Below are positions 1 through 64,000 of a stretch of DNA of 64,000 bases, one piece after another; the first letter of the stretch is position 1; the number at the start of each line of letters is the position of its first letter. The notes under the pieces are model-generated. The model worked only from the letters and a program-made list of their open reading frames with translations. It did no database searches and had not been told where the DNA came from. Position numbers and translations under genes: made by a program. Origin of the DNA: Microcaldota archaeon (lineage in GTDB: Archaea; Micrarchaeota; Micrarchaeia; Anstonellales; Bilamarchaeaceae); NCBI GenBank assembly GCA_030648615.1, contig JAUSHJ010000040.1, forward strand, positions 1 through 64,000. Reading direction: 5' to 3'.

Positions 1-1194
1 ACTGCAATTTACGGTATCGTACGAGTACTTTTTGATTTCCTTGGAATTACGCGTGGAGGCTCGGAATTATGGTGGGCTCTTCTGATACTTGGATTAGGTA
101 TGTTTTCCGCAGTGCTGGGCGTGCTCTATTCTTTGCTTGAACATGATCTAAAACGTTTGCTTGCCATGCATAGCATAGAGAATATAGGAATAATATTTAT
201 CGGTCTTGGTGCGGCAGTATTCTTTTCCTGGGCACGGTTACCACAGTTATCTGCGCTTGCATTATTCGCTGCTCTATATCATACACTCAATCATGCACTG
301 TTCAAAAGCTTACTTTTCCTTGGTGCAGGGAGTATTGCATATGCTACACACGAAAGAAATATCGAACATTTAGGTGGGCTTGCGAAGTTCATGCCTGTCA
401 CTGCAATTCTATTCCTTCTTGGTTCAGCTTCCATTGCTGCAATTCCACCACTGAACGGTTTTGTCAGCGAGATACTTACTTTTAACGCACTGTTAGGTGG
501 TATCGGTTCATCAAAAACAGCTTCACTTGTGCTATCTTTAGCAGTATTATTTCTTGCTCTTACCAGTGCCCTTGCAGTTGGTGCTTTCGTAAAAGCTTTT
601 GGTATTCCTTTCCTGGGGTTACCTCGCAGCAAACATGCAACGCATGCAAAAGAAGTTCCGAAAACTATGCTATTGGGTATGGGGATTCTGGCATTGGCAT
701 GCATAGCCGCGGGCGTGTTTCCTGTTATTGCGGCACAATCTTCTATAGGTATTTTCGATTCCCTTGGATTCACAGATGTATCTCCTACAATCGTGACTGC
801 AGCAGAAGGTCTTAATACCTCTACAATCATGCTTCTGTTGATTCTAGGTTCAATTGTTGTTGGAGGAGTAATCTGGCTTATAAGTAGAAGAAAATATGAT
901 CAAATCGGTGAAACCTGGGGTTGTGGAAGTCCAGCAGGAACACCGCAAATGCAGTATTCTGCAGCAGGATTTGCAATGCCTGTAATTAGAGCACTTAATG
1001 CGTGGTTCGACCCATTATCTAAATCTGCAGCCTATGGTTCTGAGTTATTTAATTATTTTATATATGCTCCCTTATCAAATCTATTCAATTCCCTTGCTCC
1101 TCACTCAGCTATTTTCCACACTGGGAAACTTAGCGACTATCTGATGTATCTGTTGGTAACTCTTGCCATAGTATTAATCTATGCACTCTCGTGA
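1..1194 (+). CDS. hyfB: HyfB-like proton-antiporter subunit, 5' truncated by window edge
   Basis: The reading frame is open from base 1, so the ATG at 100 in the ORF track is internal and the gene starts outside the window. The protein is a polytopic membrane subunit of the Mrp/NuoL-NuoN antiporter family, closest in flavour to HyfB/HycC. Visible family marks are 'EHDLKRLLAMHSIENIG' near the start, a helix with the buried Lys in 'NHALFKSLLFLGAG', and the HyfB-like tail 'ETWGCGSPAGTPQMQYSA'. In group 4 hydrogenases and complex I relatives this subunit couples electron transfer to H+ or Na+ movement. The stop overlaps a GTG of the next gene by 4 bp, which indicates an operon. Because the hydrogenase-like subunits downstream lack metal ligands, the driving reaction is unknown. 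Confidence 0.9.
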   Translation, partial: TAIYGIVRVLFDFLGITRGGSELWWALLILGLGMFSAVLGVLYSLLEHDLKRLLAMHSIENIGIIFIGLGAAVFFSWARLPQLSALALFAALYHTLNHALFKSLLFLGAGSIAYATHERNIEHLGGLAKFMPVTAILFLLGSASIAAIPPLNGFVSEILTFNALLGGIGSSKTASLVLSLAVLFLALTSALAVGAFVKAFGIPFLGLPRSKHATHAKEVPKTMLLGMGILALACIAAGVFPVIAAQSSIGIFDSLGFTDVSPTIVTAAEGLNTSTIMLLLILGSIVVGGVIWLISRRKYDQIGETWGCGSPAGTPQMQYSAAGFAMPVIRALNAWFDPLSKSAAYGSELFNYFIYAPLSNLFNSLAPHSAIFHTGKLSDYLMYLLVTLAIVLIYALS

Positions 1195-2849
1195 TCCCTA
1201 TGACTATTGACCTATCTTCGATTGCAATGGCAATTCTTCAAATATTATTCATATTCGGTTTCTCACCTTTACTCATAGGTATTATGCGTAAAGTCAAGGC
1301 ACGCCTCCAGGGAAGAATCGGCAGTCCAATCATTCAACCATACATTGACGTGCTAAAACTTCTTTCAAAAGGTACGGTTAAAAGTTCTATTTCGTCATTC
1401 ATTTTTACCATTGCTCCAGTACTTGGTTTTGTTTCCATTGCAATAGCTGCATTAGCACTTCCAATCATTTCATCATCACCTTTCCTTGTAGTCAGCATAA
1501 TAATATTTGCATATCTTTTCTCCATAGGAAGATTCATGACTGCATTATCTGGTCTTGATGCAGGAAGTGCATTTGGAGGTCTGGGTTCAAGCAGGGAAAT
1601 GCTTTACTCTGTACTTATCGAGCCTGCGCTTTTCGCAGTCATTTTATTTCTGGTTGCTTCAGGCAGTAGTAGTATTACACCAATAGCTGGAAATAGTTGG
1701 GATACATTTGCAATGTCACCTGTTCATTGGTTTGCGGCATTGGCACTTTTTATCATAATTCTAGCAGAAACAGGACGGCTTCCATTCGATAATCCTGCAA
1801 CTCATTTGGAGCTTACAATGGTTCACGAAGCAATGATACTTGAAAATTCTGGACCAAATCTTGCTTTAATTGAATGGGGACACGCATCAAAAATATTTCT
1901 TCTTTTTTCACTGTTAGCGATAATCTTCTTACCAGCATTCCCTCAAGATAGTTTGCTCAGGCCAGCATTTATTCTCGGAATTTCAATTATTCTTGCAATC
2001 GTTACTGCAGTAGTAGAAAGCATAAGCGTTAAAGTGCGTCTTTTCAAAGTCGGAGAATTGATGTTGCTTGCAATGCTCCTTGCAGGTCTTTCACTCCTAA
2101 CAAAAATTTTTGGAAGCGGTTTGCGCCAGGAAGATTTCGCAATAACCCTGCTTGTTTTCCTGATGCTTCTTAGTTCGCTCTATTTCATATTCAGTGCAAC
2201 TTTCAAACGTCGACTTGAGATTTACATTTTCCAAAGTATCTGTCTAGTGCTTATATTTATCCAGCCTGTTCTTTTAGGAGCTGGAGGTACAGAAGATTAT
2301 TTCCGGATTATAACTACGGTTATTTTCAAACTAATCGTGATCCCGTTAATATTCTATCATCTATTCCGTACATTGCCAGGTGAAGTAAAACTACTGCCAA
2401 TTCGTTTCTATAAAGTTTTCAAAGAATCAAAAGATGAACTCAAATTTAATCTGGATTTCGACCCTCTTTTCACCATTGCACCCATATCAACAACACGCGG
2501 ACTTATCTATGCAGGTGTTCTCGTACTTCTCGCATTTATACTTTCCTCATTTTTCGGTGTTACTACACTTGTACTTCCATTCGTTCTTTCTCTAATTCTG
2601 ATAGGTATGCTAATAATCGCCGTTAAAACTCATTTGCTATTGCAGTTGTTCGGTTTTCTTCTCATGGAAAATGGAGTTACATTGTTGCCCTACGCTCTTT
2701 CCATAAAAATACCTATCATAAGCGATATGGTTGCCCTGTTAGATGTTGTATTGTTGATAATACTTGCAGTGCTTCTTACGCTAAAGATACAGGTTAAACT
2801 CGGTACTTTAGATACAAAGGAGCTTGATGAACTTATAGAAAAAAGGTGA
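1191..2849 (+). CDS. Fused HyfC (NuoH-like) and HyfE (NuoK-like) membrane subunit
   Basis: A 552-residue, highly hydrophobic protein. Residues about 1-310 match the HyfC/HycD/NuoH family: 'LQGRIGSPIIQPYIDVLKL' near residue 40 and the quinone-site-like stretch 'ETGRLPFDNPATHLELTMVH' near residue 195. Residues about 330-552 look like HyfE, a NuoK-related subunit, ending with 'FGFLLMENGVTLLPYAL' and a helix-rich tail. HyfC and HyfE are separate proteins of roughly 320 and 215 residues in E. coli, and the length here equals their sum, so this reads as a gene fusion; no HyfD gene lies between them. Start is either the GTG at 1191, overlapping the previous stop, or the ATG at 1200. It belongs to the operon with its neighbours on both sides. 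Confidence 0.82.
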   Translation: MIPMTIDLSSIAMAILQILFIFGFSPLLIGIMRKVKARLQGRIGSPIIQPYIDVLKLLSKGTVKSSISSFIFTIAPVLGFVSIAIAALALPIISSSPFLVVSIIIFAYLFSIGRFMTALSGLDAGSAFGGLGSSREMLYSVLIEPALFAVILFLVASGSSSITPIAGNSWDTFAMSPVHWFAALALFIIILAETGRLPFDNPATHLELTMVHEAMILENSGPNLALIEWGHASKIFLLFSLLAIIFLPAFPQDSLLRPAFILGISIILAIVTAVVESISVKVRLFKVGELMLLAMLLAGLSLLTKIFGSGLRQEDFAITLLVFLMLLSSLYFIFSATFKRRLEIYIFQSICLVLIFIQPVLLGAGGTEDYFRIITTVIFKLIVIPLIFYHLFRTLPGEVKLLPIRFYKVFKESKDELKFNLDFDPLFTIAPISTTRGLIYAGVLVLLAFILSSFFGVTTLVLPFVLSLILIGMLIIAVKTHLLLQLFGFLLMENGVTLLPYALSIKIPIISDMVALLDVVLLIILAVLLTLKIQVKLGTLDTKELDELIEKR

Positions 2850-2855
2850 AAACAT

Positions 2856-4322
2856 ATGCTTGAACTAATAATCCTTCCTCCAATAATTTGCGGTTTACTT
2901 GCATTCCTATTCTCGAAACGCCCAAGAGTTTCAGAAATTGTAGCTATCGCAGGAGTACTACTTGCAGCGTTCTTTGCACTTTTTTCAGTCTGGAGTTTTT
3001 TACAGTCTCCGGTGGGATTTACTGATTTCTACGGTTTCCTTTACATGGATTCTATTTCGGCTTTATTCACAGCACTTACAACTGTCGTTGCAGTTTTTGT
3101 CTTCATCTATTCAATCGGTTATATCCGTCATGAAGTCGAAGAAAAATCTATTGAAGAACATAAAATAGGAGAGTATTATGGTCTTCTTTCCTTTTTTCTT
3201 GCAGTCATGCTTCTTGCTACGCTTGCAGCAAATATCGTTGTGATGTGGGCATTTATAGAAGCCACGACACTGGCATCAGTTTTCCTCATAAGTTTTTACA
3301 ATACTTCTAATTCGATAGAAGCAGCATGGAAGTTTTTCATAATTAATTCAGTTGGTATTCTTCTGGCACTTGTAGGGATAATGTTTCTTCTATATGCAGT
3401 ACTTCAGCCTGGGTTAGAATCTCACGGAGATTGGGTCAGCTTGCTTGCTCTTCACAGTGGAGCAAACATATTTTTCCTGAAGATCGCATTTGCATTTATC
3501 ATAGTTGGATTCGGTACGAAAGTTGGTTTTGCTCCGCTTCACGTATGGCTTCCTGATGCGCATAGCCAGGCTCCGACACCTGTAAGTGCACTTCTATCAG
3601 GTGTTCTACTGAACATAGCTTTCTACGGGATAGTAAGAGCGTATATGATAATTTCTCCGTATCCCGAGCTTGTTGCATTTGCTTCAAATTTGCTTATAGT
3701 TTTCGGTCTGCTTTCACTTGTCATCGGTGCACTTCGTTTGTACTTTCAGGATAACCTCAAACGCATGCTTGCATACTCCAGTGTCGAAAATATGGGTATA
3801 GTCGCGCTTGCACTTGGTCTGGGTGGCCCTATCGGAATATTTGCTGCTCTTTTCCATATGGTTTCTCATTCTTTGGCAAAGTCACTCGCATTTCTCACAA
3901 GTGGAATGGTGGCATTTGCTTTCGGTACCAAGGAAATACGGTTAATAAGAGGTGCTGCACAGAAAATTCCTCTGGTGGCAATTCCATTTGTTTTCATAGC
4001 CATAGGCATTGCAGGCAGTCCTCCGTTCGGTACATTCTTCTCTGAAATAGGTATTCTTGCAGTTTCTCTTTCCGCAGGACAGTTAGTGGTTGCTGCTATT
4101 TTCATAATTTTTACTACAATTACTTTTGCCAGTTTGCTTTACCGTACTTCTGGCATGTGTTTCGGGGAAAAATCAGAAAACGCAACAGATTTTACTCCAG
4201 ATATTACGATGATGTTTTCATTCATTGCTCTTCTGGTACTTGCAATATACTTTGGCATAGCGCCTCCGGGTGAATTTATCAAGCTTCTTCAGTTGGCAGT
4301 ACAGGCTATAAAAGGTGGTTAA
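2856..4322 (+). CDS. hyfF: HyfF-like proton-antiporter subunit
   Basis: A 488-residue polytopic membrane protein of the NuoL/NuoM/NuoN antiporter family. The core signature 'KVGFAPLHVWLPDAHSQAP' near residue 225, the helix with 'HMVSHSLAKSLAFL' near residue 330, and 'NLKRMLAYSSVENMG' near residue 305 are all present, including the conserved Lys residues of the proton channel. The gene starts 6 bp after the HyfC-HyfE fusion and runs into the HyfG-like gene, so it is part of the same transcript. Its likely role is ion translocation in the membrane arm of the complex. HyfF is the best name by gene order; HyfD or NuoN-like are alternatives. Confidence 0.88.
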   Translation: MLELIILPPIICGLLAFLFSKRPRVSEIVAIAGVLLAAFFALFSVWSFLQSPVGFTDFYGFLYMDSISALFTALTTVVAVFVFIYSIGYIRHEVEEKSIEEHKIGEYYGLLSFFLAVMLLATLAANIVVMWAFIEATTLASVFLISFYNTSNSIEAAWKFFIINSVGILLALVGIMFLLYAVLQPGLESHGDWVSLLALHSGANIFFLKIAFAFIIVGFGTKVGFAPLHVWLPDAHSQAPTPVSALLSGVLLNIAFYGIVRAYMIISPYPELVAFASNLLIVFGLLSLVIGALRLYFQDNLKRMLAYSSVENMGIVALALGLGGPIGIFAALFHMVSHSLAKSLAFLTSGMVAFAFGTKEIRLIRGAAQKIPLVAIPFVFIAIGIAGSPPFGTFFSEIGILAVSLSAGQLVVAAIFIIFTTITFASLLYRTSGMCFGEKSENATDFTPDITMMFSFIALLVLAIYFGIAPPGEFIKLLQLAVQAIKGG

Positions 4323-4323
4323 T

Positions 4324-5901
4324 ATGGCAGATGAACTAAAACAATTCACAGAAACTTTCGAAAAATCTCTAAAGCCAGGTGCTTTGAAATCATCAGATGA
4401 ACGTGGTAACTGTATCTGGTTAACTGTTCGTCAGAGTGATCTTTTGCAAGCCTGCCAGGTGTGCATGGCCAATGATAGTGTTTTTGATTCTGCTTTCATA
4501 TCCTCTCGAGGCAATGAGCCTGCCAGTTCATTCATAGTCTATTACCTCTTTCGCTCAGCAGCTCTTGGTAAAATGGTCGTAGTGCAATCACAGGGCAAGG
4601 AATTCGACGCAATATCTGCCGACGTCAATGCAGCACGTTGGGACGAAAGAAAAATGCAGGATCTTACTGGCTTGAAATTTACGAATATTCCAGATTCCAG
4701 ACCTCTTATTTTTCATCCAGAAAGTGAAATGCCAGATAAGCACCCGATTGGCGGCAAACAATTAATCAAGCCAAAAAATCAGGATTATCCTATAGCTGGT
4801 ACTGGTATGGAAGGTGAGTTTCAGATTGCAGTTGGCCCGGTTCATGCAGGTATAATCGAGCCAGGACACTTTAGATTTCATGTTTTAGGTGAACAGATAA
4901 ATAAATTAGAGACAAGGATGTTCTATCTTCATCGTGGCATTGAGAAATCACTGGAAGGTAAGAATCTGGTAGAATCCTTACCTATGATTGAGCAGATTTC
5001 AGGGGATGAATCAGTAGCCAATAGCGTTGCCTTTTGCCATGCTGCCGAGCGTGCATTTTCTTTAACTGTTCCGAAACGCGCAGAATTCATACGTGCAATT
5101 CTTCTTGAATTAGAAAGAATATATAGTCATCTTGCCGATCTCGGTGGTATGCCTACTGATGTTGGTTTTTATTTTGCAGCTTCAAGATTTGCAGTGCTTC
5201 GTGAAGATATGATGCGGCTTAATCAGCAAGTTTCTGGCAACCGCTTCCTTCGTGGCATTTGCGCAGTAGGTGGAGTAACGAGTGATATTGATAAAAGTAA
5301 AACATTTATCATTACCAAAACGCTTGATGAGTTCCTAAAACGTTTCGAAGCAATAGAACACACAACATTAACATCATCTACTTACTTGGATAGAGTATTT
5401 TCAACCGGAAAAGTACCAAAGAGTGCTGCAGAAGACCTGGCATTGGTGGGTCCTGTTGCACGTGCATGCGGCATAAGCTGTGATTTGAGAAAGTCACTTC
5501 CGTATTCTGTTTATTCTGATCTATCAATCAATGAGTCAATGGAAGCAAATGGCGATGTTTTATCCAGGTTTTTAGTGAAAGCCAGTGAAGTTAAAGAATC
5601 GGTAAGGCTCGTAAAATGGCTCGTGCATAATTTGCCTTCAGGAACTTTAAGTTGCCCGGTGAAATTGCCATCAGATGAGGAAGCAGTACATTTTGGAGTA
5701 GGATGGGCAGAAGCACCAAGAGGCGGTTGTACGTTCTTTATAGAACTTTCCGACAGTGGAAAAATAGATCGGCTTGCCTGCAAAACTCCATCATTCAGAA
5801 ATTGGCGTGGCATAGAAACTTGTACCGATGGAAACATAGTCCCGGATTTCCCATTAATCAACAAAAGCTTTAACATGTCCTATGCTGGGACAGATCTATG
5901 A
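4324..5901 (+). CDS. hyfG: HyfG-like large subunit (NuoC-NuoD fusion) without NiFe ligands
   Basis: The first 150 or so residues form a NuoC-like domain and the rest is related to the large subunit of group 4 [NiFe] hydrogenases and to NuoD ('FRFHVLGEQINKLETRMFYL', 'HRGIEKSLEG', 'LELERIYSHLADLGGM'). The N-terminal nickel motif RxCGxCxxxH is replaced by 'EQISGDESVANS' (Cys to Ser and Glu, His to Asn), and the C-terminal DPCxxCxxR motif is absent; the protein ends '...MSYAGTDL'. It therefore cannot bind a NiFe centre in the usual way, as described for Ehr complexes. The ATG at 4324 is preferred because GGTGG lies just upstream; the track start at 4315 is that Shine-Dalgarno GTG. The start overlaps the previous stop codon region by operon logic, not by sequence. 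Confidence 0.85.
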   Translation: MADELKQFTETFEKSLKPGALKSSDERGNCIWLTVRQSDLLQACQVCMANDSVFDSAFISSRGNEPASSFIVYYLFRSAALGKMVVVQSQGKEFDAISADVNAARWDERKMQDLTGLKFTNIPDSRPLIFHPESEMPDKHPIGGKQLIKPKNQDYPIAGTGMEGEFQIAVGPVHAGIIEPGHFRFHVLGEQINKLETRMFYLHRGIEKSLEGKNLVESLPMIEQISGDESVANSVAFCHAAERAFSLTVPKRAEFIRAILLELERIYSHLADLGGMPTDVGFYFAASRFAVLREDMMRLNQQVSGNRFLRGICAVGGVTSDIDKSKTFIITKTLDEFLKRFEAIEHTTLTSSTYLDRVFSTGKVPKSAAEDLALVGPVARACGISCDLRKSLPYSVYSDLSINESMEANGDVLSRFLVKASEVKESVRLVKWLVHNLPSGTLSCPVKLPSDEEAVHFGVGWAEAPRGGCTFFIELSDSGKIDRLACKTPSFRNWRGIETCTDGNIVPDFPLINKSFNMSYAGTDL

Positions 5902-5910
5902 GGTATTATT

Positions 5911-6465
5911 ATGATAATAGAAACACTGAAATCTATATTTGTTTGTTACACCGATCATGTTTCGGAAAATTCTCCGGATCCTGATATACGTGCAGTTGCA
6001 CTATTGCTTAAACAACGACCACTGTCCCGTTTCTCACGTTCTATTCACGTGCGTATGGTTGACTGCGGTTCTTCTAACGATGTTGAGCTTGAAGAAGGAC
6101 TGATGATGTCGCCACGCGTAGATGCTGAACGTTTTGGTATACATTTTGTTGCTTCTCCTCGTCATGCAGATGTGCTTCTTGCTACAGGCCCAGTAGCACA
6201 AAATATGCGTAATGCACTTGTAAGAACCTATGAAGCCATGGCTGAACCGCGTGCCGTGGTAGCTGCGGGTGATGGAGCTTGTACTGGCTGGCCTTTCAAA
6301 GGTAGCTATGCACTAGCTGACAATGGCAGTGGAAGAGTGGAAGATGTTGTGCCAGTGGCTGTAAAAATTCCAGGTAATCCTCCAAGTCCCTATCAGCTTC
6401 TTGCTGGTATTTTGAAAGTAGGTATGATTCTAGATCAGAAAAGACGTGAAATGAGAAAAATATAG
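5911..6465 (+). CDS. hyfI: HyfI-like small subunit (NuoB family) with depleted FeS ligands
   Basis: A 184-residue protein of the NuoB/HycG/HyfI family. Family residues are clear in 'RSIHVRMVDCGSSNDVELE', 'ERFGIHFVASPRHADVLLA' and 'GPVAQNMRNALVRTYEAM'. In hydrogenases and complex I the sequence is GSCNGCE, and later GDCA and GCPPSP, giving the four Cys ligands of the proximal [4Fe-4S] cluster. Here these read GSSNDVE, GDGAC and GNPPSP, so at least three ligand positions are gone. A Cys before the first motif and one in 'GDGACTG' remain. Together with the ligand-less HyfG partner this argues for a complex that no longer carries out hydrogenase chemistry. The gene sits 9 bp after HyfG and closes the operon. 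GAGG lies upstream of its ATG. Confidence 0.85.
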   Translation: MIIETLKSIFVCYTDHVSENSPDPDIRAVALLLKQRPLSRFSRSIHVRMVDCGSSNDVELEEGLMMSPRVDAERFGIHFVASPRHADVLLATGPVAQNMRNALVRTYEAMAEPRAVVAAGDGACTGWPFKGSYALADNGSGRVEDVVPVAVKIPGNPPSPYQLLAGILKVGMILDQKRREMRKI

Positions 6466-6649
6466 TAGTAATATTTTAGTAGTAAAATTTAGTAGCAACT
6501 CTCGATTTAACTATCTTTTTACATACTTTTTACTCACTTTCGATAGGTTAGTTTTTAAATACTTCTGTGTATAATAGCTATTAAGATAAAATTACCCGCC
6601 TAGCCGTAGTTAATTTTGTTTGGTGAGGTGGGGCTAGAAGGTAATCTAA
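6466..6649. promoter_or_regulatory. Intergenic leader with TATA-like box before the first carbonic-anhydrase-like gene
   Basis: AT-rich spacer after the Ehr operon. A TATA-like TTTTTAAATAC lies near 6553-6563. Further down, CTAGCC near 6601 can pair with GGCTAG near 6631, enclosing a GGTGAGGTGG Shine-Dalgarno-like stretch, so the leader could form a hairpin over its own ribosome site. No coding potential is seen. Confidence 0.4.
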
Positions 6650-7861
6650 ATGACCACCACACATAAATCTTCACTCACTAATGGTAGAAGAAAACCTCAT
6701 TCTAATCCAGTTAGAAATTTTCATTTAAGTAGTCCTCTAGTTGAAATACTTCCTCATAAGCAAAAAAGAAATAAACACGGACGTATCTCTATTCCAGAAT
6801 CTTATGAAATATTAAGATATGGTGCTGCTATGGGTCAAAGAAGAACAACTCCTTCGAAAACTGCAAGATGCTCATTTAGGAGAGTGATGGGAAATATCTT
6901 TGAACATGATAATATAATTGCAAGAAGAGAGCTGAAGCGAATGTTTGAAAGAATAGAAATATACGGAGCGTTTTTAGTGCTTGGTCATGGTGGCGGATTG
7001 CCATGCGGAGCAGTTTCGGCAAAACAGAGCCATGCCGAGCATTCTTTAGAAGAGCACTCTTCAATACTGCAAGTTCTTGAAAAAATTCCATCCGAAGTTC
7101 TTGGACGCGCATCACCTATAGCAGAAACATTAAATGCGCGACATCAGGCAAGTATGCTTTTGGATGATCATGAATTTGGTGCAATAATAAGAGAGAGAAA
7201 TATAACTGTAGTTACAGGTATATGCACAGATAGCGAAATACGTTTTGAAGCATTAAATCGTACGGGCTGGAATACAAGTCAACTAATTGAGCAACATCCT
7301 TTATTAGGTACATTGAGCAAACAAATGAAAAAAGCACTTAAAATCATGGTAATAGATGGAAAAGATATTAAGGAACAGTTTGCTCATGTTTTATTTGTAT
7401 GGGATCCTGAAGACTTAAAAAAAGTAAATGGTCAAGACAGAAATGAATTATCTGTTGGGGGGATTTGTTGTGTTGATGCAAGATTGCCTCCGAGAACACC
7501 TGGGCCAAGATTCATATTAGGGGTACGTCCTGGAGAAGCCGCAGGGGTAACCTGTGCTGTAAATGGAAGCGTAGATTTCACTGGTGGTGAAATTGCATCT
7601 ATAAAATACCTATTAGATCATGTTAAAGGAATTGCACCTCATTTAGGGGGAAATGGTCACATTGTAACATTCGCATCTAATTTGGAAACTGCAGAAATGA
7701 TCAGAAGAAGTATAATCGCCGATGGTACAGTCGATGAAGAAACGCAAGATGGGAAGACTATAAGCATTGCTTCGTTCAATGGAAGATCTTTGATAGTAAG
7801 GAACGAACATTTTGAACAAGAAATAGTCATGCCATATAATCCAGTTGCAAGAATATTCTGA
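6650..7861 (+). CDS. Beta-carbonic-anhydrase-like protein, permuted motif order, copy 1
   Basis: A 403-residue protein not assigned to a named family with certainty. Residues 76-122 read 'FRRVMGNIFE' then 'VLGHGGGLPCGAVSA', resembling the RNAGN and HxxCGA motifs of beta-carbonic anhydrases, with His113 and Cys119 as possible zinc ligands (spacing wider than HxxC). 'NITVVTGICTDSEIRF' near residue 185 resembles the strand that follows in that family. Near residue 274 'CVDARLPPR' resembles the CxDSR zinc/catalytic motif, which normally comes first. The order is thus permuted, or the protein has two half-domains. The next gene is a paralogue that keeps every one of these residues. GGTGAGGTGG lies upstream, 20-30 bp from the ATG. 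Zinc hydrolase or lyase activity is inference. Confidence 0.45.
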   Translation: MTTTHKSSLTNGRRKPHSNPVRNFHLSSPLVEILPHKQKRNKHGRISIPESYEILRYGAAMGQRRTTPSKTARCSFRRVMGNIFEHDNIIARRELKRMFERIEIYGAFLVLGHGGGLPCGAVSAKQSHAEHSLEEHSSILQVLEKIPSEVLGRASPIAETLNARHQASMLLDDHEFGAIIRERNITVVTGICTDSEIRFEALNRTGWNTSQLIEQHPLLGTLSKQMKKALKIMVIDGKDIKEQFAHVLFVWDPEDLKKVNGQDRNELSVGGICCVDARLPPRTPGPRFILGVRPGEAAGVTCAVNGSVDFTGGEIASIKYLLDHVKGIAPHLGGNGHIVTFASNLETAEMIRRSIIADGTVDEETQDGKTISIASFNGRSLIVRNEHFEQEIVMPYNPVARIF

Positions 7862-7967
7862 TTTTTTATCTAAGCGGGTTGATTAAAAAGCTTTTCGTCA
7901 CTAATCATGACTATCATAAAACCTTCTAGTCAGTGCTAGGTAGGTATGATACCACATAAGTGAAAAA

Positions 7968-9152
7968 ATGCATTCGTTAAAACGCACAGAATCGAATAGA
8001 CTAGTTTTAGGTAGAGATATTACTGCGACTGTAGGGTCATTAAAACCGAGAGCATACGGTAAATTACTTACACAAGGTAAAATATCTGTACCAGAATCTT
8101 TTTATTTATTAGATCATGGTTTTACGGATTTTCAAACTAAGCCAGAACCTACTAAAACTAGATTATGTGAGCTTAGAAGAGTTGCTGGTAACATTTTTGA
8201 AGCAGAGGATCATGTGGCTAGAAGAGAAATAAGAAAGATGCTTACTAATGTGAAAGATGAAGGAATATTTTTGATACTCGGACATGGCGGGTCAATCCCA
8301 TGTGGTGCAGTATCAGCAAAGAAAAAATTACTTACTGATGGAATCGATGTGCATGAAAATATATCTCATATCTTAGATCACATACCGGTTGGGATACTTG
8401 GATTAAATTCACCAGAAGCAGAAGAACTAAATGCGAGGCATCAAGCAACTTTGCTTTTGGATGATTCTGAATTTAGTGCAATTATAAACGATAAACACAT
8501 AAGTGTAGTGACAGGTATATGTACCGATACCGGAATAAATTTCAACGTAATTAGAGAAAGTAAATCAGATGGTATACTAAATCCAGGTTCAGTATTGGTG
8601 GCATTAAGTGATCAATTAAAAAGAGGATTATCAACTGCCTTAGAAGAAGGAAAAAATTTACAAAAACATTTTGCACACGTTATGTTTATCTGGGATCCAC
8701 AAGAAATGGCACATGTGATGAATCCAAAAAGTGAACCTCTGGAATTGGTAGGGTTATGTTGTATCGATGGGAGATTACCTCCAAGAGTCCCAGGTCCAAG
8801 ATATATATTTAGAACCAGAGCAGGAGAAGCAGTTTCAGTTACTTGTTCTATCAATGGAAAAGTCGAATTTACAAAAGGTGAACTGGGGTCAGGTCTTTAT
8901 GGTCTAAACCAGGTTTACGGATTGGCACCAGGTAGAGATGGAAACTGGCATGTTCTTGCATTTGCTTCTAGTATGGAGCATGCTCGAATGATTAGAGAAG
9001 CTGTTTTAGAAATGCCAGAATTTGTTAGTTTGACAAAAGGTGGAGCCACAATCAGTGTTGGTTTTTTTGATGGCGAATTGTTGGTACTGAGAAATGGAGT
9101 TTCAGGTATAACTATAAGAAGACCGTATATTCCAGATACTCCAATCCTCTAG
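7968..9152 (+). CDS. Beta-carbonic-anhydrase-like protein, permuted motif order, copy 2
   Basis: A 394-residue paralogue of the preceding gene; the two align over nearly their whole length. Shared blocks include 'RRVAGNIFE', 'LGHGGSIPCGAVSAK', 'LNARHQATLLLDD', 'VVTGICTDTGI', 'FAHVMFIWDP' and 'CCIDGRLPPRVPGPR'. The conservation of His, Cys, and the C-x-D-x-R set between otherwise diverged copies suggests they are functional ligands or catalytic residues. The similarity to beta-carbonic anhydrase motifs is described under copy 1. The stop codon overlaps the stop of orc1 on the opposite strand by 4 bp. The spacer before it (7862-7967) is short and shows only an AAGTGA ribosome-site-like stretch, so co-transcription with copy 1 is likely. 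Confidence 0.45.
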   Translation: MHSLKRTESNRLVLGRDITATVGSLKPRAYGKLLTQGKISVPESFYLLDHGFTDFQTKPEPTKTRLCELRRVAGNIFEAEDHVARREIRKMLTNVKDEGIFLILGHGGSIPCGAVSAKKKLLTDGIDVHENISHILDHIPVGILGLNSPEAEELNARHQATLLLDDSEFSAIINDKHISVVTGICTDTGINFNVIRESKSDGILNPGSVLVALSDQLKRGLSTALEEGKNLQKHFAHVMFIWDPQEMAHVMNPKSEPLELVGLCCIDGRLPPRVPGPRYIFRTRAGEAVSVTCSINGKVEFTKGELGSGLYGLNQVYGLAPGRDGNWHVLAFASSMEHARMIREAVLEMPEFVSLTKGGATISVGFFDGELLVLRNGVSGITIRRPYIPDTPIL

Positions 9153-11428
9153 TTTCTTCCTAAATTCTTTCCAACTATTTCTAAAATGTCTTTAGCTTCG
9201 TGTCCTACTTTTATTAGAGTCGTGTGACCACGCATTCCCTTGCTGCTCATTTTTGTTGTAATTAGTCCAAGCATTTCCAAATCATTTAAATATTCATGAT
9301 ACCAACGGACACTGCGAGCTCGTTTTTTTATTTTTTTACATACTAATTCATATTCTTCGTAGACTTCTCCTGAGAATAAAAAGCCTTCCATATTGTCAAG
9401 TCGTGCATATTTGCTGCCGTTCAACGAAAGATTTGCAATTGCATTTAGTAATATCTGATGGTTTTCTGGCAGTGTGCTAATTGTTTCAGCAGCAATATCG
9501 AAATCAACTTTTTTTCTTGCAGCTTCTACTTCATTATCAGTTATTTTTTTCTTTCCAGTCTGTTCAGCTATTTCTCCTGCCTTGAATAATAGCTTCAAAG
9601 CATAACGAGCATCCCCACTTTCCTGTGCAGTCATAGCTGCAGCAAGATTAACTGCACTGCTTTCCACTGTACCTTTGTTGAATCCCATCTCAGTTCTTCC
9701 ATCAAGAATTTTCCTTAACTGTTCACTCGAGTAAGGTGGGAAGACCATTTCAGTTTCGTAGAGACTGCTCTTACTTCTTGGATCTAAAGCATCTTTGAAT
9801 GATAATTTATTTGAAATTCCAACTATGCTAACTCCGCCTTTTTTTACCTCGTCATTTACTCTTGTTAGCGTGTAGATCAGTTCGTCCAAATCTTTTATCA
9901 TGTCTATTTCATCCAACACTATAACGAACTGATAATTATTTCCTATTATGTCAATAATTTTTTCATAGTAAAATGGCAATCCGAATCCTGCTTTTTCTAG
10001 TTCAGGTACAAATGGTTTAAGTAATTTCTGGAGAATTCTGTAGCGTGAATTATAAATTCTGCAATTAAGGTATACCATACTTGCGTTTTTTGCAGATTTA
10101 TTGAAATTATCCATAATGCTTTTTACTGAGCATGTTTTTCCCGTATTATGTGATATTATTCCATTTGCTATAAAATTATGGTTACCCGGAACAGTTAGAT
10201 CGTAAACAGTATCTTCGTAAGTTTCTTCTATTGCTATTATTTTGGAAGATAACAAATCTGATTTATAATTTCTTTTTAATCTATATCTATTTTCTAACAT
10301 CTCCTTTAGTTTTTCCTGCTTTTCTTTATGGTAAAAACCTATTTTATTGTAAAATTTAGTTAGATTATCTACTCGAGTTACATATAGTCTATAGCTATCG
10401 AAATACTTGCCATTGCATTTTGCTTTTTTATGTATTATTTTTGAGTTTATTCCAAATTGGTTTAGCAATAACATTATGTCCTGCAATAATCCTTTGGAAT
10501 TAGAATAATACTCTATCATAAACGTATTTTTTGATACCGTTCCATCTCCAGAAAAAAGCGCCTTTAGGAATTCTATTTGTGTTTGTTCATCACATTCAAA
10601 AATTATTTTTGGTACTCGAACAATATAACTTTTTTTACCCTTAGGGATACCTAAAAATGAAAGACAATCACATATCTTTTGGGATATTACTTCAACCTGC
10701 AAAGTTTTTCTACTTAACTGTTCTCTTCTGATAGTTGCTTTATAAGGGAATAAATCTGTTAAGTCTTTTTGAACCAATTGCAATAACTCCACAGTGTTAC
10801 TAGTATATCTTAGTCGTTGCCTATTAGAATTATACCAGTAACCTTTGCTATCCTTTGTCCGTTTTTTCTTCTGGTTTATGCTTCCATCGCTTATTACAAA
10901 ACCCAATAATCTTGCCAATCCAAAAGGAATCTGTTTTTTGCTCTCATTTGAAAAATTAAAACCAAGAAGGACATCATCATCTTTTTCTAGTTTGTCTGCT
11001 TTAGCCCATGTCAAATCTTTTAATAATAGCGGGTGATCTTTAGTTACTACCAATTCCAGACCGTTATCTAGGACTATTTTAAGTAATTTGTCATTATTTT
11101 TAAAAGTCAAGAATTTGAAGTTTTTCCATTCGTATTTTCTAGTTTTCAAATTGAAAGTTAGCACTTTTTCTGTTCCTACTATAGATTTTATTTCTTTATA
11201 TCCCTCGTTTGTCATCACCAGCGTTGAGCCTGAAACACAACCTGTTTTTCCATAGATGAAAAGATTTCTTGGTTTTCTGCCTCTTAGTGCAGAAGATACT
11301 ACCCCCATTATTTCTTCTATTTGTTGTTCGCGGAAAGGTAAAACATCTGGTACGTAGTGTGGTGAAAGTACGGAAACGTCTTTGAATATCGATTCTCTTG
11401 CAAGAATTTGCTCAAAACTAGGACTCAT
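9149..11428 (-). CDS. orc1: Orc1/Cdc6 replication initiator interrupted by an intein in the P-loop
   Basis: A 759-residue precursor. Residues 1-63 and 429-759 form an Orc1/Cdc6 AAA+ ATPase of ordinary length, about 394 residues after splicing. Walker A is rebuilt across the junction as GKTG/TGKT, Walker B is 'FVIVLDEIDMI', and a sensor region reads 'VSIVGISNKLSF'. The C-terminal part is the winged-helix DNA-binding domain. The protein binds origin DNA and loads the replicative helicase. The intein is listed separately. The gene is transcribed away from the PRC-barrel gene; a TATA-like CATATAAATG lies about 25 bp upstream of the ATG, which suggests a leaderless or short-leader transcript. No clear origin recognition boxes were found in the 100-bp upstream spacer. 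Confidence 0.95.
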   Translation of the reverse strand: MSPSFEQILARESIFKDVSVLSPHYVPDVLPFREQQIEEIMGVVSSALRGRKPRNLFIYGKTGCVSGSTLVMTNEGYKEIKSIVGTEKVLTFNLKTRKYEWKNFKFLTFKNNDKLLKIVLDNGLELVVTKDHPLLLKDLTWAKADKLEKDDDVLLGFNFSNESKKQIPFGLARLLGFVISDGSINQKKKRTKDSKGYWYNSNRQRLRYTSNTVELLQLVQKDLTDLFPYKATIRREQLSRKTLQVEVISQKICDCLSFLGIPKGKKSYIVRVPKIIFECDEQTQIEFLKALFSGDGTVSKNTFMIEYYSNSKGLLQDIMLLLNQFGINSKIIHKKAKCNGKYFDSYRLYVTRVDNLTKFYNKIGFYHKEKQEKLKEMLENRYRLKRNYKSDLLSSKIIAIEETYEDTVYDLTVPGNHNFIANGIISHNTGKTCSVKSIMDNFNKSAKNASMVYLNCRIYNSRYRILQKLLKPFVPELEKAGFGLPFYYEKIIDIIGNNYQFVIVLDEIDMIKDLDELIYTLTRVNDEVKKGGVSIVGISNKLSFKDALDPRSKSSLYETEMVFPPYSSEQLRKILDGRTEMGFNKGTVESSAVNLAAAMTAQESGDARYALKLLFKAGEIAEQTGKKKITDNEVEAARKKVDFDIAAETISTLPENHQILLNAIANLSLNGSKYARLDNMEGFLFSGEVYEEYELVCKKIKKRARSVRWYHEYLNDLEMLGLITTKMSSKGMRGHTTLIKVGHEAKDILEIVGKNLGRN
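10145..11239 (-). mobile_element. Orc1/Cdc6 intein with LAGLIDADG homing endonuclease
   Basis: A 365-residue intein occupying residues 64-428 of the Orc1 precursor. It starts with Cys ('CVSGSTLV'), has the block B TxxH motif in 'VVTKDHPLL', and ends 'NGIISHN' before Thr as the +1 residue, so all splicing residues are present. Two dodecapeptide-like LAGLIDADG motifs, 'LARLLGFVISDGS' and 'EFLKALFSGDGTV', lie in the middle. The insertion is inside the Walker A loop, so the ATPase cannot work before splicing. Confidence 0.93.
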
Positions 11429-11447
11429 ACTTCAAGTATTATGGACA

Positions 11448-11460
11448 AAACATTTATATG
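11448..11460 (-). promoter_or_regulatory. orc1: TATA-like box for orc1
   Basis: The minus strand reads CATATAAATG about 20-30 bp upstream of the orc1 ATG, the distance expected for an archaeal promoter with a very short leader. Assigned by position and composition only. Confidence 0.4.
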
Positions 11461-11536
11461 TATGCATCGGATACTGTAACCTTTTTAATAATTCCATAGT
11501 ATATCTTGTTAGAAGAAATATTATCAGGTGACCTCT

Positions 11537-11791
11537 ATGACGACAAAATTATCTAGAATGTATGGAATGGATATATTTACCGACAGTGGTAAATTTTTGG
11601 GAAATGCACAAGATTTCATTGTAGATGTAGAATCCGGTGAAGTTTCGAGAGTATTGATTGAACAATTACCTATAGGTAAAGAAGATGCAAAGAAAGCACT
11701 TCGCGAGAAGAGCATACTCTATAAGAATGTAAAATCTGTTGAAGATGTAATCGTAGTTACCAAAGGTATCAGTGTAGCACCTTCTGCATAA
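11537..11791 (+). CDS. PRC-barrel domain protein
   Basis: An 84-residue protein with the PRC-barrel pattern: 'LSRMYGMDIFTDSGKFLG' followed by 'DFIVDVESGEVSRVLI' and a final 'VEDVIVVTKGISV'. Such small beta-barrel proteins are common in archaea and are linked to RNA processing and cell division, but no role can be assigned from sequence here. The ATG at 11537 is chosen because AGGTG lies just before it; the track start at 11528 is the GTG of that ribosome site. The next gene follows after 11 bp and is probably co-transcribed. Confidence 0.85.
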   Translation: MTTKLSRMYGMDIFTDSGKFLGNAQDFIVDVESGEVSRVLIEQLPIGKEDAKKALREKSILYKNVKSVEDVIVVTKGISVAPSA

Positions 11792-11802
11792 GGATGTAGT
11801 TT

Positions 11803-11988
11803 ATGGCAAAAGCATTCGTTCGTGTTTTAGTCGGGCTGTTATCAATAGCCCTTGGCTATTTTATTTTTAATTTCTGGGGTAGTACGCGACCGAACGATCC
11901 CCAGATGACTGCTATTGGTGCTGGCATCGTAGTAGTGATAGCTTCTTTTATTGCTCTGTCGTCTATGACTAAAGGCGGCGGAGATTAG
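11803..11988 (+). CDS. Small membrane protein with two transmembrane helices
   Basis: A 61-residue protein with two hydrophobic segments, residues about 5-25 and 36-55, joined by a short polar loop containing 'STRPNDPQ'. The tail 'KGGGD' is polar. GGATG lies upstream of the ATG, and the gene is 11 bp from the PRC-barrel gene, so the two likely form an operon. No family is recognised. Confidence 0.65.
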   Translation: MAKAFVRVLVGLLSIALGYFIFNFWGSTRPNDPQMTAIGAGIVVVIASFIALSSMTKGGGD

Positions 11989-12147
11989 CGACAAGTCGCT
12001 TCCCTGTCTGCGGGTAGTCGCGATAGTTATCGTGTTTCGAGTTTCAAGTTTCCAGTTTCGAGTTTAGTTTTTAGTATCTAAATATTCAAGGTTTTGAGTT
12101 TTGTTTCTGATCCCCGAGTCTCTTTTTATTGTTTTTGATATAATAAT
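11989..12147. repeat. Intergenic spacer with GTTTCGAGTTT-type degenerate repeats
   Basis: The spacer contains a run of near-repeats of the form GTTTCGAGTTT, CAAGTTTCCAG and CGAGTTTAG, then TTTTGAGTTTTG and CCGAGTCTC. Similar strings recur at 17825-17860, 30253-30290, 30421-30450, 39945-39995 and inside the gene at 40088. No coding potential is visible. Confidence 0.5.
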
Positions 12148-12780
12148 ATGTTTATGTCAAATGTTATGCAATTGAGCGGAAAAGTTTATCATGCGACAGC
12201 AAGAGCAAATCTGCCTATGATTATGGTAGACGGACTGAAACCACTTGCCAAAAATCGCACAAGGGAAATTCAAGTCGTAGATCTTGCATTTGATATAGTA
12301 GCCGAAGCAAAAGGAGTAAGACAGCGTCGTACCGGTATATTTGCATGGCATGATAAAGAAAGTACGCATTCACTACATTTTGACAGTGCTATTCTAGAGG
12401 TTGCTGTTGATCCGTGCACTGCTCTGGTGCTTCATCAGGCATGGATGGATCTGGCATGGGGCATAGTAGAAGGTATTTTAGTGCGAGTTCCGTCGCAACA
12501 CAAAGATAAAATAAATGCACTAAGCGTAAACGAATTATTCGAGCAATTGATTCATGTTCAAATTTATGAAGGAACTGCCGGAGAGGTGCTCAGCGAGCTT
12601 GGGCTATTATATTGGGGAAGCGGAGTAAGACTTGCAGATTATAACGTTGAGAGTGCACATGCACTGACTGACAAAGTAATACAATCTCAGAGATTGTTTA
12701 GTGGACTGATGCCTGGAGTAAATCACGAGGTAGCTTTAGGTGTCGAGCCCATTCCAAAGGAAAGATTGGCGTTGTTGTAA
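12148..12780 (+). CDS. Hypothetical protein, possibly ADP-ribosyltransferase-like
   Basis: A 210-residue protein that I do not recognise as a named family. The N-terminus 'VYHATARANLPMIMVDGL' recalls the first strand and helix of ADP-ribosyltransferase-fold proteins (H-x-T, then L..I...GL), and 'RRTGIFAWHD' could be the next conserved strand. The resemblance is short and no catalytic Glu can be assigned, so this is only a suggestion. No transmembrane segment or signal peptide is seen. The gene stands alone between the repeat spacer and the convergent dephospho-CoA kinase gene. Confidence 0.5.
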   Translation: MFMSNVMQLSGKVYHATARANLPMIMVDGLKPLAKNRTREIQVVDLAFDIVAEAKGVRQRRTGIFAWHDKESTHSLHFDSAILEVAVDPCTALVLHQAWMDLAWGIVEGILVRVPSQHKDKINALSVNELFEQLIHVQIYEGTAGEVLSELGLLYWGSGVRLADYNVESAHALTDKVIQSQRLFSGLMPGVNHEVALGVEPIPKERLALL

Positions 12781-12787
12781 AATTAGA

Positions 12788-13333
12788 TTATTTTTCATTT
12801 TTCTTAATAGTAATATTTTCCCTGGTTTTCTTATTTATAATCTTCTTATCAAACCCAAGCATCCAATTAACTTTCTTCTTTAGTGCAGCAGTCGGTTCAA
12901 CAATTACAATTCCTTCTTTCGGTTGTCCATAGATTATGCGTGTATCGTTATCGGCATATTTGACAAATGCTAAAGCAGTCAAATCTTCTTCACCATCTAT
13001 CTTCAGTGCTCCTCCTGTTTTTAGTAGCTTGGCTGCACTAGCAAGTACTTCTTCAGATACGGTGCCGGGAGGATTAGATAATTCAATTATATTTTTGAAA
13101 TGGAGCTTTATCACATTTTCTAGTTGTTTTGCTAGTTTTCTTCTCATGTACTTATAGTCGAAAACTGCGAGATGCGGCCTTATTCCTATGCCCAGAAGCG
13201 CTAAAGTTGTTACATCTCCTACGGCAATTATTTTATAATTTTGACTTAGTTTTTTTACTTCCTCAAGAGTTTTGTATAATTTGCCCATGGGTCGTTTAAG
13301 TTGTGCTCTTGCTGTTGGAGTTATTCTTACCAT
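12788..13333 (-). CDS. GTP-dependent dephospho-CoA kinase (DUF359)
   Basis: A 181-residue protein matching the archaeal DUF359 family, which phosphorylates dephospho-CoA with GTP in the last step of CoA synthesis. Family blocks are 'IIAVGDVTTLALLGIGIRP' near residue 35, 'LAVFDYKYMRR' with the conserved Asp, 'LSNPPGTVSEE' near residue 85, 'KIDGEEDLTALAFV' near residue 115 and 'IIYGQPKEGIVIV' near residue 135. Length is normal for the family. It is divergent from the MFS transporter gene, with only about 50 bp between the starts. The bacterial CoaE type is not seen here. Confidence 0.92.
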   Translation of the reverse strand: MVRITPTARAQLKRPMGKLYKTLEEVKKLSQNYKIIAVGDVTTLALLGIGIRPHLAVFDYKYMRRKLAKQLENVIKLHFKNIIELSNPPGTVSEEVLASAAKLLKTGGALKIDGEEDLTALAFVKYADNDTRIIYGQPKEGIVIVEPTAALKKKVNWMLGFDKKIINKKTRENITIKKNEK

Positions 13334-13386
13334 AGTTAAAAGCTACAAAGTTGCAGATTAAAAATGTTAGTCTGATCATTACTATT

Positions 13387-14541
13387 ATGGCTCTAAGCAA
13401 AAACACAAAATTATTCTCACTGGCTAGCTTTCTTACCGATGTAAGCAGCGAAATGCTCATTCCTATTTTGCCTTACGTTCTTACTACTGTTCTAGGTGCA
13501 CCTGTTATTGCTGTCAGTTTGTTTGAAGCAGTGAAAGAGACGATTGCAAAAGTGATTGGCATCGTATCCGGATTTTACAGCGATAAGATAGGCAGAAGAA
13601 AAAACACAGTAATCGCTGGCTACGGCATATCTGCATTTATGAAAGGGTTGCTAATGCTAGTGGCAGGTTGGCAGCAGATAGTCGGCATTCTTCTATTTGA
13701 AAGAGTAGGCAAAGGCGTAAGAGAATCACCCAGAGATTCATTGATCGTACTATCGGAGAAAAAAGAAAATTTAGGTAAGGCATTCGGTTTTAGAAAAATG
13801 CTTGATAATTTTGGCGCAATTCTTGGTCCGGTGTTAGCTAGTATAATTATAATTGCATTTGGAAATGCACCCATAGAACAGACATATAAAAATATTTTCA
13901 TTATTTCATTCATACCTGCAGTGATCGCGGTAGCAGTACTTTTTTTCATAGATGAAATCAAAACAAAAGGACAAGATGGGAAGAAGATACTAAAAGAGCT
14001 TAATCACGATGGAAATTTTAAGAAATTTATAATTGCTCAGGCAATTTTTGCTCTCGGTAATTTTGGAATTTCATTATTTTTATTAAGAGCTGGTAATTTC
14101 GTTGCATTTGCTATAGTACCTTTAGTATATCTTGGATACAATATATTTTATACGACATTTTCAATGCCTGCTGGGATTATTGCAGATAAAATTGGTCCTA
14201 AGAAAACTTTGGTAATCGGATATTTTATTTATTTAGTTGCTTTAGTTGGATTAATACAATATGCTGATTCATCTTCCATAATAGTTATGTTTGCATTGCT
14301 TGGTCTTTTCATGGCAATTAATGAAGTCGCACCTAATGTAATGGTCGGGAGATTGGTAGAAAAAGAGGTTTATGGTAGTGCGATCGGATTAAGTAAGGGC
14401 CTAACAGGGTGGATTGCATTGCCTGCGAATATTATTGCAGGTGCACTATGGACAGTTTATGGTCCTAATACTGCATTCTTGTTTGGGATTGTGACTACGA
14501 TAATTAGTATTGGTGCAATGATGTTTTTTGTCAGGGACTAA
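13387..14541 (+). CDS. MFS transporter
   Basis: About 384 residues with roughly twelve hydrophobic helices and the MFS motif A in 'GFYSDKIGRRK' between helices 2 and 3, repeated more weakly as 'GIIADKIGPKK' in the second half. 'LFERVGKGVRESPRDSL' matches a subgroup of uncharacterised MFS permeases found in archaea and bacteria. The substrate cannot be inferred. The ATG at 13387 is preferred over the TTG at 13351 because the residues between are not MFS-like; there is no obvious ribosome site. It ends 26 bp before the convergent toxin gene. Confidence 0.88.
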   Translation: MALSKNTKLFSLASFLTDVSSEMLIPILPYVLTTVLGAPVIAVSLFEAVKETIAKVIGIVSGFYSDKIGRRKNTVIAGYGISAFMKGLLMLVAGWQQIVGILLFERVGKGVRESPRDSLIVLSEKKENLGKAFGFRKMLDNFGAILGPVLASIIIIAFGNAPIEQTYKNIFIISFIPAVIAVAVLFFIDEIKTKGQDGKKILKELNHDGNFKKFIIAQAIFALGNFGISLFLLRAGNFVAFAIVPLVYLGYNIFYTTFSMPAGIIADKIGPKKTLVIGYFIYLVALVGLIQYADSSSIIVMFALLGLFMAINEVAPNVMVGRLVEKEVYGSAIGLSKGLTGWIALPANIIAGALWTVYGPNTAFLFGIVTTIISIGAMMFFVRD

Positions 14542-14567
14542 CATAAATATAATCAGGAAACTCTAAG

Positions 14568-14951
14568 CTATCTATATTCTTTTTCTAATTTTATTCTATC
14601 AAGTCCGAGTTCATCAAAAATATGGTCAGAACTTATTATTTCGTCAAATTGTGCATAAGCTGCATGCAACGCATCAAACACATTGATTTTTTTCTGTTTT
14701 ATATAATGAGCTGCAAGAAGTGCTGTTTTTTCTTCTAAGTCTCTCACCTTTACTAATCTATAAGTATGAACAATTATTTTTTCAGGATCTAAATCAAGAC
14801 GTTTACAAATTAAAAGTAATTCTGAGATGACATGGGGACTTATCCATAATTCGTCCTTATATCTATCATAAGTTGTAGTTGCCCTTTCTTTTAGCCAATC
14901 GTCGTCCTTGATTAGTGCAAGAATAAAATCAGTATCAGCAAATGGAATAAT
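14568..14951 (-). CDS. vapC: VapC-like PIN-domain toxin with an ATT start, absent from the ORF track
   Basis: A 127-residue open frame found by reading the minus strand. It has all four acidic positions of a PIN-domain RNase: Asp in 'PFADTDFILALIK', Glu in 'VISELLLI', Asp in 'NVFDALHAAYA' and Asp in 'ISSDHIFDELG'. VapC toxins cut RNA, often tRNA or rRNA. The frame has no ATG, GTG or TTG upstream of the first catalytic Asp, and a TAA closes it eight codons before the proposed start. The first candidate is ATT at 14951, one base after the antitoxin stop and directly behind GGTGAG, which is why the track missed it. An ATT start or a recent loss of the start are both possible. The antitoxin gene precedes it in the same operon. 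Confidence 0.8.
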   Translation of the reverse strand: MIPFADTDFILALIKDDDWLKERATTTYDRYKDELWISPHVISELLLICKRLDLDPEKIIVHTYRLVKVRDLEEKTALLAAHYIKQKKINVFDALHAAYAQFDEIISSDHIFDELGLDRIKLEKEYR

Positions 14952-14952
14952 C

Positions 14953-15207
14953 TCACCTTCTTCTAGTTAAACCTTCCATTGCTTCTTTTTCAGCTTCTTC
15001 GTGAATCATTCTTTTAAGATCCTTCACAGTCAAATTTTTAGGTATTTTTTTCCCTTCTTCCTGTAATGCTTTTAGAGGATTTTTTGAAACTGGAATAAGT
15101 ATTACTTCTCCTTTAGCAGGAACAATTACAAATTCTTCCCCGTACTGTTCCACTACTTCCCTTGTCAAACAGATTCTTGCTTTGTCGTCTACATGTGCGT
15201 ATGTCAT
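14953..15207 (-). CDS. vapB: AbrB/VapB-like antitoxin
   Basis: An 84-residue protein. The N-terminal half, 'YAHVDDKARICLTREVVEQ' then 'EEFVIVPAKGEVILIPV', has the swapped-hairpin AbrB pattern; the C-terminal half is charged and helical ('KNLTVKDLKRMIHEEAEKEA') and would bind the toxin. The ATG at 15207 is chosen over the track start at 15255 because the AbrB domain begins there. It sits directly before the PIN-domain frame, the classic antitoxin-toxin order. Upstream, the AT-rich spacer contains two GTGGGAATAT-like stretches (near 15208 and 15230 on the minus strand) that could be autoregulatory operator sites. Confidence 0.85.
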   Translation of the reverse strand: MTYAHVDDKARICLTREVVEQYGEEFVIVPAKGEVILIPVSKNPLKALQEEGKKIPKNLTVKDLKRMIHEEAEKEAMEGLTRRR

Positions 15208-15254
15208 ATTCCCACATTTATTGTTATGGTGGGAAATATTTATAAATATTCCCA

Positions 15255-15923
15255 CTAAAGTATTCTGCTCTCATCCTTCGTCCCGACAATTACCTTGTCA
15301 AATTTAGTGAATATTCCACTTTCCACTACTCCTGGAATATTCTTCAATTCGATTTCAGTTCTCTTCGGGTCTTTTACAAACATCTCAACATCAAGCAGGA
15401 AATTTCCATTATCTGTTATTATAGGCCCTATCTTTTCGTCTGCAACTCGGTAACCAACTTTCTTCGAGAATTTGTAAAGTTCCTTCATTACTGTGTTATA
15501 TGCGAATGGGACTACTTCAACAACTACTTTCCCTTCAAGTCTTTCTTTTACCTTGCTGGAATCCACTATGCAGATAAATTTCTTGGCAGCGTAGGCAACT
15601 ACCTTTTCCCTGGTTAGTGCGCCTCCACCACCCTTAAGCAAACCAGTTTTTGTTGCTACGTCCGCACCATCTATTGCAAGATCAATTTGATCCACTTCGT
15701 CAGCTTCAGCTATGCTTAAACCTAGTTTATGTGAAAGTATTCTAGTATCAAAAGACGATGGTACTCCGATTATGTTTAATTTTTCTTTTTTTACTCGTTC
15801 AGCTAAGAGTTTGATGAATTCGCGTGCAGTAGTTCCGCTACCTAAACCCAGAATCATTCCATCTTGTACGTATTCCAGGGCTGCTTTTGCTGCGTTTATT
15901 TTTTCTAGTTCTAATGATGACAT
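15255..15923 (-). CDS. rpiA: Ribose-5-phosphate isomerase A
   Basis: A 222-residue protein with all RpiA signatures: the phosphate loop 'LGLGSGTTAREFI' near residue 25, 'VPSSFDTR', 'IDGADVATKTGLLKGGGG' near residue 85 containing the catalytic Asp-Gly-Ala-Asp, and 'KFICIVDSSKV'. It interconverts ribose-5-phosphate and ribulose-5-phosphate in the cytoplasm, supplying nucleotide synthesis. The ATG at 15923 is chosen; the extra 41 residues in the track frame are not RpiA-like and overlap the 81-residue gene upstream. That overlap region suggests rpiA follows two small genes in one transcript. Confidence 0.96.
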   Translation of the reverse strand: MSSLELEKINAAKAALEYVQDGMILGLGSGTTAREFIKLLAERVKKEKLNIIGVPSSFDTRILSHKLGLSIAEADEVDQIDLAIDGADVATKTGLLKGGGGALTREKVVAYAAKKFICIVDSSKVKERLEGKVVVEVVPFAYNTVMKELYKFSKKVGYRVADEKIGPIITDNGNFLLDVEMFVKDPKRTEIELKNIPGVVESGIFTKFDKVIVGTKDESRIL

Positions 15924-15948
15924 AAATATAACTGAGAAATTAGTATTT

Positions 15949-16194
15949 TTATCCTTTTCTGAATTGACCTGCGAGTTCAGGATTCTGAGAGAATTGTAGT
16001 TTATTTTTTTTCTGACCAACATATTCAATTGATTTTCCACTTTCATCGGTGAGCGTCATGTCCATTATTTCTTTACCGACTCTCATTGTTAGCACCATTG
16101 GCTTTCCTTTGAATATTACTTTTACACTGTAAATCTGATTGTCGTTATCGTATGCATATTTTACATCACAATTTTTGAAATCTTTAAGTGTCAT
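15949..16194 (-). CDS. Hypothetical 81-residue protein upstream of rpiA
   Basis: A small soluble protein with alternating strands and turns ('QIYSVKVIFKGKPMVLTMRV', then 'MDMTLTDESGKSIEYVG') and a polar tail. No family is recognised. It starts 3 bp after the stop of the 74-residue gene and ends 25 bp before the rpiA start, so the three are probably co-transcribed. Confidence 0.65.
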   Translation of the reverse strand: MTLKDFKNCDVKYAYDNDNQIYSVKVIFKGKPMVLTMRVGKEIMDMTLTDESGKSIEYVGQKKNKLQFSQNPELAGQFRKG

Positions 16195-16197
16195 AGT

Positions 16198-16422
16198 TTA
16201 TACCTGTGCTATTTCAAATATCAAGGATTTTTTCATAAACTGTCTCCCTTCAGGAGTTTTTCCCAGCTGATCTGCAAATGCTTGTGCTAATCTGGCAGTA
16301 GTATTGAATGCAGCAGCTGTTGCAGTTCCTTGTATTTTTTCTCGTATTTCTACTGGTTTTATTATTACACCAGCAAGCTGACTTTCTTCGAATACGTTTC
16401 TATCTACTGTTTTCTGTGCCAT
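16198..16422 (-). CDS. Hypothetical 74-residue protein
   Basis: A small, mostly helical protein with an Ala-rich centre ('GTATAAAFNTTARLAQAFA'). No transmembrane helix, metal motif or named family is seen. It is the first gene of the group 74-residue protein, 81-residue protein, rpiA, and is divergent from the AlaX-like gene with a 60-bp spacer that contains an AT-rich TATA-like stretch. Confidence 0.62.
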   Translation of the reverse strand: MAQKTVDRNVFEESQLAGVIIKPVEIREKIQGTATAAAFNTTARLAQAFADQLGKTPEGRQFMKKSLIFEIAQV

Positions 16423-16483
16423 AATTTAATTTCTCCATTATGCTATAAATACCTTTCGATTTAAATCAAAATCAGGTGGAAAA

Positions 16484-17197
16484 ATGACAAAAACTATTTA
16501 TCTCTATGACAGCTATGCAAAAGACTGTGACGCAATCGTACAGTTAATCGACGGCAAATTCATTATTCTCGATCAAACTGTTTTCTTTGCACGCGGAGGA
16601 GGTCAGCCTGGAGATACTGGGAAAATAGTTAGAGTAGGTGATAATGTTGAATTCACTGTTTTATCCGTAGGCAAGAAAGACGGAGTAATTGCTCATGAAG
16701 CAGACAAAGATGGTTTAGCTATTGGGGATAAAGTAAAATGTTCGATTAACTGGGATCGTCGCTATAGACTAATGAGAATTCATACTGCTACTCACATATT
16801 AGCTGCAATAATGCACAAGGAAGAAGGTGTTTTGATTAGTGGAAATGAACTAGGGGAAGATAAGGCAAGAGTTGATTTTAACCTAGTGGACGTAACCAAG
16901 GAAAAAATTGAAGCGTACATAGTCAAGACGAACGATGCTCTTAAGAGAAATCTAGATATCAAAACCTATTTCTTGCCAAGAGCAGAAGCACTGGCATTAC
17001 CTGGAGCAGTAAAGCTTTTGGCTGCATTGCCACCTAACATAACTGAACTAAGAATTGTAGAAATTGGAGATGTAGACAGGCAAATTGACGGCGGTACTCA
17101 CGTCAAAAATACATCAGAAGTTGGGGAAATTGAACTAATTAGGATAGATAATAAAGGGGCAAGTAATAGGCGGGTTTACTTTAAGTTGAAAGACTAG
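16484..17197 (+). CDS. alaX: AlaX-like alanyl-tRNA editing protein
   Basis: A 237-residue stand-alone homologue of the AlaRS editing domain, which removes Ser or Gly wrongly attached to tRNA-Ala. The N-terminal beta-barrel carries 'FFARGGGQPGDTG'; the editing core has the zinc motif 'RIHTATHILAA' (HxxxH) near residue 105 and the second half-site 'DGGTHVKNTSEVGEIEL' near residue 205. In many relatives the residue before GGTH is Cys as a zinc ligand; here it is Asp. Length fits the medium-size AlaX class. AGGTGG lies before the ATG. A tRNA-Ala gene with an odd T-loop lies 2.6 kb downstream. Confidence 0.92.
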   Translation: MTKTIYLYDSYAKDCDAIVQLIDGKFIILDQTVFFARGGGQPGDTGKIVRVGDNVEFTVLSVGKKDGVIAHEADKDGLAIGDKVKCSINWDRRYRLMRIHTATHILAAIMHKEEGVLISGNELGEDKARVDFNLVDVTKEKIEAYIVKTNDALKRNLDIKTYFLPRAEALALPGAVKLLAALPPNITELRIVEIGDVDRQIDGGTHVKNTSEVGEIELIRIDNKGASNRRVYFKLKD

Positions 17198-17234
17198 TCA
17201 GTTATCCTGAGACAAGATATATCTAGTCTCAATC

Positions 17235-17310
17235 TATACAGAACCAGTGTCACGACAATTCGTGACACTATTTGTCAACAATGTTGACAAACCAAAGTTG
17301 GTTCTGTATA
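17235..17310. repeat. Palindrome element: 12-bp outer stem enclosing two perfect hairpins
   Basis: TATACAGAACCA (17235-17246) pairs perfectly with TGGTTCTGTATA (17299-17310). Inside its loop lie AGTGTCACGA/TCGTGACACT and TTTGTCAACA/TGTTGACAAA, each a perfect 10-bp stem. The result is a three-arm fold. The first inner hairpin reappears as its exact reverse complement at 51933-51956. The element ends in the TATA-like sequence in front of the initiator tRNA gene. Confidence 0.85.
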
Positions 17311-17316
17311 TAAACA
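17306..17316 (+). promoter_or_regulatory. TATA-like box upstream of initiator tRNA-Met
   Basis: TGTATATAAAC lies about 45 bp before the mature tRNA 5' end and overlaps the right arm of the palindrome element. If it is the promoter, the primary transcript has a short 5' leader. Confidence 0.45.
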
Positions 17317-17354
17317 TTTCCTTACATCATAATATCCTCTAGGCTCCAAGTAAT

Positions 17355-17571
17355 AGCGGGGTAACGCATTCTAAAACTTTTTAACATTTAGGGTGCGCCT
17401 CATGGGGAGCTTGGAGTTCCCGCTGGAAGTTGTATCTAGTATTTCTTATTGGATACATCTGGCAAAGCTCATAACCCAGTTGTGTCTTTTGATTAAAAGA
17501 TGCAGGGCAAAGATCGATGGTTCAAATATTTGAACCACTTTTGGTTTGAGTTGGAATTCCATCCCCCGCTA
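17355..17571 (+). tRNA. Initiator tRNA-Met (CAT) with four introns
   Basis: Exons 17355-17363, 17404-17426, 17467-17479, 17511-17526 and 17558-17571 join to a 75-nt tRNA: acceptor AGCGGGG/CCCCGCT, D-stem GGGG/TCCC, anticodon arm CTGGG-CTCATAA-CCCAG, variable loop AGATC, T-arm GATGG-TTCAAAT-CCATC, discriminator A, no encoded CCA. A1:U72 and the three G:C pairs in the anticodon stem mark it as initiator. The introns are 40, 40, 31 and 31 nt, at about positions 9/10, 30/31, 43/44 and 59/60. Each boundary fits a bulge-helix-bulge: for example the last has central helix TTCA/TGGA with nine consecutive inner pairs, and the third has ten inner pairs. The second and third have one mismatch in the central helix. 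A T-run follows the gene. Confidence 0.9.
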
Positions 17572-17585
17572 TTTTTATTTTTTTT
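17572..17585 (+). terminator. T-rich terminator after initiator tRNA
   Basis: TTTTTATTTTTTTT follows the discriminator base directly, the usual archaeal transcription stop for a tRNA gene. Confidence 0.6.
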
Positions 17586-17599
17586 GAGTCTAGAGTTCC

Positions 17600-17822
17600 C
17601 AATTGTTCATCGTTATGAACAACACAATTTTCCGAAGTATCGGAAAATGTGCACATTGTTGCGTACAACAATTGTGTGGGCGCAATTATTTTCTGCGGAA
17701 AATAATGCATTGTCGGCAGTGTCAAAAATGCCGACAAGTATTGACGCGTATAGCGTCAATGCACATTGACAACACTTTGATTCATTGTCAATTGCGCATT
17801 GTTGCTCTGAGCAACAATTGCG
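17600..17822. repeat. Cluster of at least seven tandem and nested palindromes
   Basis: Perfect hairpins follow one another almost without spacing: TTGTTCAT/ATGAACAA, ATTTTCCGA/TCGGAAAAT, ATTGTTG/CAACAAT, ATTATTTTC/GAAAATAAT, TTGTCGGCA/TGCCGACAA, ATTGACGC/GCGTCAAT and TTGTTGCT/AGCAACAA, mostly with 3-5 nt loops. Longer-range pairs enclose them: GCGCAATT near 17680 with AATTGCGC near 17790, and CAATTGTT near 17600 with AACAATTG near 17813. Arms tend to begin TTG or ATTG and end CAA or CAAT. The ORFs predicted here only read through palindromes. Confidence 0.85.
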
Positions 17823-17862
17823 TTTAGTCTCCGGTTTAGTGTTTCGAATTTTCTATCTAGTT

Positions 17863-18816
17863 CTAATTCACACTGCATCTAGAATTCGTACACGTGCTAT
17901 TTCCAGAAATAACTGCACATGATAAAGTAGCCGAGTTTACATCGTTTCCTTGGCAGTAGTACTCTAAAACTTTCGAGCTATCCACGCAAGTGTCCTGATA
18001 AAGAATTCCTGAGGCTACAACTGAACCTGCAATTTCTCTAGTTATTCCATCACTGTCAGTGCAACCAGTAGCATTCAAATTAGTAATACAAGCTCCATTT
18101 GTACAATGCGTGAGCGTAGGGCAGTTAACCAGATCATATGCTGAAGTATTTCCATTACAATAATATTCCGTTAATATGTTATTGGTGCATTTATCATCTG
18201 AGACGTCTAAGAATCCAGAATTATCATCTATTGTTACCTTACCAAATGTTGATATATTATATCCATCACTATCAGTACAAGTAGTTTCTTTTCTTATGCA
18301 TCTTCCATCATAACAATTAGTTTTTTCAGGGCATTCAGATATTGCACCATCTACCAGATTATCCTTGCAACTATACTCACGTATATTTTTGTTCCCGGTG
18401 CAAGAATCAGTTTTAGTATCTCCGTTCAATTCCACAGTTCCTTTCGTGAATAAGTCACTGTCATCACTATCGGTACACGTGTTATTTTTCTTTGGGGTGC
18501 ATTTACCGAAATAACACTGATACCCTTGTGGGCAATTTATTTTTTCTATTTGTACTAAAGATTCATTACAATAATTTTCTTCCAAAGTTGTTATGCTGGT
18601 ACAATGATCGGTAAACTTCTTATTTGCTAAAGTGACAAATCCTTCAGTGTATATATCTATTGCATTACTTCCATTACAATAGTCTGCAGGTGTAGGAATT
18701 GTTTCTATCGTAGAGTTATTATTAGTTTTATTATCTAAATTTACTTTGTTTTTACTATTAGAAGTACAACCAAACAATAAAACCAAAACTACCAGACACA
18801 GAAGAAATTTTTTCAT
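17863..18816 (-). CDS. Cys-rich repeat lipoprotein
   Basis: A 317-residue secreted protein. The N-terminus 'MKKFLLCLVVLVLLFGCTS' is a lipoprotein signal with the lipobox Cys at residue 17, followed by an Asn/Thr-rich linker. The rest holds four repeats of about 65 residues, each with a 'CTDSDG'-like opening, a Gly-Lys-Val turn, an 'EYYC' or 'EYSC' block and two or three further Cys, for example 'CPEKTNCYDGRC'. Six or so Cys per repeat suggest disulphide-bonded surface modules. A DsbA-like oxidoreductase is encoded at the end of the window. Function is unknown; similar repeats are seen in surface proteins of DPANN archaea. Confidence 0.8.
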   Translation of the reverse strand: MKKFLLCLVVLVLLFGCTSNSKNKVNLDNKTNNNSTIETIPTPADYCNGSNAIDIYTEGFVTLANKKFTDHCTSITTLEENYCNESLVQIEKINCPQGYQCYFGKCTPKKNNTCTDSDDSDLFTKGTVELNGDTKTDSCTGNKNIREYSCKDNLVDGAISECPEKTNCYDGRCIRKETTCTDSDGYNISTFGKVTIDDNSGFLDVSDDKCTNNILTEYYCNGNTSAYDLVNCPTLTHCTNGACITNLNATGCTDSDGITREIAGSVVASGILYQDTCVDSSKVLEYYCQGNDVNSATLSCAVISGNSTCTNSRCSVN

Positions 18817-18859
18817 ATAATATTTACTACACTAAAATTATAAAAACAGTATATTAATT

Positions 18860-19381
18860 CTAGATATACTGCAAAGATAGTTTTCCTAAGTATGCAAGAA
18901 TTGTGAAACTCAAAATTCTTCCGCAAGCTGTTGCAAGTAAATATCTCCATACTGGGATTTTTAATGCACCTGCTGCCAAACCAGCAATGTCAAATACTGG
19001 GTTCGGAATTAATGCTAAAACAAATATTGCAAGGACGTCATATTTTTCTACCCATTCTTTGTATTTTTTGAATTGTGAATTAGTATTTATTATATCAGAA
19101 GCTCCACGGCCAGCAACGTAACCAGTCAGTTCTCCTATTGCAGATCCAGTTCCTCCTATCAATCCAACAAGGATGGGATCCAGAGATCTGCCTAATGCCA
19201 ATACGATAAATCTTCCAGGTCCCGGTATTAGAACTGTGGCAGACGATGCTATTGCAATTATAAATAATCCCAAGTATCCAAGTTCTTTGAATTTTTCTAT
19301 TTCGTTGTTTAGTGAAAATACCAGTATGATCGTCAATACTGCAAATACTATTTGAACTATTCCTTGGGTTTTTGTGTCCAT
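18860..19381 (-). CDS. DedA-family (SNARE-associated/VTT domain) membrane protein
   Basis: About 173 residues with four or five hydrophobic helices. 'SATVLIPGPGRFIVLALG' followed by 'GLIGGTGSAIGELTGYVAGR' matches the VTT/DedA pattern with its conserved Gly, Glu and Arg, and 'LIPNPVFDIAGLAAGALK' is the second re-entrant signature. DedA proteins are implicated in membrane lipid scrambling. The ATG at 19381 is preferred over 19390 because GTGAT lies just upstream. It is 43 bp from the lipoprotein gene, on the same strand, so co-transcription is likely. Confidence 0.88.
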   Translation of the reverse strand: MDTKTQGIVQIVFAVLTIILVFSLNNEIEKFKELGYLGLFIIAIASSATVLIPGPGRFIVLALGRSLDPILVGLIGGTGSAIGELTGYVAGRGASDIINTNSQFKKYKEWVEKYDVLAIFVLALIPNPVFDIAGLAAGALKIPVWRYLLATACGRILSFTILAYLGKLSLQYI

Positions 19382-19390
19382 AATTATCAC

Positions 19391-19816
19391 TAGTTGGCTC
19401 AGCTGATCCTCTTTCAGTCACTGTTGTCAGGTTACTTCGGGTACCCCGACCGACTAAATACCTCTACTCATCATCGCCAATTATAATGTGTTGGCGAGCT
19501 TTGAAAATACTTATCTTTTCAAATAAATATGTAATATCAGTGGTTATGGTTGCTAATTTAAAACCTATCGAGACAAAGTATTCCTGCTATTGGCTATTAG
19601 TCAGTGGCAGGTTAGCTAATTATAAATTAACTGCTGTCACGATCGAGGAAACATCGTTTCCGAGATATTTGCTCGATAGAGCAAACGGAAGTGACTGGAA
19701 TTCTGTCTTTAAGAAATACTGAAGACTAGGAAGGCCATATTGCATTAGTTTAGCATTAGTCAATGGGTGATTGAACTAACTAGTTCAATACTCATAAATT
19801 ACAGTAGTAATTTATT
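19391..19816. repeat. Non-coding spacer with dispersed palindromes
   Basis: No supportable gene. The spacer holds isolated hairpins: CGCCAA/TTGGCG (19475-19496), GGAAAC/GTTTCC (19647-19661) inside an outer ATCGAG/CTCGAT, and TTTGCTC/GAGCAAA (19668-19685), plus an imperfect longer stem around 19598-19640. They resemble the palindromes elsewhere in the window but do not share exact sequence. The 78-residue track ORF here has no protein-like features. Confidence 0.55.
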
Positions 19817-19966
19817 GGGCTCGTAGCTCAGTACCGTTTGTATCAATTAATATACTCGGTTGAGTAACAGCAGAGCACCCGCCTTGCACGCGGGGGGCCG
19901 AGGGTGCGAGAGCTTTGTCCTGGCGGACAAAATTAGCCAGCAAAGCCGTCTATCCCTCCGAGTCCA
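19817..19966 (+). tRNA. tRNA-Ala (TGC) with D-loop and T-loop introns and altered loop residues
   Basis: Acceptor GGGCTCG/CGAGTCC contains the G3:U70 pair that identifies tRNA-Ala; D-stem GCTC/GAGC, anticodon arm CCCGC-CTTGCAC-GCGGG (anticodon TGC), variable GGGCC, T-stem GAGGG/CCCTC, discriminator A. A T-loop intron at 19911-19952 (42 nt, inner helix GCTTTG/CAAAGC) leaves TGCGAGT, so position 55 is G instead of T. A D-loop intron of about 33 nt (around 19833-19866, with AGTA at both ends and CTCA/TGAG as central helix) leaves AGTAACAGCA, which lacks the usual G18-G19. The D-loop splice point is uncertain by one or two bases. Spliced length is about 75 nt. A T-rich stretch follows. The 98-residue track ORF overlapping it is spurious. 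Confidence 0.8.
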
Positions 19967-20245
19967 TTTCTTCTTTTTTGTCTTGTGTTGTGGGTCTTGA
20001 GTCTTGCCTACTGACGAATGAAAAACCTATTACTATTAGCGTCAGCTATGGACGAAGGAGGGAAGAGTCTTGTTATGATAGTGTCTGGATTCAAACGAAA
20101 CTGGTGCAACTGTCGAAAGAAAAAATATTATATTTGATGCCAGTGCCAAATAATAATCTGGTAAATCGCTATGCAATATTCTGGTACTATCAATCAGTTC
20201 CATTTATCTAACTTTCTCTCTTTAATATAGAAAAAAGGTAAGTAT
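19967..20245. other. Spacer between tRNA-Ala and gcvT
   Basis: The first bases are a T-rich terminator for the tRNA. A GGTCTTGAGTCTTG stretch belongs to the GAGTCT-type degenerate repeats. Near the end CTTTAATATAG is a possible promoter and AAAGGT a ribosome site for gcvT. Nothing else is recognised. Confidence 0.4.
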
Positions 20246-21322
20246 ATGCAATTAAAGAAAACTCCGTTGAATGCAGCACATTATCGTTTAGGAGCAAAAA
20301 TGGTTGAGTTTGGCGGCTGGGATATGCCTGTTCAGTATACTGGCATAATCGAAGAACATAATGCTGTACGAAACACCGTAGGCATATTCGATGTTTCTCA
20401 TATGGGAGAAGTATACGTTACTGGCCTCAATGCCAAAACATTCATAAATAATCTAATTACTAACGACATAAACAAATTAGTGCCTGGCCAAATCTTATAC
20501 TCCCCAATGTGCTATGAGCATGGTGGCATTGTTGATGATCTTCTAGTCTATAAATTTAGTGATGAGAAATTTCTAATTGTTGTTAATGCCTCTAATATCG
20601 ATAAGGATTTTGCCTGGATGCAGAAAAATTCTCAGGGTGCAGAATTAGTTGATCATAGTTCTGATGTTGGAGAAGTTGCGTTACAGGGTCCAAAAGCGCA
20701 CTTAGTATTGCAGAAATTAACTAAGTTTGATTTGAATTCGCTCAAGACATTCTACTTTGCTGAATTCGAAGTTGCAGGGGTCAAGTGTTTAGTTTCAAGG
20801 ACTGGTTATACTGGGGAAGACGGGTTTGAGATATATATTCAGGCAATAGAAACCGAGAATATCTGGAATGCTATTCTAGAAGCAGGTCAAGAGTTTGGCA
20901 TCAAGCCTTGCGGCTTGGGTTGTAGAGATTCATTGAGGTTAGAGGCAGGACTAATGCTCTATGGCAATGATATGACTGAGAACGTTACGCCATTAGAAGC
21001 ACCATTGAAATGGACGGTAAAACTTGATAATCATGAATTTATTGGAAAAAAAGCACTTCTAGAAAAACCACTTACCAGAAAGCTAGTTGGTTTTGAATTA
21101 TTAGAGCGTGCAGTTTCTAGGCATGGCAATGAGGTTTATATCAACGGGCAGAAGTTTGATTTAGTTGCCAGTGGTATTTTTTCTCCTACACTGCAGAAAC
21201 CAATAGGATTTGCATTCGTTCCTATGGATTTACCAATGGGGGGAGAAATTGAAATAAAAATTAGAGAAGGAAAAATAGTTAAGGCAAAAATTTGTAGCCA
21301 TAGATTTTATAAGAGGAAATAA
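20246..21322 (+). CDS. gcvT: Glycine cleavage system T protein (aminomethyltransferase)
   Basis: A 358-residue GcvT. It takes the aminomethyl group from lipoyl-GcvH and makes 5,10-methylene-tetrahydrofolate plus ammonia. Recognisable blocks are 'VEFGGWDMPVQYTGIIEEH' near residue 22, 'VGIFDVSHMGEV' near residue 45, 'LVVNASNIDKDF'-like folate-site residues ('IVVNASNIDKDFAWM'), 'SRTGYTGEDGFEIY' near residue 190, and 'GLGCRDSLRLEAGLMLYGND' near residue 225 with the conserved Arg and Asp. Length is standard. AAAGGT precedes the ATG. gcvH, gcvPA and gcvPB follow about 0.8 kb downstream with two small regulators between. Confidence 0.97.
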   Translation: MQLKKTPLNAAHYRLGAKMVEFGGWDMPVQYTGIIEEHNAVRNTVGIFDVSHMGEVYVTGLNAKTFINNLITNDINKLVPGQILYSPMCYEHGGIVDDLLVYKFSDEKFLIVVNASNIDKDFAWMQKNSQGAELVDHSSDVGEVALQGPKAHLVLQKLTKFDLNSLKTFYFAEFEVAGVKCLVSRTGYTGEDGFEIYIQAIETENIWNAILEAGQEFGIKPCGLGCRDSLRLEAGLMLYGNDMTENVTPLEAPLKWTVKLDNHEFIGKKALLEKPLTRKLVGFELLERAVSRHGNEVYINGQKFDLVASGIFSPTLQKPIGFAFVPMDLPMGGEIEIKIREGKIVKAKICSHRFYKRK

Positions 21323-21643
21323 TTATCTTCTAGTAACTACCTTTGCAAGCATCGGTGTTGTCTGTTCTATCAATTCCATCTCAAGTTCCTTTATCTTTTT
21401 AACTAATGGATTCTTTTCATTCAATTTGTAAAGTACTGTTTTTCCAAACGTTCTGGTTGATTCTACTAATTTTAATTCTATTAATCTGCCCCAATATTTG
21501 TAAAAAGTAACTTTGCTCAATCCAGTTTCATCTATGATTTGCTTCTTTGAATAGTCAAATAATCTATTTTCCAGTAGGAAATCAATCATTCTAAGTAGTG
21601 GAGTATCTCCCAAATATTCGATCAAAACTGATTTTTCTTCCAT
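21323..21643 (-). CDS. Small winged-helix transcriptional regulator
   Basis: A 106-residue protein whose residues 15-75 form a helix-turn-helix with wing: 'SKKQIIDETGLSKVTFYKYW' is the recognition region and 'ESTRTFGKTVLYKLNEKNP' the wing. The C-terminal helix may dimerise. It lies between gcvT and the other gcv genes but on the opposite strand, ending at the gcvT stop, so control of the glycine cleavage genes is possible but only inferred. Its start is divergent from the 90-residue gene next door. Confidence 0.72.
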   Translation of the reverse strand: MEEKSVLIEYLGDTPLLRMIDFLLENRLFDYSKKQIIDETGLSKVTFYKYWGRLIELKLVESTRTFGKTVLYKLNEKNPLVKKIKELEMELIEQTTPMLAKVVTRR

Positions 21644-21706
21644 CTATTTCTTATGAAGATAATCATTTATAAATCTATACTTTGAAAGGTATACTAAGTG
21701 AACTAT

Positions 21707-21976
21707 ATGGTATCAGATGATGAACTTAAGGCAACCATACTCCATCGTTTAGCCAAGAAGAGAAAGTGGGGAGAAAGCCATACTGCTTTTGAGAATGTAG
21801 CTAAAGGAGTTCCACCTCATTTCAAGGGGAGGATGAAAGATTTGGCAGAGGAACTCATTAAAGAAAATTTTATTTTACAAAAACCAACTGGTTATGGTTT
21901 GCAAATATCCTTAAATGTTGGAAAGAGCGAAGAAATTAGATGGATCATTAAAAAATATCTACAAGTTGAACTATAA
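21707..21976 (+). CDS. Conserved archaeal small winged-helix-like protein
   Basis: An 89-residue protein: 'RLAKKRKWGESHTAFENVAK', then 'HFKGRMKDLAEELIKENFIL', then 'KPTGYGLQISLN'. This pattern of a short helical start, a helix-turn-helix-like middle and a Gly-Tyr-Gly-Leu wing is familiar from small archaeal proteins of unknown role. The ATG at 21707 is preferred; the track start at 21698 is a GTG in the ribosome-site region. It is divergent from the winged-helix regulator, with about 60 bp between them. Confidence 0.7.
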   Translation: MVSDDELKATILHRLAKKRKWGESHTAFENVAKGVPPHFKGRMKDLAEELIKENFILQKPTGYGLQISLNVGKSEEIRWIIKKYLQVEL

Positions 21977-22032
21977 CTAAACTTTATAAACGAAAGCAAT
22001 AACTAATCAATATTGGGTAGTAGGTAGACAAG

Positions 22033-22134
22033 CTTGTTGCTTAGGGCAACAAGATGTCCACGCAATTGTCGAGCGCGACAATGCGCACATTGTTCGAAAC
22101 ATCGAACAATTGTGTTGTTGCAATGCAACAATTG
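22033..22134. repeat. gcvH: Cluster of four perfect palindromes in front of gcvH
   Basis: CTTGTTGC/GCAACAAG, ATTGTCG/CGACAAT, ATTGTTCGA/TCGAACAAT and TTGTTGC/GCAACAA follow one another with short loops. They form the leader of gcvH; the track frame starting at 22054 reads through them because they contain no stops in that frame. The last arm lies about 35 bp before the gcvH ATG. Confidence 0.85.
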
Positions 22135-22167
22135 GATGCTAGAAGTTTGAGATTCGCTGGTGTTTTT

Positions 22168-22548
22168 ATGGCATTGAAATTTACAAAAGATCATGAATGG
22201 ATAAGAACTGATGGAGATTTTGTAGTCGTAGGTATTTCTGATTATGCTCAAAAAGCACTCGGAGATTTAGTAAGTTTGGAATTGCCAAAAGTTGGCAGAG
22301 TTCTAAAACAACACGATAGTTTCTCGATTGTAGACTCGATGAAAGCAAGTAGTGATGTCTATGCACCAATAAGTGGTGAAGTAGTAGAAATAAATTCCCC
22401 TCTTAATAATAATCCTCAATGGATAAACGAATCTCCCTATGAAAAAGGATGGATGATAAAAATTAAGCCATCAAATCCTGCCGAGTTAGATGTACTAATG
22501 TCAGAAGAAGATTACAAAAAATACCTTTCTGGTTTGGGTAGTCACTAA
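22168..22548 (+). CDS. gcvH: Glycine cleavage system H protein
   Basis: A 126-residue lipoyl carrier. The lipoyl domain is complete: 'FTKDHEWIRTDGDFVVVGIS' at the start, 'LGDLVSLELPKVG', and the lipoylated Lys in 'IVDSMKASSDVYAPISGEV'. It shuttles the aminomethyl group from GcvP to GcvT. The ATG at 22168 with GGTG just upstream is the natural start; the 38 residues added in the track come from the palindrome cluster and are absent in other GcvH. Its stop overlaps the gcvPA start (TAATG). Confidence 0.97.
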   Translation: MALKFTKDHEWIRTDGDFVVVGISDYAQKALGDLVSLELPKVGRVLKQHDSFSIVDSMKASSDVYAPISGEVVEINSPLNNNPQWINESPYEKGWMIKIKPSNPAELDVLMSEEDYKKYLSGLGSH

Positions 22549-23879
22549 TGAATTATATACCTATCACTGATCAAGACGAGAAAGACATGCTCGCATTGCT
22601 CGGGTTAAAAAATATAGAGGAATTGTTTACACATGTTCCAGCTAAGCTTAATCGTGACCTTGCACTCGGAGAGCCTCTAAGTGAACTTGAATTAAAGAAA
22701 CATTTGCAGGAATTAAGTGAAAAGAATAACGTACTGAAATACTTTAGAGGTGCAGGAAGTTATTTGCATTACGTTCCCAGTGCAATTAATCATCTTATTT
22801 TACGTGGTGAGTTTTTTACTGCATATACTCCATATCAGCCAGAAGTAAGTCAAGGTACTTTACAGGCAATATACGAATTCCAAACGTTAATTTGTGCACT
22901 GACTGGTATGGATGTTGCAAATGCAAGTATGTATGATGTTGCTACAGCAGCAGCTGAATCTATGCTATTAGCAAGAAGTGAAAATGAACGGAACGAAGTA
23001 GTCATTGCCAATCCATTAAATCCACAATATTTAGAAGTGTTGAAGACTTATGCTGCAAGTTGTGGATTTGTTTTACATGAGGGTATAAGCAAATTAACCG
23101 ACAAGACTAGTTGTGTTATTGTTCAACAGCCAAGTTATCACGGATCTATAGAAGATTTAAAACAATTTTCAGACAAAATACATGAAAAAGGAGCAATGCT
23201 TGCAGTAATTATTACTGATCCTACTTCTCTTGCAATTATCGAACCTCCTGGGAGTTTTGGTGCAGATATTGTTGTTGGGGACTTACAATGCTTTGGTAAT
23301 GGGTTAAATTTTGGCGGACCGTCTGGGGGGTTTATGGCTGTAAAAAAACAGTTCATAAAGAAAATTCCAGGAAGACTTTGTGGAATGACAAATGACGATA
23401 AGGGAAATACAGGTTTCATACTTACTTTACAAGCAAGAGAGCAGCATATCAGACGTGAAAAAGCTACAAGTAACATTTGTACTAATCAGGCATTGAATGC
23501 ACTTGCTTCTACTATTTATCTTTCACTTCTTGGTAAAACTGGTTTGAGAAATGTTGCTATGAAAAGTTATCATAATGCGCACAAGTTACAAAAGTTGCTA
23601 GAGGTTAGCGGGTTTAAGCTAGTTGATGGTAGCAAACCATTGTCAGCGGGGCAAAAAAACGCTGACAACATTTGTCACGAAACTCGTGACAAATCATTTT
23701 ACAATGAATTTTTAGTTGAGACTCCAGTTCCAGTTAAAAATCTAAACGCAAAACTTCAAGACCACGGATTTTTAGGTGGAGTAGAAGTTGCAGAAAACAA
23801 ATGGTTGCTCTGTTGCACGGAAATGTTGGATGACAAGGATATTGAAAAATTTGTTGAGACCGTTAAGAGTGTGAAATAA
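22548..23879 (+). CDS. gcvPA: Glycine dehydrogenase subunit 1 (GcvPA) with a palindrome-encoded insert
   Basis: A 443-residue alpha subunit of the two-subunit glycine decarboxylase. Family blocks include 'FTAYTPYQPEVSQGTLQAI', 'DVANASMYDVATAAAE', 'SYHGSIED' and 'FGGPSGGFMA'. Together with GcvPB it decarboxylates glycine with PLP and loads GcvH. Near residues 364-383, between 'LVDGSK' and 'SFYNEFLVE', the protein has about 19 extra residues ('LSAGQKNADNICHETRDK'). The DNA under them is two perfect hairpins, so the insert looks like an in-frame palindromic element. It is translationally coupled to gcvH by a 1-bp overlap and is followed immediately by gcvPB. Confidence 0.95.
   Translation: MNYIPITDQDEKDMLALLGLKNIEELFTHVPAKLNRDLALGEPLSELELKKHLQELSEKNNVLKYFRGAGSYLHYVPSAINHLILRGEFFTAYTPYQPEVSQGTLQAIYEFQTLICALTGMDVANASMYDVATAAAESMLLARSENERNEVVIANPLNPQYLEVLKTYAASCGFVLHEGISKLTDKTSCVIVQQPSYHGSIEDLKQFSDKIHEKGAMLAVIITDPTSLAIIEPPGSFGADIVVGDLQCFGNGLNFGGPSGGFMAVKKQFIKKIPGRLCGMTNDDKGNTGFILTLQAREQHIRREKATSNICTNQALNALASTIYLSLLGKTGLRNVAMKSYHNAHKLQKLLEVSGFKLVDGSKPLSAGQKNADNICHETRDKSFYNEFLVETPVPVKNLNAKLQDHGFLGGVEVAENKWLLCCTEMLDDKDIEKFVETVKSVK
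23639..23693. repeat. Two palindromes inserted in frame inside gcvPA
   Basis: ATTGTCAGCG with CGCTGACAA (23639-23668) and TTTGTCACGA with TCGTGACAAA (23671-23693) are perfect stems within the coding sequence. The arm types TTGTCA.../...TGACAA match those of the intergenic palindromes at 17271-17291 and 51911-51956. The encoded residues have no counterpart in the usual GcvPA alignment as I know the family. Confidence 0.85.
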
Positions 23880-25307
23880 ATGACAATGCCAAAACTCATC
23901 TTTGAATACGATACGAAAAATACAAATCATGTTCCTACTGTGAACGAAAAGCTAGATTTACCAGAGCATCTAATTAGAAAAGATCTAACCATTCCTGATA
24001 TTAACGAAGTTGATGTTATAAGGCACTTCACAGAATTAAGCAAGAGAAATTATGGTGTAGATAATGGTTTCTATCCACTAGGTTCGTGCACAATGAAATA
24101 CAATCCAAGGATAAATGAAGACGTGGCAAGATTAAACGGATTCGGAAATCTTCACCCATTAGCAGGAGATGAAAATTCACAGGGTGTCCTAGAGCTTATG
24201 TACAATCTTGAGCACATCTTGTCAGAAGTAACTGGCATGGATGCTGTTTCATTGCAGCCAGCAGCAGGTGCTCATGGAGAAGTAACCTGTTGTATGATCG
24301 CCAGAAAGTACTTTGGAAAGAGTAGAAACAAAGTAATAATTCCAGATTCAGCACACGGAACTAATCCCGCAAGTGCAGCCATGTGCGGTTTTGAAATTGT
24401 AGAGGTAAAAACAAATGCAAAAGGCGGCGTTGACATTGACGAGCTAAGGAGTAAGGTAGATAGCAACACTGCAATGTTTATGCTTACAAATCCAAGTACG
24501 TTAGGATTATTTGAAGAGAATATCGTCGAGATAAATAAAATCTTGCACGATGCTGGTGCACTAACCTATTGTGACGGTGCAAACATGAACGCCATGATGG
24601 GCATCACAAGACCAGGTGATCAAGGTTTTGACATGATGCACCTTAATCTTCACAAAACTTTTAGTACTCCTCACGGTGGTGGAGGTCCAGGCGCAGGTCC
24701 AATTTGCGTAAAGAAACACCTAGCTAAGTATCTTCCAGTTCCAAGAGCCGTAAAACACGGTGACGGTTACAAATTCGAATATAATTATCCAGATTCCATT
24801 GGAAAAGTAAAAGGATTCTTTGGAAATGTTGGAATGCTTGTACGTGCCTATGCCTATGCCAAAGCCTATGGAAAGAATTTGACAAAAGTTTCACAGATCG
24901 CAGTTCTAAGTGCTAATTATATTATGCGTTCTTTGGATAAATACTATCATCTTCCTTACAATAAAACCTGTGCCCATGAATGTGTATTCAGCGGAGAGAA
25001 ACAGGCAGCTAAAGGTGTACACACTATGGATATTGCTAAGCGATTATTGGATTACGGATTCCATGCACCAACGATTTACTTCCCACTAATTGTAAAAGAA
25101 GCGATAATGATTGAACCAACTGAAAGTGAAAGCAAGGCAACGTTAGATTCGTTTATAGAAACGATGAAGAAGATTGCTCATGAAGTTGAAACGCAGCCAG
25201 AATTGCTTCATAACGCACCCACAACTACTCCTGTTGGCAGGCTAGATGGTGTAAAAGCAGCTAGGCAGCCTAACTTGAGATATGAACCTGTTTGTAGGAT
25301 TTGCTAA
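23880..25307 (+). CDS. gcvPB: Glycine dehydrogenase subunit 2 (GcvPB)
   Basis: A 475-residue beta subunit of glycine decarboxylase carrying the PLP site: '[19 protein letters not shown]' near residue 258 holds the Schiff-base Lys. Other blocks are '[13 protein letters not shown]' near residue 65, '[12 protein letters not shown]' and '[17 protein letters not shown]'. Length is as expected. It directly follows the gcvPA stop; either ATG at 23880 or 23886 could serve. Its stop touches the stop of the convergent gene at 25308. Confidence 0.97.
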
Positions 25308-25877
25308 TTACTCCTGTCCTACTTCTCGTCTATCTTTGTCTTCTTCAGTCTGAGGTAAAAACCTAGATCTTTTTATGCCTATAAGACTAATTCCTGATGA
25401 GGTTACACAATGACAGTTTACGAGAAAATTAGTGCTGAAAGGTATTGTTATTTCATCACCGGTATTTTTTCTTAATTCCGAGTCTGTTAGTGGTAAAAGA
25501 ACTATTACTCCACTATCTGTAATATCATAGACAATTGGAATTTCTAAAGTTGCAATTGATCTAGACATCCCAGTTACAAATGAAGAACATGAATCTGGAA
25601 GAAGAGAAAAGTTAATCAAATGATCCCCGATCCGTATTTTTCTTTGATTTGAAGAGAGAACAAAACTAGTTACTGGTATTTCTGATATATCTGATGAAGG
25701 TTTTGCACCTATATTGTGGAGCCTTTTATATTCTGCTGGGGGAAGATAATCCGTTTGATCAGTGTATGCTTTTGATATTTTAGGAGTTAAAATAATTCCA
25801 GCAATAAGAAGCAGTCGGGCTGAGAATCTGAAAATCGCAGTTCTATGATTTATTGGCATATTCGATAGTTTATGCAT
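25308..25877 (-). CDS. Hypothetical secreted protein
   Basis: A 189-residue protein with an N-terminal hydrophobic segment ('FSARLLLIAGIILTPKIS') followed by an Ala that could be a signal-peptide cleavage site. The mature part is rich in beta-prone stretches such as 'KIRIGDHLINFSLLP' and 'DSGVIVLLPLTDSEL'. The tail is charged. No family is recognised. It is divergent from the 284-residue gene, and the two starts are about 90 bp apart. Confidence 0.6.
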   Translation of the reverse strand: MHKLSNMPINHRTAIFRFSARLLLIAGIILTPKISKAYTDQTDYLPPAEYKRLHNIGAKPSSDISEIPVTSFVLSSNQRKIRIGDHLINFSLLPDSCSSFVTGMSRSIATLEIPIVYDITDSGVIVLLPLTDSELRKNTGDEITIPFSTNFLVNCHCVTSSGISLIGIKRSRFLPQTEEDKDRREVGQE

Positions 25878-25966
25878 AATTTATTTAACTCGTTTCAAAT
25901 TATAAGTATTCCGAACTTTAATTTTCGATGCAAATGTTTAAATTTTTTTACAAACATAGGTAAATT

Positions 25967-26821
25967 ATGCTTCTTAGGAATACGAAACTCAACCCAGTGC
26001 CCGGAATACATTTTATTGAATTGTCAAGACAGCGACCTGTCCAACGACTTTTGTTGATAGAACAACTCAGAATAGCTGCAGATGAAAAACCAAAATCTTC
26101 CGAATGGCAAGACAGAGGCATTGTGCAGTTACATTCTGGATCTTTTAGGGTTTCCGAACTCCCAGGTCTGATTAGTTATCGTCAAGTTGGCACATTTGGC
26201 GTGTCTGCTTCTATTGGGGAATCCAGTCAGAGATTTTTAGTGCCTCTTCTAGGAGAAATACGGACAATGGCAGAACTTCAGTTACGCTTAAATTCCATTG
26301 AACACTTTCCACTTGAACATCTCCTAAGAGAAGTAGAATCAAAAGTAACAAAAGAAAGAAGTTGGCACGAATTAAAACTGAAATTAAATTCATTTTTAGG
26401 TCGTTACGAAAAACTGACTCCAGAAGAGGCAAGAGAATTCAGAGATTCTATTTATGCATTTCTTCATAGGATGGTAACTGAACTTAGGGTTTTGACAGAT
26501 GATCAAGAAATTTATATGACCTTGGCTGCTATGTTAAGAGCAGCAAAAGGATTTAGTGACCGTGCAGATCATAAAACTGAAGTATTAGATTCATTGGTAT
26601 GGAGATTAGAACATATACATAATTTTCTGAGGCATTCTGAACTTTTTACATGTCTAACTAACTCACGTAATCCAAATTTAGAAGTTGCTAAAAGACACTT
26701 TAATTTTTGGTTAAATTCATATGACGGTTACTATCTAGGTTCTTCCAACCATAATCCTGCAAGACAAGATTGGGAAGCATTCGAAGATATGTGTACAGAG
26801 CGTAAATCAGTGATGGAATAA
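25967..26821 (+). CDS. Hypothetical protein, largely helical
   Basis: A 284-residue soluble protein. The first 90 residues are mixed; residues 90-230 are helical with heptad-like charge patterns ('LEHLLREVESKVTKERSWHE'), and the end is aromatic-rich ('FNFWLNSYDGYYLG'). No catalytic motif or named domain is recognised. TTAT-rich sequence precedes the ATG with no strong ribosome site, and an upstream ATG at 25872 in another frame is a shadow. Confidence 0.55.
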   Translation: MLLRNTKLNPVPGIHFIELSRQRPVQRLLLIEQLRIAADEKPKSSEWQDRGIVQLHSGSFRVSELPGLISYRQVGTFGVSASIGESSQRFLVPLLGEIRTMAELQLRLNSIEHFPLEHLLREVESKVTKERSWHELKLKLNSFLGRYEKLTPEEAREFRDSIYAFLHRMVTELRVLTDDQEIYMTLAAMLRAAKGFSDRADHKTEVLDSLVWRLEHIHNFLRHSELFTCLTNSRNPNLEVAKRHFNFWLNSYDGYYLGSSNHNPARQDWEAFEDMCTERKSVME

Positions 26822-26854
26822 GCTTTTCGGTACACGTCTTTACTATTTCTGATT

Positions 26855-26961
26855 CTACTGTAAATTCTATCGATGTTAAAGAATTCTTCTTTAATAGTTG
26901 TAACTTGCAAAGCAATTTACTCGAATTTACAACAAGACAAATTCCTTTTCAATTTGTCTTT
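26855..26961. repeat. Double-palindrome element (TGTAAATT type), copy 1, with extra nested hairpin
   Basis: TGTAAATTC pairs with GAATTTACA, and directly after it AGACAAATT pairs with AATTTGTCT. The same two-hairpin unit occurs at 41605-41660 and 42320-42370. In this copy the loop of the first hairpin is about 55 bp longer and contains a further palindrome, TTAAAGAA/TTCTTTAA. It lies between a hypothetical gene and lipA. Confidence 0.8.
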
Positions 26962-27010
26962 TCTTTTCTTTCTATCTATTTTTTAATCATTTTTATTCAA
27001 ATGAAGAAAC

Positions 27011-27949
27011 ATGACTAATTGTAATCCTTTTGTTAACCCAGATACTGCACAGAAACCACCATGGCTAAAGATAAAACTGCCAGAAGGTGACGAGATAGGG
27101 AAATACGAGCACGTTAAACAACTCACAAAATCAAAAAAGCTTCATACTATTTGCGTAGAAGCAAGATGTCCAAATATTAATGAATGTTGGAGTGGCGGAA
27201 CAGCCACTTTCTTACTTATGGGGGATATTTGCACCCGTTACTGTAGATTTTGTCATACTAAAAGTGCAAGAGAAGGAGTTCCAATGCGGGATCTGAAAGA
27301 AGAACCAGAACACTTGGCAGATGCAGTAAAAGAAATGAAACTGGAATATATCGTGCTCACTTCCGTAGATCGTGATGATCTTTCAGATCAAGGGTCAGAA
27401 CATTTTGCAACTTGCGTAAGAAAAGTCAAGGAAACTACTCCACACGTTTTAGTTGAACTTCTAATTCCAGATTTCAGGGCAGATGAAAAATGCTTGAAGA
27501 CGGTAGTAGACTCAGGTGCAGAAGTAGTTGGACACAACATGGAAACTGTTGAACGATTGCAGGGAACCGTGAGGGACAATCGTGCAGGTTATCAACAATC
27601 TCTCAGTGTTCTTACTACAATAAAAAAAATCAATCCAAATACTTATACAAAAACAGCATTGATGCTTGGTCTAGGAGAAACAGATGAAGAAATTGAGAAA
27701 ACAATGGATGACCTGAGAGCAATCAATTGCGACATAATTACATTTGGTCAGTATCTCCAGCCAAGCAAAAAACACATCGCAGTTCAAAGTTACGTTACAC
27801 CAGAAAAATTTAAATTCTGGCAGAAAAAAGCTGAGGACAAAGGATTTTTATATTGTGCAGCAGGGCCATATGTAAGAAGCAGTTATAGAGCTGGGGAATT
27901 TTTCATGAAAGGTATTTTAGAGAAAAAGAAAAAAGGTGCTTTGGCATGA
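27011..27949 (+). CDS. lipA: Lipoyl synthase
   Basis: A 312-residue radical SAM enzyme that inserts two sulphurs into octanoyl-GcvH. Both iron-sulphur motifs are intact: the auxiliary cluster motif 'CVEARCPNINEC' near residue 48 and the radical SAM motif 'CTRYCRFCHT' near residue 75. Family blocks 'LTSVDRDDLSDQGSEHF' and 'LKTGLMLGLGE'-like 'ALMLGLGETDEEI' are present. Its only visible client here is GcvH. The stop overlaps the next ATG (ATGA), so it is coupled to the lipoate ligase genes. Confidence 0.97.
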   Translation: MTNCNPFVNPDTAQKPPWLKIKLPEGDEIGKYEHVKQLTKSKKLHTICVEARCPNINECWSGGTATFLLMGDICTRYCRFCHTKSAREGVPMRDLKEEPEHLADAVKEMKLEYIVLTSVDRDDLSDQGSEHFATCVRKVKETTPHVLVELLIPDFRADEKCLKTVVDSGAEVVGHNMETVERLQGTVRDNRAGYQQSLSVLTTIKKINPNTYTKTALMLGLGETDEEIEKTMDDLRAINCDIITFGQYLQPSKKHIAVQSYVTPEKFKFWQKKAEDKGFLYCAAGPYVRSSYRAGEFFMKGILEKKKKGALA

Positions 27950-28221
27950 AATCTGGAAAAAATATTTACAAAGCAGGTAAACTCCTCAAAATATCTTTAG
28001 AATACGATAACGTAATTAGACAAATAAAAATCACAGGAGACTTTTTTCTTTATCCTGAAGAAGGAATTGAGCAATTACAGTTACAGCTTATAGGGGCAGA
28101 GTTAACTAAAGAAAAACTAACTGATCGAATAAATCAAATTCTAAAAATTGAAAAACTTGAACCGTTCGGTTTTAATTCAGAGCAATTAGCTGAAGCAATT
28201 TTAGGTGCGTGCAAAGAGTGA
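27946..28221 (+). CDS. lplB: Lipoate-protein ligase accessory subunit (LplB)
   Basis: A 91-residue protein equal to the C-terminal accessory domain of bacterial LplA. 'GDFFLYPEEGIEQLQLQLIG' near residue 35 is the typical core. In Thermoplasma and some other archaea lipoate ligase is split into LplA and LplB, and both are needed to make lipoyl-AMP. It overlaps the lipA stop by 4 bp and ends 4 bp before the lplA ATG. Confidence 0.87.
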   Translation: MKSGKNIYKAGKLLKISLEYDNVIRQIKITGDFFLYPEEGIEQLQLQLIGAELTKEKLTDRINQILKIEKLEPFGFNSEQLAEAILGACKE

Positions 28222-28225
28222 TCGT

Positions 28226-28957
28226 ATGAATAATATTCGTTTGCTAAAAACCGGAGCACATTCAGCTGCATGGAATATGGCTTTAGACGAAGCAATGATG
28301 CAAATTGCAGCAGAAAGTAACGAATGGATCCCATCACTCAGATTCTACTCATGGACGCCATCTGCAGTCAGCATCGGCTATTTCCAAAGTCTGAACGAAG
28401 AAGTAGACTTAGATGCATGCAAGAAACACGGAGTGGACATAGTAAGACGTTTAACTGGAGGCGGCGCAGTTTTCCACGATTCGGAGTTAACTTATTCATT
28501 TATTACAAAAGAATATCCAAACGGAATTCATGATTCATATCATTTGATTTGTGGTGCAATTACTGATGGTTTGAAAACAATAGGAATTGATAGTCAGTTT
28601 ATTCCAATCAATGACCTTCTAGTTAATGGAAAGAAATTTTCAGGTAATGCGCAAACTCGCAAGAAAGGGGTACTACTTCAGCACGGTACGATCCTCTTGA
28701 AAGTTGATGTTGACAAAATGTTCGAACTGCTCAAAGTTCCAAATGAAAAACTAAAAGGCAAGTTAATTTCTGATGTCAAACAAAGAGTTACTGCATTGGA
28801 CAAATCATTCGAAGAAGTAGAATCTGCATTGGAAAAAGGGTTTGCACAGAGATTTAATGCAAACGTGGAGAGGAGTGAATTAAGTGATGAAGAGCTGAAG
28901 AAATGCAATGAACTAATTAGCAAGTATTCTTCAATGGAATGGGTCGGGAGAATATGA
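28226..28957 (+). CDS. lplA: Lipoate-protein ligase A, catalytic subunit
   Basis: A 243-residue biotin/lipoate ligase-fold enzyme that attaches lipoate or octanoate to the GcvH lysine. Motifs are 'MALDEAMMQIAAES', 'RFYSWTPSAVSIGYFQ', 'DIVRRLTGGGAVFHDSELTY' near residue 75 and 'KFSGNAQTRKKGVLLQHG' near residue 145 with the catalytic Lys. The accessory domain is supplied by the separate lplB gene. The ATG at 28226 with GTGAT upstream is chosen instead of the in-frame 28205. Confidence 0.94.
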   Translation: MNNIRLLKTGAHSAAWNMALDEAMMQIAAESNEWIPSLRFYSWTPSAVSIGYFQSLNEEVDLDACKKHGVDIVRRLTGGGAVFHDSELTYSFITKEYPNGIHDSYHLICGAITDGLKTIGIDSQFIPINDLLVNGKKFSGNAQTRKKGVLLQHGTILLKVDVDKMFELLKVPNEKLKGKLISDVKQRVTALDKSFEEVESALEKGFAQRFNANVERSELSDEELKKCNELISKYSSMEWVGRI

Positions 28958-28958
28958 T

Positions 28959-29580
28959 CTATTTACCAAAATTCTTTCGTGCTTTCATTTCCTCTTTTAA
29001 ACCGCCTAATAATGGGTCGTTGGTTCGTAAATGCATGTCAACTATTTTTGTTCTTTCAGTATTTTTCAAGAATTCGGAATCTATAACTGCGTATTTATCG
29101 GTTCCTCTTCTATATGTCTGATACGTATGGTCCGTATAACCTTGATAATCGATAGATAATGGTTTATATCCCAAGGCCGTTAATCTTTTTTTTATGTCAT
29201 CAGCGGTAAAACCTTGCTTGTAAAATTCACTCTGCACCTTGAATGTAGGTAATCTATTATGCAGGATATCAAAAGCTTCCATTTTAGTGCGAATAAACTG
29301 ATCATTTGTCTTAATATTAATCCGAAACGTCTGGTCTGTAAGTTGTGTTACTGCGAAAGTAACATAAAAAGAACCCGTAGCATCGTTTTTTTTTAAATGT
29401 GGTTTCATAATAAACACTGCCATCTGGTTTGCGTTCCGCTACAGGTTTTTTGTTGCCGGTTTGATAAATATACCCAAAGCTAGGGAGTATAGAGAAAAAG
29501 TCCTGCGGATTAAAAGGATCCGTTTTAGTAGTCAGAGAATAATTTAATTCTTTGGACGTTTCTTTATTTTTCATTGTCAT
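28959..29580 (-). pseudogene. Hypothetical gene split by a frameshift at a run of nine A
   Basis: Two overlapping frames, 29317-29580 and 28959-29423, continue one another. The first gives '...GSVYYETTFKK' and then loses sense; the second makes sense from 'NDATGSFYVTFAVTQL' onward. The switch lies in the run of nine A (minus strand, about 29386-29394). Joined, they give one protein of about 205 residues ('DPFNPQDFFSILPSFGYIY' to 'LLGGLKEEMKARK') of unknown function, with repeated 'TDHTYQTYRRGTDKY' aromatic-polar texture. A sequencing error, a real mutation or programmed slippage are all possible. Confidence 0.7.
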
Positions 29581-29686
29581 ATCATCATTACTCGAACTAT
29601 GATAGTTGCATTATGCTTACAATAGCATTTTAATACTTTTGCTCCTATACCAATCAATTAATGTTTATTTTAAAACGGTGAAATAT

Positions 29687-29794
29687 ATGATAGTACCAAT
29701 GAAAATGGATGACGATGAAGACTGGGAAGACGAAGATTTCGATGATGAAGAATGGGACGAAGAAGGAGATGAAGAAGGAGAAGAAGAATTCTAA
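29687..29794 (+). CDS. Very acidic 35-residue microprotein
   Basis: After 'MIVPMKM' nearly every residue is Asp, Glu, Trp, Phe or Gly ('DDDEDWEDEDFDDEEWDEE'), with about 22 acidic residues out of 35. GGTGA sits at the right distance before the ATG at 29687, so it looks translated; the longer track frame from 29606 is not supported. Such a chain could act as a nucleic-acid mimic or bind cations or basic proteins, but no homologue is known to me. The spacer that follows is a bidirectional T/A-rich terminator. Confidence 0.6.
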   Translation: MIVPMKMDDDEDWEDEDFDDEEWDEEGDEEGEEEF

Positions 29795-29885
29795 CCTTAT
29801 AATTCTATTTTTTAATTTTTTTTAACTTTTTTTTAATTTTAAAATATACTTACTATAAAAAATGAAAAAAAGAAAAAAAAACTAT
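29795..29885. terminator. Bidirectional T-run/A-run terminator
   Basis: Between two convergent genes, repeated T runs on the plus strand (TTTTTTAATTTTTTTT) are followed by A runs that act as T runs on the minus strand. This fits U-rich archaeal termination in both directions. Confidence 0.6.
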
Positions 29886-30164
29886 TTACTTCTTTAACGT
29901 AATATTCAAAAATTGTGTTTCTCCTGCAACTGTGATTACGCTTGATTTATAATCCGGATAACCTTCTTTAGTTACACTAATAATATGTTTTCCTGGTACT
30001 AATCCAATACTAAGCGGAGTTTGACCACGCGTAACATCGTCGATTGATACATATCCGCCATCCGGCGTAGAATAAACTTTTAATACGCTTGCTGTTGCTT
30101 TCACGTTGTTGACTAATATTATTGAAAGAAACGCTAGCAATGCCACAACCATCACTCTTTTCAT
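29886..30164 (-). CDS. Secreted PEGA-domain protein
   Basis: A 92-residue protein with a signal peptide ('VMVVALLAFLSIILVNNVKA') and then a single PEGA domain: 'VYSTPDGGYVSIDDVTRGQT' leading to 'GLVPGKHIISVTKEGYPDY'. PEGA domains are small beta-rich modules found in surface proteins. It is unusually short, being little more than the domain. It ends at the shared terminator region and is divergent from tRNA-Arg. Confidence 0.82.
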   Translation of the reverse strand: MKRVMVVALLAFLSIILVNNVKATASVLKVYSTPDGGYVSIDDVTRGQTPLSIGLVPGKHIISVTKEGYPDYKSSVITVAGETQFLNITLKK

Positions 30165-30231
30165 TCAAATCACCAAATATGCTACAACGATAATATATAA
30201 AAGAGTTACATAGCTAATTAGAATAAGGAAA

Positions 30232-30599
30232 GGGCCCGTAGCGCAGCTAAAGTTTTGAGTCTCGATTTCTGTGTTTCGAATTTTATTCATTCGAAACCAA
30301 AAGTAGAAAACTGAAAACTTCTGCTATGGACAGCGCGGCAGCCTTCTAAGAAATTTCTTTCGGTAATCTAAAGAAATTTCATAAAGAAAGAGGAAAGCTG
30401 TAGGTCATGGGTTCAAAACAGTCTTCAGTCTTGAAGTTTTGAGTCTAGTAAAATTATAATTACGAGACGTGAAACAGGACAACCATAAATCGACAAGCTT
30501 GTTGCTTCGAGTGATAAGATGCTCAGTGTTCGAACAATCGAACACTCGGGAACATCGATTTATCGGGAACTGGAGACAGTGTATTTCCCATCGGGCCCG
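30232..30599 (+). tRNA. tRNA-Arg (TCT) with three introns, one of 168 nt
   Basis: Exons 30232-30248, 30327-30348, 30396-30417 and 30586-30599 join to 75 nt: acceptor GGGCCCG/CGGGCCC, D-arm GCGC-AGCTTGGACA-GCGC, anticodon arm GCAGC-CTTCTAA-GCTGT, variable AGGTC, T-arm ATGGG-TTCAAAT-CCCAT, discriminator G. Introns are 78 nt (D-loop, 17/18), 47 nt (37/38) and 168 nt (59/60). BHB folds: intron 1 has central GCAG/CTGC with inner AAGTTTT/AAAACTT; intron 2 has central CTTC/GAGG; intron 3 has central TTCA/TGTA and inner CAGTCTTC/GGAGACAG, each with one mismatch. Intron 3 contains a palindrome GTGTTCGA/TCGAACAC and GAGTCT-type repeats like those between genes. Confidence 0.88.
30418..30585 (+). repeat. 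Palindrome-bearing 168-nt T-loop intron of tRNA-Arg
   Basis: The intron is four to five times longer than the other T-loop introns here (31 and 42 nt). It contains GTGTTCGA/TCGAACAC (30527-30546), CAAGCTTGTTGC, which matches the start of the gcvH leader cluster, and GTTTTGAGTCTAG. The extra length is thus made of the same repeat types that lie between genes. Confidence 0.7.
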
Positions 30600-30637
30600 A
30601 TTTATTTTCATGTAAATGATAATCAAAAGGTGGTAGT

Positions 30638-30898
30638 ATGAAAGACAACATTGATCAGATTGCAGAAATGCTCAGTACGCTTACTGAAGATACAACTATT
30701 CCAAAAAACATAAGAAAAGCTCTTAGTGAAGCTAGGGATAGATTGAAGGGATCGGATGATGCAAATATCAAAGTAAGTGCCGCAGTATATCTGATTGAAT
30801 CTATAAGTGAAGATATCAATATGCCATCCCACGCGAGAACTCAAGTATGGGCAGTCATGAGTATGTTAGAATCTTTGAAAATAAATCCTATTCAGTAA
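30638..30898 (+). CDS. UPF0147 family protein
   Basis: An 86-residue, all-helical archaeal protein of the UPF0147 family: 'LTEDTTIPKNIRKALSEARD' then 'VSAAVYLIESISEDINMPSH' and 'ARTQVWAVMSMLESL'. Function is unknown in the family. AAAGGTGG lies before the ATG. It is immediately followed by the DNA polymerase small-subunit gene, so the two are probably co-transcribed. Confidence 0.9.
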   Translation: MKDNIDQIAEMLSTLTEDTTIPKNIRKALSEARDRLKGSDDANIKVSAAVYLIESISEDINMPSHARTQVWAVMSMLESLKINPIQ

Positions 30899-30912
30899 TT
30901 AAAACAGGCGGT

Positions 30913-32358
30913 ATGGTGAATAGTTTATCGGTGCTTGTTCAAAATGGTATTCGCGTAAGTACAGATGCAGAAGAGATGCTTAAGAATATCGAAGATCAGG
31001 AAATTGTTGATAAGCTAATTAAATTAAATAAACCGATGATTACAAAAGAAGATCTGGAAACTTTGTTAAGAAAAGAAGAAACCATAGTAGAAAAGGTTGA
31101 TATATTACGGTCCAGTGATTTCAATCCTATTGCGAAAGAATATTCTCCAGATATAGAAGTTCTACATGCTAAAGATATCACTGGGAAATCCAGGACAAGG
31201 GGAGAAGTTGACGATTTTGTAAGTTATTTTAAGAATCGTTACGAACGCATATCAAGAATGCTTCGAGCCCCTGGGAGATATCCGCAGATGGATCTTGGGG
31301 AAGTTAAACGTCATGTTGGAGAACGTGTGCGTGTAATCGTAACTGTGATGGAAAAACGAGATACACAAAAAGGAAATTTGCTTCTTGAAGTAGAAGATTT
31401 GACAGGGAGATTTAAGATTATAATAACTTCTAATTCTAAAAATGAAAAACTAGAAGAGAAATCTAAAAATATTTTACTTGATGATATAATTGCAATTACC
31501 GGGAAGGTATTTGAACCTTTCATGATTGCTGAAGATATAGAATGGCCCGACATTCCAGTACTTCGGGAAAGGAAATTCTCTGAACTTGATGTTGCAACCG
31601 TTTATATTTCTGACTTACATTTTGGTTCCAAGTATTTTCTTGACCATTATTTGAATCTTTTTGTAGATTGGATTCATGGGAAAGGTGAGGCAAAAGAGCT
31701 CGCTGGAAAAGTAAAATATATGGTAGTCGCCGGTGATCTAGTAGACGGCATAGGCATCTATCCTAATCAAGAAAAAGAATTGGTAGTTAAGGACATCTAC
31801 AAACAATATGATATGTTTGAAGATTTTCTTGAGAAGATTCCTGATTACGTAGAAGTTATAATATCTCCTGGAAATCATGATGCTGTGAGACGTGGAGAAC
31901 CGATGCCAGCCATACCGACAGAATTTATTAAAAACGATGTAATCCGAGTTGGAAATCCATCCACTGTTATCATAGAAGGTCTTAGACATCTGATTTATCA
32001 CGGTACTTCCATGGATTCACTCATTGCAGCATTGCCCAATGCCAGTTATAGTCATCCAGAAAAAGTTATGACGGAGTATCTGAAACGAAGGCATCTTTCA
32101 CCAATATATGGTGGTAATCTTATAATTCCGGAAAAAGTCGACTATCTTGTAATAGATGACCCACCAGATATTCTTCACTGCGGTCACGTTCATAGAAACG
32201 GATACATGCTTTATCGTGGAACGTTGGTAATAAATTCAGGCACTTTTCAGGATAGGACTGATTACCAAATGAAGCAAGGTCACGTACCAACGCCAGCGAT
32301 GGTTCCAGTTTATGAAATGAAATATGGTAGGTTGAGAACCTTAGATTTCAAGGTATGA
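30913..32358 (+). CDS. polB: DNA polymerase D small subunit DP1 (exonuclease)
   Basis: About 481 residues. The N-terminal helical part is followed by an OB-fold ('VGERVRVIVTVMEKRDT') and a calcineurin-like phosphodiesterase domain with a complete metal site: 'YISDLHFGSK', 'VVAGDLVDGIG', 'ISPGNHDAVRR' and 'HCGHVHRNGY'. DP1 gives the 3'-5' proofreading activity of polymerase D and links to PCNA. The start is taken at 30913, since the upstream 22 residues overlap UPF0147. The DP2 gene follows within 25 bp, an arrangement that would favour balanced synthesis of both subunits. Confidence 0.94.
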   Translation: MVNSLSVLVQNGIRVSTDAEEMLKNIEDQEIVDKLIKLNKPMITKEDLETLLRKEETIVEKVDILRSSDFNPIAKEYSPDIEVLHAKDITGKSRTRGEVDDFVSYFKNRYERISRMLRAPGRYPQMDLGEVKRHVGERVRVIVTVMEKRDTQKGNLLLEVEDLTGRFKIIITSNSKNEKLEEKSKNILLDDIIAITGKVFEPFMIAEDIEWPDIPVLRERKFSELDVATVYISDLHFGSKYFLDHYLNLFVDWIHGKGEAKELAGKVKYMVVAGDLVDGIGIYPNQEKELVVKDIYKQYDMFEDFLEKIPDYVEVIISPGNHDAVRRGEPMPAIPTEFIKNDVIRVGNPSTVIIEGLRHLIYHGTSMDSLIAALPNASYSHPEKVMTEYLKRRHLSPIYGGNLIIPEKVDYLVIDDPPDILHCGHVHRNGYMLYRGTLVINSGTFQDRTDYQMKQGHVPTPAMVPVYEMKYGRLRTLDFKV

Positions 32359-32379
32359 TTATTATTTGATGTGATATCA

Positions 32380-35300
32380 ATGAATTGTCCCACGGGACAA
32401 ATATCCGTGTGCTTTTCAAGCACATCTGTTGAACAAGGTTCAACATCTCGAAGTGATTTCTCGATGAATACGCAAAATTATTTTATAATTCTCAAAGCCG
32501 AACTGCAGAAAGCATATGCAATTTCCAGCGAAGCTCGTTCGAAAGGTTTTGATCCTGAAAAAGAAGTAGAAGTTAAAATAGCTCCAGACGTTGCAGCAAG
32601 AGTAGAAGGTATTGTGGGTCCAAAGGGAATTGCAGAAATTATACGTAGTATGGAGAAGCAAGGAATTTCCAGAGAAGACGTCGCATTTGAAATAGCAAAA
32701 AAATTAGCTTCCGGAGAAATAATCAAAGGAACAAAAGAGCAACTTGTAGAACAAGCAGTTAGAACTGGATTGGGGATACTTACAGAAGGTGTTCTTGTAG
32801 CTCCAACCGAAGGCATAGCTAAAGTTAGGGTAAAAAATAATCCTGATGGTACTGATTACGTTGCAGTTTATTATTCTGGTCCAATTAGAAGTGCTGGGGG
32901 AACTGCTGTAGCCTTAAGCGTTTTATTGGCAGATGTGGCTCGTAGGGTAGTTGGCATAGGAGATTATAGGGCAACTGATACTCAAATTGAAAGATATAAT
33001 GAAGAGGTAAATATTTACGAATCACGTGTGGCGCATTTGCAATATAAGCCTCCTGAAGAAGATGTTAAATGGGTTGTACAGAATTGCCCAGTTTGTATAG
33101 ATGGTGATCCTACAGAAGAAATAGAAGTGAGTACTTTTCGCAGTGTTCCTGGTGTTGAAACCAATAGAATAAGAGGGGGAGTACCACTTGTTATTTGTGA
33201 AGGGATAGCTCAGAAATGCGCAAAAGTTTTCAAGTATACTAAAAAACTTAACCTTGGCTGGACCTGGCTTGAAAAAATTATTAAAGTTAGTAAAAAAGAA
33301 GACAAGGTTGATATTAAGGTCGATTTTACCTATCTGGAAGGCATGGTAGCAGGAAGACCAGTATTTGCCTACCCATCTAGGATGGGTGGTTTTAGGCTCA
33401 GATATGGAAAAAGTAGGACGAATAGTCTAATGGCAAAAAATATTCACCCTGCAACAATGATTCTTCTTAGTAATTTTCTTGCCTATGGTACGCACATGAA
33501 AATTGAAAGACCAGGTAAAGGTTGTGTTATAGCTGGTCACGAATTGCTTGAACCTCCAGTGGTAAGATTGAAAAATGGCACAGTGACAAAAGTCCATACT
33601 ATCGAACACGCAGAGAATTTGGAAAATCAAGTATCAGAAGTACTTTTTCTTGGGGATATGTTAATTACTTATGGTGATTTCCTAAAATCTAACTATCCGT
33701 TAATTCCAAGTGCTTGGTGTGATGAATGGTTCGTAAAGGAGTTAGAATCAAAAGGAGTTCAGCAGATTAACCTTAGCACAGCCAAAGACGCATTCGAATT
33801 TTCTAGGAAATACGAAGTCCCTCTTTTACCTCTATTTACTTATAACTGGGGAGATTTGAAAAAAGAGGAGCTTGGAAAACTTGCAGATTGGCTTTGTAAG
33901 GTGAATTTACAGTTAAATGAAAACGGAGAGTTGCAAGAAGCTACTATTGATAATGCCCCCGAGAAAAGTTATCTTGAAAACTTACTGGTGGAACATAAAC
34001 TCGCAGATGGAAAAGTAATTCTAGAATCGGATAATGCTTACGCAGTTCTTAACACATTGGGGTTACTGAATCAGACTATTATTAGCATGGATAAATTTAC
34101 TGCTGCATTTTCAAAATATAATTCGGTCTTTGAAATATTAAAAGAGTGTAGTGGAATAGAAATCAAAAATAAATGTCCAAGTTATATTGGCGCAAGAATG
34201 GGTCGTCCAGAAAAAGCCAAGGAAAGAAAAATGGATGGTTCCCCACACGTTCTTTTTCCAACCGGTTCACAGAAAAACAGAAGTATTGCTAAGGTTTACA
34301 AGACTATAAAAGGCAAGGATATAGAAAAAACCATTAATTTGGAGCTTGCAAGGATGCGCTGCATGAATTGTAATTCACTTACATTTTATGCCAGATGTGA
34401 AACCTGTGGTGGAGCAGCAAGACTAGAACGTGCCTGTGTGAAATGTAGCAAGGCAACCGATAGCGAAATTCACTGTGATGAAAAGACAATTATCTACGAT
34501 CGGAGACCAATAAATATAATTTCCATTCTTGAAAATACCAAAAAGAAACTTGGTTTTATGCCAGAAGATGTTAAAGGTATCAAAGGTCTTTCAAATCCTG
34601 AGAGATTTCCAGAACGTGTAGAAAAAGGGTTTTTCCGTTCAAAACACGATGTCTATGTATTTCGAGATGGTACTTCCAGGTTCGATGCTACGGATATACC
34701 TATCACACACTTTATTCCAAAAGAAATTGGGGTAACCATTGAGAAACTACGTACTCTTGGCTATGACAAGGATTATTTTGGGAATGAGCTTACCAAAGAT
34801 GATCAATTGGTTACCATGTATCATCAAGATATAATACTTGCAGATAATGGTGCTGACTATTTCATGAAAGTAGCAAATTTCATGGATGACATGCTGGTAA
34901 ATCTTTATGGGTTACAATCATTTTATAATGTGAAAAAGAAAGATGATTTGATTGGGCATTTATGTGCTGCGCTTTCTCCTCACACTAGTGCAGCAGTGCT
35001 ATGCAGAATAATTGGTTTTACCAGAGCTAATGTTGGATATGGGCATCCTTACTTTCATACTGTAAAGAGAAGAAATTGTTTCCATCCACAAACTCGTATT
35101 TTAATCGAAAGCAGTAAAAATAAAAAATACAAGATCCTCGAAGTTACACTAGAGGATATTACCGAGAATCTACTAGGTGCTAAAAATGCACGCATAAAAG
35201 TTCTGGATAATGATACTATACGAGTAGAATCAGAAGAAGAATTATTTGTTCACAGTATAGATAAGAGTTCAAAACAGATAGTAAAAAGAAAAATAAAATG

Positions 35301-36360
35301 TTTCATGAAAACAAAAGCTCCAGAATACTGGATAAGAATAATGACCAAAAATGGAAGAGAGATGTCAGTTACACCGGATCACAATATTCTTTGTATAGAA
35401 AACGGCATCATGAAATCTATAGAAGCTTCTAATGTAGTTCTTGGGCAGAAAATACCAATACGAGATAAATCAAAGAAATCATTTATACTTGAACCTATTG
35501 TAAAGATAGAAAAATTCATCGAGGTTAAAAATGCTTATTGCTTGGACATAGAAACAGAAAGCGATGAATTAGTAGAGAAAAATGTTCTATTGAACAATGG
35601 TATATTTTGTATTCGATGTGATGGTGATGAAGACTGTGTTATGATGCTTTTGGATGCACTAATAAATTTCTCAAGACATTACCTGGATGAAAGACGTGGA
35701 GGAACAATGGACACTCCATTGGTACTTAGTCCAACCATAGATCCAAAAGAAGTAGATGATGAAGCACACTGCATAGAAATGGTGACCAGTTACCCATTAG
35801 AATTTTATCATGCAACTGAAAGATTTGCATTGCCAAGCGAAGTAAAAATTAAAACTGTAAAAGATGTGCTTGGAAAAGATGAACAGTTTGACATTCCGCT
35901 TACTCATTTAGGTGGCTATATAGATAAGGGAAATATACGTACTGCCTACGTTTTGTTGGATTCAATTCCAGATAAAATAAAAGTGCAATTTGAATTGCAC
36001 GAGCGACTTAGAGGTGTTGACCAGAAGGATGCTGCAGAACGGCTTATTCTTAGTCATTTCATCCCTGATCTCTATGGCAATCTTCGTTCTTTTTCAAGAC
36101 AAACTTTCCGCTGTGGTAATTGCAATGAAAGTTTCCGGAGAGTGCCCCTTGCAGGTAAATGTTATCGTTGCGGTGGAAATCTTCTTTTAACAATTAATAA
36201 AGGCGGAATTCAGAAATATTTAGAGATATCAAGGGGAATAATAGATCGGTATCAGCTTCCAGATTATTTGAAACAGCGGATTGATCTTCTTGACAAAGAG
36301 ATAAAAAGTATATTTGAGGATGATAAGATAAAACAATTAGGTTTGGCAGATTTTATATAA
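32380..36360 (+). CDS. polC: DNA polymerase D large subunit DP2 with mini-intein and palindromic N-terminus
   Basis: About 1326 codons. Blocks typical of DP2 include 'YYSGPIRSAGGTAVALSVLL', 'GARMGRPEKAKERKMDGSPH', the zinc site 'CMNCNSLTFYARCETCGG', 'HPYFHTVKRRN' and the catalytic 'CDGDEDCVMMLLDALINFSR', and a C-terminal zinc finger 'CGNCNESF...CYRCGG'. The first 28 codons after the ATG at 32380 are made of palindromes; homology starts near the second ATG at 32464, which also has GTGAT upstream, so either start is possible. A 180-residue insert splits the active site directly before CDGDED (listed separately). It catalyses replicative DNA synthesis with DP1. Confidence 0.93.
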   Translation: MNCPTGQISVCFSSTSVEQGSTSRSDFSMNTQNYFIILKAELQKAYAISSEARSKGFDPEKEVEVKIAPDVAARVEGIVGPKGIAEIIRSMEKQGISREDVAFEIAKKLASGEIIKGTKEQLVEQAVRTGLGILTEGVLVAPTEGIAKVRVKNNPDGTDYVAVYYSGPIRSAGGTAVALSVLLADVARRVVGIGDYRATDTQIERYNEEVNIYESRVAHLQYKPPEEDVKWVVQNCPVCIDGDPTEEIEVSTFRSVPGVETNRIRGGVPLVICEGIAQKCAKVFKYTKKLNLGWTWLEKIIKVSKKEDKVDIKVDFTYLEGMVAGRPVFAYPSRMGGFRLRYGKSRTNSLMAKNIHPATMILLSNFLAYGTHMKIERPGKGCVIAGHELLEPPVVRLKNGTVTKVHTIEHAENLENQVSEVLFLGDMLITYGDFLKSNYPLIPSAWCDEWFVKELESKGVQQINLSTAKDAFEFSRKYEVPLLPLFTYNWGDLKKEELGKLADWLCKVNLQLNENGELQEATIDNAPEKSYLENLLVEHKLADGKVILESDNAYAVLNTLGLLNQTIISMDKFTAAFSKYNSVFEILKECSGIEIKNKCPSYIGARMGRPEKAKERKMDGSPHVLFPTGSQKNRSIAKVYKTIKGKDIEKTINLELARMRCMNCNSLTFYARCETCGGAARLERACVKCSKATDSEIHCDEKTIIYDRRPINIISILENTKKKLGFMPEDVKGIKGLSNPERFPERVEKGFFRSKHDVYVFRDGTSRFDATDIPITHFIPKEIGVTIEKLRTLGYDKDYFGNELTKDDQLVTMYHQDIILADNGADYFMKVANFMDDMLVNLYGLQSFYNVKKKDDLIGHLCAALSPHTSAAVLCRIIGFTRANVGYGHPYFHTVKRRNCFHPQTRILIESSKNKKYKILEVTLEDITENLLGAKNARIKVLDNDTIRVESEEELFVHSIDKSSKQIVKRKIKCFMKTKAPEYWIRIMTKNGREMSVTPDHNILCIENGIMKSIEASNVVLGQKIPIRDKSKKSFILEPIVKIEKFIEVKNAYCLDIETESDELVEKNVLLNNGIFCIRCDGDEDCVMMLLDALINFSRHYLDERRGGTMDTPLVLSPTIDPKEVDDEAHCIEMVTSYPLEFYHATERFALPSEVKIKTVKDVLGKDEQFDIPLTHLGGYIDKGNIRTAYVLLDSIPDKIKVQFELHERLRGVDQKDAAERLILSHFIPDLYGNLRSFSRQTFRCGNCNESFRRVPLAGKCYRCGGNLLLTINKGGIQKYLEISRGIIDRYQLPDYLKQRIDLLDKEIKSIFEDDKIKQLGLADFI
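32385..32466. repeat. Three or four palindromes at the 5' end of polC
   Basis: TTGTCCC/GGGACAA (32385-32400), TGTGCTT/AAGCACA (about 32408-32424) and TGTTGAAC/GTTCAACA (about 32427-32445) are perfect tight hairpins, followed by a weaker CGA/TCG stem. They lie between two candidate start codons, both preceded by a GTGAT ribosome-site-like sequence. Confidence 0.8.
35077..35616 (+). mobile_element. DP2 mini-intein lacking the C-terminal His-Asn
   Basis: A 180-residue HINT domain, without a homing endonuclease, inserted between KRRN and CDGDED of DP2, a known DP2 intein site. It begins with Cys ('CFHPQTRILIESS'), has the block B motif in 'SVTPDHNIL', and a block F-like 'KNAYCLDIETESDELVEKN'. 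The end should read like 'NGIFVHN' before Cys but reads 'NGIFCIR', so both the penultimate His and the terminal Asn needed for cyclisation are missing. The +1 Cys is present. Either splicing uses an unusual route or the insert is retained. Confidence 0.85.
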
Positions 36361-36394
36361 TCTGCTAGATGATATAGGGTAGACGGTAGTTATC

Positions 36395-37876
36395 ATGGAA
36401 ATTTACAATTCACTAACGAAAAAAATCGAAGAGTTTAAGACAGGGGATTCTGGACCCAAGACCATCATCATGTACACCTGCGGACTTACTCCATATGATA
36501 GTGCACACATAGGTCATGCAAGAACCTACGTAGCATTCGATATTATCAAAAGATATCTAGTAAAAAAAGGTCATAAAATTTATCATATACAAAACATTAC
36601 TGATGTCGATGATAAGATAATTAAGAGATGCAAGGAAACTGGAAGTGATCCTAAAAAACTTACAGAAACGATTCATACTGAAGCACTTGAATTATTTGAT
36701 AAATTAAATATTATGCGTGCAGATGTTTATCCAAAGGTAACTGATAATATTCCAGAAATAATCGATGCTATAAAAAAACTCATTCAAAACGGATTTGCCT
36801 ACGAGACTGCAAGTGGTGTCTATTATTCAGTTTCAAAGTTCAAGAATTATGGCAAGCTTTCCGGTCAAAAATTAGATGAAGTAAAATCAGGTGCAAGGGT
36901 AGAAGTAGATGAAACTAAAAAAGCAGCAGAAGATTTTGCAGTCTGGAAAAAGACTAATAACGAAATTATCGAATTCGATTCTCCTTGGGGCAGAGGGAGG
37001 CCAGGTTGGCATATAGAATGCAGTGCCATGGCAGAAAAATACGCCAAAGGTACACTGGATATACATGGTGGCGGCAGGGATTTGATTTTTCCGCATCATG
37101 AAAATGAAATAGCACAAAGTGAAGCTGCATTTGATCATAAATTCGCTAAAATATGGGTGCATACTGGGCCGCTTACAGTTAACGGAGAAAAAATGAGTAA
37201 GAGTCTTGGTAATTTTGTAACTCTGAAAGAAGCAACAAATAAATTTGATGCAAATGCCATAAGGATGTTCTTTACTCAAACGCACTATCGTAGTTCCATG
37301 GATTATAATGAAGATACTTTAACTGCAGCACAGGAAAGTGTTGAAAGAATATTAAATTCTATCGGTCTTCTCGAAGAGTCACTTTCTAAAAAAGATAAAA
37401 AACACGATAAAACCGATGAGAAATTTGTTCAGGAAAGTAATAAACTAATCGAACAATTTTACAATTCAATGGATAGTGATTTTGATACTCCAAATGCCAT
37501 AGCTGCATCGTTTGGTTTGGTTAAGCTTGTCAATTCCCATGTTTCAAAAGATATGGTGGATATAAAACAACTTAAAAAAGTAAATGAAAAAATGAATTCT
37601 ATGGTTGAAATATTTGGATTTGTTGAGAAAAAATCAGATGTTTCATTCAAAATAGATGAGCTTAAGAAGCTCGCTAAAGATATAGAACTTAATTATGGGA
37701 TTTCCATAGATAATGAATCGAGTGCTGAAATTCTCATTAGTGAAATTACAAATGCTCGTGAGTCTCTGAGGAAAGCAAAGAATTATTCTGCATCTGATGA
37801 TATCAGAAATAAGTTAGCTTTCATGGGGATTTTATTAGAAGATAGTTCTGGTGGAATAAGGAAAAAAATAAAGTAA
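36395..37876 (+). CDS. cysS: Cysteinyl-tRNA synthetase
   Basis: A 493-residue class I synthetase of normal length. 'YTCGLTPYDSAHIGHART' near residue 27 contains the first zinc Cys and the HIGH motif, 'GWHIECSAMAEKY' near residue 207 holds further zinc ligands, 'GGGRDLIFPHHENEIAQSEA' is complete, and KMSKS appears as 'GEKMSKSLGNFV' near residue 268. It charges tRNA-Cys. GGTAG lies upstream of the ATG. The glycosyltransferase gene follows within 20 bp. Confidence 0.97.
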   Translation: MEIYNSLTKKIEEFKTGDSGPKTIIMYTCGLTPYDSAHIGHARTYVAFDIIKRYLVKKGHKIYHIQNITDVDDKIIKRCKETGSDPKKLTETIHTEALELFDKLNIMRADVYPKVTDNIPEIIDAIKKLIQNGFAYETASGVYYSVSKFKNYGKLSGQKLDEVKSGARVEVDETKKAAEDFAVWKKTNNEIIEFDSPWGRGRPGWHIECSAMAEKYAKGTLDIHGGGRDLIFPHHENEIAQSEAAFDHKFAKIWVHTGPLTVNGEKMSKSLGNFVTLKEATNKFDANAIRMFFTQTHYRSSMDYNEDTLTAAQESVERILNSIGLLEESLSKKDKKHDKTDEKFVQESNKLIEQFYNSMDSDFDTPNAIAASFGLVKLVNSHVSKDMVDIKQLKKVNEKMNSMVEIFGFVEKKSDVSFKIDELKKLAKDIELNYGISIDNESSAEILISEITNARESLRKAKNYSASDDIRNKLAFMGILLEDSSGGIRKKIK

Positions 37877-37895
37877 AATAATACGGGTGATTTTC

Positions 37896-38600
37896 ATAGT
37901 TCAGATATCTATAGTTATACCTACGTTGAATGAGGAAAAGTATGTTGAAAAAACTCTTCGATCTATAAAAAATCAAAATATTAAAAAAAGTTACGAAACT
38001 ATAATTGTGGACAGTTATAGTAAAGATAAGACTTTACTCATTGCAAAGAAGTATGGCTGCAAGGTAGTTCACTGTCCTCCTGGTATAATTGCATTGGCAA
38101 GGCAAAAAGGTTTCGATGTTGCTGAAGGCAACGTTTTTGTATGTGCAAATGCAGATACTATATACCCTAGGAATTGGCTCGAGAGACTCACAAAGCCAAT
38201 ATTCGATAAAAAAGCAGTTGCCAGCTGTGGTAACCTTACTCCATTAGATGGAAACACTATAGAACGTATATTTACCAAGCGTATTCTTCACCCAATTGCA
38301 AGTATATCATTCAAATTAGGTATGCACTATGCTCCAGGAGAGACCATTGCATTTACCAAGCAGGTATTTGACAAAGTCAAAGGTTTCAATGTGAAACTGA
38401 AAACTGCAGAAGATATGGATCTGATAAAGAGGATATCTAAACATGGTAAAGTTGCCTATGTGCCAGATGCTATGGTTTACATTTCTATGAGGAGAATAAG
38501 AAAATGGGGATATTTTTATTATATAACATTCCACACTACTAATTTTATCAGTATAAATCTGCTAAATCGTGGCCATGATAAGTATGAACCTATAAGATGA
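37896..38600 (+). CDS. Family 2 glycosyltransferase, probable ATA start
   Basis: About 234 residues of a GT-A fold glycosyltransferase: 'ISIVIPTLNEEKYVEKTLRS' at the start, 'ETIIVDSYSKDKTLLIAKKY', and a DxD-like 'CANADTIYPRNWLE' near residue 85 where the DxD is NAD. 'TAEDMDLIKRISKHGKVAYV' fits the catalytic-base region. It would transfer a sugar from a nucleotide- or lipid-linked donor at the membrane. GGGTGAT at 37885-37891 is the ribosome site, and the codon at the proper distance is ATA at 37896; the track start is the GTG within the ribosome site. No ATG occurs before the conserved first strand. Confidence 0.82.
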   Translation: MVQISIVIPTLNEEKYVEKTLRSIKNQNIKKSYETIIVDSYSKDKTLLIAKKYGCKVVHCPPGIIALARQKGFDVAEGNVFVCANADTIYPRNWLERLTKPIFDKKAVASCGNLTPLDGNTIERIFTKRILHPIASISFKLGMHYAPGETIAFTKQVFDKVKGFNVKLKTAEDMDLIKRISKHGKVAYVPDAMVYISMRRIRKWGYFYYITFHTTNFISINLLNRGHDKYEPIR

Positions 38601-38638
38601 TCTTATAACAGGGTATCAAAAAGTTATTAATTAAAAAA

Positions 38639-39412
38639 TTATTTGAGTATTTTAACTACAATATAAATGACAATTACTCCAATAAATAATGCAATAGTTT
38701 GAAGCAGGTCTTTTTTCAATGTCGCATCTTTTTTTTCGTGATTATGGAATAATTCAGGTATTAAATCTGTGCAGGACATATATATGAAAGTTCCAGCTGT
38801 AAATGCTAGACCTAGTGCTTGAAGATCCTTTATTGTTTGGGCGAAGTAAAAGAATACTACTGCTCCGATAATTGATATTAGTGCACTGAGGAGATTGAAA
38901 AAAAGAGCCTTACTTCTACTAAAACCACTATATATCAAGAGTCCAAAATCCCCTATCTCCTGGGGGATTTCGTGAGCAACTATTGCTATAGTAGTTATTA
39001 CACCAAGGTGAAAATCGGTCATAAAGCTAGCTGCTATGGCTACACCATCAAAGAAATTGTGCATTCCATCTCCTATGAGATTAAGATAACCAACTGCCTT
39101 AATTTTGACCTCACCTTTCTTATGTTGGTCATGGATGTGATGATGGTTGTGGTGCCAGTAAACAAATTTTTCTAAAATGAAAAACATTAATATGCTCAGG
39201 AGTGTGGTTGTAAGTACTTGGTCAGCAGGTAAAGTATCCAGGGCCTCGGGAAGTACATCGAAAAATGCACCAGCAAGCATTGCTCCTGCTGCAAAACTTA
39301 TTATTAATACTAGCCAAAGGTCATCTTTTTTGTTTGTGGGAGCTAAAAATACTCCTACAAGAGAGATGACGCTTACGATAATTGTTGCGAGTAATATCTG
39401 TTCCAGAACCAT
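38639..39412 (-). CDS. ZIP family metal transporter
   Basis: A 257-residue protein with about eight transmembrane helices. A His-rich cytoplasmic loop ('HHNHHHIHDQHKKG') near residue 90 is typical of ZIP proteins. Helix IV reads 'GDGMHNFFDGVAIAASF' and helix V 'IAVAHEIPQEIGDFGLL', holding the metal-binding H/N/D/E residues. It likely imports Zn2+ or Fe2+ or another divalent metal. It is divergent from the NikR-like regulator across a 138-bp spacer, which suggests metal-dependent control. Confidence 0.92.
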   Translation of the reverse strand: MVLEQILLATIIVSVISLVGVFLAPTNKKDDLWLVLIISFAAGAMLAGAFFDVLPEALDTLPADQVLTTTLLSILMFFILEKFVYWHHNHHHIHDQHKKGEVKIKAVGYLNLIGDGMHNFFDGVAIAASFMTDFHLGVITTIAIVAHEIPQEIGDFGLLIYSGFSRSKALFFNLLSALISIIGAVVFFYFAQTIKDLQALGLAFTAGTFIYMSCTDLIPELFHNHEKKDATLKKDLLQTIALFIGVIVIYIVVKILK

Positions 39413-39550
39413 AACCAGTTAATCAACCAAATTATTAATAAACTTAACTATAGAAGTTATTAACTATTGTAATGATTATAGGTGGAAGTTAATAATATCA
39501 GAGCTAAATCGAGAATTTGGAGATATATGCTCAAACCTGAAGGTTTCAAT
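39413..39550. promoter_or_regulatory. Divergent ZIP/NikR promoter region with GTTATTAAC-like sites
   Basis: The spacer contains AGTTATTAACTA near 39455, AAGTTAATAATA near 39487, and AGTTAATCAACC plus ATTAATAAACTTAAC near 39417-39445. These AT-rich partial palindromes are candidate operators for the NikR-like protein, although none matches a known NikR operator that I can recall with certainty. Confidence 0.35.
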
Positions 39551-39940
39551 ATGGCAAAAATACTAAGTTTTTCCCTGGATCGCGAAAGTCTGGAATTGCT
39601 AGATAAAATCGAGAATGTAACTTCATTTAAAAATCGTTCCGAGCTCATTCGTTCTGCTCTTCAATTATTGCTCAATGATTCCAAAGAACTGGATAAAATG
39701 TCTGGGTATGTAAATGCCATAGTTGTGGTGACACATCCAGAATACAACGAGGAAAACATCTCTAAGATAACTCATCAATATAGTGATTTAATCGCTACAC
39801 ACATACACAATAATGTGCATAGTGCTTGCATGGAGACTTTTATTGTACATGGGAATGCTGTTACGGTATCAGCATTAGTTAAATCATTGAAAGAGAGCAA
39901 GGCAGTGAGTTATGTAAAACTTATGGTTGTGGCGGATTAG
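39551..39940 (+). CDS. nikR: NikR-like nickel/metal-responsive regulator
   Basis: A 129-residue ribbon-helix-helix regulator. 'ILSFSLDRESLELLDKIENV' and 'FKNRSELIRSALQLLL' form the DNA-binding domain; the C-terminal ACT-like domain carries the NikR metal ligands: His in 'ITHQYSDLI', His-x-His in 'ATHIHNNVH' and Cys in 'SACMETFIVHG'. The ATG at 39551 is the natural start. Its divergent neighbour is a ZIP transporter rather than a nickel ABC importer, so the metal sensed may not be nickel. No nickel enzyme is seen here, since the hydrogenase-like complex has lost its ligands. Confidence 0.88.
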   Translation: MAKILSFSLDRESLELLDKIENVTSFKNRSELIRSALQLLLNDSKELDKMSGYVNAIVVVTHPEYNEENISKITHQYSDLIATHIHNNVHSACMETFIVHGNAVTVSALVKSLKESKAVSYVKLMVVAD

Positions 39941-40087
39941 CCGTCTCCAGTCTCCCGTTTCGAGTCTAGCGTTCTGTCTAAGTTTCGAGTTTTGTATCCA
40001 CAGTGTAACTAACTGGTTTTTTAAGATTAATCCTTTATAGACATAAATAGCAAAACTGAAAATAGGAAACGCAATTGAGGTGTATTC
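39941..40087. repeat. Spacer with GAGTCT/TTTCGAG degenerate repeats
   Basis: CGTCTCCAGTCTCCCGTTTCGAGTC and TAAGTTTCGAGTTTTG are near-copies of strings at 12040-12110 and 30421-30450. No gene is seen. An AT-rich stretch near 40020-40035 may be the promoter of the next gene, with GAGGTG as ribosome site. Confidence 0.5.
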
Positions 40088-40849
40088 ATGGCTGTAACTG
40101 TACAGGTCAATGGATTAAGGTACAAAAGTACAACTGATCCTAAGAGGATGTTGACTCACGCAGCACTTAGTGAACTCATTCGTAGTGATTGGGAATGGGG
40201 AACTATTAAAAACCTCTTACCTGCCAGAACAGCAACTTTTCTTGAATGTGATGTGGGTGCAAGAAAGGCAATGGCCTGGAATGAAGGCGAGAAGAAAATA
40301 GAGATACCTCTACCTCTTGAAGATGGATACTATGTATCAGATGGCAATCCATTTGCTATTCCGAATGGACGAAGAAGTATCGCTGATGATCCAGATGCTC
40401 TTAATCTAGTGCGTCCTCAAGATAGAGGATTCAGCAGATCGGTTGTCCGGGTCGGTGGGCGTGATGTCGTTGTTGGCGTTGGCGGATCCATTGTCTTCGG
40501 AGTGGCGCTAGTCAGTAGTGAGTCTCCGGTTGCGAGTCTAGTGTCTCAGGTTTCCAGTCCTGATAATTGGACTAGTGGTGCAAGGCACGGAGTGTATGAT
40601 CCGAAAGTTGGTTATCACAATAGCGCGGGTTTTGATGGCGTTAATAGCGTAGTAATTATCCGTGGTGATATTCGCGTTGTTGGTTTTGCACATTGTGTTA
40701 CTTCAGTAGCAGTGGAGAGCGGCAGGCTTGAACAACTTGAACACTTGCTTGCTCCTGAAACGCCATTTCTAGATCTTCTGAGAAATGCTACTCCAGAACA
40801 GGTGCGGGTTGCGATTGATAATTTCCTGGCTGAGCTGGCAAAGAGGTGA
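40088..40849 (+). CDS. Hypothetical protein carrying an embedded GAGTCT-type repeat
   Basis: A 253-residue soluble protein of unrecognised family ('FLECDVGARKAMAWNEGEKK', 'GYYVSDGNPFAIPNGRRS'). GAGGTG precedes the ATG. Near residues 141-158 the protein reads 'VSSESPVASLVSQVSSP', and the DNA below it (GTCAGTAGTGAGTCTCCGG...) has the same texture as the intergenic GAGTCT repeats, so a repeat may have been inserted in frame. The C-terminus is helical. It is followed by a coupled gene within 5 bp. Confidence 0.6.
   Translation: MAVTVQVNGLRYKSTTDPKRMLTHAALSELIRSDWEWGTIKNLLPARTATFLECDVGARKAMAWNEGEKKIEIPLPLEDGYYVSDGNPFAIPNGRRSIADDPDALNLVRPQDRGFSRSVVRVGGRDVVVGVGGSIVFGVALVSSESPVASLVSQVSSPDNWTSGARHGVYDPKVGYHNSAGFDGVNSVVIIRGDIRVVGFAHCVTSVAVESGRLEQLEHLLAPETPFLDLLRNATPEQVRVAIDNFLAELAKR
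40510..40560. repeat. GAGTCT-type repeat inside a coding sequence
   Basis: GAGTCTCCGG, GCGAGTCTAG and GTCTCAGGTTTCCAG follow one another here. The closest intergenic strings are GTCTCCGGTTTAG at 17826 and TTTCGAGTCTAG at 39959. The encoded Ser/Val-rich stretch is low in complexity compared with the rest of the protein. Confidence 0.45.
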
Positions 40850-40854
40850 TTTGG

Positions 40855-41580
40855 TTGAAACGTGTTCACGGTCCTATTTTAGTTGCTAATCAAAAGGTTG
40901 AAGTAGTTCACAATCAGTCTTGGTTGGAAGCCATCCATAGAAGTAATGTTGCTAGAAGGACAATGGCACCGAATTCATTTTTTAATAAGTTATTTCTTGA
41001 AAAAGATGATAATGGAAAACTCAAATCTCTTCCAAGTAAGATTTTAAAAGTTCGACCTTGGTATACTGGTACTGTAGGCGTGATCGGAGCAAAAGGCAGA
41101 GCATTTGGACCCAGTGTAGAATCCCAGTGTGAATATGCGGGGGGCATGAAAACGATTATCACAAAGTTTGATGCAGAGCAAGCTAGTTTTGTTGATGTTA
41201 TGTTGTTGCGCAATCATGGATTTGCCCCAGATGGTACTCCATACATATTGCTATCCAATGCAAAAACAGGAAGGTTAATACGCGATGAAGAAGAAATGCG
41301 GGAAACTAGTGAAGTGCTTTTAAGTCTAAACGGCCTAATTCGTACGTGCAATCTCAGAACTAGGCTTGGTGACTGGTTTGAATCATTTAACGACGAACTT
41401 ACTTCTAGTTGGATTTCTGATAGTCCAACTATTGGTCTTTTGGAGCGCGATCATTTAGAGCCATATATTAGGCGTAATATTGTTCTTGATGTTATGCGGT
41501 TTCATCGCCTTGGGATATTATGGGACGTTATAGATACGGATTCGAGCATTCCAAGTGAAAAATCGGCAGCACAAGATTAA
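40855..41580 (+). CDS. Hypothetical protein, TTG start
   Basis: A 241-residue soluble protein. Notable stretches are 'RPWYTGTVGVIGAKGRAFG' near residue 70, 'VDVMLLRNHGFAPDG' near residue 115 and a helical C-terminal half. No family is recognised. GAGGTGAT lies before TTG at 40855; the track start at 40846 is the GTG of that ribosome site. It follows the previous hypothetical gene directly and may act with it. Confidence 0.6.
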   Translation: MKRVHGPILVANQKVEVVHNQSWLEAIHRSNVARRTMAPNSFFNKLFLEKDDNGKLKSLPSKILKVRPWYTGTVGVIGAKGRAFGPSVESQCEYAGGMKTIITKFDAEQASFVDVMLLRNHGFAPDGTPYILLSNAKTGRLIRDEEEMRETSEVLLSLNGLIRTCNLRTRLGDWFESFNDELTSSWISDSPTIGLLERDHLEPYIRRNIVLDVMRFHRLGILWDVIDTDSSIPSEKSAAQD

Positions 41581-41604
41581 TAATTTATTTCATGTTCTTT
41601 CTTT

Positions 41605-41660
41605 CTACTGTAAATTTTATTTAATTTACAACAGGACAAATTAATTTTGTAATTTGTCTT
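41605..41660. repeat. Double-palindrome element (TGTAAATT type), copy 2
   Basis: TGTAAATT (41609-41616) pairs with AATTTACA (41623-41630), then GACAAATT (41635-41642) pairs with AATTTGTC (41651-41658). It lies between two convergent genes and may double as a terminator. It is the simplest of the three copies. Confidence 0.82.
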
Positions 41661-41661
41661 T

Positions 41662-42279
41662 TCAATAAATCACAAATGTCGCTTTTTTGTCTTTAATAAC
41701 ATATTTTCCCTTAGAAAAAGAATTTACTACCTTTCTATAAGCTTCATGCTCGCGTTTCAATATCTTTTCAGAAACTTCTCCTATTGATTTACAATTACTA
41801 ATATCTACTTTTTCCTGATATATTATTGGTCCAGCATCAAGTTCTTCGTTTACAAAGTGAATTGTCAAACCGCTGATTTTCTCTCCAGCTTCAAATGCCT
41901 GTTTCTGTGCATCAACACCTGGGTATTTCGGCAATAAGGATGGGTGGATATTGATTATCCTGTTTCGGTAGACATCGAACAGTTCTTTTGCTTTTAGAAG
42001 ACGCATATATCCTGCAAGCACTACCAGTTCTACGTTGTTACTATCGAGAATTTGTTTTATTTTCAAATCCATTTCCTCGCGTGTTTTGAATTTTGAACGT
42101 TCTACTACTTCATATTTTATTCCAGACTTCTTCGCACGTTCTATTGCCTTGGCATCTGGGTTGTCAGTTATGAGTATTTTTATTTCGCAATTCACTTCTC
42201 CATTTTTTATTCCATCTATAATTGCTTGAAAGTTACTTCCTCTTCCAGATGCAAGTACTGCTATTGAGATTTTTGCCAT
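41662..42279 (-). CDS. purN: Phosphoribosylglycinamide formyltransferase
   Basis: A 205-residue PurN. 'IAVLASGRGSNFQAIIDGI' near the start is the phosphate-binding loop, 'VLAGYMRLLKAKELFDVYRN' and 'IINIHPSLLPKYPGVDAQ' contain the catalytic Asn-His pair, and 'GLTIHFVNEELDAGPIIYQ' holds the catalytic Asp. It transfers a formyl group from 10-formyl-THF to GAR in purine synthesis, so it consumes the folate one-carbon units that the glycine cleavage system makes. The ATG at 42279 is chosen. It is flanked on both sides by TGTAAATT-type double palindromes. Confidence 0.95.
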   Translation of the reverse strand: MAKISIAVLASGRGSNFQAIIDGIKNGEVNCEIKILITDNPDAKAIERAKKSGIKYEVVERSKFKTREEMDLKIKQILDSNNVELVVLAGYMRLLKAKELFDVYRNRIINIHPSLLPKYPGVDAQKQAFEAGEKISGLTIHFVNEELDAGPIIYQEKVDISNCKSIGEVSEKILKREHEAYRKVVNSFSKGKYVIKDKKATFVIY

Positions 42280-42319
42280 AATAATACTTGCTGGAATAGG
42301 TTTAAAGATTTTCATTGTA

Positions 42320-42370
42320 CTATAAATTCTATTGAATTTACAACAGAACAAATCTCTTGTCGATTTGTTC
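42320..42370. repeat. Double-palindrome element (TGTAAATT type), copy 3
   Basis: ATAAATTC pairs with GAATTTA (first stem slightly imperfect at its base), then GAACAAATC pairs with GATTTGTTC. The loop and several arm bases differ from copy 2, and differences on one arm are matched on the other, which indicates that the fold is being maintained. Confidence 0.78.
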
Positions 42371-42396
42371 TTGTTTCTAATACTTTAGGTGATATC

Positions 42397-43290
42397 ATGA
42401 AATTAATATCTATCATTTTTACATTACTTCTTTTTGGTACATTGTGTTTCGCAGTTGAAACTGTTCCAAGTAATAGTCTAAAAGCAAATATCTTCGAAAT
42501 GCAGTATGAAAAAGTTGCTTGCAGAGCCGATTTCTATACTGCAACATTAGATTCCGTTCAGAACTCTGGATTGAATGTAAGCGTAGATCAGCTAAAATCA
42601 TTAATTGATATGCACAAGGAAGCATTGAAAGTTGCGGCAGATAATGAAGATAGCAGAGCATTCAACGATGCACTAAAATTATTACAAGATGATTCAAAGC
42701 AACTCATTATTACGTATGCTAATCTCAAAAATGTTATTCCACGGGGTGTTGCTGGTAAGGAAATAAAGACAAAATTAAAACAAGATTTTAATAGTAACAT
42801 GGATACTAGAAATAGTTGTATTAAGGATACTAGTATTGTTCTAGGTAAAGTCCAGTTGGAATATGTAAAAAACTGGAAAGAAAGTGCTGAAACTACAGTT
42901 GAAAACTTAAAGGCTAAGGGGGTAGACACTTCGAAAATGGAAGAAATTATTTCAGATCTTCAACTAAAAATAGATACTATGGATGATGTGTTGGCAACTG
43001 ATGATGTCAATCAAATAGAAATTGCAAGAAAAAACATTCGTGAAGAACATTTGCACATATGGGCAAGATTCCAAATAGCTAGAGTAGATGCTTTACTTGG
43101 TGCAATCGAATCAAAAGCAACTGAAAAAGGTTTGACGGTACAAGTTCAAGAGATAAGAACATTGCTTTCAGATGCTGATAGTAAAGTTACCGTTGGAAAA
43201 GCCTATGATGAAGGCGAATTTCAGCAGGTACAGGAAACTCTAAAGCAAGCAGTGACGAAGCTACGATCATTATTTAAGAGCGTTAATTAA
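42397..43290 (+). CDS. Secreted helical protein of unknown function
   Basis: A 297-residue protein with a signal peptide ('LISIIFTLLLFGTLCFA') and a mature part that is almost entirely helical, with long amphipathic stretches ('NWKESAETTVENLKAKGVD', 'EIISDLQLKIDTMDDVLA'). It contains only two Cys after the signal ('KVACRADF' and 'RNSCIKDT'), which could form a disulphide. AGGTGAT lies before the ATG. Similar all-helical secreted proteins are common in DPANN archaea, but no function is assigned. Confidence 0.68.
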   Translation: MKLISIIFTLLLFGTLCFAVETVPSNSLKANIFEMQYEKVACRADFYTATLDSVQNSGLNVSVDQLKSLIDMHKEALKVAADNEDSRAFNDALKLLQDDSKQLIITYANLKNVIPRGVAGKEIKTKLKQDFNSNMDTRNSCIKDTSIVLGKVQLEYVKNWKESAETTVENLKAKGVDTSKMEEIISDLQLKIDTMDDVLATDDVNQIEIARKNIREEHLHIWARFQIARVDALLGAIESKATEKGLTVQVQEIRTLLSDADSKVTVGKAYDEGEFQQVQETLKQAVTKLRSLFKSVN

Positions 43291-43377
43291 GCGTCTAAAA
43301 ACGTTCATTTTTAAAGTCCTCCATGCAATATATTTATAGCTTATTTTAGAGAAATTTACTGACGACAAATGATTTAA

Positions 43378-45303
<1,926 letters not shown>

Positions 45304-45324
45304 AAATAATCCTCAGGTGAATTA

Positions 45325-45948
45325 ATGCAAATTTTAATTGTTCATGGTTTGGATAGCGATAGCAAAGATAATTGGTTTCCTTGGTTGAAAGCACAGCTAG
45401 AGGGTAGAGGTTCTTTGCAAGTCTGTTCGTCTACAGGACAAATCGCTCGATCAGAGATCTCGGTCGCTTCGCGACAGCCGTTCACTGTAGAATGTCCGGA
45501 CATGCCTAATTCTAAGAATCCAAAACAGGAAGAATGGTTAGCTAAATTATCCGAGGTTACCATGAATTGCAAAGATTCTTTTATATTAGTTGGACATAGT
45601 CTGGGTACAATCGCAGTATTGCGTTTCTTGGAAAAGACGAATTTAAAACTAATGGGTGTAATTCTAGTTGCTGGGTTTACTCAAGGTTTTGGAGTTAAGG
45701 CAATTTCAGATTTTTTTAAAACTCCTTTTGATTTTGAAAAAATAAGGACAAAAAGTAAAAAATTTATCGTAATATCGAGCGACAATGATCCATATCTGCC
45801 AATCACTGAAGGTAAAAAGCTTGCAGACAAATTAAATGCAGAATTCATTGTGGAAAAAAATGCCGGACATATTGATAGTGAAAGCGGATTTTCAAAATAT
45901 GAGCGCATACTAGATATAATAATAAAGTTGAAAATGGAGCTGAAATAA
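45325..45948 (+). CDS. RBBP9/YdeN-like serine hydrolase with a repeat-derived insert
   Basis: A 207-residue alpha/beta hydrolase: 'ILIVHGLDSDSKDNWFPWL' at the start, nucleophile elbow 'LVGHSLGTIAV', acid Asp in 'SSDNDPYLP' and His in 'KNAGHIDSES'. Relatives read roughly 'RGYEVIVPDMPNSENP' after the first helix; here about 25 residues ('LQVCSSTGQIARSEISVAS...') intervene before 'VECPDMPNS'. The DNA below them contains GTCGC/GCGAC, GATC/GATC and outer TCTACAG/CTGTAGA palindromes, so this looks like an in-frame palindromic insertion. AGGTGA precedes the ATG. The substrate is unknown. Confidence 0.85.
   Translation: MQILIVHGLDSDSKDNWFPWLKAQLEGRGSLQVCSSTGQIARSEISVASRQPFTVECPDMPNSKNPKQEEWLAKLSEVTMNCKDSFILVGHSLGTIAVLRFLEKTNLKLMGVILVAGFTQGFGVKAISDFFKTPFDFEKIRTKSKKFIVISSDNDPYLPITEGKKLADKLNAEFIVEKNAGHIDSESGFSKYERILDIIIKLKMELK
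45430..45491. repeat. Nested palindromes inserted inside the hydrolase gene
   Basis: TCTACAG (45430-45436) pairs with CTGTAGA (45485-45491); inside are GATC/GATC within CTCGATCAGAGATCTCGG and GTCGC/GCGAC. The segment is 62 bp, stays in frame, and maps onto the stretch of the protein that has no counterpart in relatives. Confidence 0.65.
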
Positions 45949-46833
45949 ATGGCACAACGACAAGCATTGGTATGGCCCCCCGTTTATGGTGCTGCAAATC
46001 GGAGAATAAAAGGTTTCTATCCATCGGTTGTTCTGAGGGACGGGATAGTACCTTTATTAGATAATATAGAACTTCAAAAAGCAAACTCTCAAGCTACACG
46101 TATTTCTATAAGAGCGATAGTTCCAAAATCAGTTCTAGGAGAAATAAGAGAATTCGTGGCTGTTGCAGGTGTAAATATAGAAGCAATATTTCCAATAAAT
46201 CATGTTCTATCGGATTGTTTTGTTGTTTATTTTAGTTTTAATAAACCAGAACGGGTTGCACACATGTATCAATCAACCGATAGCACAACAACAATTACTC
46301 AAATTCCTACGGAAGAATTAGAAAGAAGAACAAGTGACTATCGCATAGTACGTTTAACTGATATGACTATTAAAATTTCAGAACAAATTGCAGAATTATT
46401 TTTATCTATGTTTAGTAGTTATCCAGTTGATATTAGTGCATCTGCAATCAGACGAATGCCGGAAGATCATATTGTAATGGCAGCCTATGGTGGCAAAGAA
46501 TTAGTTTCAGTATTTATGGCAGACATAGCACAATGTTTTTTAGATAGAAGCGTTTCATTAAATTTTTTTGATTTTGTAAATGTAGTAAGCGTAACAGATG
46601 GTCTTTTGTTAGTGCCATTAATGGCTCGCAGAGTTATCGATATCACTAAAACTTACGTTAATCCAATAATTTATGCAGAAGCAAGAGCAGATATTCCTGG
46701 TTTGCAAGTTTGTTGTGCCAGAGCTGGAATGATTAAATCAGGTACATTGGTTGCTAGTTCATTATTCAGAGATCATGGGGAAAAAGAAGCGGAATTTAGG
46801 GACACCGTTGTTTGGTATGTTCCACATACATGA
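45949..46833 (+). CDS. GNAT acetyltransferase resembling AblB
   Basis: A 294-residue protein. The C-terminal 150 residues follow the pattern of beta-lysine N-acetyltransferase AblB: 'LFLSMFSSYPVDIS', 'FFDFVNVVSVTDGLLLVPLM' as the AcCoA strand and helix, 'PIIYAEARADIPGLQVCCAR' and 'AGMIKSGTLVASSLF', ending 'VVWYVPH'. The AcCoA pyrophosphate loop is not the usual RGxGxA, so activity is uncertain. The N-terminal half ('RISIRAIVPKSVLGEIREFV') also resembles AblB. AblB normally pairs with lysine 2,3-aminomutase AblA, which is not in this window. It directly follows the hydrolase gene. Confidence 0.55.
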   Translation: MAQRQALVWPPVYGAANRRIKGFYPSVVLRDGIVPLLDNIELQKANSQATRISIRAIVPKSVLGEIREFVAVAGVNIEAIFPINHVLSDCFVVYFSFNKPERVAHMYQSTDSTTTITQIPTEELERRTSDYRIVRLTDMTIKISEQIAELFLSMFSSYPVDISASAIRRMPEDHIVMAAYGGKELVSVFMADIAQCFLDRSVSLNFFDFVNVVSVTDGLLLVPLMARRVIDITKTYVNPIIYAEARADIPGLQVCCARAGMIKSGTLVASSLFRDHGEKEAEFRDTVVWYVPHT

Positions 46834-46884
46834 TTCACAATTAATCTATACTTATTTTTAAATTGTTGCCATATAAATATAATT

Positions 46885-47562
46885 ATGTCGAGAATGTGCA
46901 ATGGTGCAAAAATGTTTGTAGATGGCATAATTCAAAATGCTACTTCTAGTATTATCAGCCATCCATTTCTAAAAAAATTTGCAAATGGAGAAATAAGAGA
47001 TTCAGAAGTCATAAGAAGATGGGCACTTGCAAGATATTTGAGTTCATCTAAATTTCCAGAATTAGTAAAAAGTGCAATAGCGGTCTGTGGTGAGCAGGAT
47101 AGTAAATTAACTAGAGTGCTTGAAAAGAATCTTAGAGACGAATTAAAACCCATGCCACACCCGGAAATGTTTAGGAATTTTTTATTGTCTTTGGGAATTC
47201 AAAGAGAAGAATTCGAAGCATATCTTAGAATTAATAAGACCATTATATATCCGGCAAATATTATTACAATTATGGGGACTAAACCTGAAACAATCGCAGC
47301 AGTCATGCTTGTAATCGAAGTTATGATAGGCATAGAGTGTACTGAAGTGGCAAGAGGCTTGCGTACTGTTTATGGCGAATCTTTGGACTTACTATTTTTT
47401 GATTTTCATGGTGTTCAGGATTTAAGTACTCATCTTAAGCCATTCCAAAGAATCGTTGTTGATTATGCAGTTGATGAAGTAAAAAGAAGAGAAATTGATT
47501 TAGTTGTGTCACCTACAATTGATTCAAAATTGTCATTCTATGATCAGTTCAGAGTCATATAA
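46885..47562 (+). CDS. TenA/PqqC-like haem-oxygenase-fold (HDO) protein
   Basis: A 225-residue all-helical protein. 'SIISHPFLKKFANGEIRDSE' and 'RRWALARYLSSSKFPELVKS' match the start of the PqqC/TenA-like family, 'LEKNLRDELKPMPHPEMF' gives a conserved Glu and His pair, and 'VMIGIECTEVARGLRTVYG' plus 'LLFFDFHGVQDLSTHLKPF' supply the Glu, His, Asp and His that bind iron in haem-oxygenase-like di-iron oxidases. An oxidase or oxygenase role is thus plausible. It lies between the AblB-like gene and gyrA on the same strand. Confidence 0.65.
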   Translation: MSRMCNGAKMFVDGIIQNATSSIISHPFLKKFANGEIRDSEVIRRWALARYLSSSKFPELVKSAIAVCGEQDSKLTRVLEKNLRDELKPMPHPEMFRNFLLSLGIQREEFEAYLRINKTIIYPANIITIMGTKPETIAAVMLVIEVMIGIECTEVARGLRTVYGESLDLLFFDFHGVQDLSTHLKPFQRIVVDYAVDEVKRREIDLVVSPTIDSKLSFYDQFRVI

Positions 47563-47658
47563 AAACAATAGTATTTAAAGCATATTTTGACATTATAATT
47601 ATACAAATTTTAAGAATATAATTTGACCATTTATTGATTATCTTACTGTGTGAAAATT

Positions 47659-50600
47659 ATGTCGGAAATAATCATAGAAAGACCAATTGAAAAAGACCTT
47701 CAAGAAAGCTATCTAGCTTACGCAATGAGTGTTATTATTGGCAGGGCAATTCCTGATGTAAGGGATGGCCTAAAACCAGTACACAGGAGAATTTTATTTT
47801 CGATGCATGATCTAGGGAATCACCATAATAAACCCTATAAAAAGAGTGCAAGAATAGTGGGTGACACTTTAGGAAAATATCACCCGCACGGTGATCAAGC
47901 TATATATGATTCACTTGTAAGAATGGCACAATCGTTTTCGTTACGATATATGCTAGTTGACGGTCAGGGAAATTTCGGATGTTTTACAAAAGATACTAAA
48001 GTTGCGTTGACAGATGGAAGAAGTTTGTCATTTGAAGAGTTAATTAAAGAATACAAAGAAGGAAAAAAGAATTATACATTTACAGTAGATCGAGATAATA
48101 AAATAAAAATAGCAGAGATAAAAAATCCAAGATTGACAAAAGAAAAAGCAGAATTAGTTAAAGTTATTCTTGATAATGGTGAAGAGATAAAATGTACTCC
48201 TAATCATAGATTTATGCTAAAAGACGGTACATATAAAGAAGCTAAGGATCTGGAATCTGGAAATTCTTTGATGCCATTATATTCTAGGTTATCAACAAAA
48301 GATGACGATCCAAATATCGTAGGATATAAAATGATTTATAACTCTTCTGAGGAAAAATGGGTATACGTCCATCATTTATCCGATGAATTTAATCTAGAAA
48401 ATGGCGTCTATGCAAGAAGCGCTGGCAGAATCAGGCATCATATAAATTTTAATAAACTTAACAACAATCCAGAAAATATCAAAAGAATGGACTGGAAAGA
48501 GCATTGGGTATTACATTACAACTTGACTTCTCAAAAACATATAAATGATCCAGAGTACAGGAGAAAACTGGCAGAAGGAAGAAAACAATTTTGGAGTGTT
48601 GAAGAAAATAAGAAACTCCTATCAAAGAGAACTTCAAAGAGAAATAAGGAGAACTGGGAAAAACCATTATATAGAGCTAAAATGTCTCAAAAACTTAGTG
48701 AAATAAATAAATTATATATTGAAAATCATCCAGAAAAAAGACAAGAATTTAGTGCTAGATTAACTAACACACTAAAAAGATTATGGCAGACAGAATCCTA
48801 TAAATTAATAATGAAGGCAAATATTACGAAGGGAAATAAGAATCATACAACTAATAAAACTGGAAAAGTAAAATTTCTTAGAATATGTAAAGAAATTAGT
48901 ACTAATAGGGAAATTATTTGTGAAAAAACTTACGAAAATATAAGAAATATTCTCTATCCTTACGGATCAGCTACAACCTGGACTACTGCTTTGAAAAAAT
49001 ATTTTAATAATGATCCTAATCTAGTGCTGCAGGAATTAAATAAAAATCATAAGGTTACCAAAGTAGAGAAATTAGGTTATTTGGAAGATGTTTATGATTT
49101 AACTATAGATATTACGCATAATTTTGCTTTAGCCTCAGGAATTTTCGTTCACAATTCAATAGACGGGGATAATCCAGCTCACATGCGTTATACAGAGGTG
49201 AGAATGGCTCGTACAGCAGAAGAAATGCTTGAAGATATAGATAAAGAAACAATCGATTTCCTTCCTAATTTTGATGGTACGTTGAAAGAGCCTACAGTAC
49301 TCCCAAGTAAATTACCAAATTTACTTATAAACGGTACTTCTGGTATTGCTGTAGGTATGGCAACTAATATGCCGCCTCACAATCTCAATGAAATCGTTGA
49401 TGCTACTGTTGCAGTGATTGATGGTGCAGATGAATTGGTAGTCTTGAATATTGTTAAAGCACCTGATTTTCCAACAGGCGGAGAAATTGTTGGTAAGGGC
49501 GGAGTGTACAATGCTTACAAAACCGGAAGAGGGACTATAAGATTGCGTGGAAAAGCAGAGATAGATGAGAAAAAACACATTATTCGTATTACAGAAATTC
49601 CATACCAGATTACGAAGACTTCAATAATAGAATCAATTGCAGAATCAGCCAAGGAAAAACGCATAGAAGGAATCCGTGGCATACATGATAGAAGCGATAA
49701 GGATGGGATCGAAGTTATCGTAGAACTTTCCAGAGATGCAAATCCAGAAGTCGTACTTAATCAATTATACGTTCACAGTCCGCTTGAAACTACTTTCGGT
49801 ATTATTAATCTTGCAATTGTAGGAAAGGAGCCTAAAGTATTGTCTTTATTTAGCCTCATAAATGAATTTATAGGATTTAGAAAAGAGGTTATAACAAAGA
49901 GAACTAAATTTGAATTGAGAATTGCAGCAGAAAGGGCACACATATTGGAAGGATTGAGAATTGCTCTTGACAATATTGATGCAGTCGTAGCTTTTTTACG
50001 TGCTTCTAAGGATGTAGAATCTGCCAGAACTGGCATGATGGCTAACTATTCATTGAGCGAGAAGCAGGCTAATGCAATTCTAGATATGAAATTGCAGAAG
50101 TTAATTTCTTTAGAAAGAAAGAAGATTGATGATGAGTATGCAGAACTGAAGAAGACCATAGACTGGCTAAAGGAAATATTAGCAGATGTTGGCAAAGTAA
50201 TGAAAATCATCAAAGATGAACTGCTTGAAATAAAACAAAAATACGGAGATGAAAGAAGAACTAAAATTCTTGATATCGATGGCGACATAGTCACAGAAGA
50301 TCTTATACCTAATGATGATGTAGTTGTCGTAATCACCCAGCGTGGGTACATTAAACGAATGCTGCTTAACGAATACAAATCTCAGCACAGAGGGGGCAAA
50401 GGAGTAATCGGTGCAGAAACAAAGGAAGAAGACTTTGTGCGAGATCTCATAGTTACAAAGAACAAGAATTACATGCTATTCTTTACAGACAAAGGAAGAG
50501 TTTTCTGGCTTAAAGCATACCAGATACCAGAATCAGGAAGATATGCAACCGGAAAAACAATTGTTAGCATGCTGGATCTCAAGGAGGAAAAAGTAAATTC

Positions 50601-51360
50601 CTGGATAACTGTTGATCAGTTCAACGAAAATGAGTTTTTAGTGATGGCTACCAAGAACGGAATATTAAAGCGAACTTCTCTTATGAATTTTAGTAATCCT
50701 AGAAAGAACGGTGTCATTGCAATTACTCTGAAGGAGAACGATCAGCTTGTCGATGTGATAAAAAGTAATGGTAAGCAGGAAATGATACTTGCTACTCGTT
50801 TCGGTCAGGCTGTAAGATTTGATGAGAATGATGCAAGAGAACTTGGCAGAACAGGACAGGGTGTCATAGGTATTAGGTTGAAAGATGAAAATGACGCGGT
50901 CGTAGGAATTGCAGTATGCAATAAGCCCTCATTATTCACTATCACTGAAAATGGTTATGGGAAGAGGACTCCTATAGAAGAATATCGTTTACAAGCAAGA
51001 GGCGGTTCTGGAGTAATAAATATGAAGACCGAGGGAAGAAACGGCAGCGTCATAGGTATAGCTGGGGTAGAAGAGAGTGATGAAATAATTGTCATTACCA
51101 CTGGTGGTCAAGTTATAAGGACTTTCATAAAAGATATTTCAGTTATTGGTAGGAACACTCAGGGTGTCAGGATTATTCGTTTGGACGAAACCGCGAAAGA
51201 GAGGGTTGCGAATTTTGCAGTTGTGCATGCAGGAGCGGTAGTAGCTGTAGCGGATGGAATTAATGATGTAGAAGCTGGGGTCAATAAGATAGAGGATATA
51301 AAAAGCGAAACAGAAAATGAAAATAAAGAAGAAAATTTACCTAAAGAAGAAGGAAAATAA
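47659..51360 (+). CDS. gyrA: DNA gyrase subunit A interrupted by an HNH intein
   Basis: A precursor of about 1233 residues; about 841 after removal of the intein. 'YAMSVIIGRAIPDVRDGLKP' and 'RIVGDTLGKYHPHGDQAIYD' are the DNA-binding core, the catalytic Tyr is in 'AHMRYTEVRMA' just after the intein, and the C-terminal pinwheel has the GyrA box 'QHRGGKGV', which marks gyrase rather than topoisomerase IV. The tail is Glu/Lys-rich ('ETENENKEENLPKEEGK'). The ATG at 47659 is chosen with GTG upstream as ribosome site. It works with GyrB. Confidence 0.96.
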   Translation: MSEIIIERPIEKDLQESYLAYAMSVIIGRAIPDVRDGLKPVHRRILFSMHDLGNHHNKPYKKSARIVGDTLGKYHPHGDQAIYDSLVRMAQSFSLRYMLVDGQGNFGCFTKDTKVALTDGRSLSFEELIKEYKEGKKNYTFTVDRDNKIKIAEIKNPRLTKEKAELVKVILDNGEEIKCTPNHRFMLKDGTYKEAKDLESGNSLMPLYSRLSTKDDDPNIVGYKMIYNSSEEKWVYVHHLSDEFNLENGVYARSAGRIRHHINFNKLNNNPENIKRMDWKEHWVLHYNLTSQKHINDPEYRRKLAEGRKQFWSVEENKKLLSKRTSKRNKENWEKPLYRAKMSQKLSEINKLYIENHPEKRQEFSARLTNTLKRLWQTESYKLIMKANITKGNKNHTTNKTGKVKFLRICKEISTNREIICEKTYENIRNILYPYGSATTWTTALKKYFNNDPNLVLQELNKNHKVTKVEKLGYLEDVYDLTIDITHNFALASGIFVHNSIDGDNPAHMRYTEVRMARTAEEMLEDIDKETIDFLPNFDGTLKEPTVLPSKLPNLLINGTSGIAVGMATNMPPHNLNEIVDATVAVIDGADELVVLNIVKAPDFPTGGEIVGKGGVYNAYKTGRGTIRLRGKAEIDEKKHIIRITEIPYQITKTSIIESIAESAKEKRIEGIRGIHDRSDKDGIEVIVELSRDANPEVVLNQLYVHSPLETTFGIINLAIVGKEPKVLSLFSLINEFIGFRKEVITKRTKFELRIAAERAHILEGLRIALDNIDAVVAFLRASKDVESARTGMMANYSLSEKQANAILDMKLQKLISLERKKIDDEYAELKKTIDWLKEILADVGKVMKIIKDELLEIKQKYGDERRTKILDIDGDIVTEDLIPNDDVVVVITQRGYIKRMLLNEYKSQHRGGKGVIGAETKEEDFVRDLIVTKNKNYMLFFTDKGRVFWLKAYQIPESGRYATGKTIVSMLDLKEEKVNSWITVDQFNENEFLVMATKNGILKRTSLMNFSNPRKNGVIAITLKENDQLVDVIKSNGKQEMILATRFGQAVRFDENDARELGRTGQGVIGIRLKDENDAVVGIAVCNKPSLFTITENGYGKRTPIEEYRLQARGGSGVINMKTEGRNGSVIGIAGVEESDEIIVITTGGQVIRTFIKDISVIGRNTQGVRIIRLDETAKERVANFAVVHAGAVVAVADGINDVEAGVNKIEDIKSETENENKEENLPKEEGK
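47980..49155 (+). mobile_element. GyrA intein with HNH homing endonuclease
   Basis: A 392-residue intein between GNFG and SIDGDNP, next to the catalytic Tyr. It starts with Cys ('CFTKDTKVAL'), has the block B 'KCTPNHRFML' and ends 'LASGIFVHN' with Ser as the +1 residue, so splicing residues are complete. The middle carries an HNH nuclease, 'RIRHHINFNKLNNNPENI', and repeated basic helices ('RKLAEGRKQFWSVEENKKLL') that look like NUMOD-type DNA-binding modules. It is thus a different endonuclease class from the LAGLIDADG intein in Orc1. Confidence 0.92.
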
Positions 51361-51365
51361 AGAGA

Positions 51366-51752
51366 TTATTTGCAGTAAGGAATAATTTTTTCATCAAATA
51401 ATGACAAATCTCCTACAACTTTAAAAGTAATTTTTACGTTTTTCTTTAATGGATCTTCCTTTAAACCATCTAAAGCTATTTTTTGTCCATTTATTGCAAA
51501 ATCAGAATTAGTAGCCATTGTCACTTTTTTACCATCTTTTTCAGTGATTATAATCCTATTGCTATGATTATCTTTGCAAATATCTTCTGATAACAATTCT
51601 TGCAATGCGGCTTTCCTTGCTGGTCTTAATTGCTCGGCTTCTATCTTTGCATTTGTGAATTCTCTATTCAATTTTATGGATCCCCAGACAATTCCAATGG
51701 TACATAGGGCGCTTATTCCGATTACAATTTTTTGTTTTGTAGTTATTGCCAT
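51366..51752 (-). CDS. Hypothetical membrane-anchored protein
   Basis: A 128-residue protein with one N-terminal transmembrane helix ('IVIGISALCTIGIVWGSIKL'), a short charged helix and then a beta-rich domain ('RIIITEKDGKKVTMATNSDF', 'KKNVKITFKVVGDLSLF'). The last residues contain one Cys, and another occurs in 'EDICKDN', so a disulphide is possible if the domain is outside. The family is not recognised. It is convergent with gyrA. Confidence 0.62.
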   Translation of the reverse strand: MAITTKQKIVIGISALCTIGIVWGSIKLNREFTNAKIEAEQLRPARKAALQELLSEDICKDNHSNRIIITEKDGKKVTMATNSDFAINGQKIALDGLKEDPLKKNVKITFKVVGDLSLFDEKIIPYCK

Positions 51753-51828
51753 AAATTCACCTTAATAATATTAATATTTAAATCTATATATTTCACCAGT
51801 TTATGTCTGGTGGTTTTTGACATATTTT

Positions 51829-52090
51829 CATGTGTCAATTCGGCACGGAAACTCATGGTTTGACGCGTAACGCCGCGTCAAATATTGACACGATACGTCG
51901 TGTCAATGGATTGTCAATACTTTGTTGACAAATAGTGTCACGAATTGTCGTGACACTGGTTTTAACCTTGGGAGGAAGTGCCGAATTTACACAACTTTGC
52001 CCTCCCAATTGTTCGACGCTTCGAACAATGGGCATATTGTTGCTTATAGCAACAATCTTGTAGGCTGTGGTGGCCGAATGGGCAAATCAT
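51829..52090. repeat. Composite palindrome element, long copy with inserted hairpins
   Basis: The element reads CATGTGTCAATTCGGCAC...GTGCCGAATTTACACAACTTTGCCC...GGCTGTGGTGGCCGAATGGGCAAATCAT, nearly identical to 58515-58643 except for two variable segments. Segment one is about 100 bp longer here and made of TTTGACGCG/CGCGTCAAA, TTGACACGA/TCGTGTCAA, TTGTCAA/TTGACAA and AGTGTCACGA/TCGTGACACT. It is bounded by TGGTTT on both sides, whereas the short copy has one TGGTTT. Segment two has ATTGTTCGA/TCGAACAAT and ATTGTTGC/GCAACAAT in place of the other copy's hairpin. Confidence 0.85.
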
Positions 52091-52095
52091 CTAGA

Positions 52096-52539
52096 TTATT
52101 GCGTTTCCAAAAGTCGGACAAAATTTATTCCATCTGGGATGTAACACGATCTGAAAACACCACCTTTATAAGAATAAACAAGAGCTGAACCTCTTGCCCA
52201 GTCATACATCAATTTCTCGTACATTTCTGCCTGTTGAGGGTCTACCCTTACAAATACATTTGTTCCAGAACCATTCCATGTAAGTGGAACTATATTTCCA
52301 TCAGCAATAGCTCCATATATTTTCAATGGAAGTGGCCCTCTTTGCACAGAAAAACTTACACAATCTGCCAAGGGTGCGGGTAATTTCGGATGATCATTTA
52401 TTATTGCCCGTATGCCTTTTTTAACCTCTAGAACTATCGGGCCTTCCAGCATTGTAGGAGTTGCACGCATTTCTTTTGGCACATGCCTTTCTGCTGCTCT
52501 CATTGCTACTATTGTTGGTTTGTGATCATGAAGCTTCAT
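52096..52539 (-). CDS. Hypothetical protein
   Basis: A 147-residue soluble protein with mixed helix and strand content ('AIINDHPKLPAPLADCVSFS', 'NVFVRVDPQQAEMYEKLMYD'). No motif or family is recognised. It ends 6 bp from the composite palindrome element, so its transcript may run into that element; the gene at 58685 has the same arrangement relative to the other copy. Confidence 0.55.
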   Translation of the reverse strand: MKLHDHKPTIVAMRAAERHVPKEMRATPTMLEGPIVLEVKKGIRAIINDHPKLPAPLADCVSFSVQRGPLPLKIYGAIADGNIVPLTWNGSGTNVFVRVDPQQAEMYEKLMYDWARGSALVYSYKGGVFRSCYIPDGINFVRLLETQ

Positions 52540-52620
52540 AAGTAAGTTAATTATTAGTAGATTTTTTAAAGTTAACTTAAATCAGAACTTTCAACCACAT
52601 TATAACTAGATTGTTGAAAA

Positions 52621-53148
52621 TTATTCCCTACACTTGAACTTCTTGGTAGGTGTATACACCGGACCCTTGGGTTTCACATCGCTTCTGTAAAGATAAAAGC
52701 TATCACATTGGAACTTTCCAATTCCATCGTGCTTGTGCTTATCAAGAAACGGGAGAATTTCTATTTTCTCCCTGACTTTTGCAAGTGTTACATGCGAGGC
52801 AAATTCCTCTCGTTCAAACATGCCAGCTAATGCATCTTCTACTTGCTTATTCAATATGGCTAATTTTTCGCCTTCACAACCAATCCAAATTACGCGTACA
52901 TACTTTTCATTTGGAAATACGCCTATGGATTTAACCGAAATTTCAAATCTATCAAACTGAATTGATTTTAGCCTTGATTTAATTTCCTCTATCTTATCAT
53001 CATTTATATTACCTAAAAATTTCAAAGTTATGTGGAGTGCATTCCCTTCCACTAACTTCATGCCTTCTTCAGGCAGCGCTTTTTGTAATATAGAAATCTT
53101 TGCCTTAAGTTCTTCCGGAATATCTATTGCTATGAATAATCTTTGCAT
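52621..53148 (-). CDS. thpR: RNA 2',3'-cyclic phosphodiesterase (LigT/ThpR family)
   Basis: A 175-residue 2H phosphoesterase. Both HxTx motifs are present: 'LHITLKFLGN' near residue 40 and 'SHVTLAKVRE' near residue 118. 'RLFIAIDIPEELKAKI' is the typical N-terminus. Such enzymes open 2',3'-cyclic phosphates at RNA ends, and their older LigT name comes from tRNA-half ligation in vitro, which is of note in a genome with so many tRNA introns. It sits 4 bp downstream of the membrane-protein gene's stop on the same strand. Confidence 0.93.
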   Translation of the reverse strand: MQRLFIAIDIPEELKAKISILQKALPEEGMKLVEGNALHITLKFLGNINDDKIEEIKSRLKSIQFDRFEISVKSIGVFPNEKYVRVIWIGCEGEKLAILNKQVEDALAGMFEREEFASHVTLAKVREKIEILPFLDKHKHDGIGKFQCDSFYLYRSDVKPKGPVYTPTKKFKCRE

Positions 53149-53152
53149 ATAA

Positions 53153-53938
53153 TCACACTCTTGAATTAATCAGGTAAATAATATAAGCAAGTACCCATGT
53201 TGGTAATAGTGAAATTATCGTTCCAAGGTAGAGGCCAAATATCGGATAAGAGAAATAAACTGCCAACGCATAAAAGACAAAAACCACATAAGGTGGAATA
53301 AGACTACGTGCAAATGCCACAGCTTTTTCAATTCCATGGTCTTTCTGGAGTATGAAAAAGGATGAAGAAAATGCTGCCGGAAACATGGTAAATACTCCGC
53401 CCCAGACTGGGCCAAATAGTTTTCCTAGTAAAACTGCCATGGAAATTACAAATCCAGCTAGAATTGCTCTATATATAAAAAGTTTCATGGATTGTTTTAC
53501 TTTGTCCAATTCAATCTTGGCATTTTTCTTTTTAAAAAGAACATTTATTATTAAATAAACTAAAAAGAAAATTAGAATTGGTATTTGCAAATCATTATCT
53601 CTATATTGAATTATAAAAAATGCAAGAAATGCCCATACTAAAAGAGAAAACCATAGCGTGTTTTTCTTTAGTTTTTCTGAGAATTGAATAAATATCCCAA
53701 CAAAAATTAATGTTGCAGATAGGCTTAGCAAGGCAGGTGGTATAGTCTGCAATACAAATTCCACGGAGTTTGTAATTCCCATGAATAAAAATGATACCAA
53801 GGATGTAGTGGGTGTTGAAAGTAATGCTGTGCCAAATTTAACTCCGAAACGTTCAGCTAAATATAATGAAAGTGCAACCACTAGGCCACCGAATATGAAA
53901 GATAGGACTAACTGGAATAGAAATAATTCACTCAACAT
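53153..53938 (-). CDS. Polytopic membrane protein (DUF3147-like)
   Basis: About 261 residues with roughly eight transmembrane helices in two similar halves; 'LAERFGVKFGTALLSTPTTS' and 'LGKLFGPVWGGVFTMFPAAF' resemble each other, a feature of DUF3147-type proteins. The ATG at 53938 avoids overlap with the glycosyltransferase. No transport substrate is inferable. It is placed between the glycosyltransferase and thpR in a compact three-gene set on the minus strand. Confidence 0.7.
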   Translation of the reverse strand: MLSELFLFQLVLSFIFGGLVVALSLYLAERFGVKFGTALLSTPTTSLVSFLFMGITNSVEFVLQTIPPALLSLSATLIFVGIFIQFSEKLKKNTLWFSLLVWAFLAFFIIQYRDNDLQIPILIFFLVYLIINVLFKKKNAKIELDKVKQSMKLFIYRAILAGFVISMAVLLGKLFGPVWGGVFTMFPAAFSSSFFILQKDHGIEKAVAFARSLIPPYVVFVFYALAVYFSYPIFGLYLGTIISLLPTWVLAYIIYLINSRV

Positions 53939-53942
53939 CAGA

Positions 53943-55064
53943 TCACAATTTGTTTTCAAATTCCTTTGCCATTTCTAAAAGTTTCTTCCTTCCATCTAAT
54001 GTGATGGCAAATCTAGCCATTCTTTGTGTTTTCTTTTGCATTTCAGAGTTAGTTGCATGATCTACTATGAGTTCTTTTAACATTATTTCAGGAGTTCGGT
54101 AGTCTATCTTAGTTCCTAAACCTAGTTCCTGTATCATGGCCGCATTAGATTCCTGTTCAAAATGGAAATTATACGGAACGGATACTATTGGTTTTCCCAT
54201 GGAAACCGCTTCCATTAAAGTGGAATGTCCCCCTCCACATATTATTACTGAAGCATTTGCCATTAGTGGAAACGGATCAGACATTTTATCATAAACACGG
54301 AGATTGGGTAGCTTTTCAATTTCATCCTGTCCCTCACCAATTACAAGATCGAATTCATAGTCTCTTAGTTCTTTTGCAACATTTACTAATTTTTTAATTG
54401 CCTGGTTATCATGCCCAAAACCACGAACAAAACCAAAGACACGTTTTTTATTGTTTTTCTTTACAATTACCTCTGAAATATTTTTTTGTATTAATGGTCC
54501 AATATACTCTGTCTTTTCAGTTAACTGAGGAGAAAGAAGAATATTTTTTTCACAGATCGTAAACGGAGCTGGAAAATCAGGAATCAATATCTTATCTACA
54601 TACCCAAGAATGGTATAATTTATCTGTTTAACCGCATTGCCTATCCATCGTAATGCTTCATTCCGATCGGAAAAAAATCTATCTATATTTGTTTGGTTTA
54701 ATATCATCCAGAATGGTATTCCTTGCATTTTTGCAATTATTGCCGGAGAGAAGAAACTATCAGAAATAATTAGGTCTGGTTTTTCTTTTTTTATTAATTT
54801 CTGGTGTGACAGTGCACTCGATACGTCCATCTTTTTTATGGTCGTTACAATAGATTCTTGTATGTCTAACGCTCCCTTTTTTCCTATTAGCTTTATTTCA
54901 GATGGGACTTCAATGACGTCGAGTCCTTTTGAGATTGCAAATTCTCTTGCATATCCATAGGATGCAAATATGACTTCGTGTTCCTTTAGAAGTATTTTCC
55001 CTGCTGCTATAGTTCGGCTAGTATGGCCCAAACCTTCGCCACAAAAATAATACAATATTTTCAT
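53943..55064 (-). CDS. MurG-like family glycosyltransferase
   Basis: A 373-residue GT-B fold enzyme: 'ILYYFCGEGLGHTSRTIAAG' is the N-terminal glycine-rich loop, and 'ICGGGHSTLMEAVSMGKPIV' near residue 285 is the nucleotide-sugar binding motif seen in UDP-sugar transferases. The middle has 'RVFGFVRGFGHDNQAI'. A role in cell-surface glycan or glycolipid synthesis is likely; the acceptor is unknown. The ATG at 55064 is preferred. A degenerate palindrome element lies directly upstream of its start. Confidence 0.85.
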   Translation of the reverse strand: MKILYYFCGEGLGHTSRTIAAGKILLKEHEVIFASYGYAREFAISKGLDVIEVPSEIKLIGKKGALDIQESIVTTIKKMDVSSALSHQKLIKKEKPDLIISDSFFSPAIIAKMQGIPFWMILNQTNIDRFFSDRNEALRWIGNAVKQINYTILGYVDKILIPDFPAPFTICEKNILLSPQLTEKTEYIGPLIQKNISEVIVKKNNKKRVFGFVRGFGHDNQAIKKLVNVAKELRDYEFDLVIGEGQDEIEKLPNLRVYDKMSDPFPLMANASVIICGGGHSTLMEAVSMGKPIVSVPYNFHFEQESNAAMIQELGLGTKIDYRTPEIMLKELIVDHATNSEMQKKTQRMARFAITLDGRKKLLEMAKEFENKL

Positions 55065-55068
55065 AATT

Positions 55069-55130
55069 ATCATGTGTCAATTTGACACCAGAATTTACAT
55101 AACTCTCAATTGTTGCATTGCAACACTAGG
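55069..55130. repeat. Composite palindrome element, short degenerate copy
   Basis: CATGTGTCAATT, then a shortened middle, then GAATTTACATAACT matches the ends of the composite element at 51829 and 58515 (GAATTTACACAACT there). The CGGCA...TGCCG stem is missing; instead TGTGTCAA/TTGACAC forms a tight hairpin, and ATTGTTGC/GCAACA follows. It lies in the leader of the glycosyltransferase gene. Confidence 0.65.
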
Positions 55131-55258
55131 CATAGAGATTTAAATCATAAAACTAAATAAAAATCTATATGTGATCCAATAATGTCGGATCAATCTATGC
55201 ACAGCCAAAGTTTTAAGATAGTGGTTGTGCAATTGGAATAACTTAGGTGGTTGTGCAT

Positions 55259-56497
55259 ATGGTAACTTCTGATTATGAGATATTTAGTTCATCAAGTAAA
55301 GAACTCTCTTGTATGTTTGCTGAAAACACGATAAAAGTCAAGGAGTTCTCAGAGAATTCTGGCTATGGCATACGTGCTCTAAAGGACAAGAAAGTTGGGT
55401 TTTCTTACTGTAGTTCAGAAAAAGACATTAAGGATACTATAGAAAAAGCAGCAACGCTTTCAAAATTCTCTCCTATTTCCACATTTTCATTCCAGGAAAA
55501 ACAACATTTTGAAAAGTTAAATTCTTATGATCCAAAAATAGCAGAACTCAGTGAGGAAGAAATGAAGTCTGCTGTAGCTCAGATTGCAGACATAGTGAAA
55601 TCGGTGAAAGCAAGACCAAGAATATACTTTTCAACAGGAACTGAAAATATTTCTCTAGAGAATATTACTGGTTTTACCGGTAGTTACCAGAAAACTGGAG
55701 TTAGTGTTTATGCTGAAGCTACATTAGGTAAAGGTTACGGTTTTGGTTATTTATCTTCAATAAGTTTACCAAAAGATTTTTCCATAGTTGGGCAGCAGGC
55801 TGCAGAAATGGTTAAGGCAATGCAGAAACCTAAGAAACCCGAGACTGGTAGCTATACTGTTGTATTTACTCAGGAAGCTCTTCATAGTCTTTTAGAAGTT
55901 TTCCTGCCTTCCTTCTCAGGTGACTGGAAAAGAAAAAAGATATCTACACTTACAAATTCCATTGGCAAAAAAATACTCAGTGAAAAGCTTAGCATATATG
56001 ACAATGCTACTTTGCCTGCTTCAGGGATTCAACCATTTGATGACGAAGGAGTAAGATCTTGCAAGAGAGCAATTATAGAGAACGGAGTGTTCAAACAATT
56101 TATATACAATCGAGAAATAGCTGCACTGGATAATGTTCAAGAGAGTGGTTTCTGCACCAGAGAAGGTTTTTCATCTCCCCCTTCATTAGGTTCTTCTAAT
56201 TTAGAAATTTCTCCAGGAGATTATACTAGCTTTGAAGAAGAATTAGATGATTTTCTTCTTGTAAAATCTCTTCATGGGACGCATACGTCAAACATGACTA
56301 CTGGTGATTTTGGAGTAGAAGTTAACGTTGCATTTCACATGAAAAACGGCAAGCAGACTTCAATGCGCGGTTTCATGATAAGTGAAAACATATTTAATCT
56401 TTTCACACGCATAAAAGCAATTGAGAAAAAACAAAAAATTCATGATAATTTAATATGTTCTAGAATAGCATTTGAAAATGTAAAGGTGGTTTCATAG
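55259..56497 (+). CDS. TldD/PmbA family metalloprotease subunit
   Basis: About 412 residues of the TldD/TldE family. '[20 protein letters not shown]' is the N-terminal domain; '[19 protein letters not shown]' and '[19 protein letters not shown]' are typical of the C-terminal barrel. The HExxxH metal motif of TldD is not evident, which makes this closer to TldE/PmbA; a TldD partner is not in the window. The ATG at 55259 is preferred over GTG codons in the ribosome-site stretch AGGTGGTTGTG. The stop TAG overlaps the probable ATA start of lonB as ATAG. Confidence 0.9.
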
Positions 56498-58485
56498 TAA
56501 AAAACTTTAAGACAACAGAAGAAATAGACGTACCAAAAAAGCTCATAGATCAGATAATAGGTCAGGAAAAAGCAGCAGACATAGTGAAGAAAGCTTCACA
56601 ACAAAAGCGTAATGTTTTGTTGATCGGTCCTCCTGGTACTGGTAAGAGTATGCTTGCCCAGGCCATGGCAGAATTGATGCCAATAGAAGAGTTGGAAGAT
56701 GTTTTAGCTTATCCGAATCCACATAATGAAAATCAGCCAATGGTACGTATAGTAAAAACATATCCTAGTTATAATGAAATAATAAAAAATCAGGAATTTT
56801 TAAGGTATTATAGTCCACAGGAAATAGCACTGATAAAAAAATTAGGTGATGAGAAGCGGACAGGTGAATTTCCAAAAGTTCTCAAAACTGGTTTAGGGAG
56901 GAGAATTGCCAATTATAAAAAACTCGAGGATAACGTTGCGTCAATTTCTCCACTTGCAATAATCTCCATACTCGGTCTTATTTTACTTGGTGTAATTTTC
57001 TTTGCTCCTATCTCAGAAAATATAAAATGGTTTATTCTTGCAGCAGTGCTTGGATTAGGTTTTCTCTATGTTATTTCAAATGCAACTGCGGGGCTTAGCA
57101 GGAGACTCACTCCATTTGAGCAACCGAATCCTAAATTAATTGTTGATAATACTGAGAAGTCAACTGCACCATTTGTTGATGCCACCGGAAGTAAGGCAGG
57201 TGCTCTTCTCGGAGATTGTAAACACGATCCACTCCAGAGCGGAGGATTAGGTACTCCAGCTCATCTTCGTGTAGAATCAGGTGCAGTTCACCGTGCCAAT
57301 AAAGGTGTATTATTCATAGATGAAATAGCTTCCTTGAAAATGAACTGGCAACAGGAGCTATTGACAGCAATGCAGGAGAAAAAATATCCAATTACTGGCC
57401 AGAGTGAAATGAGTTCAGGTGCATTGGTTAAAACTCAGGCAGTTCCTTCAGATTTTGTTTTAGTTGCTGCTGGGAATTTGCCAGATATGCAGCAGATACA
57501 TCCCGCTCTTCGTTCTAGAATACGTGGTGGTGGCTACGAAATTTATGTTGAAGATAATATGGAAGATAGTCCTGAAAACGAAGAAAAGATTGTGCAGTTC
57601 GTAGCTCAGGAAGTTAAAAAAGATGGTAAGATTCCTCACTTTACTAGAGATGCAGTAGAAATGATGATTGAAGAAGCTAGAAGAATGGCTGGTAGAAAGA
57701 ATAAATTCACACTTAATCTAAGAGAACTCGGTGGTCTTGTAAGAGCTGCAGGAGATATTGCAAAGGAGAAGAAAGCGAAATACGTAGAACGTGAGCATGT
57801 TACTGCAGCTAAAAAGATATTCAATTCCATTGAAGCACAACTGGGAAGAAAAATGATTGAAGTTAAGCGAGAGTATCAAACTATCATGACTTCCGGTAGT
57901 GCTGTAGGCAGAGTAAATGGTCTTGCTGTTTTAGGGGAGAGTATGGCTGGTCTCGTATTACCTATAGTGGCAGAAGTAACTCCTGCTGCAAGCAAGAATG
58001 AAGGAAAAGTAATTGCTACAGGGAAACTTGGAACTATTGCGAAAGAGGCAGTAGATAACGTTTCTGCAATAATCAAGAAATATATCGGCACAGATATTTC
58101 ACAGAAGGATATCCATATTCAATTTTTACAGACATACGAAGGAGTTGAAGGAGATTCTGCAAGTATTTCCATTGCTGTTGCAGTCATTTCAGCAATGGCA
58201 GGAGCTCCGATAAAACAGGATTTAGGTATGACTGGTTCACTTGATGTTCGTGGCGGGGTTTTGCCTATAGGCGGTGCAACTTCAAAGATTGAAGCTGCCA
58301 TGGATAGCGGATTGAAACGAGTATTAATTCCTTTCAGTAATGCAGAAGATGTTTATATGAGCAAAGATCGGAAAGGTAAGATCGAGATTATAAAAGTCAA
58401 GAATATTGTCGAAGTTTTGCAGAATGCGCTTGAGGATTGCAAGGAGAAAAAGGAATTAATTGCAAAGATGAAAAGACAGGCTTAA
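56494..58485 (+). CDS. lonB: Membrane-bound LonB protease, probable ATA start
   Basis: About 663 residues. The AAA+ part has Walker A '[17 protein letters not shown]' and Walker B '[12 protein letters not shown]'; between them two transmembrane helices near residues 160-210 ('[18 protein letters not shown]') anchor it, as in archaeal LonB. The protease domain has the Ser in '[19 protein letters not shown]' and the Lys in '[15 protein letters not shown]'. The track begins at GTG 56584, but the family N-terminus '[20 protein letters not shown]' is encoded upstream with no ATG, GTG or TTG. AAGGTGG followed by ATA at 56494, overlapping the tldD-like stop, is the natural start. Confidence 0.93.
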
Positions 58486-58514
58486 CTAAGGTAATAAAAT
58501 GTTGTTTAAAACTC

Positions 58515-58643
58515 ATGTGTCAATTCGGCATGGAAACTCATGGTTTTAACTTTGGGAGGAAGTGCCGAATTTACACAACTTTGCCCTTCGGCCCTAATGA
58601 AACCACAGCCTTTAGGCTGTGGTGGCCGAATGGGCAAATCATA
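58515..58643. repeat. Composite palindrome element, compact copy
   Basis: CATGTGTCAATTCGGCATGG, then GTGCCGAATTTACACAACTTTGCCC, then TTCGGCC, ACCACAGCC/GGCTGTGGT (perfect 9-bp hairpin), GGCCGAATGGGCAAATCAT. TTTGCCC-TTCGGCC pairs with GGCCGAATGGGCAAA over 14 bases with one bulge. This looks like the uninterrupted form of the element at 51829. Confidence 0.85.
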
Positions 58644-58684
58644 TTATTTTTTTGTTATTTGATTCTAAAAAGGTTTTGGTCAGA

Positions 58685-59455
58685 TTACTCTAACGTCCAT
58701 GGCGCTTCGCAATGTGTCCCATGTGAGTAGAGATAGAGTGTAGGTAAATTAGGCAACATCTCTTTGTACTCTCGATCATTATAAGTAAACAATATTGCCT
58801 TACCACTAGTAATCCGATCCATTTCCTTTGCATCAAGTTTTCTCATCGTGTAATAAAGTAAAGCACCTTCTTCTTTGCTACCGCGTTTATACCATTTACC
58901 AGCTTGTCTGACTAATCTTTCTCTTAGCTGTGACTGTTCAAATTCTTCTCTAAATAAATATGCACTATCTCTTACTAGTTTTACTTTTTCTTTTGCATTA
59001 TCTAAAGTTGGGTTATCTAAATATAGCATATATGTGCCTGAGCCAAAGAAATAATATCGGTGTAGTAACGTGTGATCGTATCTATTTATGTCTGCCCAAT
59101 CCATTCCGTTTAAAACCGCATGGCTACTGGTTAAAATTACAGTAATCAAAAGTCCATCTTTATGAAATTCTTTGACTCTCAAATTTATTTCTTCAAGCCT
59201 AAGCATCACATTCTTCTCTCTTTTATCAGGTTCTCTTGGTAAATGTGGATATCCCCAGTAGAGATAAACTGGTATACGTGATGATGCTCCTGTACCATGA
59301 TTAGTTATCCTAGTCTTAACTATCTCTTCTATTCCATTACGATCTTCTTGCAGCACTGGTTCTCTGTTAAATTTTCTTGAGCATAAAACATCTGTAACTT
59401 TTACCACTTTTCTTTTTACAAAATGTTCATTTATTTTTTTTAATATATTTCCCAT
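58685..59455 (-). CDS. Hypothetical protein
   Basis: About 256 residues, soluble, rich in Arg, Lys, Glu and Tyr. Stretches of note are 'SRIPVYLYWGYPHLPREPDK', 'GLLITVILTSSHAVLNGMDW' and 'GKWYKRGSKEEGALLYYTMR'. The alternation of strand and helix suggests an alpha/beta enzyme fold, but I do not recognise the family. The ATG at 59455 is chosen over 59470. It is divergent from the Lrp-type regulator and ends close to a composite palindrome element. Confidence 0.58.
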   Translation of the reverse strand: MGNILKKINEHFVKRKVVKVTDVLCSRKFNREPVLQEDRNGIEEIVKTRITNHGTGASSRIPVYLYWGYPHLPREPDKREKNVMLRLEEINLRVKEFHKDGLLITVILTSSHAVLNGMDWADINRYDHTLLHRYYFFGSGTYMLYLDNPTLDNAKEKVKLVRDSAYLFREEFEQSQLRERLVRQAGKWYKRGSKEEGALLYYTMRKLDAKEMDRITSGKAILFTYNDREYKEMLPNLPTLYLYSHGTHCEAPWTLE

Positions 59456-59577
59456 ACTACCACCAATCATAACTGCTCAAAAACTATATTTAAAACTTTT
59501 TATCTTTCTTTTTTAAAAAATTAGTAAAATTATTAAAAATGGCAATCTTTTTAAAGATTTACTGGCAACAATGCTAT

Positions 59578-60561
59578 GTGACCTTAGACCTATTAGATAA
59601 AAAGATTCTCCATCAGCTTGACAGGAATTCAAGAGTTTCCTACTCAAAAATAGCCAAGAAATTGAAAACAAGCCCCCAAGTTGTGAAATATAGGGTTGAG
59701 CAACTCTATAAAAATGGCATACTACTTTATTGCTGGCCCATGGTTGAATATAGGGGTATAGGCTACTTTTTTGGTTTGCATTTTATCAAGCTCAAGAACT
59801 TAACTCCAGAAAAAGAAAAAGAATTTTATGGTTATTTAAATTCTCATAAATTCATTCCAATTATTATGCGTGGGCAAGGCTATGCTGATATTATAATTGG
59901 TATCGATGGCCAGGGAATTCATCACCTAAACGAAATCATGCAAGATCTTAATACTCGTTTTAGCGATATTTTTCTTGACTGGGATACGGTAATTCCAATT
60001 GGTTTTTCTAGGTTTAATCGGAACTATTTGGTTGGTACTAGTGAATCTACAGAAAAAGTAGCATTTACTGGAGCTTCAGTAAAAAAAGAGAGTGATGAAA
60101 AAGATAGGATGGTTCTTTCGATGCTAAATAACAATGCAAGAACTCCTATTTTGGAAATTGTAAAAAAAGTCGGGATTTCTTACGAGAATGTTGTTAAGAG
60201 GATAAAAAAACTTGAAAATAGCGGAGTCATTCAGTGCTACACTGTTTTATTAGACCATGTTAAGGCTGGCTACCCACGTTATCGTACTCTCATAAAATTT
60301 GCAGGCTTGACAAAACAAGAAGAAAAAAGATTTTTTACTTATTGTGATTTTCACCCGAATATCGTGCACCATTTAAAAGTATTAGGGAACTGGGATCTGG
60401 TTGTTGATATAGAAGTGGAGAATATGGAAAAGTTAAGGCAAATAATAGAGGAAATAAAATTCAAGTTTTCTAAGAGTATCAGAAGAATTGAACCTACATA
60501 TATTTACAAGATTGACCGTTTCAGGGATATACCGGTAGAATATCCAGAATTTAACGATTAG
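59578..60561 (+). CDS. Double Lrp/AsnC-family regulator
   Basis: About 327 residues containing two Lrp units in tandem. The first has HTH 'LDKKILHQLDRNSRVSYSKI' and a RAM-like domain; the second starts near residue 170 with 'DRMVLSMLNNNARTPILEIV' and 'YENVVKRIKKLENSGVIQCY' and again a RAM-like domain ('WDLVVDIEVENMEKLRQII'). Such a pseudo-dimer replaces the usual homodimer. GTG at 59578 gives the normal Lrp start; the upstream codons are not conserved-looking. Target genes are unknown. Confidence 0.85.
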   Translation: MTLDLLDKKILHQLDRNSRVSYSKIAKKLKTSPQVVKYRVEQLYKNGILLYCWPMVEYRGIGYFFGLHFIKLKNLTPEKEKEFYGYLNSHKFIPIIMRGQGYADIIIGIDGQGIHHLNEIMQDLNTRFSDIFLDWDTVIPIGFSRFNRNYLVGTSESTEKVAFTGASVKKESDEKDRMVLSMLNNNARTPILEIVKKVGISYENVVKRIKKLENSGVIQCYTVLLDHVKAGYPRYRTLIKFAGLTKQEEKRFFTYCDFHPNIVHHLKVLGNWDLVVDIEVENMEKLRQIIEEIKFKFSKSIRRIEPTYIYKIDRFRDIPVEYPEFND

Positions 60562-60643
60562 GTTTTTACCTAACAATCAGTTAGCTATTTAAATTACCTA
60601 TTCGTGCTAGTTCTAACAATACTAGGTCAAACGGTGATAACCT

Positions 60644-61504
60644 ATGAAAGACGAACAACAATGTTCTCCGCCAGAAGGGCACGGAAAAAAAATGTTTCTT
60701 AGCATGCTACTATTAGTTATAATTGCTCTAGGCGGTTTTTATGTTTTAGGTAATCAGTTTACAAATCAGAAGGGCGACACAATTTATGTAAGTTCTCAAC
60801 CTACTGAACACGGAATAAGTGTAAGTGGTGAAGCAAAAACCAAAATCGCACCAAATCAGGGTCAGATTTCATTCGAGGTAATAACTAATGATAGTAGGTC
60901 TGCAAAAACAGCTCAAGATGATAATGCAGAAAGTTCTGCTCAGGTTGTTGCAGCATTGAAAAGTGCAGGTTTAACTGATGACGATATACAATCAACTTCA
61001 TTCAGTGTCCAGCCTATCTATAGTAGCAGGTATGTTTGTCCCGATGAGGCAAAAACATGCGATTCCTATGATAGAATATACAAGAGTGAAATTATTGGTT
61101 ACCGGGCAGTTCACAGTTATTTAGTATCATTTGATGATACAAAAAAAGCAGGTATATATGTAGACAAGATCTCATCAACTGAAAATAATGCTGTAACTAT
61201 AGATTCGATATCTTTTGTATTAAAAGCCGTAACGAGAGCAGAAGTGGAAAAGCAGCTTCTGACAGATGCAGCCAAGGATGCCAAGGATAAGGCCCAAAAA
61301 ATCGCAGCAGGTTTTGGTTCATCAGTAGGAAAAGTTCTTTCTGCAAGCGAAAGTGTCGTTTATCCATCTTACTATGGTAGGAATTATCTCACAGAATCCA
61401 TGGTAGGTGCAGCAATGGATAAGTCAGCACCAGAAACTGTGATTTATCCAACAAGCGATATTGAAGTAAGTGCTTCAGTAAACGCAATGTTTGAGGTAAA
61501 TTAA
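60644..61504 (+). CDS. Secreted SIMPL-domain (DUF541) protein
   Basis: A 286-residue protein with one N-terminal membrane anchor ('MLLLVIIALGGFYVLG') and a SIMPL domain: 'GISVSGEAKTKIAPNQGQIS', 'LKSAGLTDDDIQSTSFSVQP', 'IIGYRAVHSYLVSF' and 'DAAKDAKDKAQKIAAGFGS'. It contains a 'YVCPDEAKTCDSYD' loop with two Cys that could form a disulphide outside the cell. GGTGATAACCT precedes the ATG. The next gene encodes a membrane-linked regulator; a shared envelope role is possible. Confidence 0.9.
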   Translation: MKDEQQCSPPEGHGKKMFLSMLLLVIIALGGFYVLGNQFTNQKGDTIYVSSQPTEHGISVSGEAKTKIAPNQGQISFEVITNDSRSAKTAQDDNAESSAQVVAALKSAGLTDDDIQSTSFSVQPIYSSRYVCPDEAKTCDSYDRIYKSEIIGYRAVHSYLVSFDDTKKAGIYVDKISSTENNAVTIDSISFVLKAVTRAEVEKQLLTDAAKDAKDKAQKIAAGFGSSVGKVLSASESVVYPSYYGRNYLTESMVGAAMDKSAPETVIYPTSDIEVSASVNAMFEVN

Positions 61505-61559
61505 ATAATTCTTTTTTCTTTTATTTATTTTATTTTTTAATTTTTTAAAAGTGATTTCC

Positions 61560-62186
61560 ATGGATGATGAAAGCATAACTGTAAATCGAGATGTGCTAAA
61601 AGCCATCGGTGCAGATACGCGTATCGATATTCTTAAGTCACTAGGACAGAGACAGAAAACTCAAAGTGAATTAGCTGCAGAATTAAAATTTTCAGTTCCA
61701 ACTGTGCTTGAACATTTGCAACATCTGGAAAAAGCAGGTTTAGTACAGAAGTTAGATGAAGGAAGGAAATGGAAATATTATCATCTTACTTCGCTAGGTA
61801 AAAAGATGATTGGTAAGAGCAAATTGAACGTTATTATCGTTTTAGCCTTAAGTCTCATGGTCGCATTTGGCTCACTGCTATTGATTTATCAGGGATTACC
61901 AACTACAGTGAATTCTACAGCAGTTACCTCTAACTGGGTATCTCCAACATCTGAAAGTTCAGTAAGTACGGAAACTCTAATGGCGAAAAATGCTGTAGAC
62001 TCACAATACTCAGGGGCAACTTCCATGGTAGCAGCACCAGTCAGAGAAGCTAATATTACTGGCGAATCACTAACTCAGGAAACAAAAGAAATTCAACAAT
62101 CAAAAAGTTTTCTGCCTGAGTTGACTGTTCTAGCAGTTTCTTTAGTGGTGGCAATTTTCTCAGGTTGGTATATGGTGAAGGATTGA
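61560..62186 (+). CDS. ArsR-like winged-helix protein with membrane segments
   Basis: A 208-residue protein. Residues 1-80 are an ArsR-type winged helix ('RIDILKSLGQRQKTQSELAA', 'VPTVLEHLQHLEKAGLVQKL', wing 'EGRKWKYYHLTSLG'). Then come a transmembrane helix ('LNVIIVLALSLMVAFGSLLL'), a Ser/Thr-rich segment of about 75 residues that would lie outside, and a second helix at the C-terminus ('LTVLAVSLVVAIFSGWY'). It could be a one-component transmembrane sensor-regulator. GTGATTTCC precedes the ATG at 61560. T-rich DNA separates it from the SIMPL gene. Confidence 0.75.
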   Translation: MDDESITVNRDVLKAIGADTRIDILKSLGQRQKTQSELAAELKFSVPTVLEHLQHLEKAGLVQKLDEGRKWKYYHLTSLGKKMIGKSKLNVIIVLALSLMVAFGSLLLIYQGLPTTVNSTAVTSNWVSPTSESSVSTETLMAKNAVDSQYSGATSMVAAPVREANITGESLTQETKEIQQSKSFLPELTVLAVSLVVAIFSGWYMVKD

Positions 62187-62193
62187 TAAAAAA

Positions 62194-62838
62194 CTAGAGT
62201 GTTCTTCCTTCAGGTTGTCTCTGAGCTTCCGGTTCGCAATCTTCTGGAATTTCACCAGGATTTCCAGGAACCAGTATTCCGAACGGATGAACATGAACTT
62301 CTATCCTCGGTGTTACTCTTAAATCATTTTCAGGAGCTACGCATTGTTCTACTTTGTCATTATCTGTTTTTCTAGGCTTTACTGTCTCAACAAATTCAAT
62401 TATTTTCAGATCTCCAGAAACTTGTGCAAGTCCGCCTGCATATAAATACATTAATTCATCTAATGGTATTTGACTACTATTACTACAAAACGGAGTTGGT
62501 ACTATGATGTCTGGAATTCCATCTTTACATTCTTTAGTACTGATATTCAAAACTATCGTTTCATCTTCTTGACAATTATTTACAAATCCTTGTTCTAATT
62601 TAGAATATACTAATCCAGCAACAGCCATGTTCCTAGCTCCCAGGGCTACCCTACTTTTCATCATTTTCAAATCATCTTCAAGCAATCCTGCACGATCTTT
62701 GAATTTGTTTCGTTCTCTTCTTAAATCATTTTTCTCGGACATGTTTGCAACTGTTAAAAGTCCTGCGACTACTAAACCGGTGATTATCTGTGCTCTTGAT
62801 GGCAAATAGTTCCTAATTTTCAGGTCCTTGAGTTTCAT
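62194..62838 (-). CDS. Hypothetical protein with N-terminal membrane anchor
   Basis: A 214-residue protein: a weak membrane segment at residues 16-33 ('AQIITGLVVAGLLTVANM'), a coiled-coil-like basic stretch ('RRERNKFKDRAGLLEDDLKM'), then a domain with several Cys ('NNCQEDETIVLNISTKECKD', 'TPFCSNSS', 'EQCVAPEN') and a Pro-rich tail. The Cys could pair outside the cell with help from the DsbA-like neighbour. No family is recognised. It ends 7 bp from the ArsR-like stop. Confidence 0.6.
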   Translation of the reverse strand: MKLKDLKIRNYLPSRAQIITGLVVAGLLTVANMSEKNDLRRERNKFKDRAGLLEDDLKMMKSRVALGARNMAVAGLVYSKLEQGFVNNCQEDETIVLNISTKECKDGIPDIIVPTPFCSNSSQIPLDELMYLYAGGLAQVSGDLKIIEFVETVKPRKTDNDKVEQCVAPENDLRVTPRIEVHVHPFGILVPGNPGEIPEDCEPEAQRQPEGRTL

Positions 62839-62960
62839 AGTATAATCTCTAAGTGAATTTAATTTACGTTATTTTTAATGTATAAAAAGGTTTTTAAGCT
62901 GACTGCTAAGGAGGAAGAAGAAAATTTAAAAAAAAAGATAAAAATAAAAAAAAAGAAAAT
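62839..62960. terminator. Spacer with A/T runs between two minus-strand genes
   Basis: Runs of A on the plus strand (AAAAAAAAAGATAAAAATAAAAAAAAAG) give T runs on the minus strand just after the DsbA-like stop, consistent with a terminator. Nothing else is seen. Confidence 0.5.
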
Positions 62961-63845
62961 TTAATTGTTTGCAATATCAAGAATACTCTTGAACGTTGCG
63001 TAGGGGAATGCACCGCTTACTAGTACACCATAATTCCCTGCATCATCCTCAAATCCAACCACTGAAGTTTGGTATTGTGGTGGTAATGCATTTCTAACTA
63101 CTGCAAATTTTGCCTGGAAATCAGGAGCTTTGGTCTTTGGCATTACTATAAACACTGCAGGAGTTCCCTGAACACCATATTGTTGGCCAATTGCAGCATC
63201 TGCAGTTATAGCATCTTTGTATTTAGATGTTGAAATGCACGATGCAAATTTATCTGCATTTAAATTAAGTGATGTAGCATATGCTTTGAATTTATCACTT
63301 ACCGCAGTGCCTGCTAAGTTACTCCACTCATTCTGGCTGACAAATAATTTGTCATGATATTCCCAGAACTTGCCCTGTTCATTTGCACATCTTGCAGCTC
63401 CTGCTGCTGGTTCTGCATTCGGATGGAATGGCAAAGGATAGTCTCTGAAGTACAGTTTTGCTTTTCCAGTATCGACATAATTTGTTTTCATCTGTGCTCC
63501 TGCTTCATTGTAAAACTTGCCACAGTAAGGGCACTGGAAATCACTGAATTCTATGATTGATACGACACTATCATTGTTACCTCGTGCTACGAAGTCTCCT
63601 CCTGGCAGTGCTGGTATTCTAATAAGTTCTACAGGGCTGCTACCAGTTGTAGTGGTTGTCGTATCTGTAGTTCCTACTGTTGTGCCATTAGTATCTGTAG
63701 TTCCTACAGGAGGTGTCGTCTGTTTAACAATTCCAAATCCACCTGTAAATACAGATGCTATTAATAGTATAGCTAAAACAGCTATTACTACTCCATAAAT
63801 TGTTCCTTTGCTAAGCGTTACGCTATCATTATTTTCGTCTCCCAT
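62961..63845 (-). CDS. Membrane-anchored DsbA-like thiol oxidoreductase
   Basis: A 294-residue protein: N-terminal transmembrane helix ('IYGVVIAVLAILLIASVFTG'), a Thr/Gly-rich linker of about 35 residues, and a DsbA-like thioredoxin domain with the CPYC active site in 'FSDFQCPYCGKFYNEAG', 'YFRDYPLPFHPNAEPAA', and the cis-Pro loop in 'YGVQGTPAVFIVM'. It would make or reshuffle disulphides in exported proteins, such as the Cys-rich lipoprotein and the 214-residue neighbour. GGGGGAT precedes the ATG. The leader upstream contains tandem hairpins. Confidence 0.92.
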   Translation of the reverse strand: MGDENNDSVTLSKGTIYGVVIAVLAILLIASVFTGGFGIVKQTTPPVGTTDTNGTTVGTTDTTTTTTGSSPVELIRIPALPGGDFVARGNNDSVVSIIEFSDFQCPYCGKFYNEAGAQMKTNYVDTGKAKLYFRDYPLPFHPNAEPAAGAARCANEQGKFWEYHDKLFVSQNEWSNLAGTAVSDKFKAYATSLNLNADKFASCISTSKYKDAITADAAIGQQYGVQGTPAVFIVMPKTKAPDFQAKFAVVRNALPPQYQTSVVGFEDDAGNYGVLVSGAFPYATFKSILDIANN

Positions 63846-63867
63846 AAAAATCCCCCATTTTTATTCT

Positions 63868-63945
63868 CCAATTTTTCGTTAGCGAAAAATGGACCACAAA
63901 TCGAATCGATTTGTAGGTCTCGAAATTCTTTGAATTTCTCGATCC
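63868..63945. repeat. Three tandem palindromes in the leader of the DsbA-like gene
   Basis: ATTTTTCG/CGAAAAAT (63871-63890), ACAAATCG/CGATTTGT (63896-63914) and GAAATTC/GAATTTC (about 63922-63938) are perfect hairpins with 3-4 nt loops. An outer GGA/TCC and GGTCTC-like pairing extends around the last one. They lie 25-100 bp upstream of the start codon and could affect transcription or translation of that gene. Confidence 0.78.
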
Positions 63946-64000
63946 CAAAAAACACCTTTATTTAATTTCTTTAAATATTACAATGTTTAAAACTAATATA

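Follow-up and report, generated by a model that had tools for sequence, protein, structure and literature searches.

Energy-converting hydrogenase-related (Ehr) complexes have been described in Geobacter (EhrL/EhrS), in CPR bacteria and in Margulisbacteria, and they combine Hyf-like membrane subunits with a large subunit devoid of NiFe ligands. The absence of the NiFe cysteines is a known Ehr trait (PMC6349859, PMC7304191), already reported for CPR Ehr large subunits (PMC7304191); the four ligands of the proximal [4Fe-4S] cluster are instead a trait of an Ehr subgroup and lie outside the usual definition of Ehr. The nearest redox relatives in our tree are the E. coli FHL and hydrogenase 4 (Hyc/Hyf, group 4a), which are built of the same subunit types, including a fused NuoC+NuoD large subunit. 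In Pyrococcus MBS the NiFe ligands have been lost and loops couple to the membrane arm, but a catalytic proximal [4Fe-4S] cluster is kept on three cysteines (PMC7684303). The importance of such loops for coupling has been described for both FHL (PMC9474812) and MBS (PMC7684303). A redox-free system is DAB2 (DabA/DabB), which is described as consisting of two subunits, a complex-I-like proton subunit and a beta-carbonic-anhydrase-like (beta-CA-like) protein (PMC13144422).

We hereby analyzed a window of 64,000 nucleotides (the whole stretch of DNA under study), which starts at the first base of contig C65 in a Micrarchaeota genome (1.65 Mb in 76 contigs, 90% complete). By its defining traits the complex encoded at its start is an Ehr complex; it departs from known Ehr in three new respects: its small subunit has lost the cluster, a ferredoxin module is lacking, and HyfC is fused with HyfE. 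FHL carries eight [4Fe-4S] clusters besides its [NiFe] site (PMC9474812), whereas the gene cluster of the window is predicted to encode none of these, and no report of FeS-ligand loss in the small subunit was found in the open-licence literature searched. At this locus we see a conserved, folded assembly of the complex I type for which no metal redox centre is predicted; its hosts possess an ATP synthase and frequently lack Fer4 ferredoxins.

Gene cluster and former ligand positions

The Ehr-type cluster (positions 1-6465) is composed of five genes in the same direction, hyfB, a hyfC-hyfE fusion, hyfF, hyfG and hyfI (Table 1), whose ORFs matched Pfam and NCBIfam models of NuoL/HyfB, NuoH/HyfC plus HyfE, NuoM/HyfF, NuoC+NuoD/HyfG and NuoB/HyfI. 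Judging from relatives on complete contigs, in which it usually has 659-684 aa, HyfB is short of about 265-285 N-terminal residues. HyfC and HyfE are encoded by one fused gene in Micrarchaeota and by two genes in bacteria. No tRNA or Rfam match was found in the window.

Table 1. Genes of the Ehr-type cluster and the beta-CA-like genes that follow it in the window.
Feature	Position	Strand	Evidence
hyfB-like antiporter subunit, fused ND3-like C-terminus, 5' end cut by contig edge	1..1194	+	NF005086 hydrogenase 4 subunit B, E 2e-109
hyfC (NuoH-like anchor) fused to hyfE-like domain	1191..2849	+	PF00146 E 4e-37, residues 15-300; NF008556 hydrogenase 4 membrane subunit, residues 318-548
hyfF-like antiporter subunit	2856..4322	+	NF005044 E 3e-117
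hyfG/EhrL, NuoC+NuoD-like large subunit without NiFe ligands	4315..5901	+	PF00346, PF00374, PF00329; alignment; Ehr-specific C-terminal motif
hyfI/EhrS, NuoB-like small subunit without any proximal-cluster ligand	5911..6465	+	PF01058 E 5e-19; alignment; AF2 model
beta-carbonic-anhydrase-like protein 1, neighbour, membership in the system unproven	6650..7861	+	invariant Zn-site residues H113, C119, then C274-x-D276-x-R278; hhalign 99.4% to beta-CA alignment; Foldseek top hit 1ddz E 4e-4
beta-carbonic-anhydrase-like protein 2, neighbour, paralogue of protein 1	7968..9152	+	44% identity to protein 1; same invariant motif

The original prediction described a HyfG without NiFe cysteines, a HyfI that had lost most of its cluster ligands and antiporter-like subunits that keep their conserved lysines. 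Alignment with E. coli HycE, HyfG and NuoCD bears out the first point: the four NiFe-binding cysteines of group 4 [NiFe] hydrogenases (C-x-x-C...C-x-x-C) are all absent from HyfG, where S229, E232, S522 and G525 take their place. The second point was in fact understated, as all four proximal-cluster ligands of HyfI (C-x-x-C...C...C) are replaced, by S55, V58, G122 and N156, when the protein is aligned with E. coli HycG, HyfI and NuoB; the N2 ligands CC...C...C of complex I NuoB are likewise absent from HyfI. Cys124 of HyfI, two residues off a ligand position, is conserved, but it is Val in two relatives. The third point also holds, with E135, K222 and E397 conserved in HyfF and the antiporter E/K/K/E columns conserved in HyfB, of which the window shows only the uncut part.

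The ligand pattern is not an isolated error, since it is common to 14/14 Micrarchaeota small subunits from five families, which have S/P, V, G and N/S at the four positions. In Patescibacteria at least three of the four ligands are replaced in each of 13/13 small subunits (a count that omits the outlier L132 and two true hydrogenases), the residues being D/T/S, C/V/E, D/G and D/N, with at most one Cys, at the second position. Small-subunit ligands are likewise absent from L132, a long-branched Patescibacteria outlier. Unlike the window's complex, with its fused HyfC-HyfE and no ferredoxin domain, the Ehr complexes of the Clostridium group and of Actinobacteria keep the small-subunit cluster: in the former C-x-x-C...C...C is present together with a fused N-terminal 2[4Fe-4S] domain, and in the latter the four cysteines are present. 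Among the Ehr-like groups sampled, loss of this cluster is confined to Micrarchaeota and Patescibacteria.

Several other residues of the membrane arm and of the cytoplasmic module are maintained. In HyfB, E157, K51, H98, K102 and W306/C308 are conserved in Ehr; C308 occurs in at least 95% of the rows and corresponds to a Cys in HycC and HyfB of E. coli, close to the ND3-like part at the C-terminus. The alignments indicate that the coupling loops between cytoplasmic module and membrane arm are kept in part, as the beta1-beta2 loop of HyfG retains H177, E182 (aligned to MbhL E21) and H185. The C-terminal motif DFPLxNKSFNxSY of HyfG is found only in Ehr, a conserved GPxHAGxIEPGHF loop belongs to its pocket as well, and the pocket motifs hardly vary across Ehr. 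The E-channel is altered, because the position of HyfC equivalent to NuoH E216 is Ala or Ser in most cluster-free forms (Glu in the Clostridium group) and that equivalent to NuoH E218 is His in all Ehr.

Relatives of the complex and its neighbouring genes

Related clusters were located in Micrarchaeota (five families), Patescibacteria, the Clostridium group and Actinobacteria, and NiFe cysteines are absent from all of them. In a tree of large and small subunits, computed with the ligand columns masked and without Geobacter Ehr, the Ehr rows, including the window's complex and the other Ehr-like complexes sampled, form one clade (SH-aLRT 100) adjoining E. coli HycE/HyfG. The predicted Ehr type is thus sustained by grouping with clostridial, actinobacterial and Patescibacteria Ehr-like complexes. 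Each of the four sets of rows, from Micrarchaeota, Patescibacteria (minus L132-L134), the Clostridium group and Actinobacteria, makes up a single group, and the tree does not resolve the branching order among the four. A single clade of Micrarchaeota and Patescibacteria is neither supported nor rejected (AU p 0.088), so that one or two ligand losses are both possible and a single origin of the loss is not claimed here; the cluster-keeping groups as a single clade are likewise neither supported nor rejected (AU p 0.17).

The genome of the window encodes an A/V-type ATPase. Of the Patescibacteria loci, 5/14 (L009, L006, L131, L126, L130) have F-type ATP synthase genes no more than about 5 kb away from the cluster, and in L009 hyfI follows atpC at 187 bp on the same strand. 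Rough hand arithmetic puts the chance of such proximity at about 2% per 1.1-Mb genome; coincidence is an unlikely cause of this adjacency, though the genomes are related.

The two genes that follow the cluster in the window encode a pair of two-domain beta-CA relatives, in which a CxDAR motif comes after the H...C motif. In Micrarchaeota, beta-CA-like genes are found at most two genes from the cluster in 12/16 carriers (the window, L075-L079, L082, L083, L084 as a fragment, L139, L140 and L135), and L137 (G567) is an additional case recognized by motif only. These neighbours belong to several paralogous families and occur on either side and on either strand of the cluster. The neighbours of the cluster in the window are beta-CA-like, and no DabA model was matched in Pfam.

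From these neighbouring genes one may speculate about a CO2/bicarbonate link in Micrarchaeota: zinc proteins of the beta-CA-like type would be docked to the complex, and ion flow would drive, or be driven by, directed CO2 hydration. The arrangement would be reminiscent of the DAB complex, with beta-CA-like DabA on NuoL-like DabB, but with a whole complex-I-like core. DAB2 offers a precedent (PMC13144422), although it is a two-subunit system and the CA-like proteins are tied to the present complex by gene neighbourhood only. The CA-like family F4 or F5 is present in 12/13 carriers versus 11/134 other relatives (Fisher p 1e-10, uncorrected for kinship), with zinc-site residues invariant in both families; however, both families also turn up in genomes devoid of Ehr, where the surroundings are often the same aRF1/PurE/GlmS/Lon genes, so that part of the link is accounted for by shared synteny. 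Moreover, the homology of F5 and L137 to beta-CA is weak, carriers G111 and G641 have no CA-like neighbour, and in Patescibacteria carriers no Pro_CA match was found, with the CA-like motif set in 0/274 ORFs neighbouring the clusters. Given the Ehr-less genomes with F4/F5 and the Patescibacteria without Pro_CA, we do not regard the CA genes as established members of the system. A coupling to CO2/bicarbonate appears unlikely to us, and its full version, in which a cofactor-free, complete complex-I-like core with docked beta-CA-like proteins would couple ion flow to directed CO2 hydration, is if anything harder to credit. If true, it would represent a relative of complex I that converts carbon and does so without electrons.

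Search for an electron source

For the original prediction, a second hydrogenase large and small subunit that partners with these membrane subunits would be contrary evidence, and it advised a look upstream for an electron-input module. In the genome of the window only one PF00346 protein and a single HyfI candidate were found, and no second pair. Upstream genes were inspected in relatives, as the window starts at contig base 1, and no electron-input module was found upstream or in the other flanking genes of their clusters. The NADH module NuoEFG and NuoI are absent from the clusters of the window and of its relatives, and no ferredoxin-type subunit is encoded in the window's cluster. The clusters hold genes of the complex only, five in Micrarchaeota and six in Patescibacteria, and no gene adjoining the cluster is conserved in both. 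A hidden electron-input module was rejected on the flanking genes of relatives; F5, at first suspected as a partner, proved to be CA-like.

Carrier genomes were also searched for electron carriers of the Fer4_7 type; all control genomes gave matches. The sole Fer4_7 match in the window's own genome, which is 90% complete, is ABCE1, and 10/13 genomes of Patescibacteria carriers are without any match. Carriers G053, G066 and G111 have one match only, below the cut-off and in a frame of ABCE1 size (566-604 aa), and seven other Micrarchaeota carriers (G026, G029, G072, G082, G542, G567, G641) have a match above the cut-off. The ABCE1-only genome and the Patescibacteria without matches lend further weight to the proposed coupling without electron transfer, and the complex probably moves ions without electron flow. 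The alternative of the original prediction, a new cofactor, has become less likely in view of the Ser/Pro, Val, Gly and Asn of HyfI; yet in Patescibacteria as many as three of these positions are Asp or Asn.

The complex would still be an oxidoreductase if the former cavity contained a cofactor that carries electrons or hydride and does not need these cysteines as ligands (flavin, thiol/disulfide, or a metal bound to Asp), and if the partner were encoded elsewhere; a partner may also supply a cofactor in trans. The Asp or Asn found at several former ligand positions in Patescibacteria would suit such a cofactor, but the residues of the Micrarchaeota form a poor metal site. Ferredoxins are present in some carriers, whereas several others have no Fer4-type proteins and the clusters contain no partner gene. 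The near invariance of the pocket motifs and the response of Ehr abundance in Geobacter to formate (PMC7894505) are consistent with redox chemistry, but even the reduced redox homologue MBS depends on its proximal cluster (PMC7684303). We consider an oxidoreductase of this kind improbable.

Selection, mechanism and meaning

The dN/dS ratios of the pair L076 versus L078 were about 0.07 for HyfI, 0.16 for HyfG, 0.09 for HyfF and 0.10 for HyfB, approximate values from one pair with synonymous sites near 1 substitution each, in which HyfI is the most constrained of the subunits measured. These comparisons indicate that the subunits are under purifying selection. A pseudogene or an assembly error is ruled out by the low dN/dS together with intact genes in many relatives. 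The mean pLDDT of the AF2 model of HyfI is 94.6, and values in the loops of the former cluster are 89-97; in fold the model matches NuoB homologues of complex I, MbhJ and HycG (Z ~17). That the cytoplasmic module is a mere structural relic on a constitutive Mrp-like Na+/H+ antiporter would agree with the retained antiporter residues and with small genomes that have an ATPase, but it is very unlikely, as the strong constraint on HyfI and the conservation of the HyfG pocket and coupling loops are unexpected of a relic.

We favour, with moderate confidence and on the basis of sequence comparison, a redox-free ion translocator, that is, an Ehr-type member of the complex I/group 4 hydrogenase superfamily without metal redox centres. 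A non-redox ligand would be bound or turned over in the former active-site pocket, formed by the GPxHAGxIEPGHF loop and the DFPLxNKSFNxSY terminus; this event would move the coupling loops and gate the passage of H+ or Na+ through HyfB and HyfF. In hosts whose electron transport chain is minimal or absent, the complex may in this way spend, build or regulate the ion gradient of the ATP synthase. Against the redox-free reading stand the ferredoxin-type proteins of seven Micrarchaeota carriers, by which electron carriers exist in some of these organisms, as well as the altered E-channel of HyfC and the 90% completeness of the window's genome.

How complex I couples redox reactions to ion pumping over long distances is still debated, and a complex with the loops and channels, and without metal redox centres, represents a direct test. 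The finding also bears on how ion gradients for ATP synthases are handled in DPANN archaea and Patescibacteria, many of which have no respiratory chain; the clusters adjoining ATP synthase genes in several Patescibacteria lineages make this question concrete.

Beta-carbonic-anhydrase-like genes beside the cluster

In both paralogous beta-carbonic-anhydrase-like proteins of the window the zinc-site residues are invariant and the H...CGA motif comes first, with CxDAR following rather than preceding it; a two-domain (pseudo-dimer) architecture is probable. The neighbouring Cdc6/Orc1 gene is interrupted by an intein that carries a LAGLIDADG domain.

Family F5, found near the Ehr cluster in L078, L076, L077, L082, L083 and further loci, comprises proteins of about 400 aa with the motif CxD[AS]R...H...NCGM; it matched nothing in Pfam above cut-off and is probably a divergent relative of beta-carbonic anhydrase. 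At locus L140, a single 815-aa frame holds both F5 and archaeal release factor 1.

Features in the window and in related loci
Feature	Locus	Positions	Strand
Beta-carbonic-anhydrase-like protein, paralogue 1	window	6650-7861	
Beta-carbonic-anhydrase-like protein, paralogue 2	window	7968-9152	
Cdc6/Orc1, intein-interrupted	window	9149-11428	minus
F5 member	L078	3128-4306	
Secretion-type ATPase-like protein, 1287 aa	L081	2148-6011	minus
Outlier locus (Patescibacteria)	L132	12659-16366	

Ehr clusters of other relatives

The small subunit of the long-branched Patescibacteria outlier L132, a locus with a different gene order, is also devoid of cluster ligands (GGDNSAE, GTDAIS, CGNPPHP). The gene for the secretion-type ATPase-like protein (L081) adjoins the Ehr cluster of genome G111, and its product appears to contain an intein. 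In the Patescibacteria locus L126 (genome G343), the Ehr cluster is flanked by atpD and atpC and apparently splits the ATP synthase operon.
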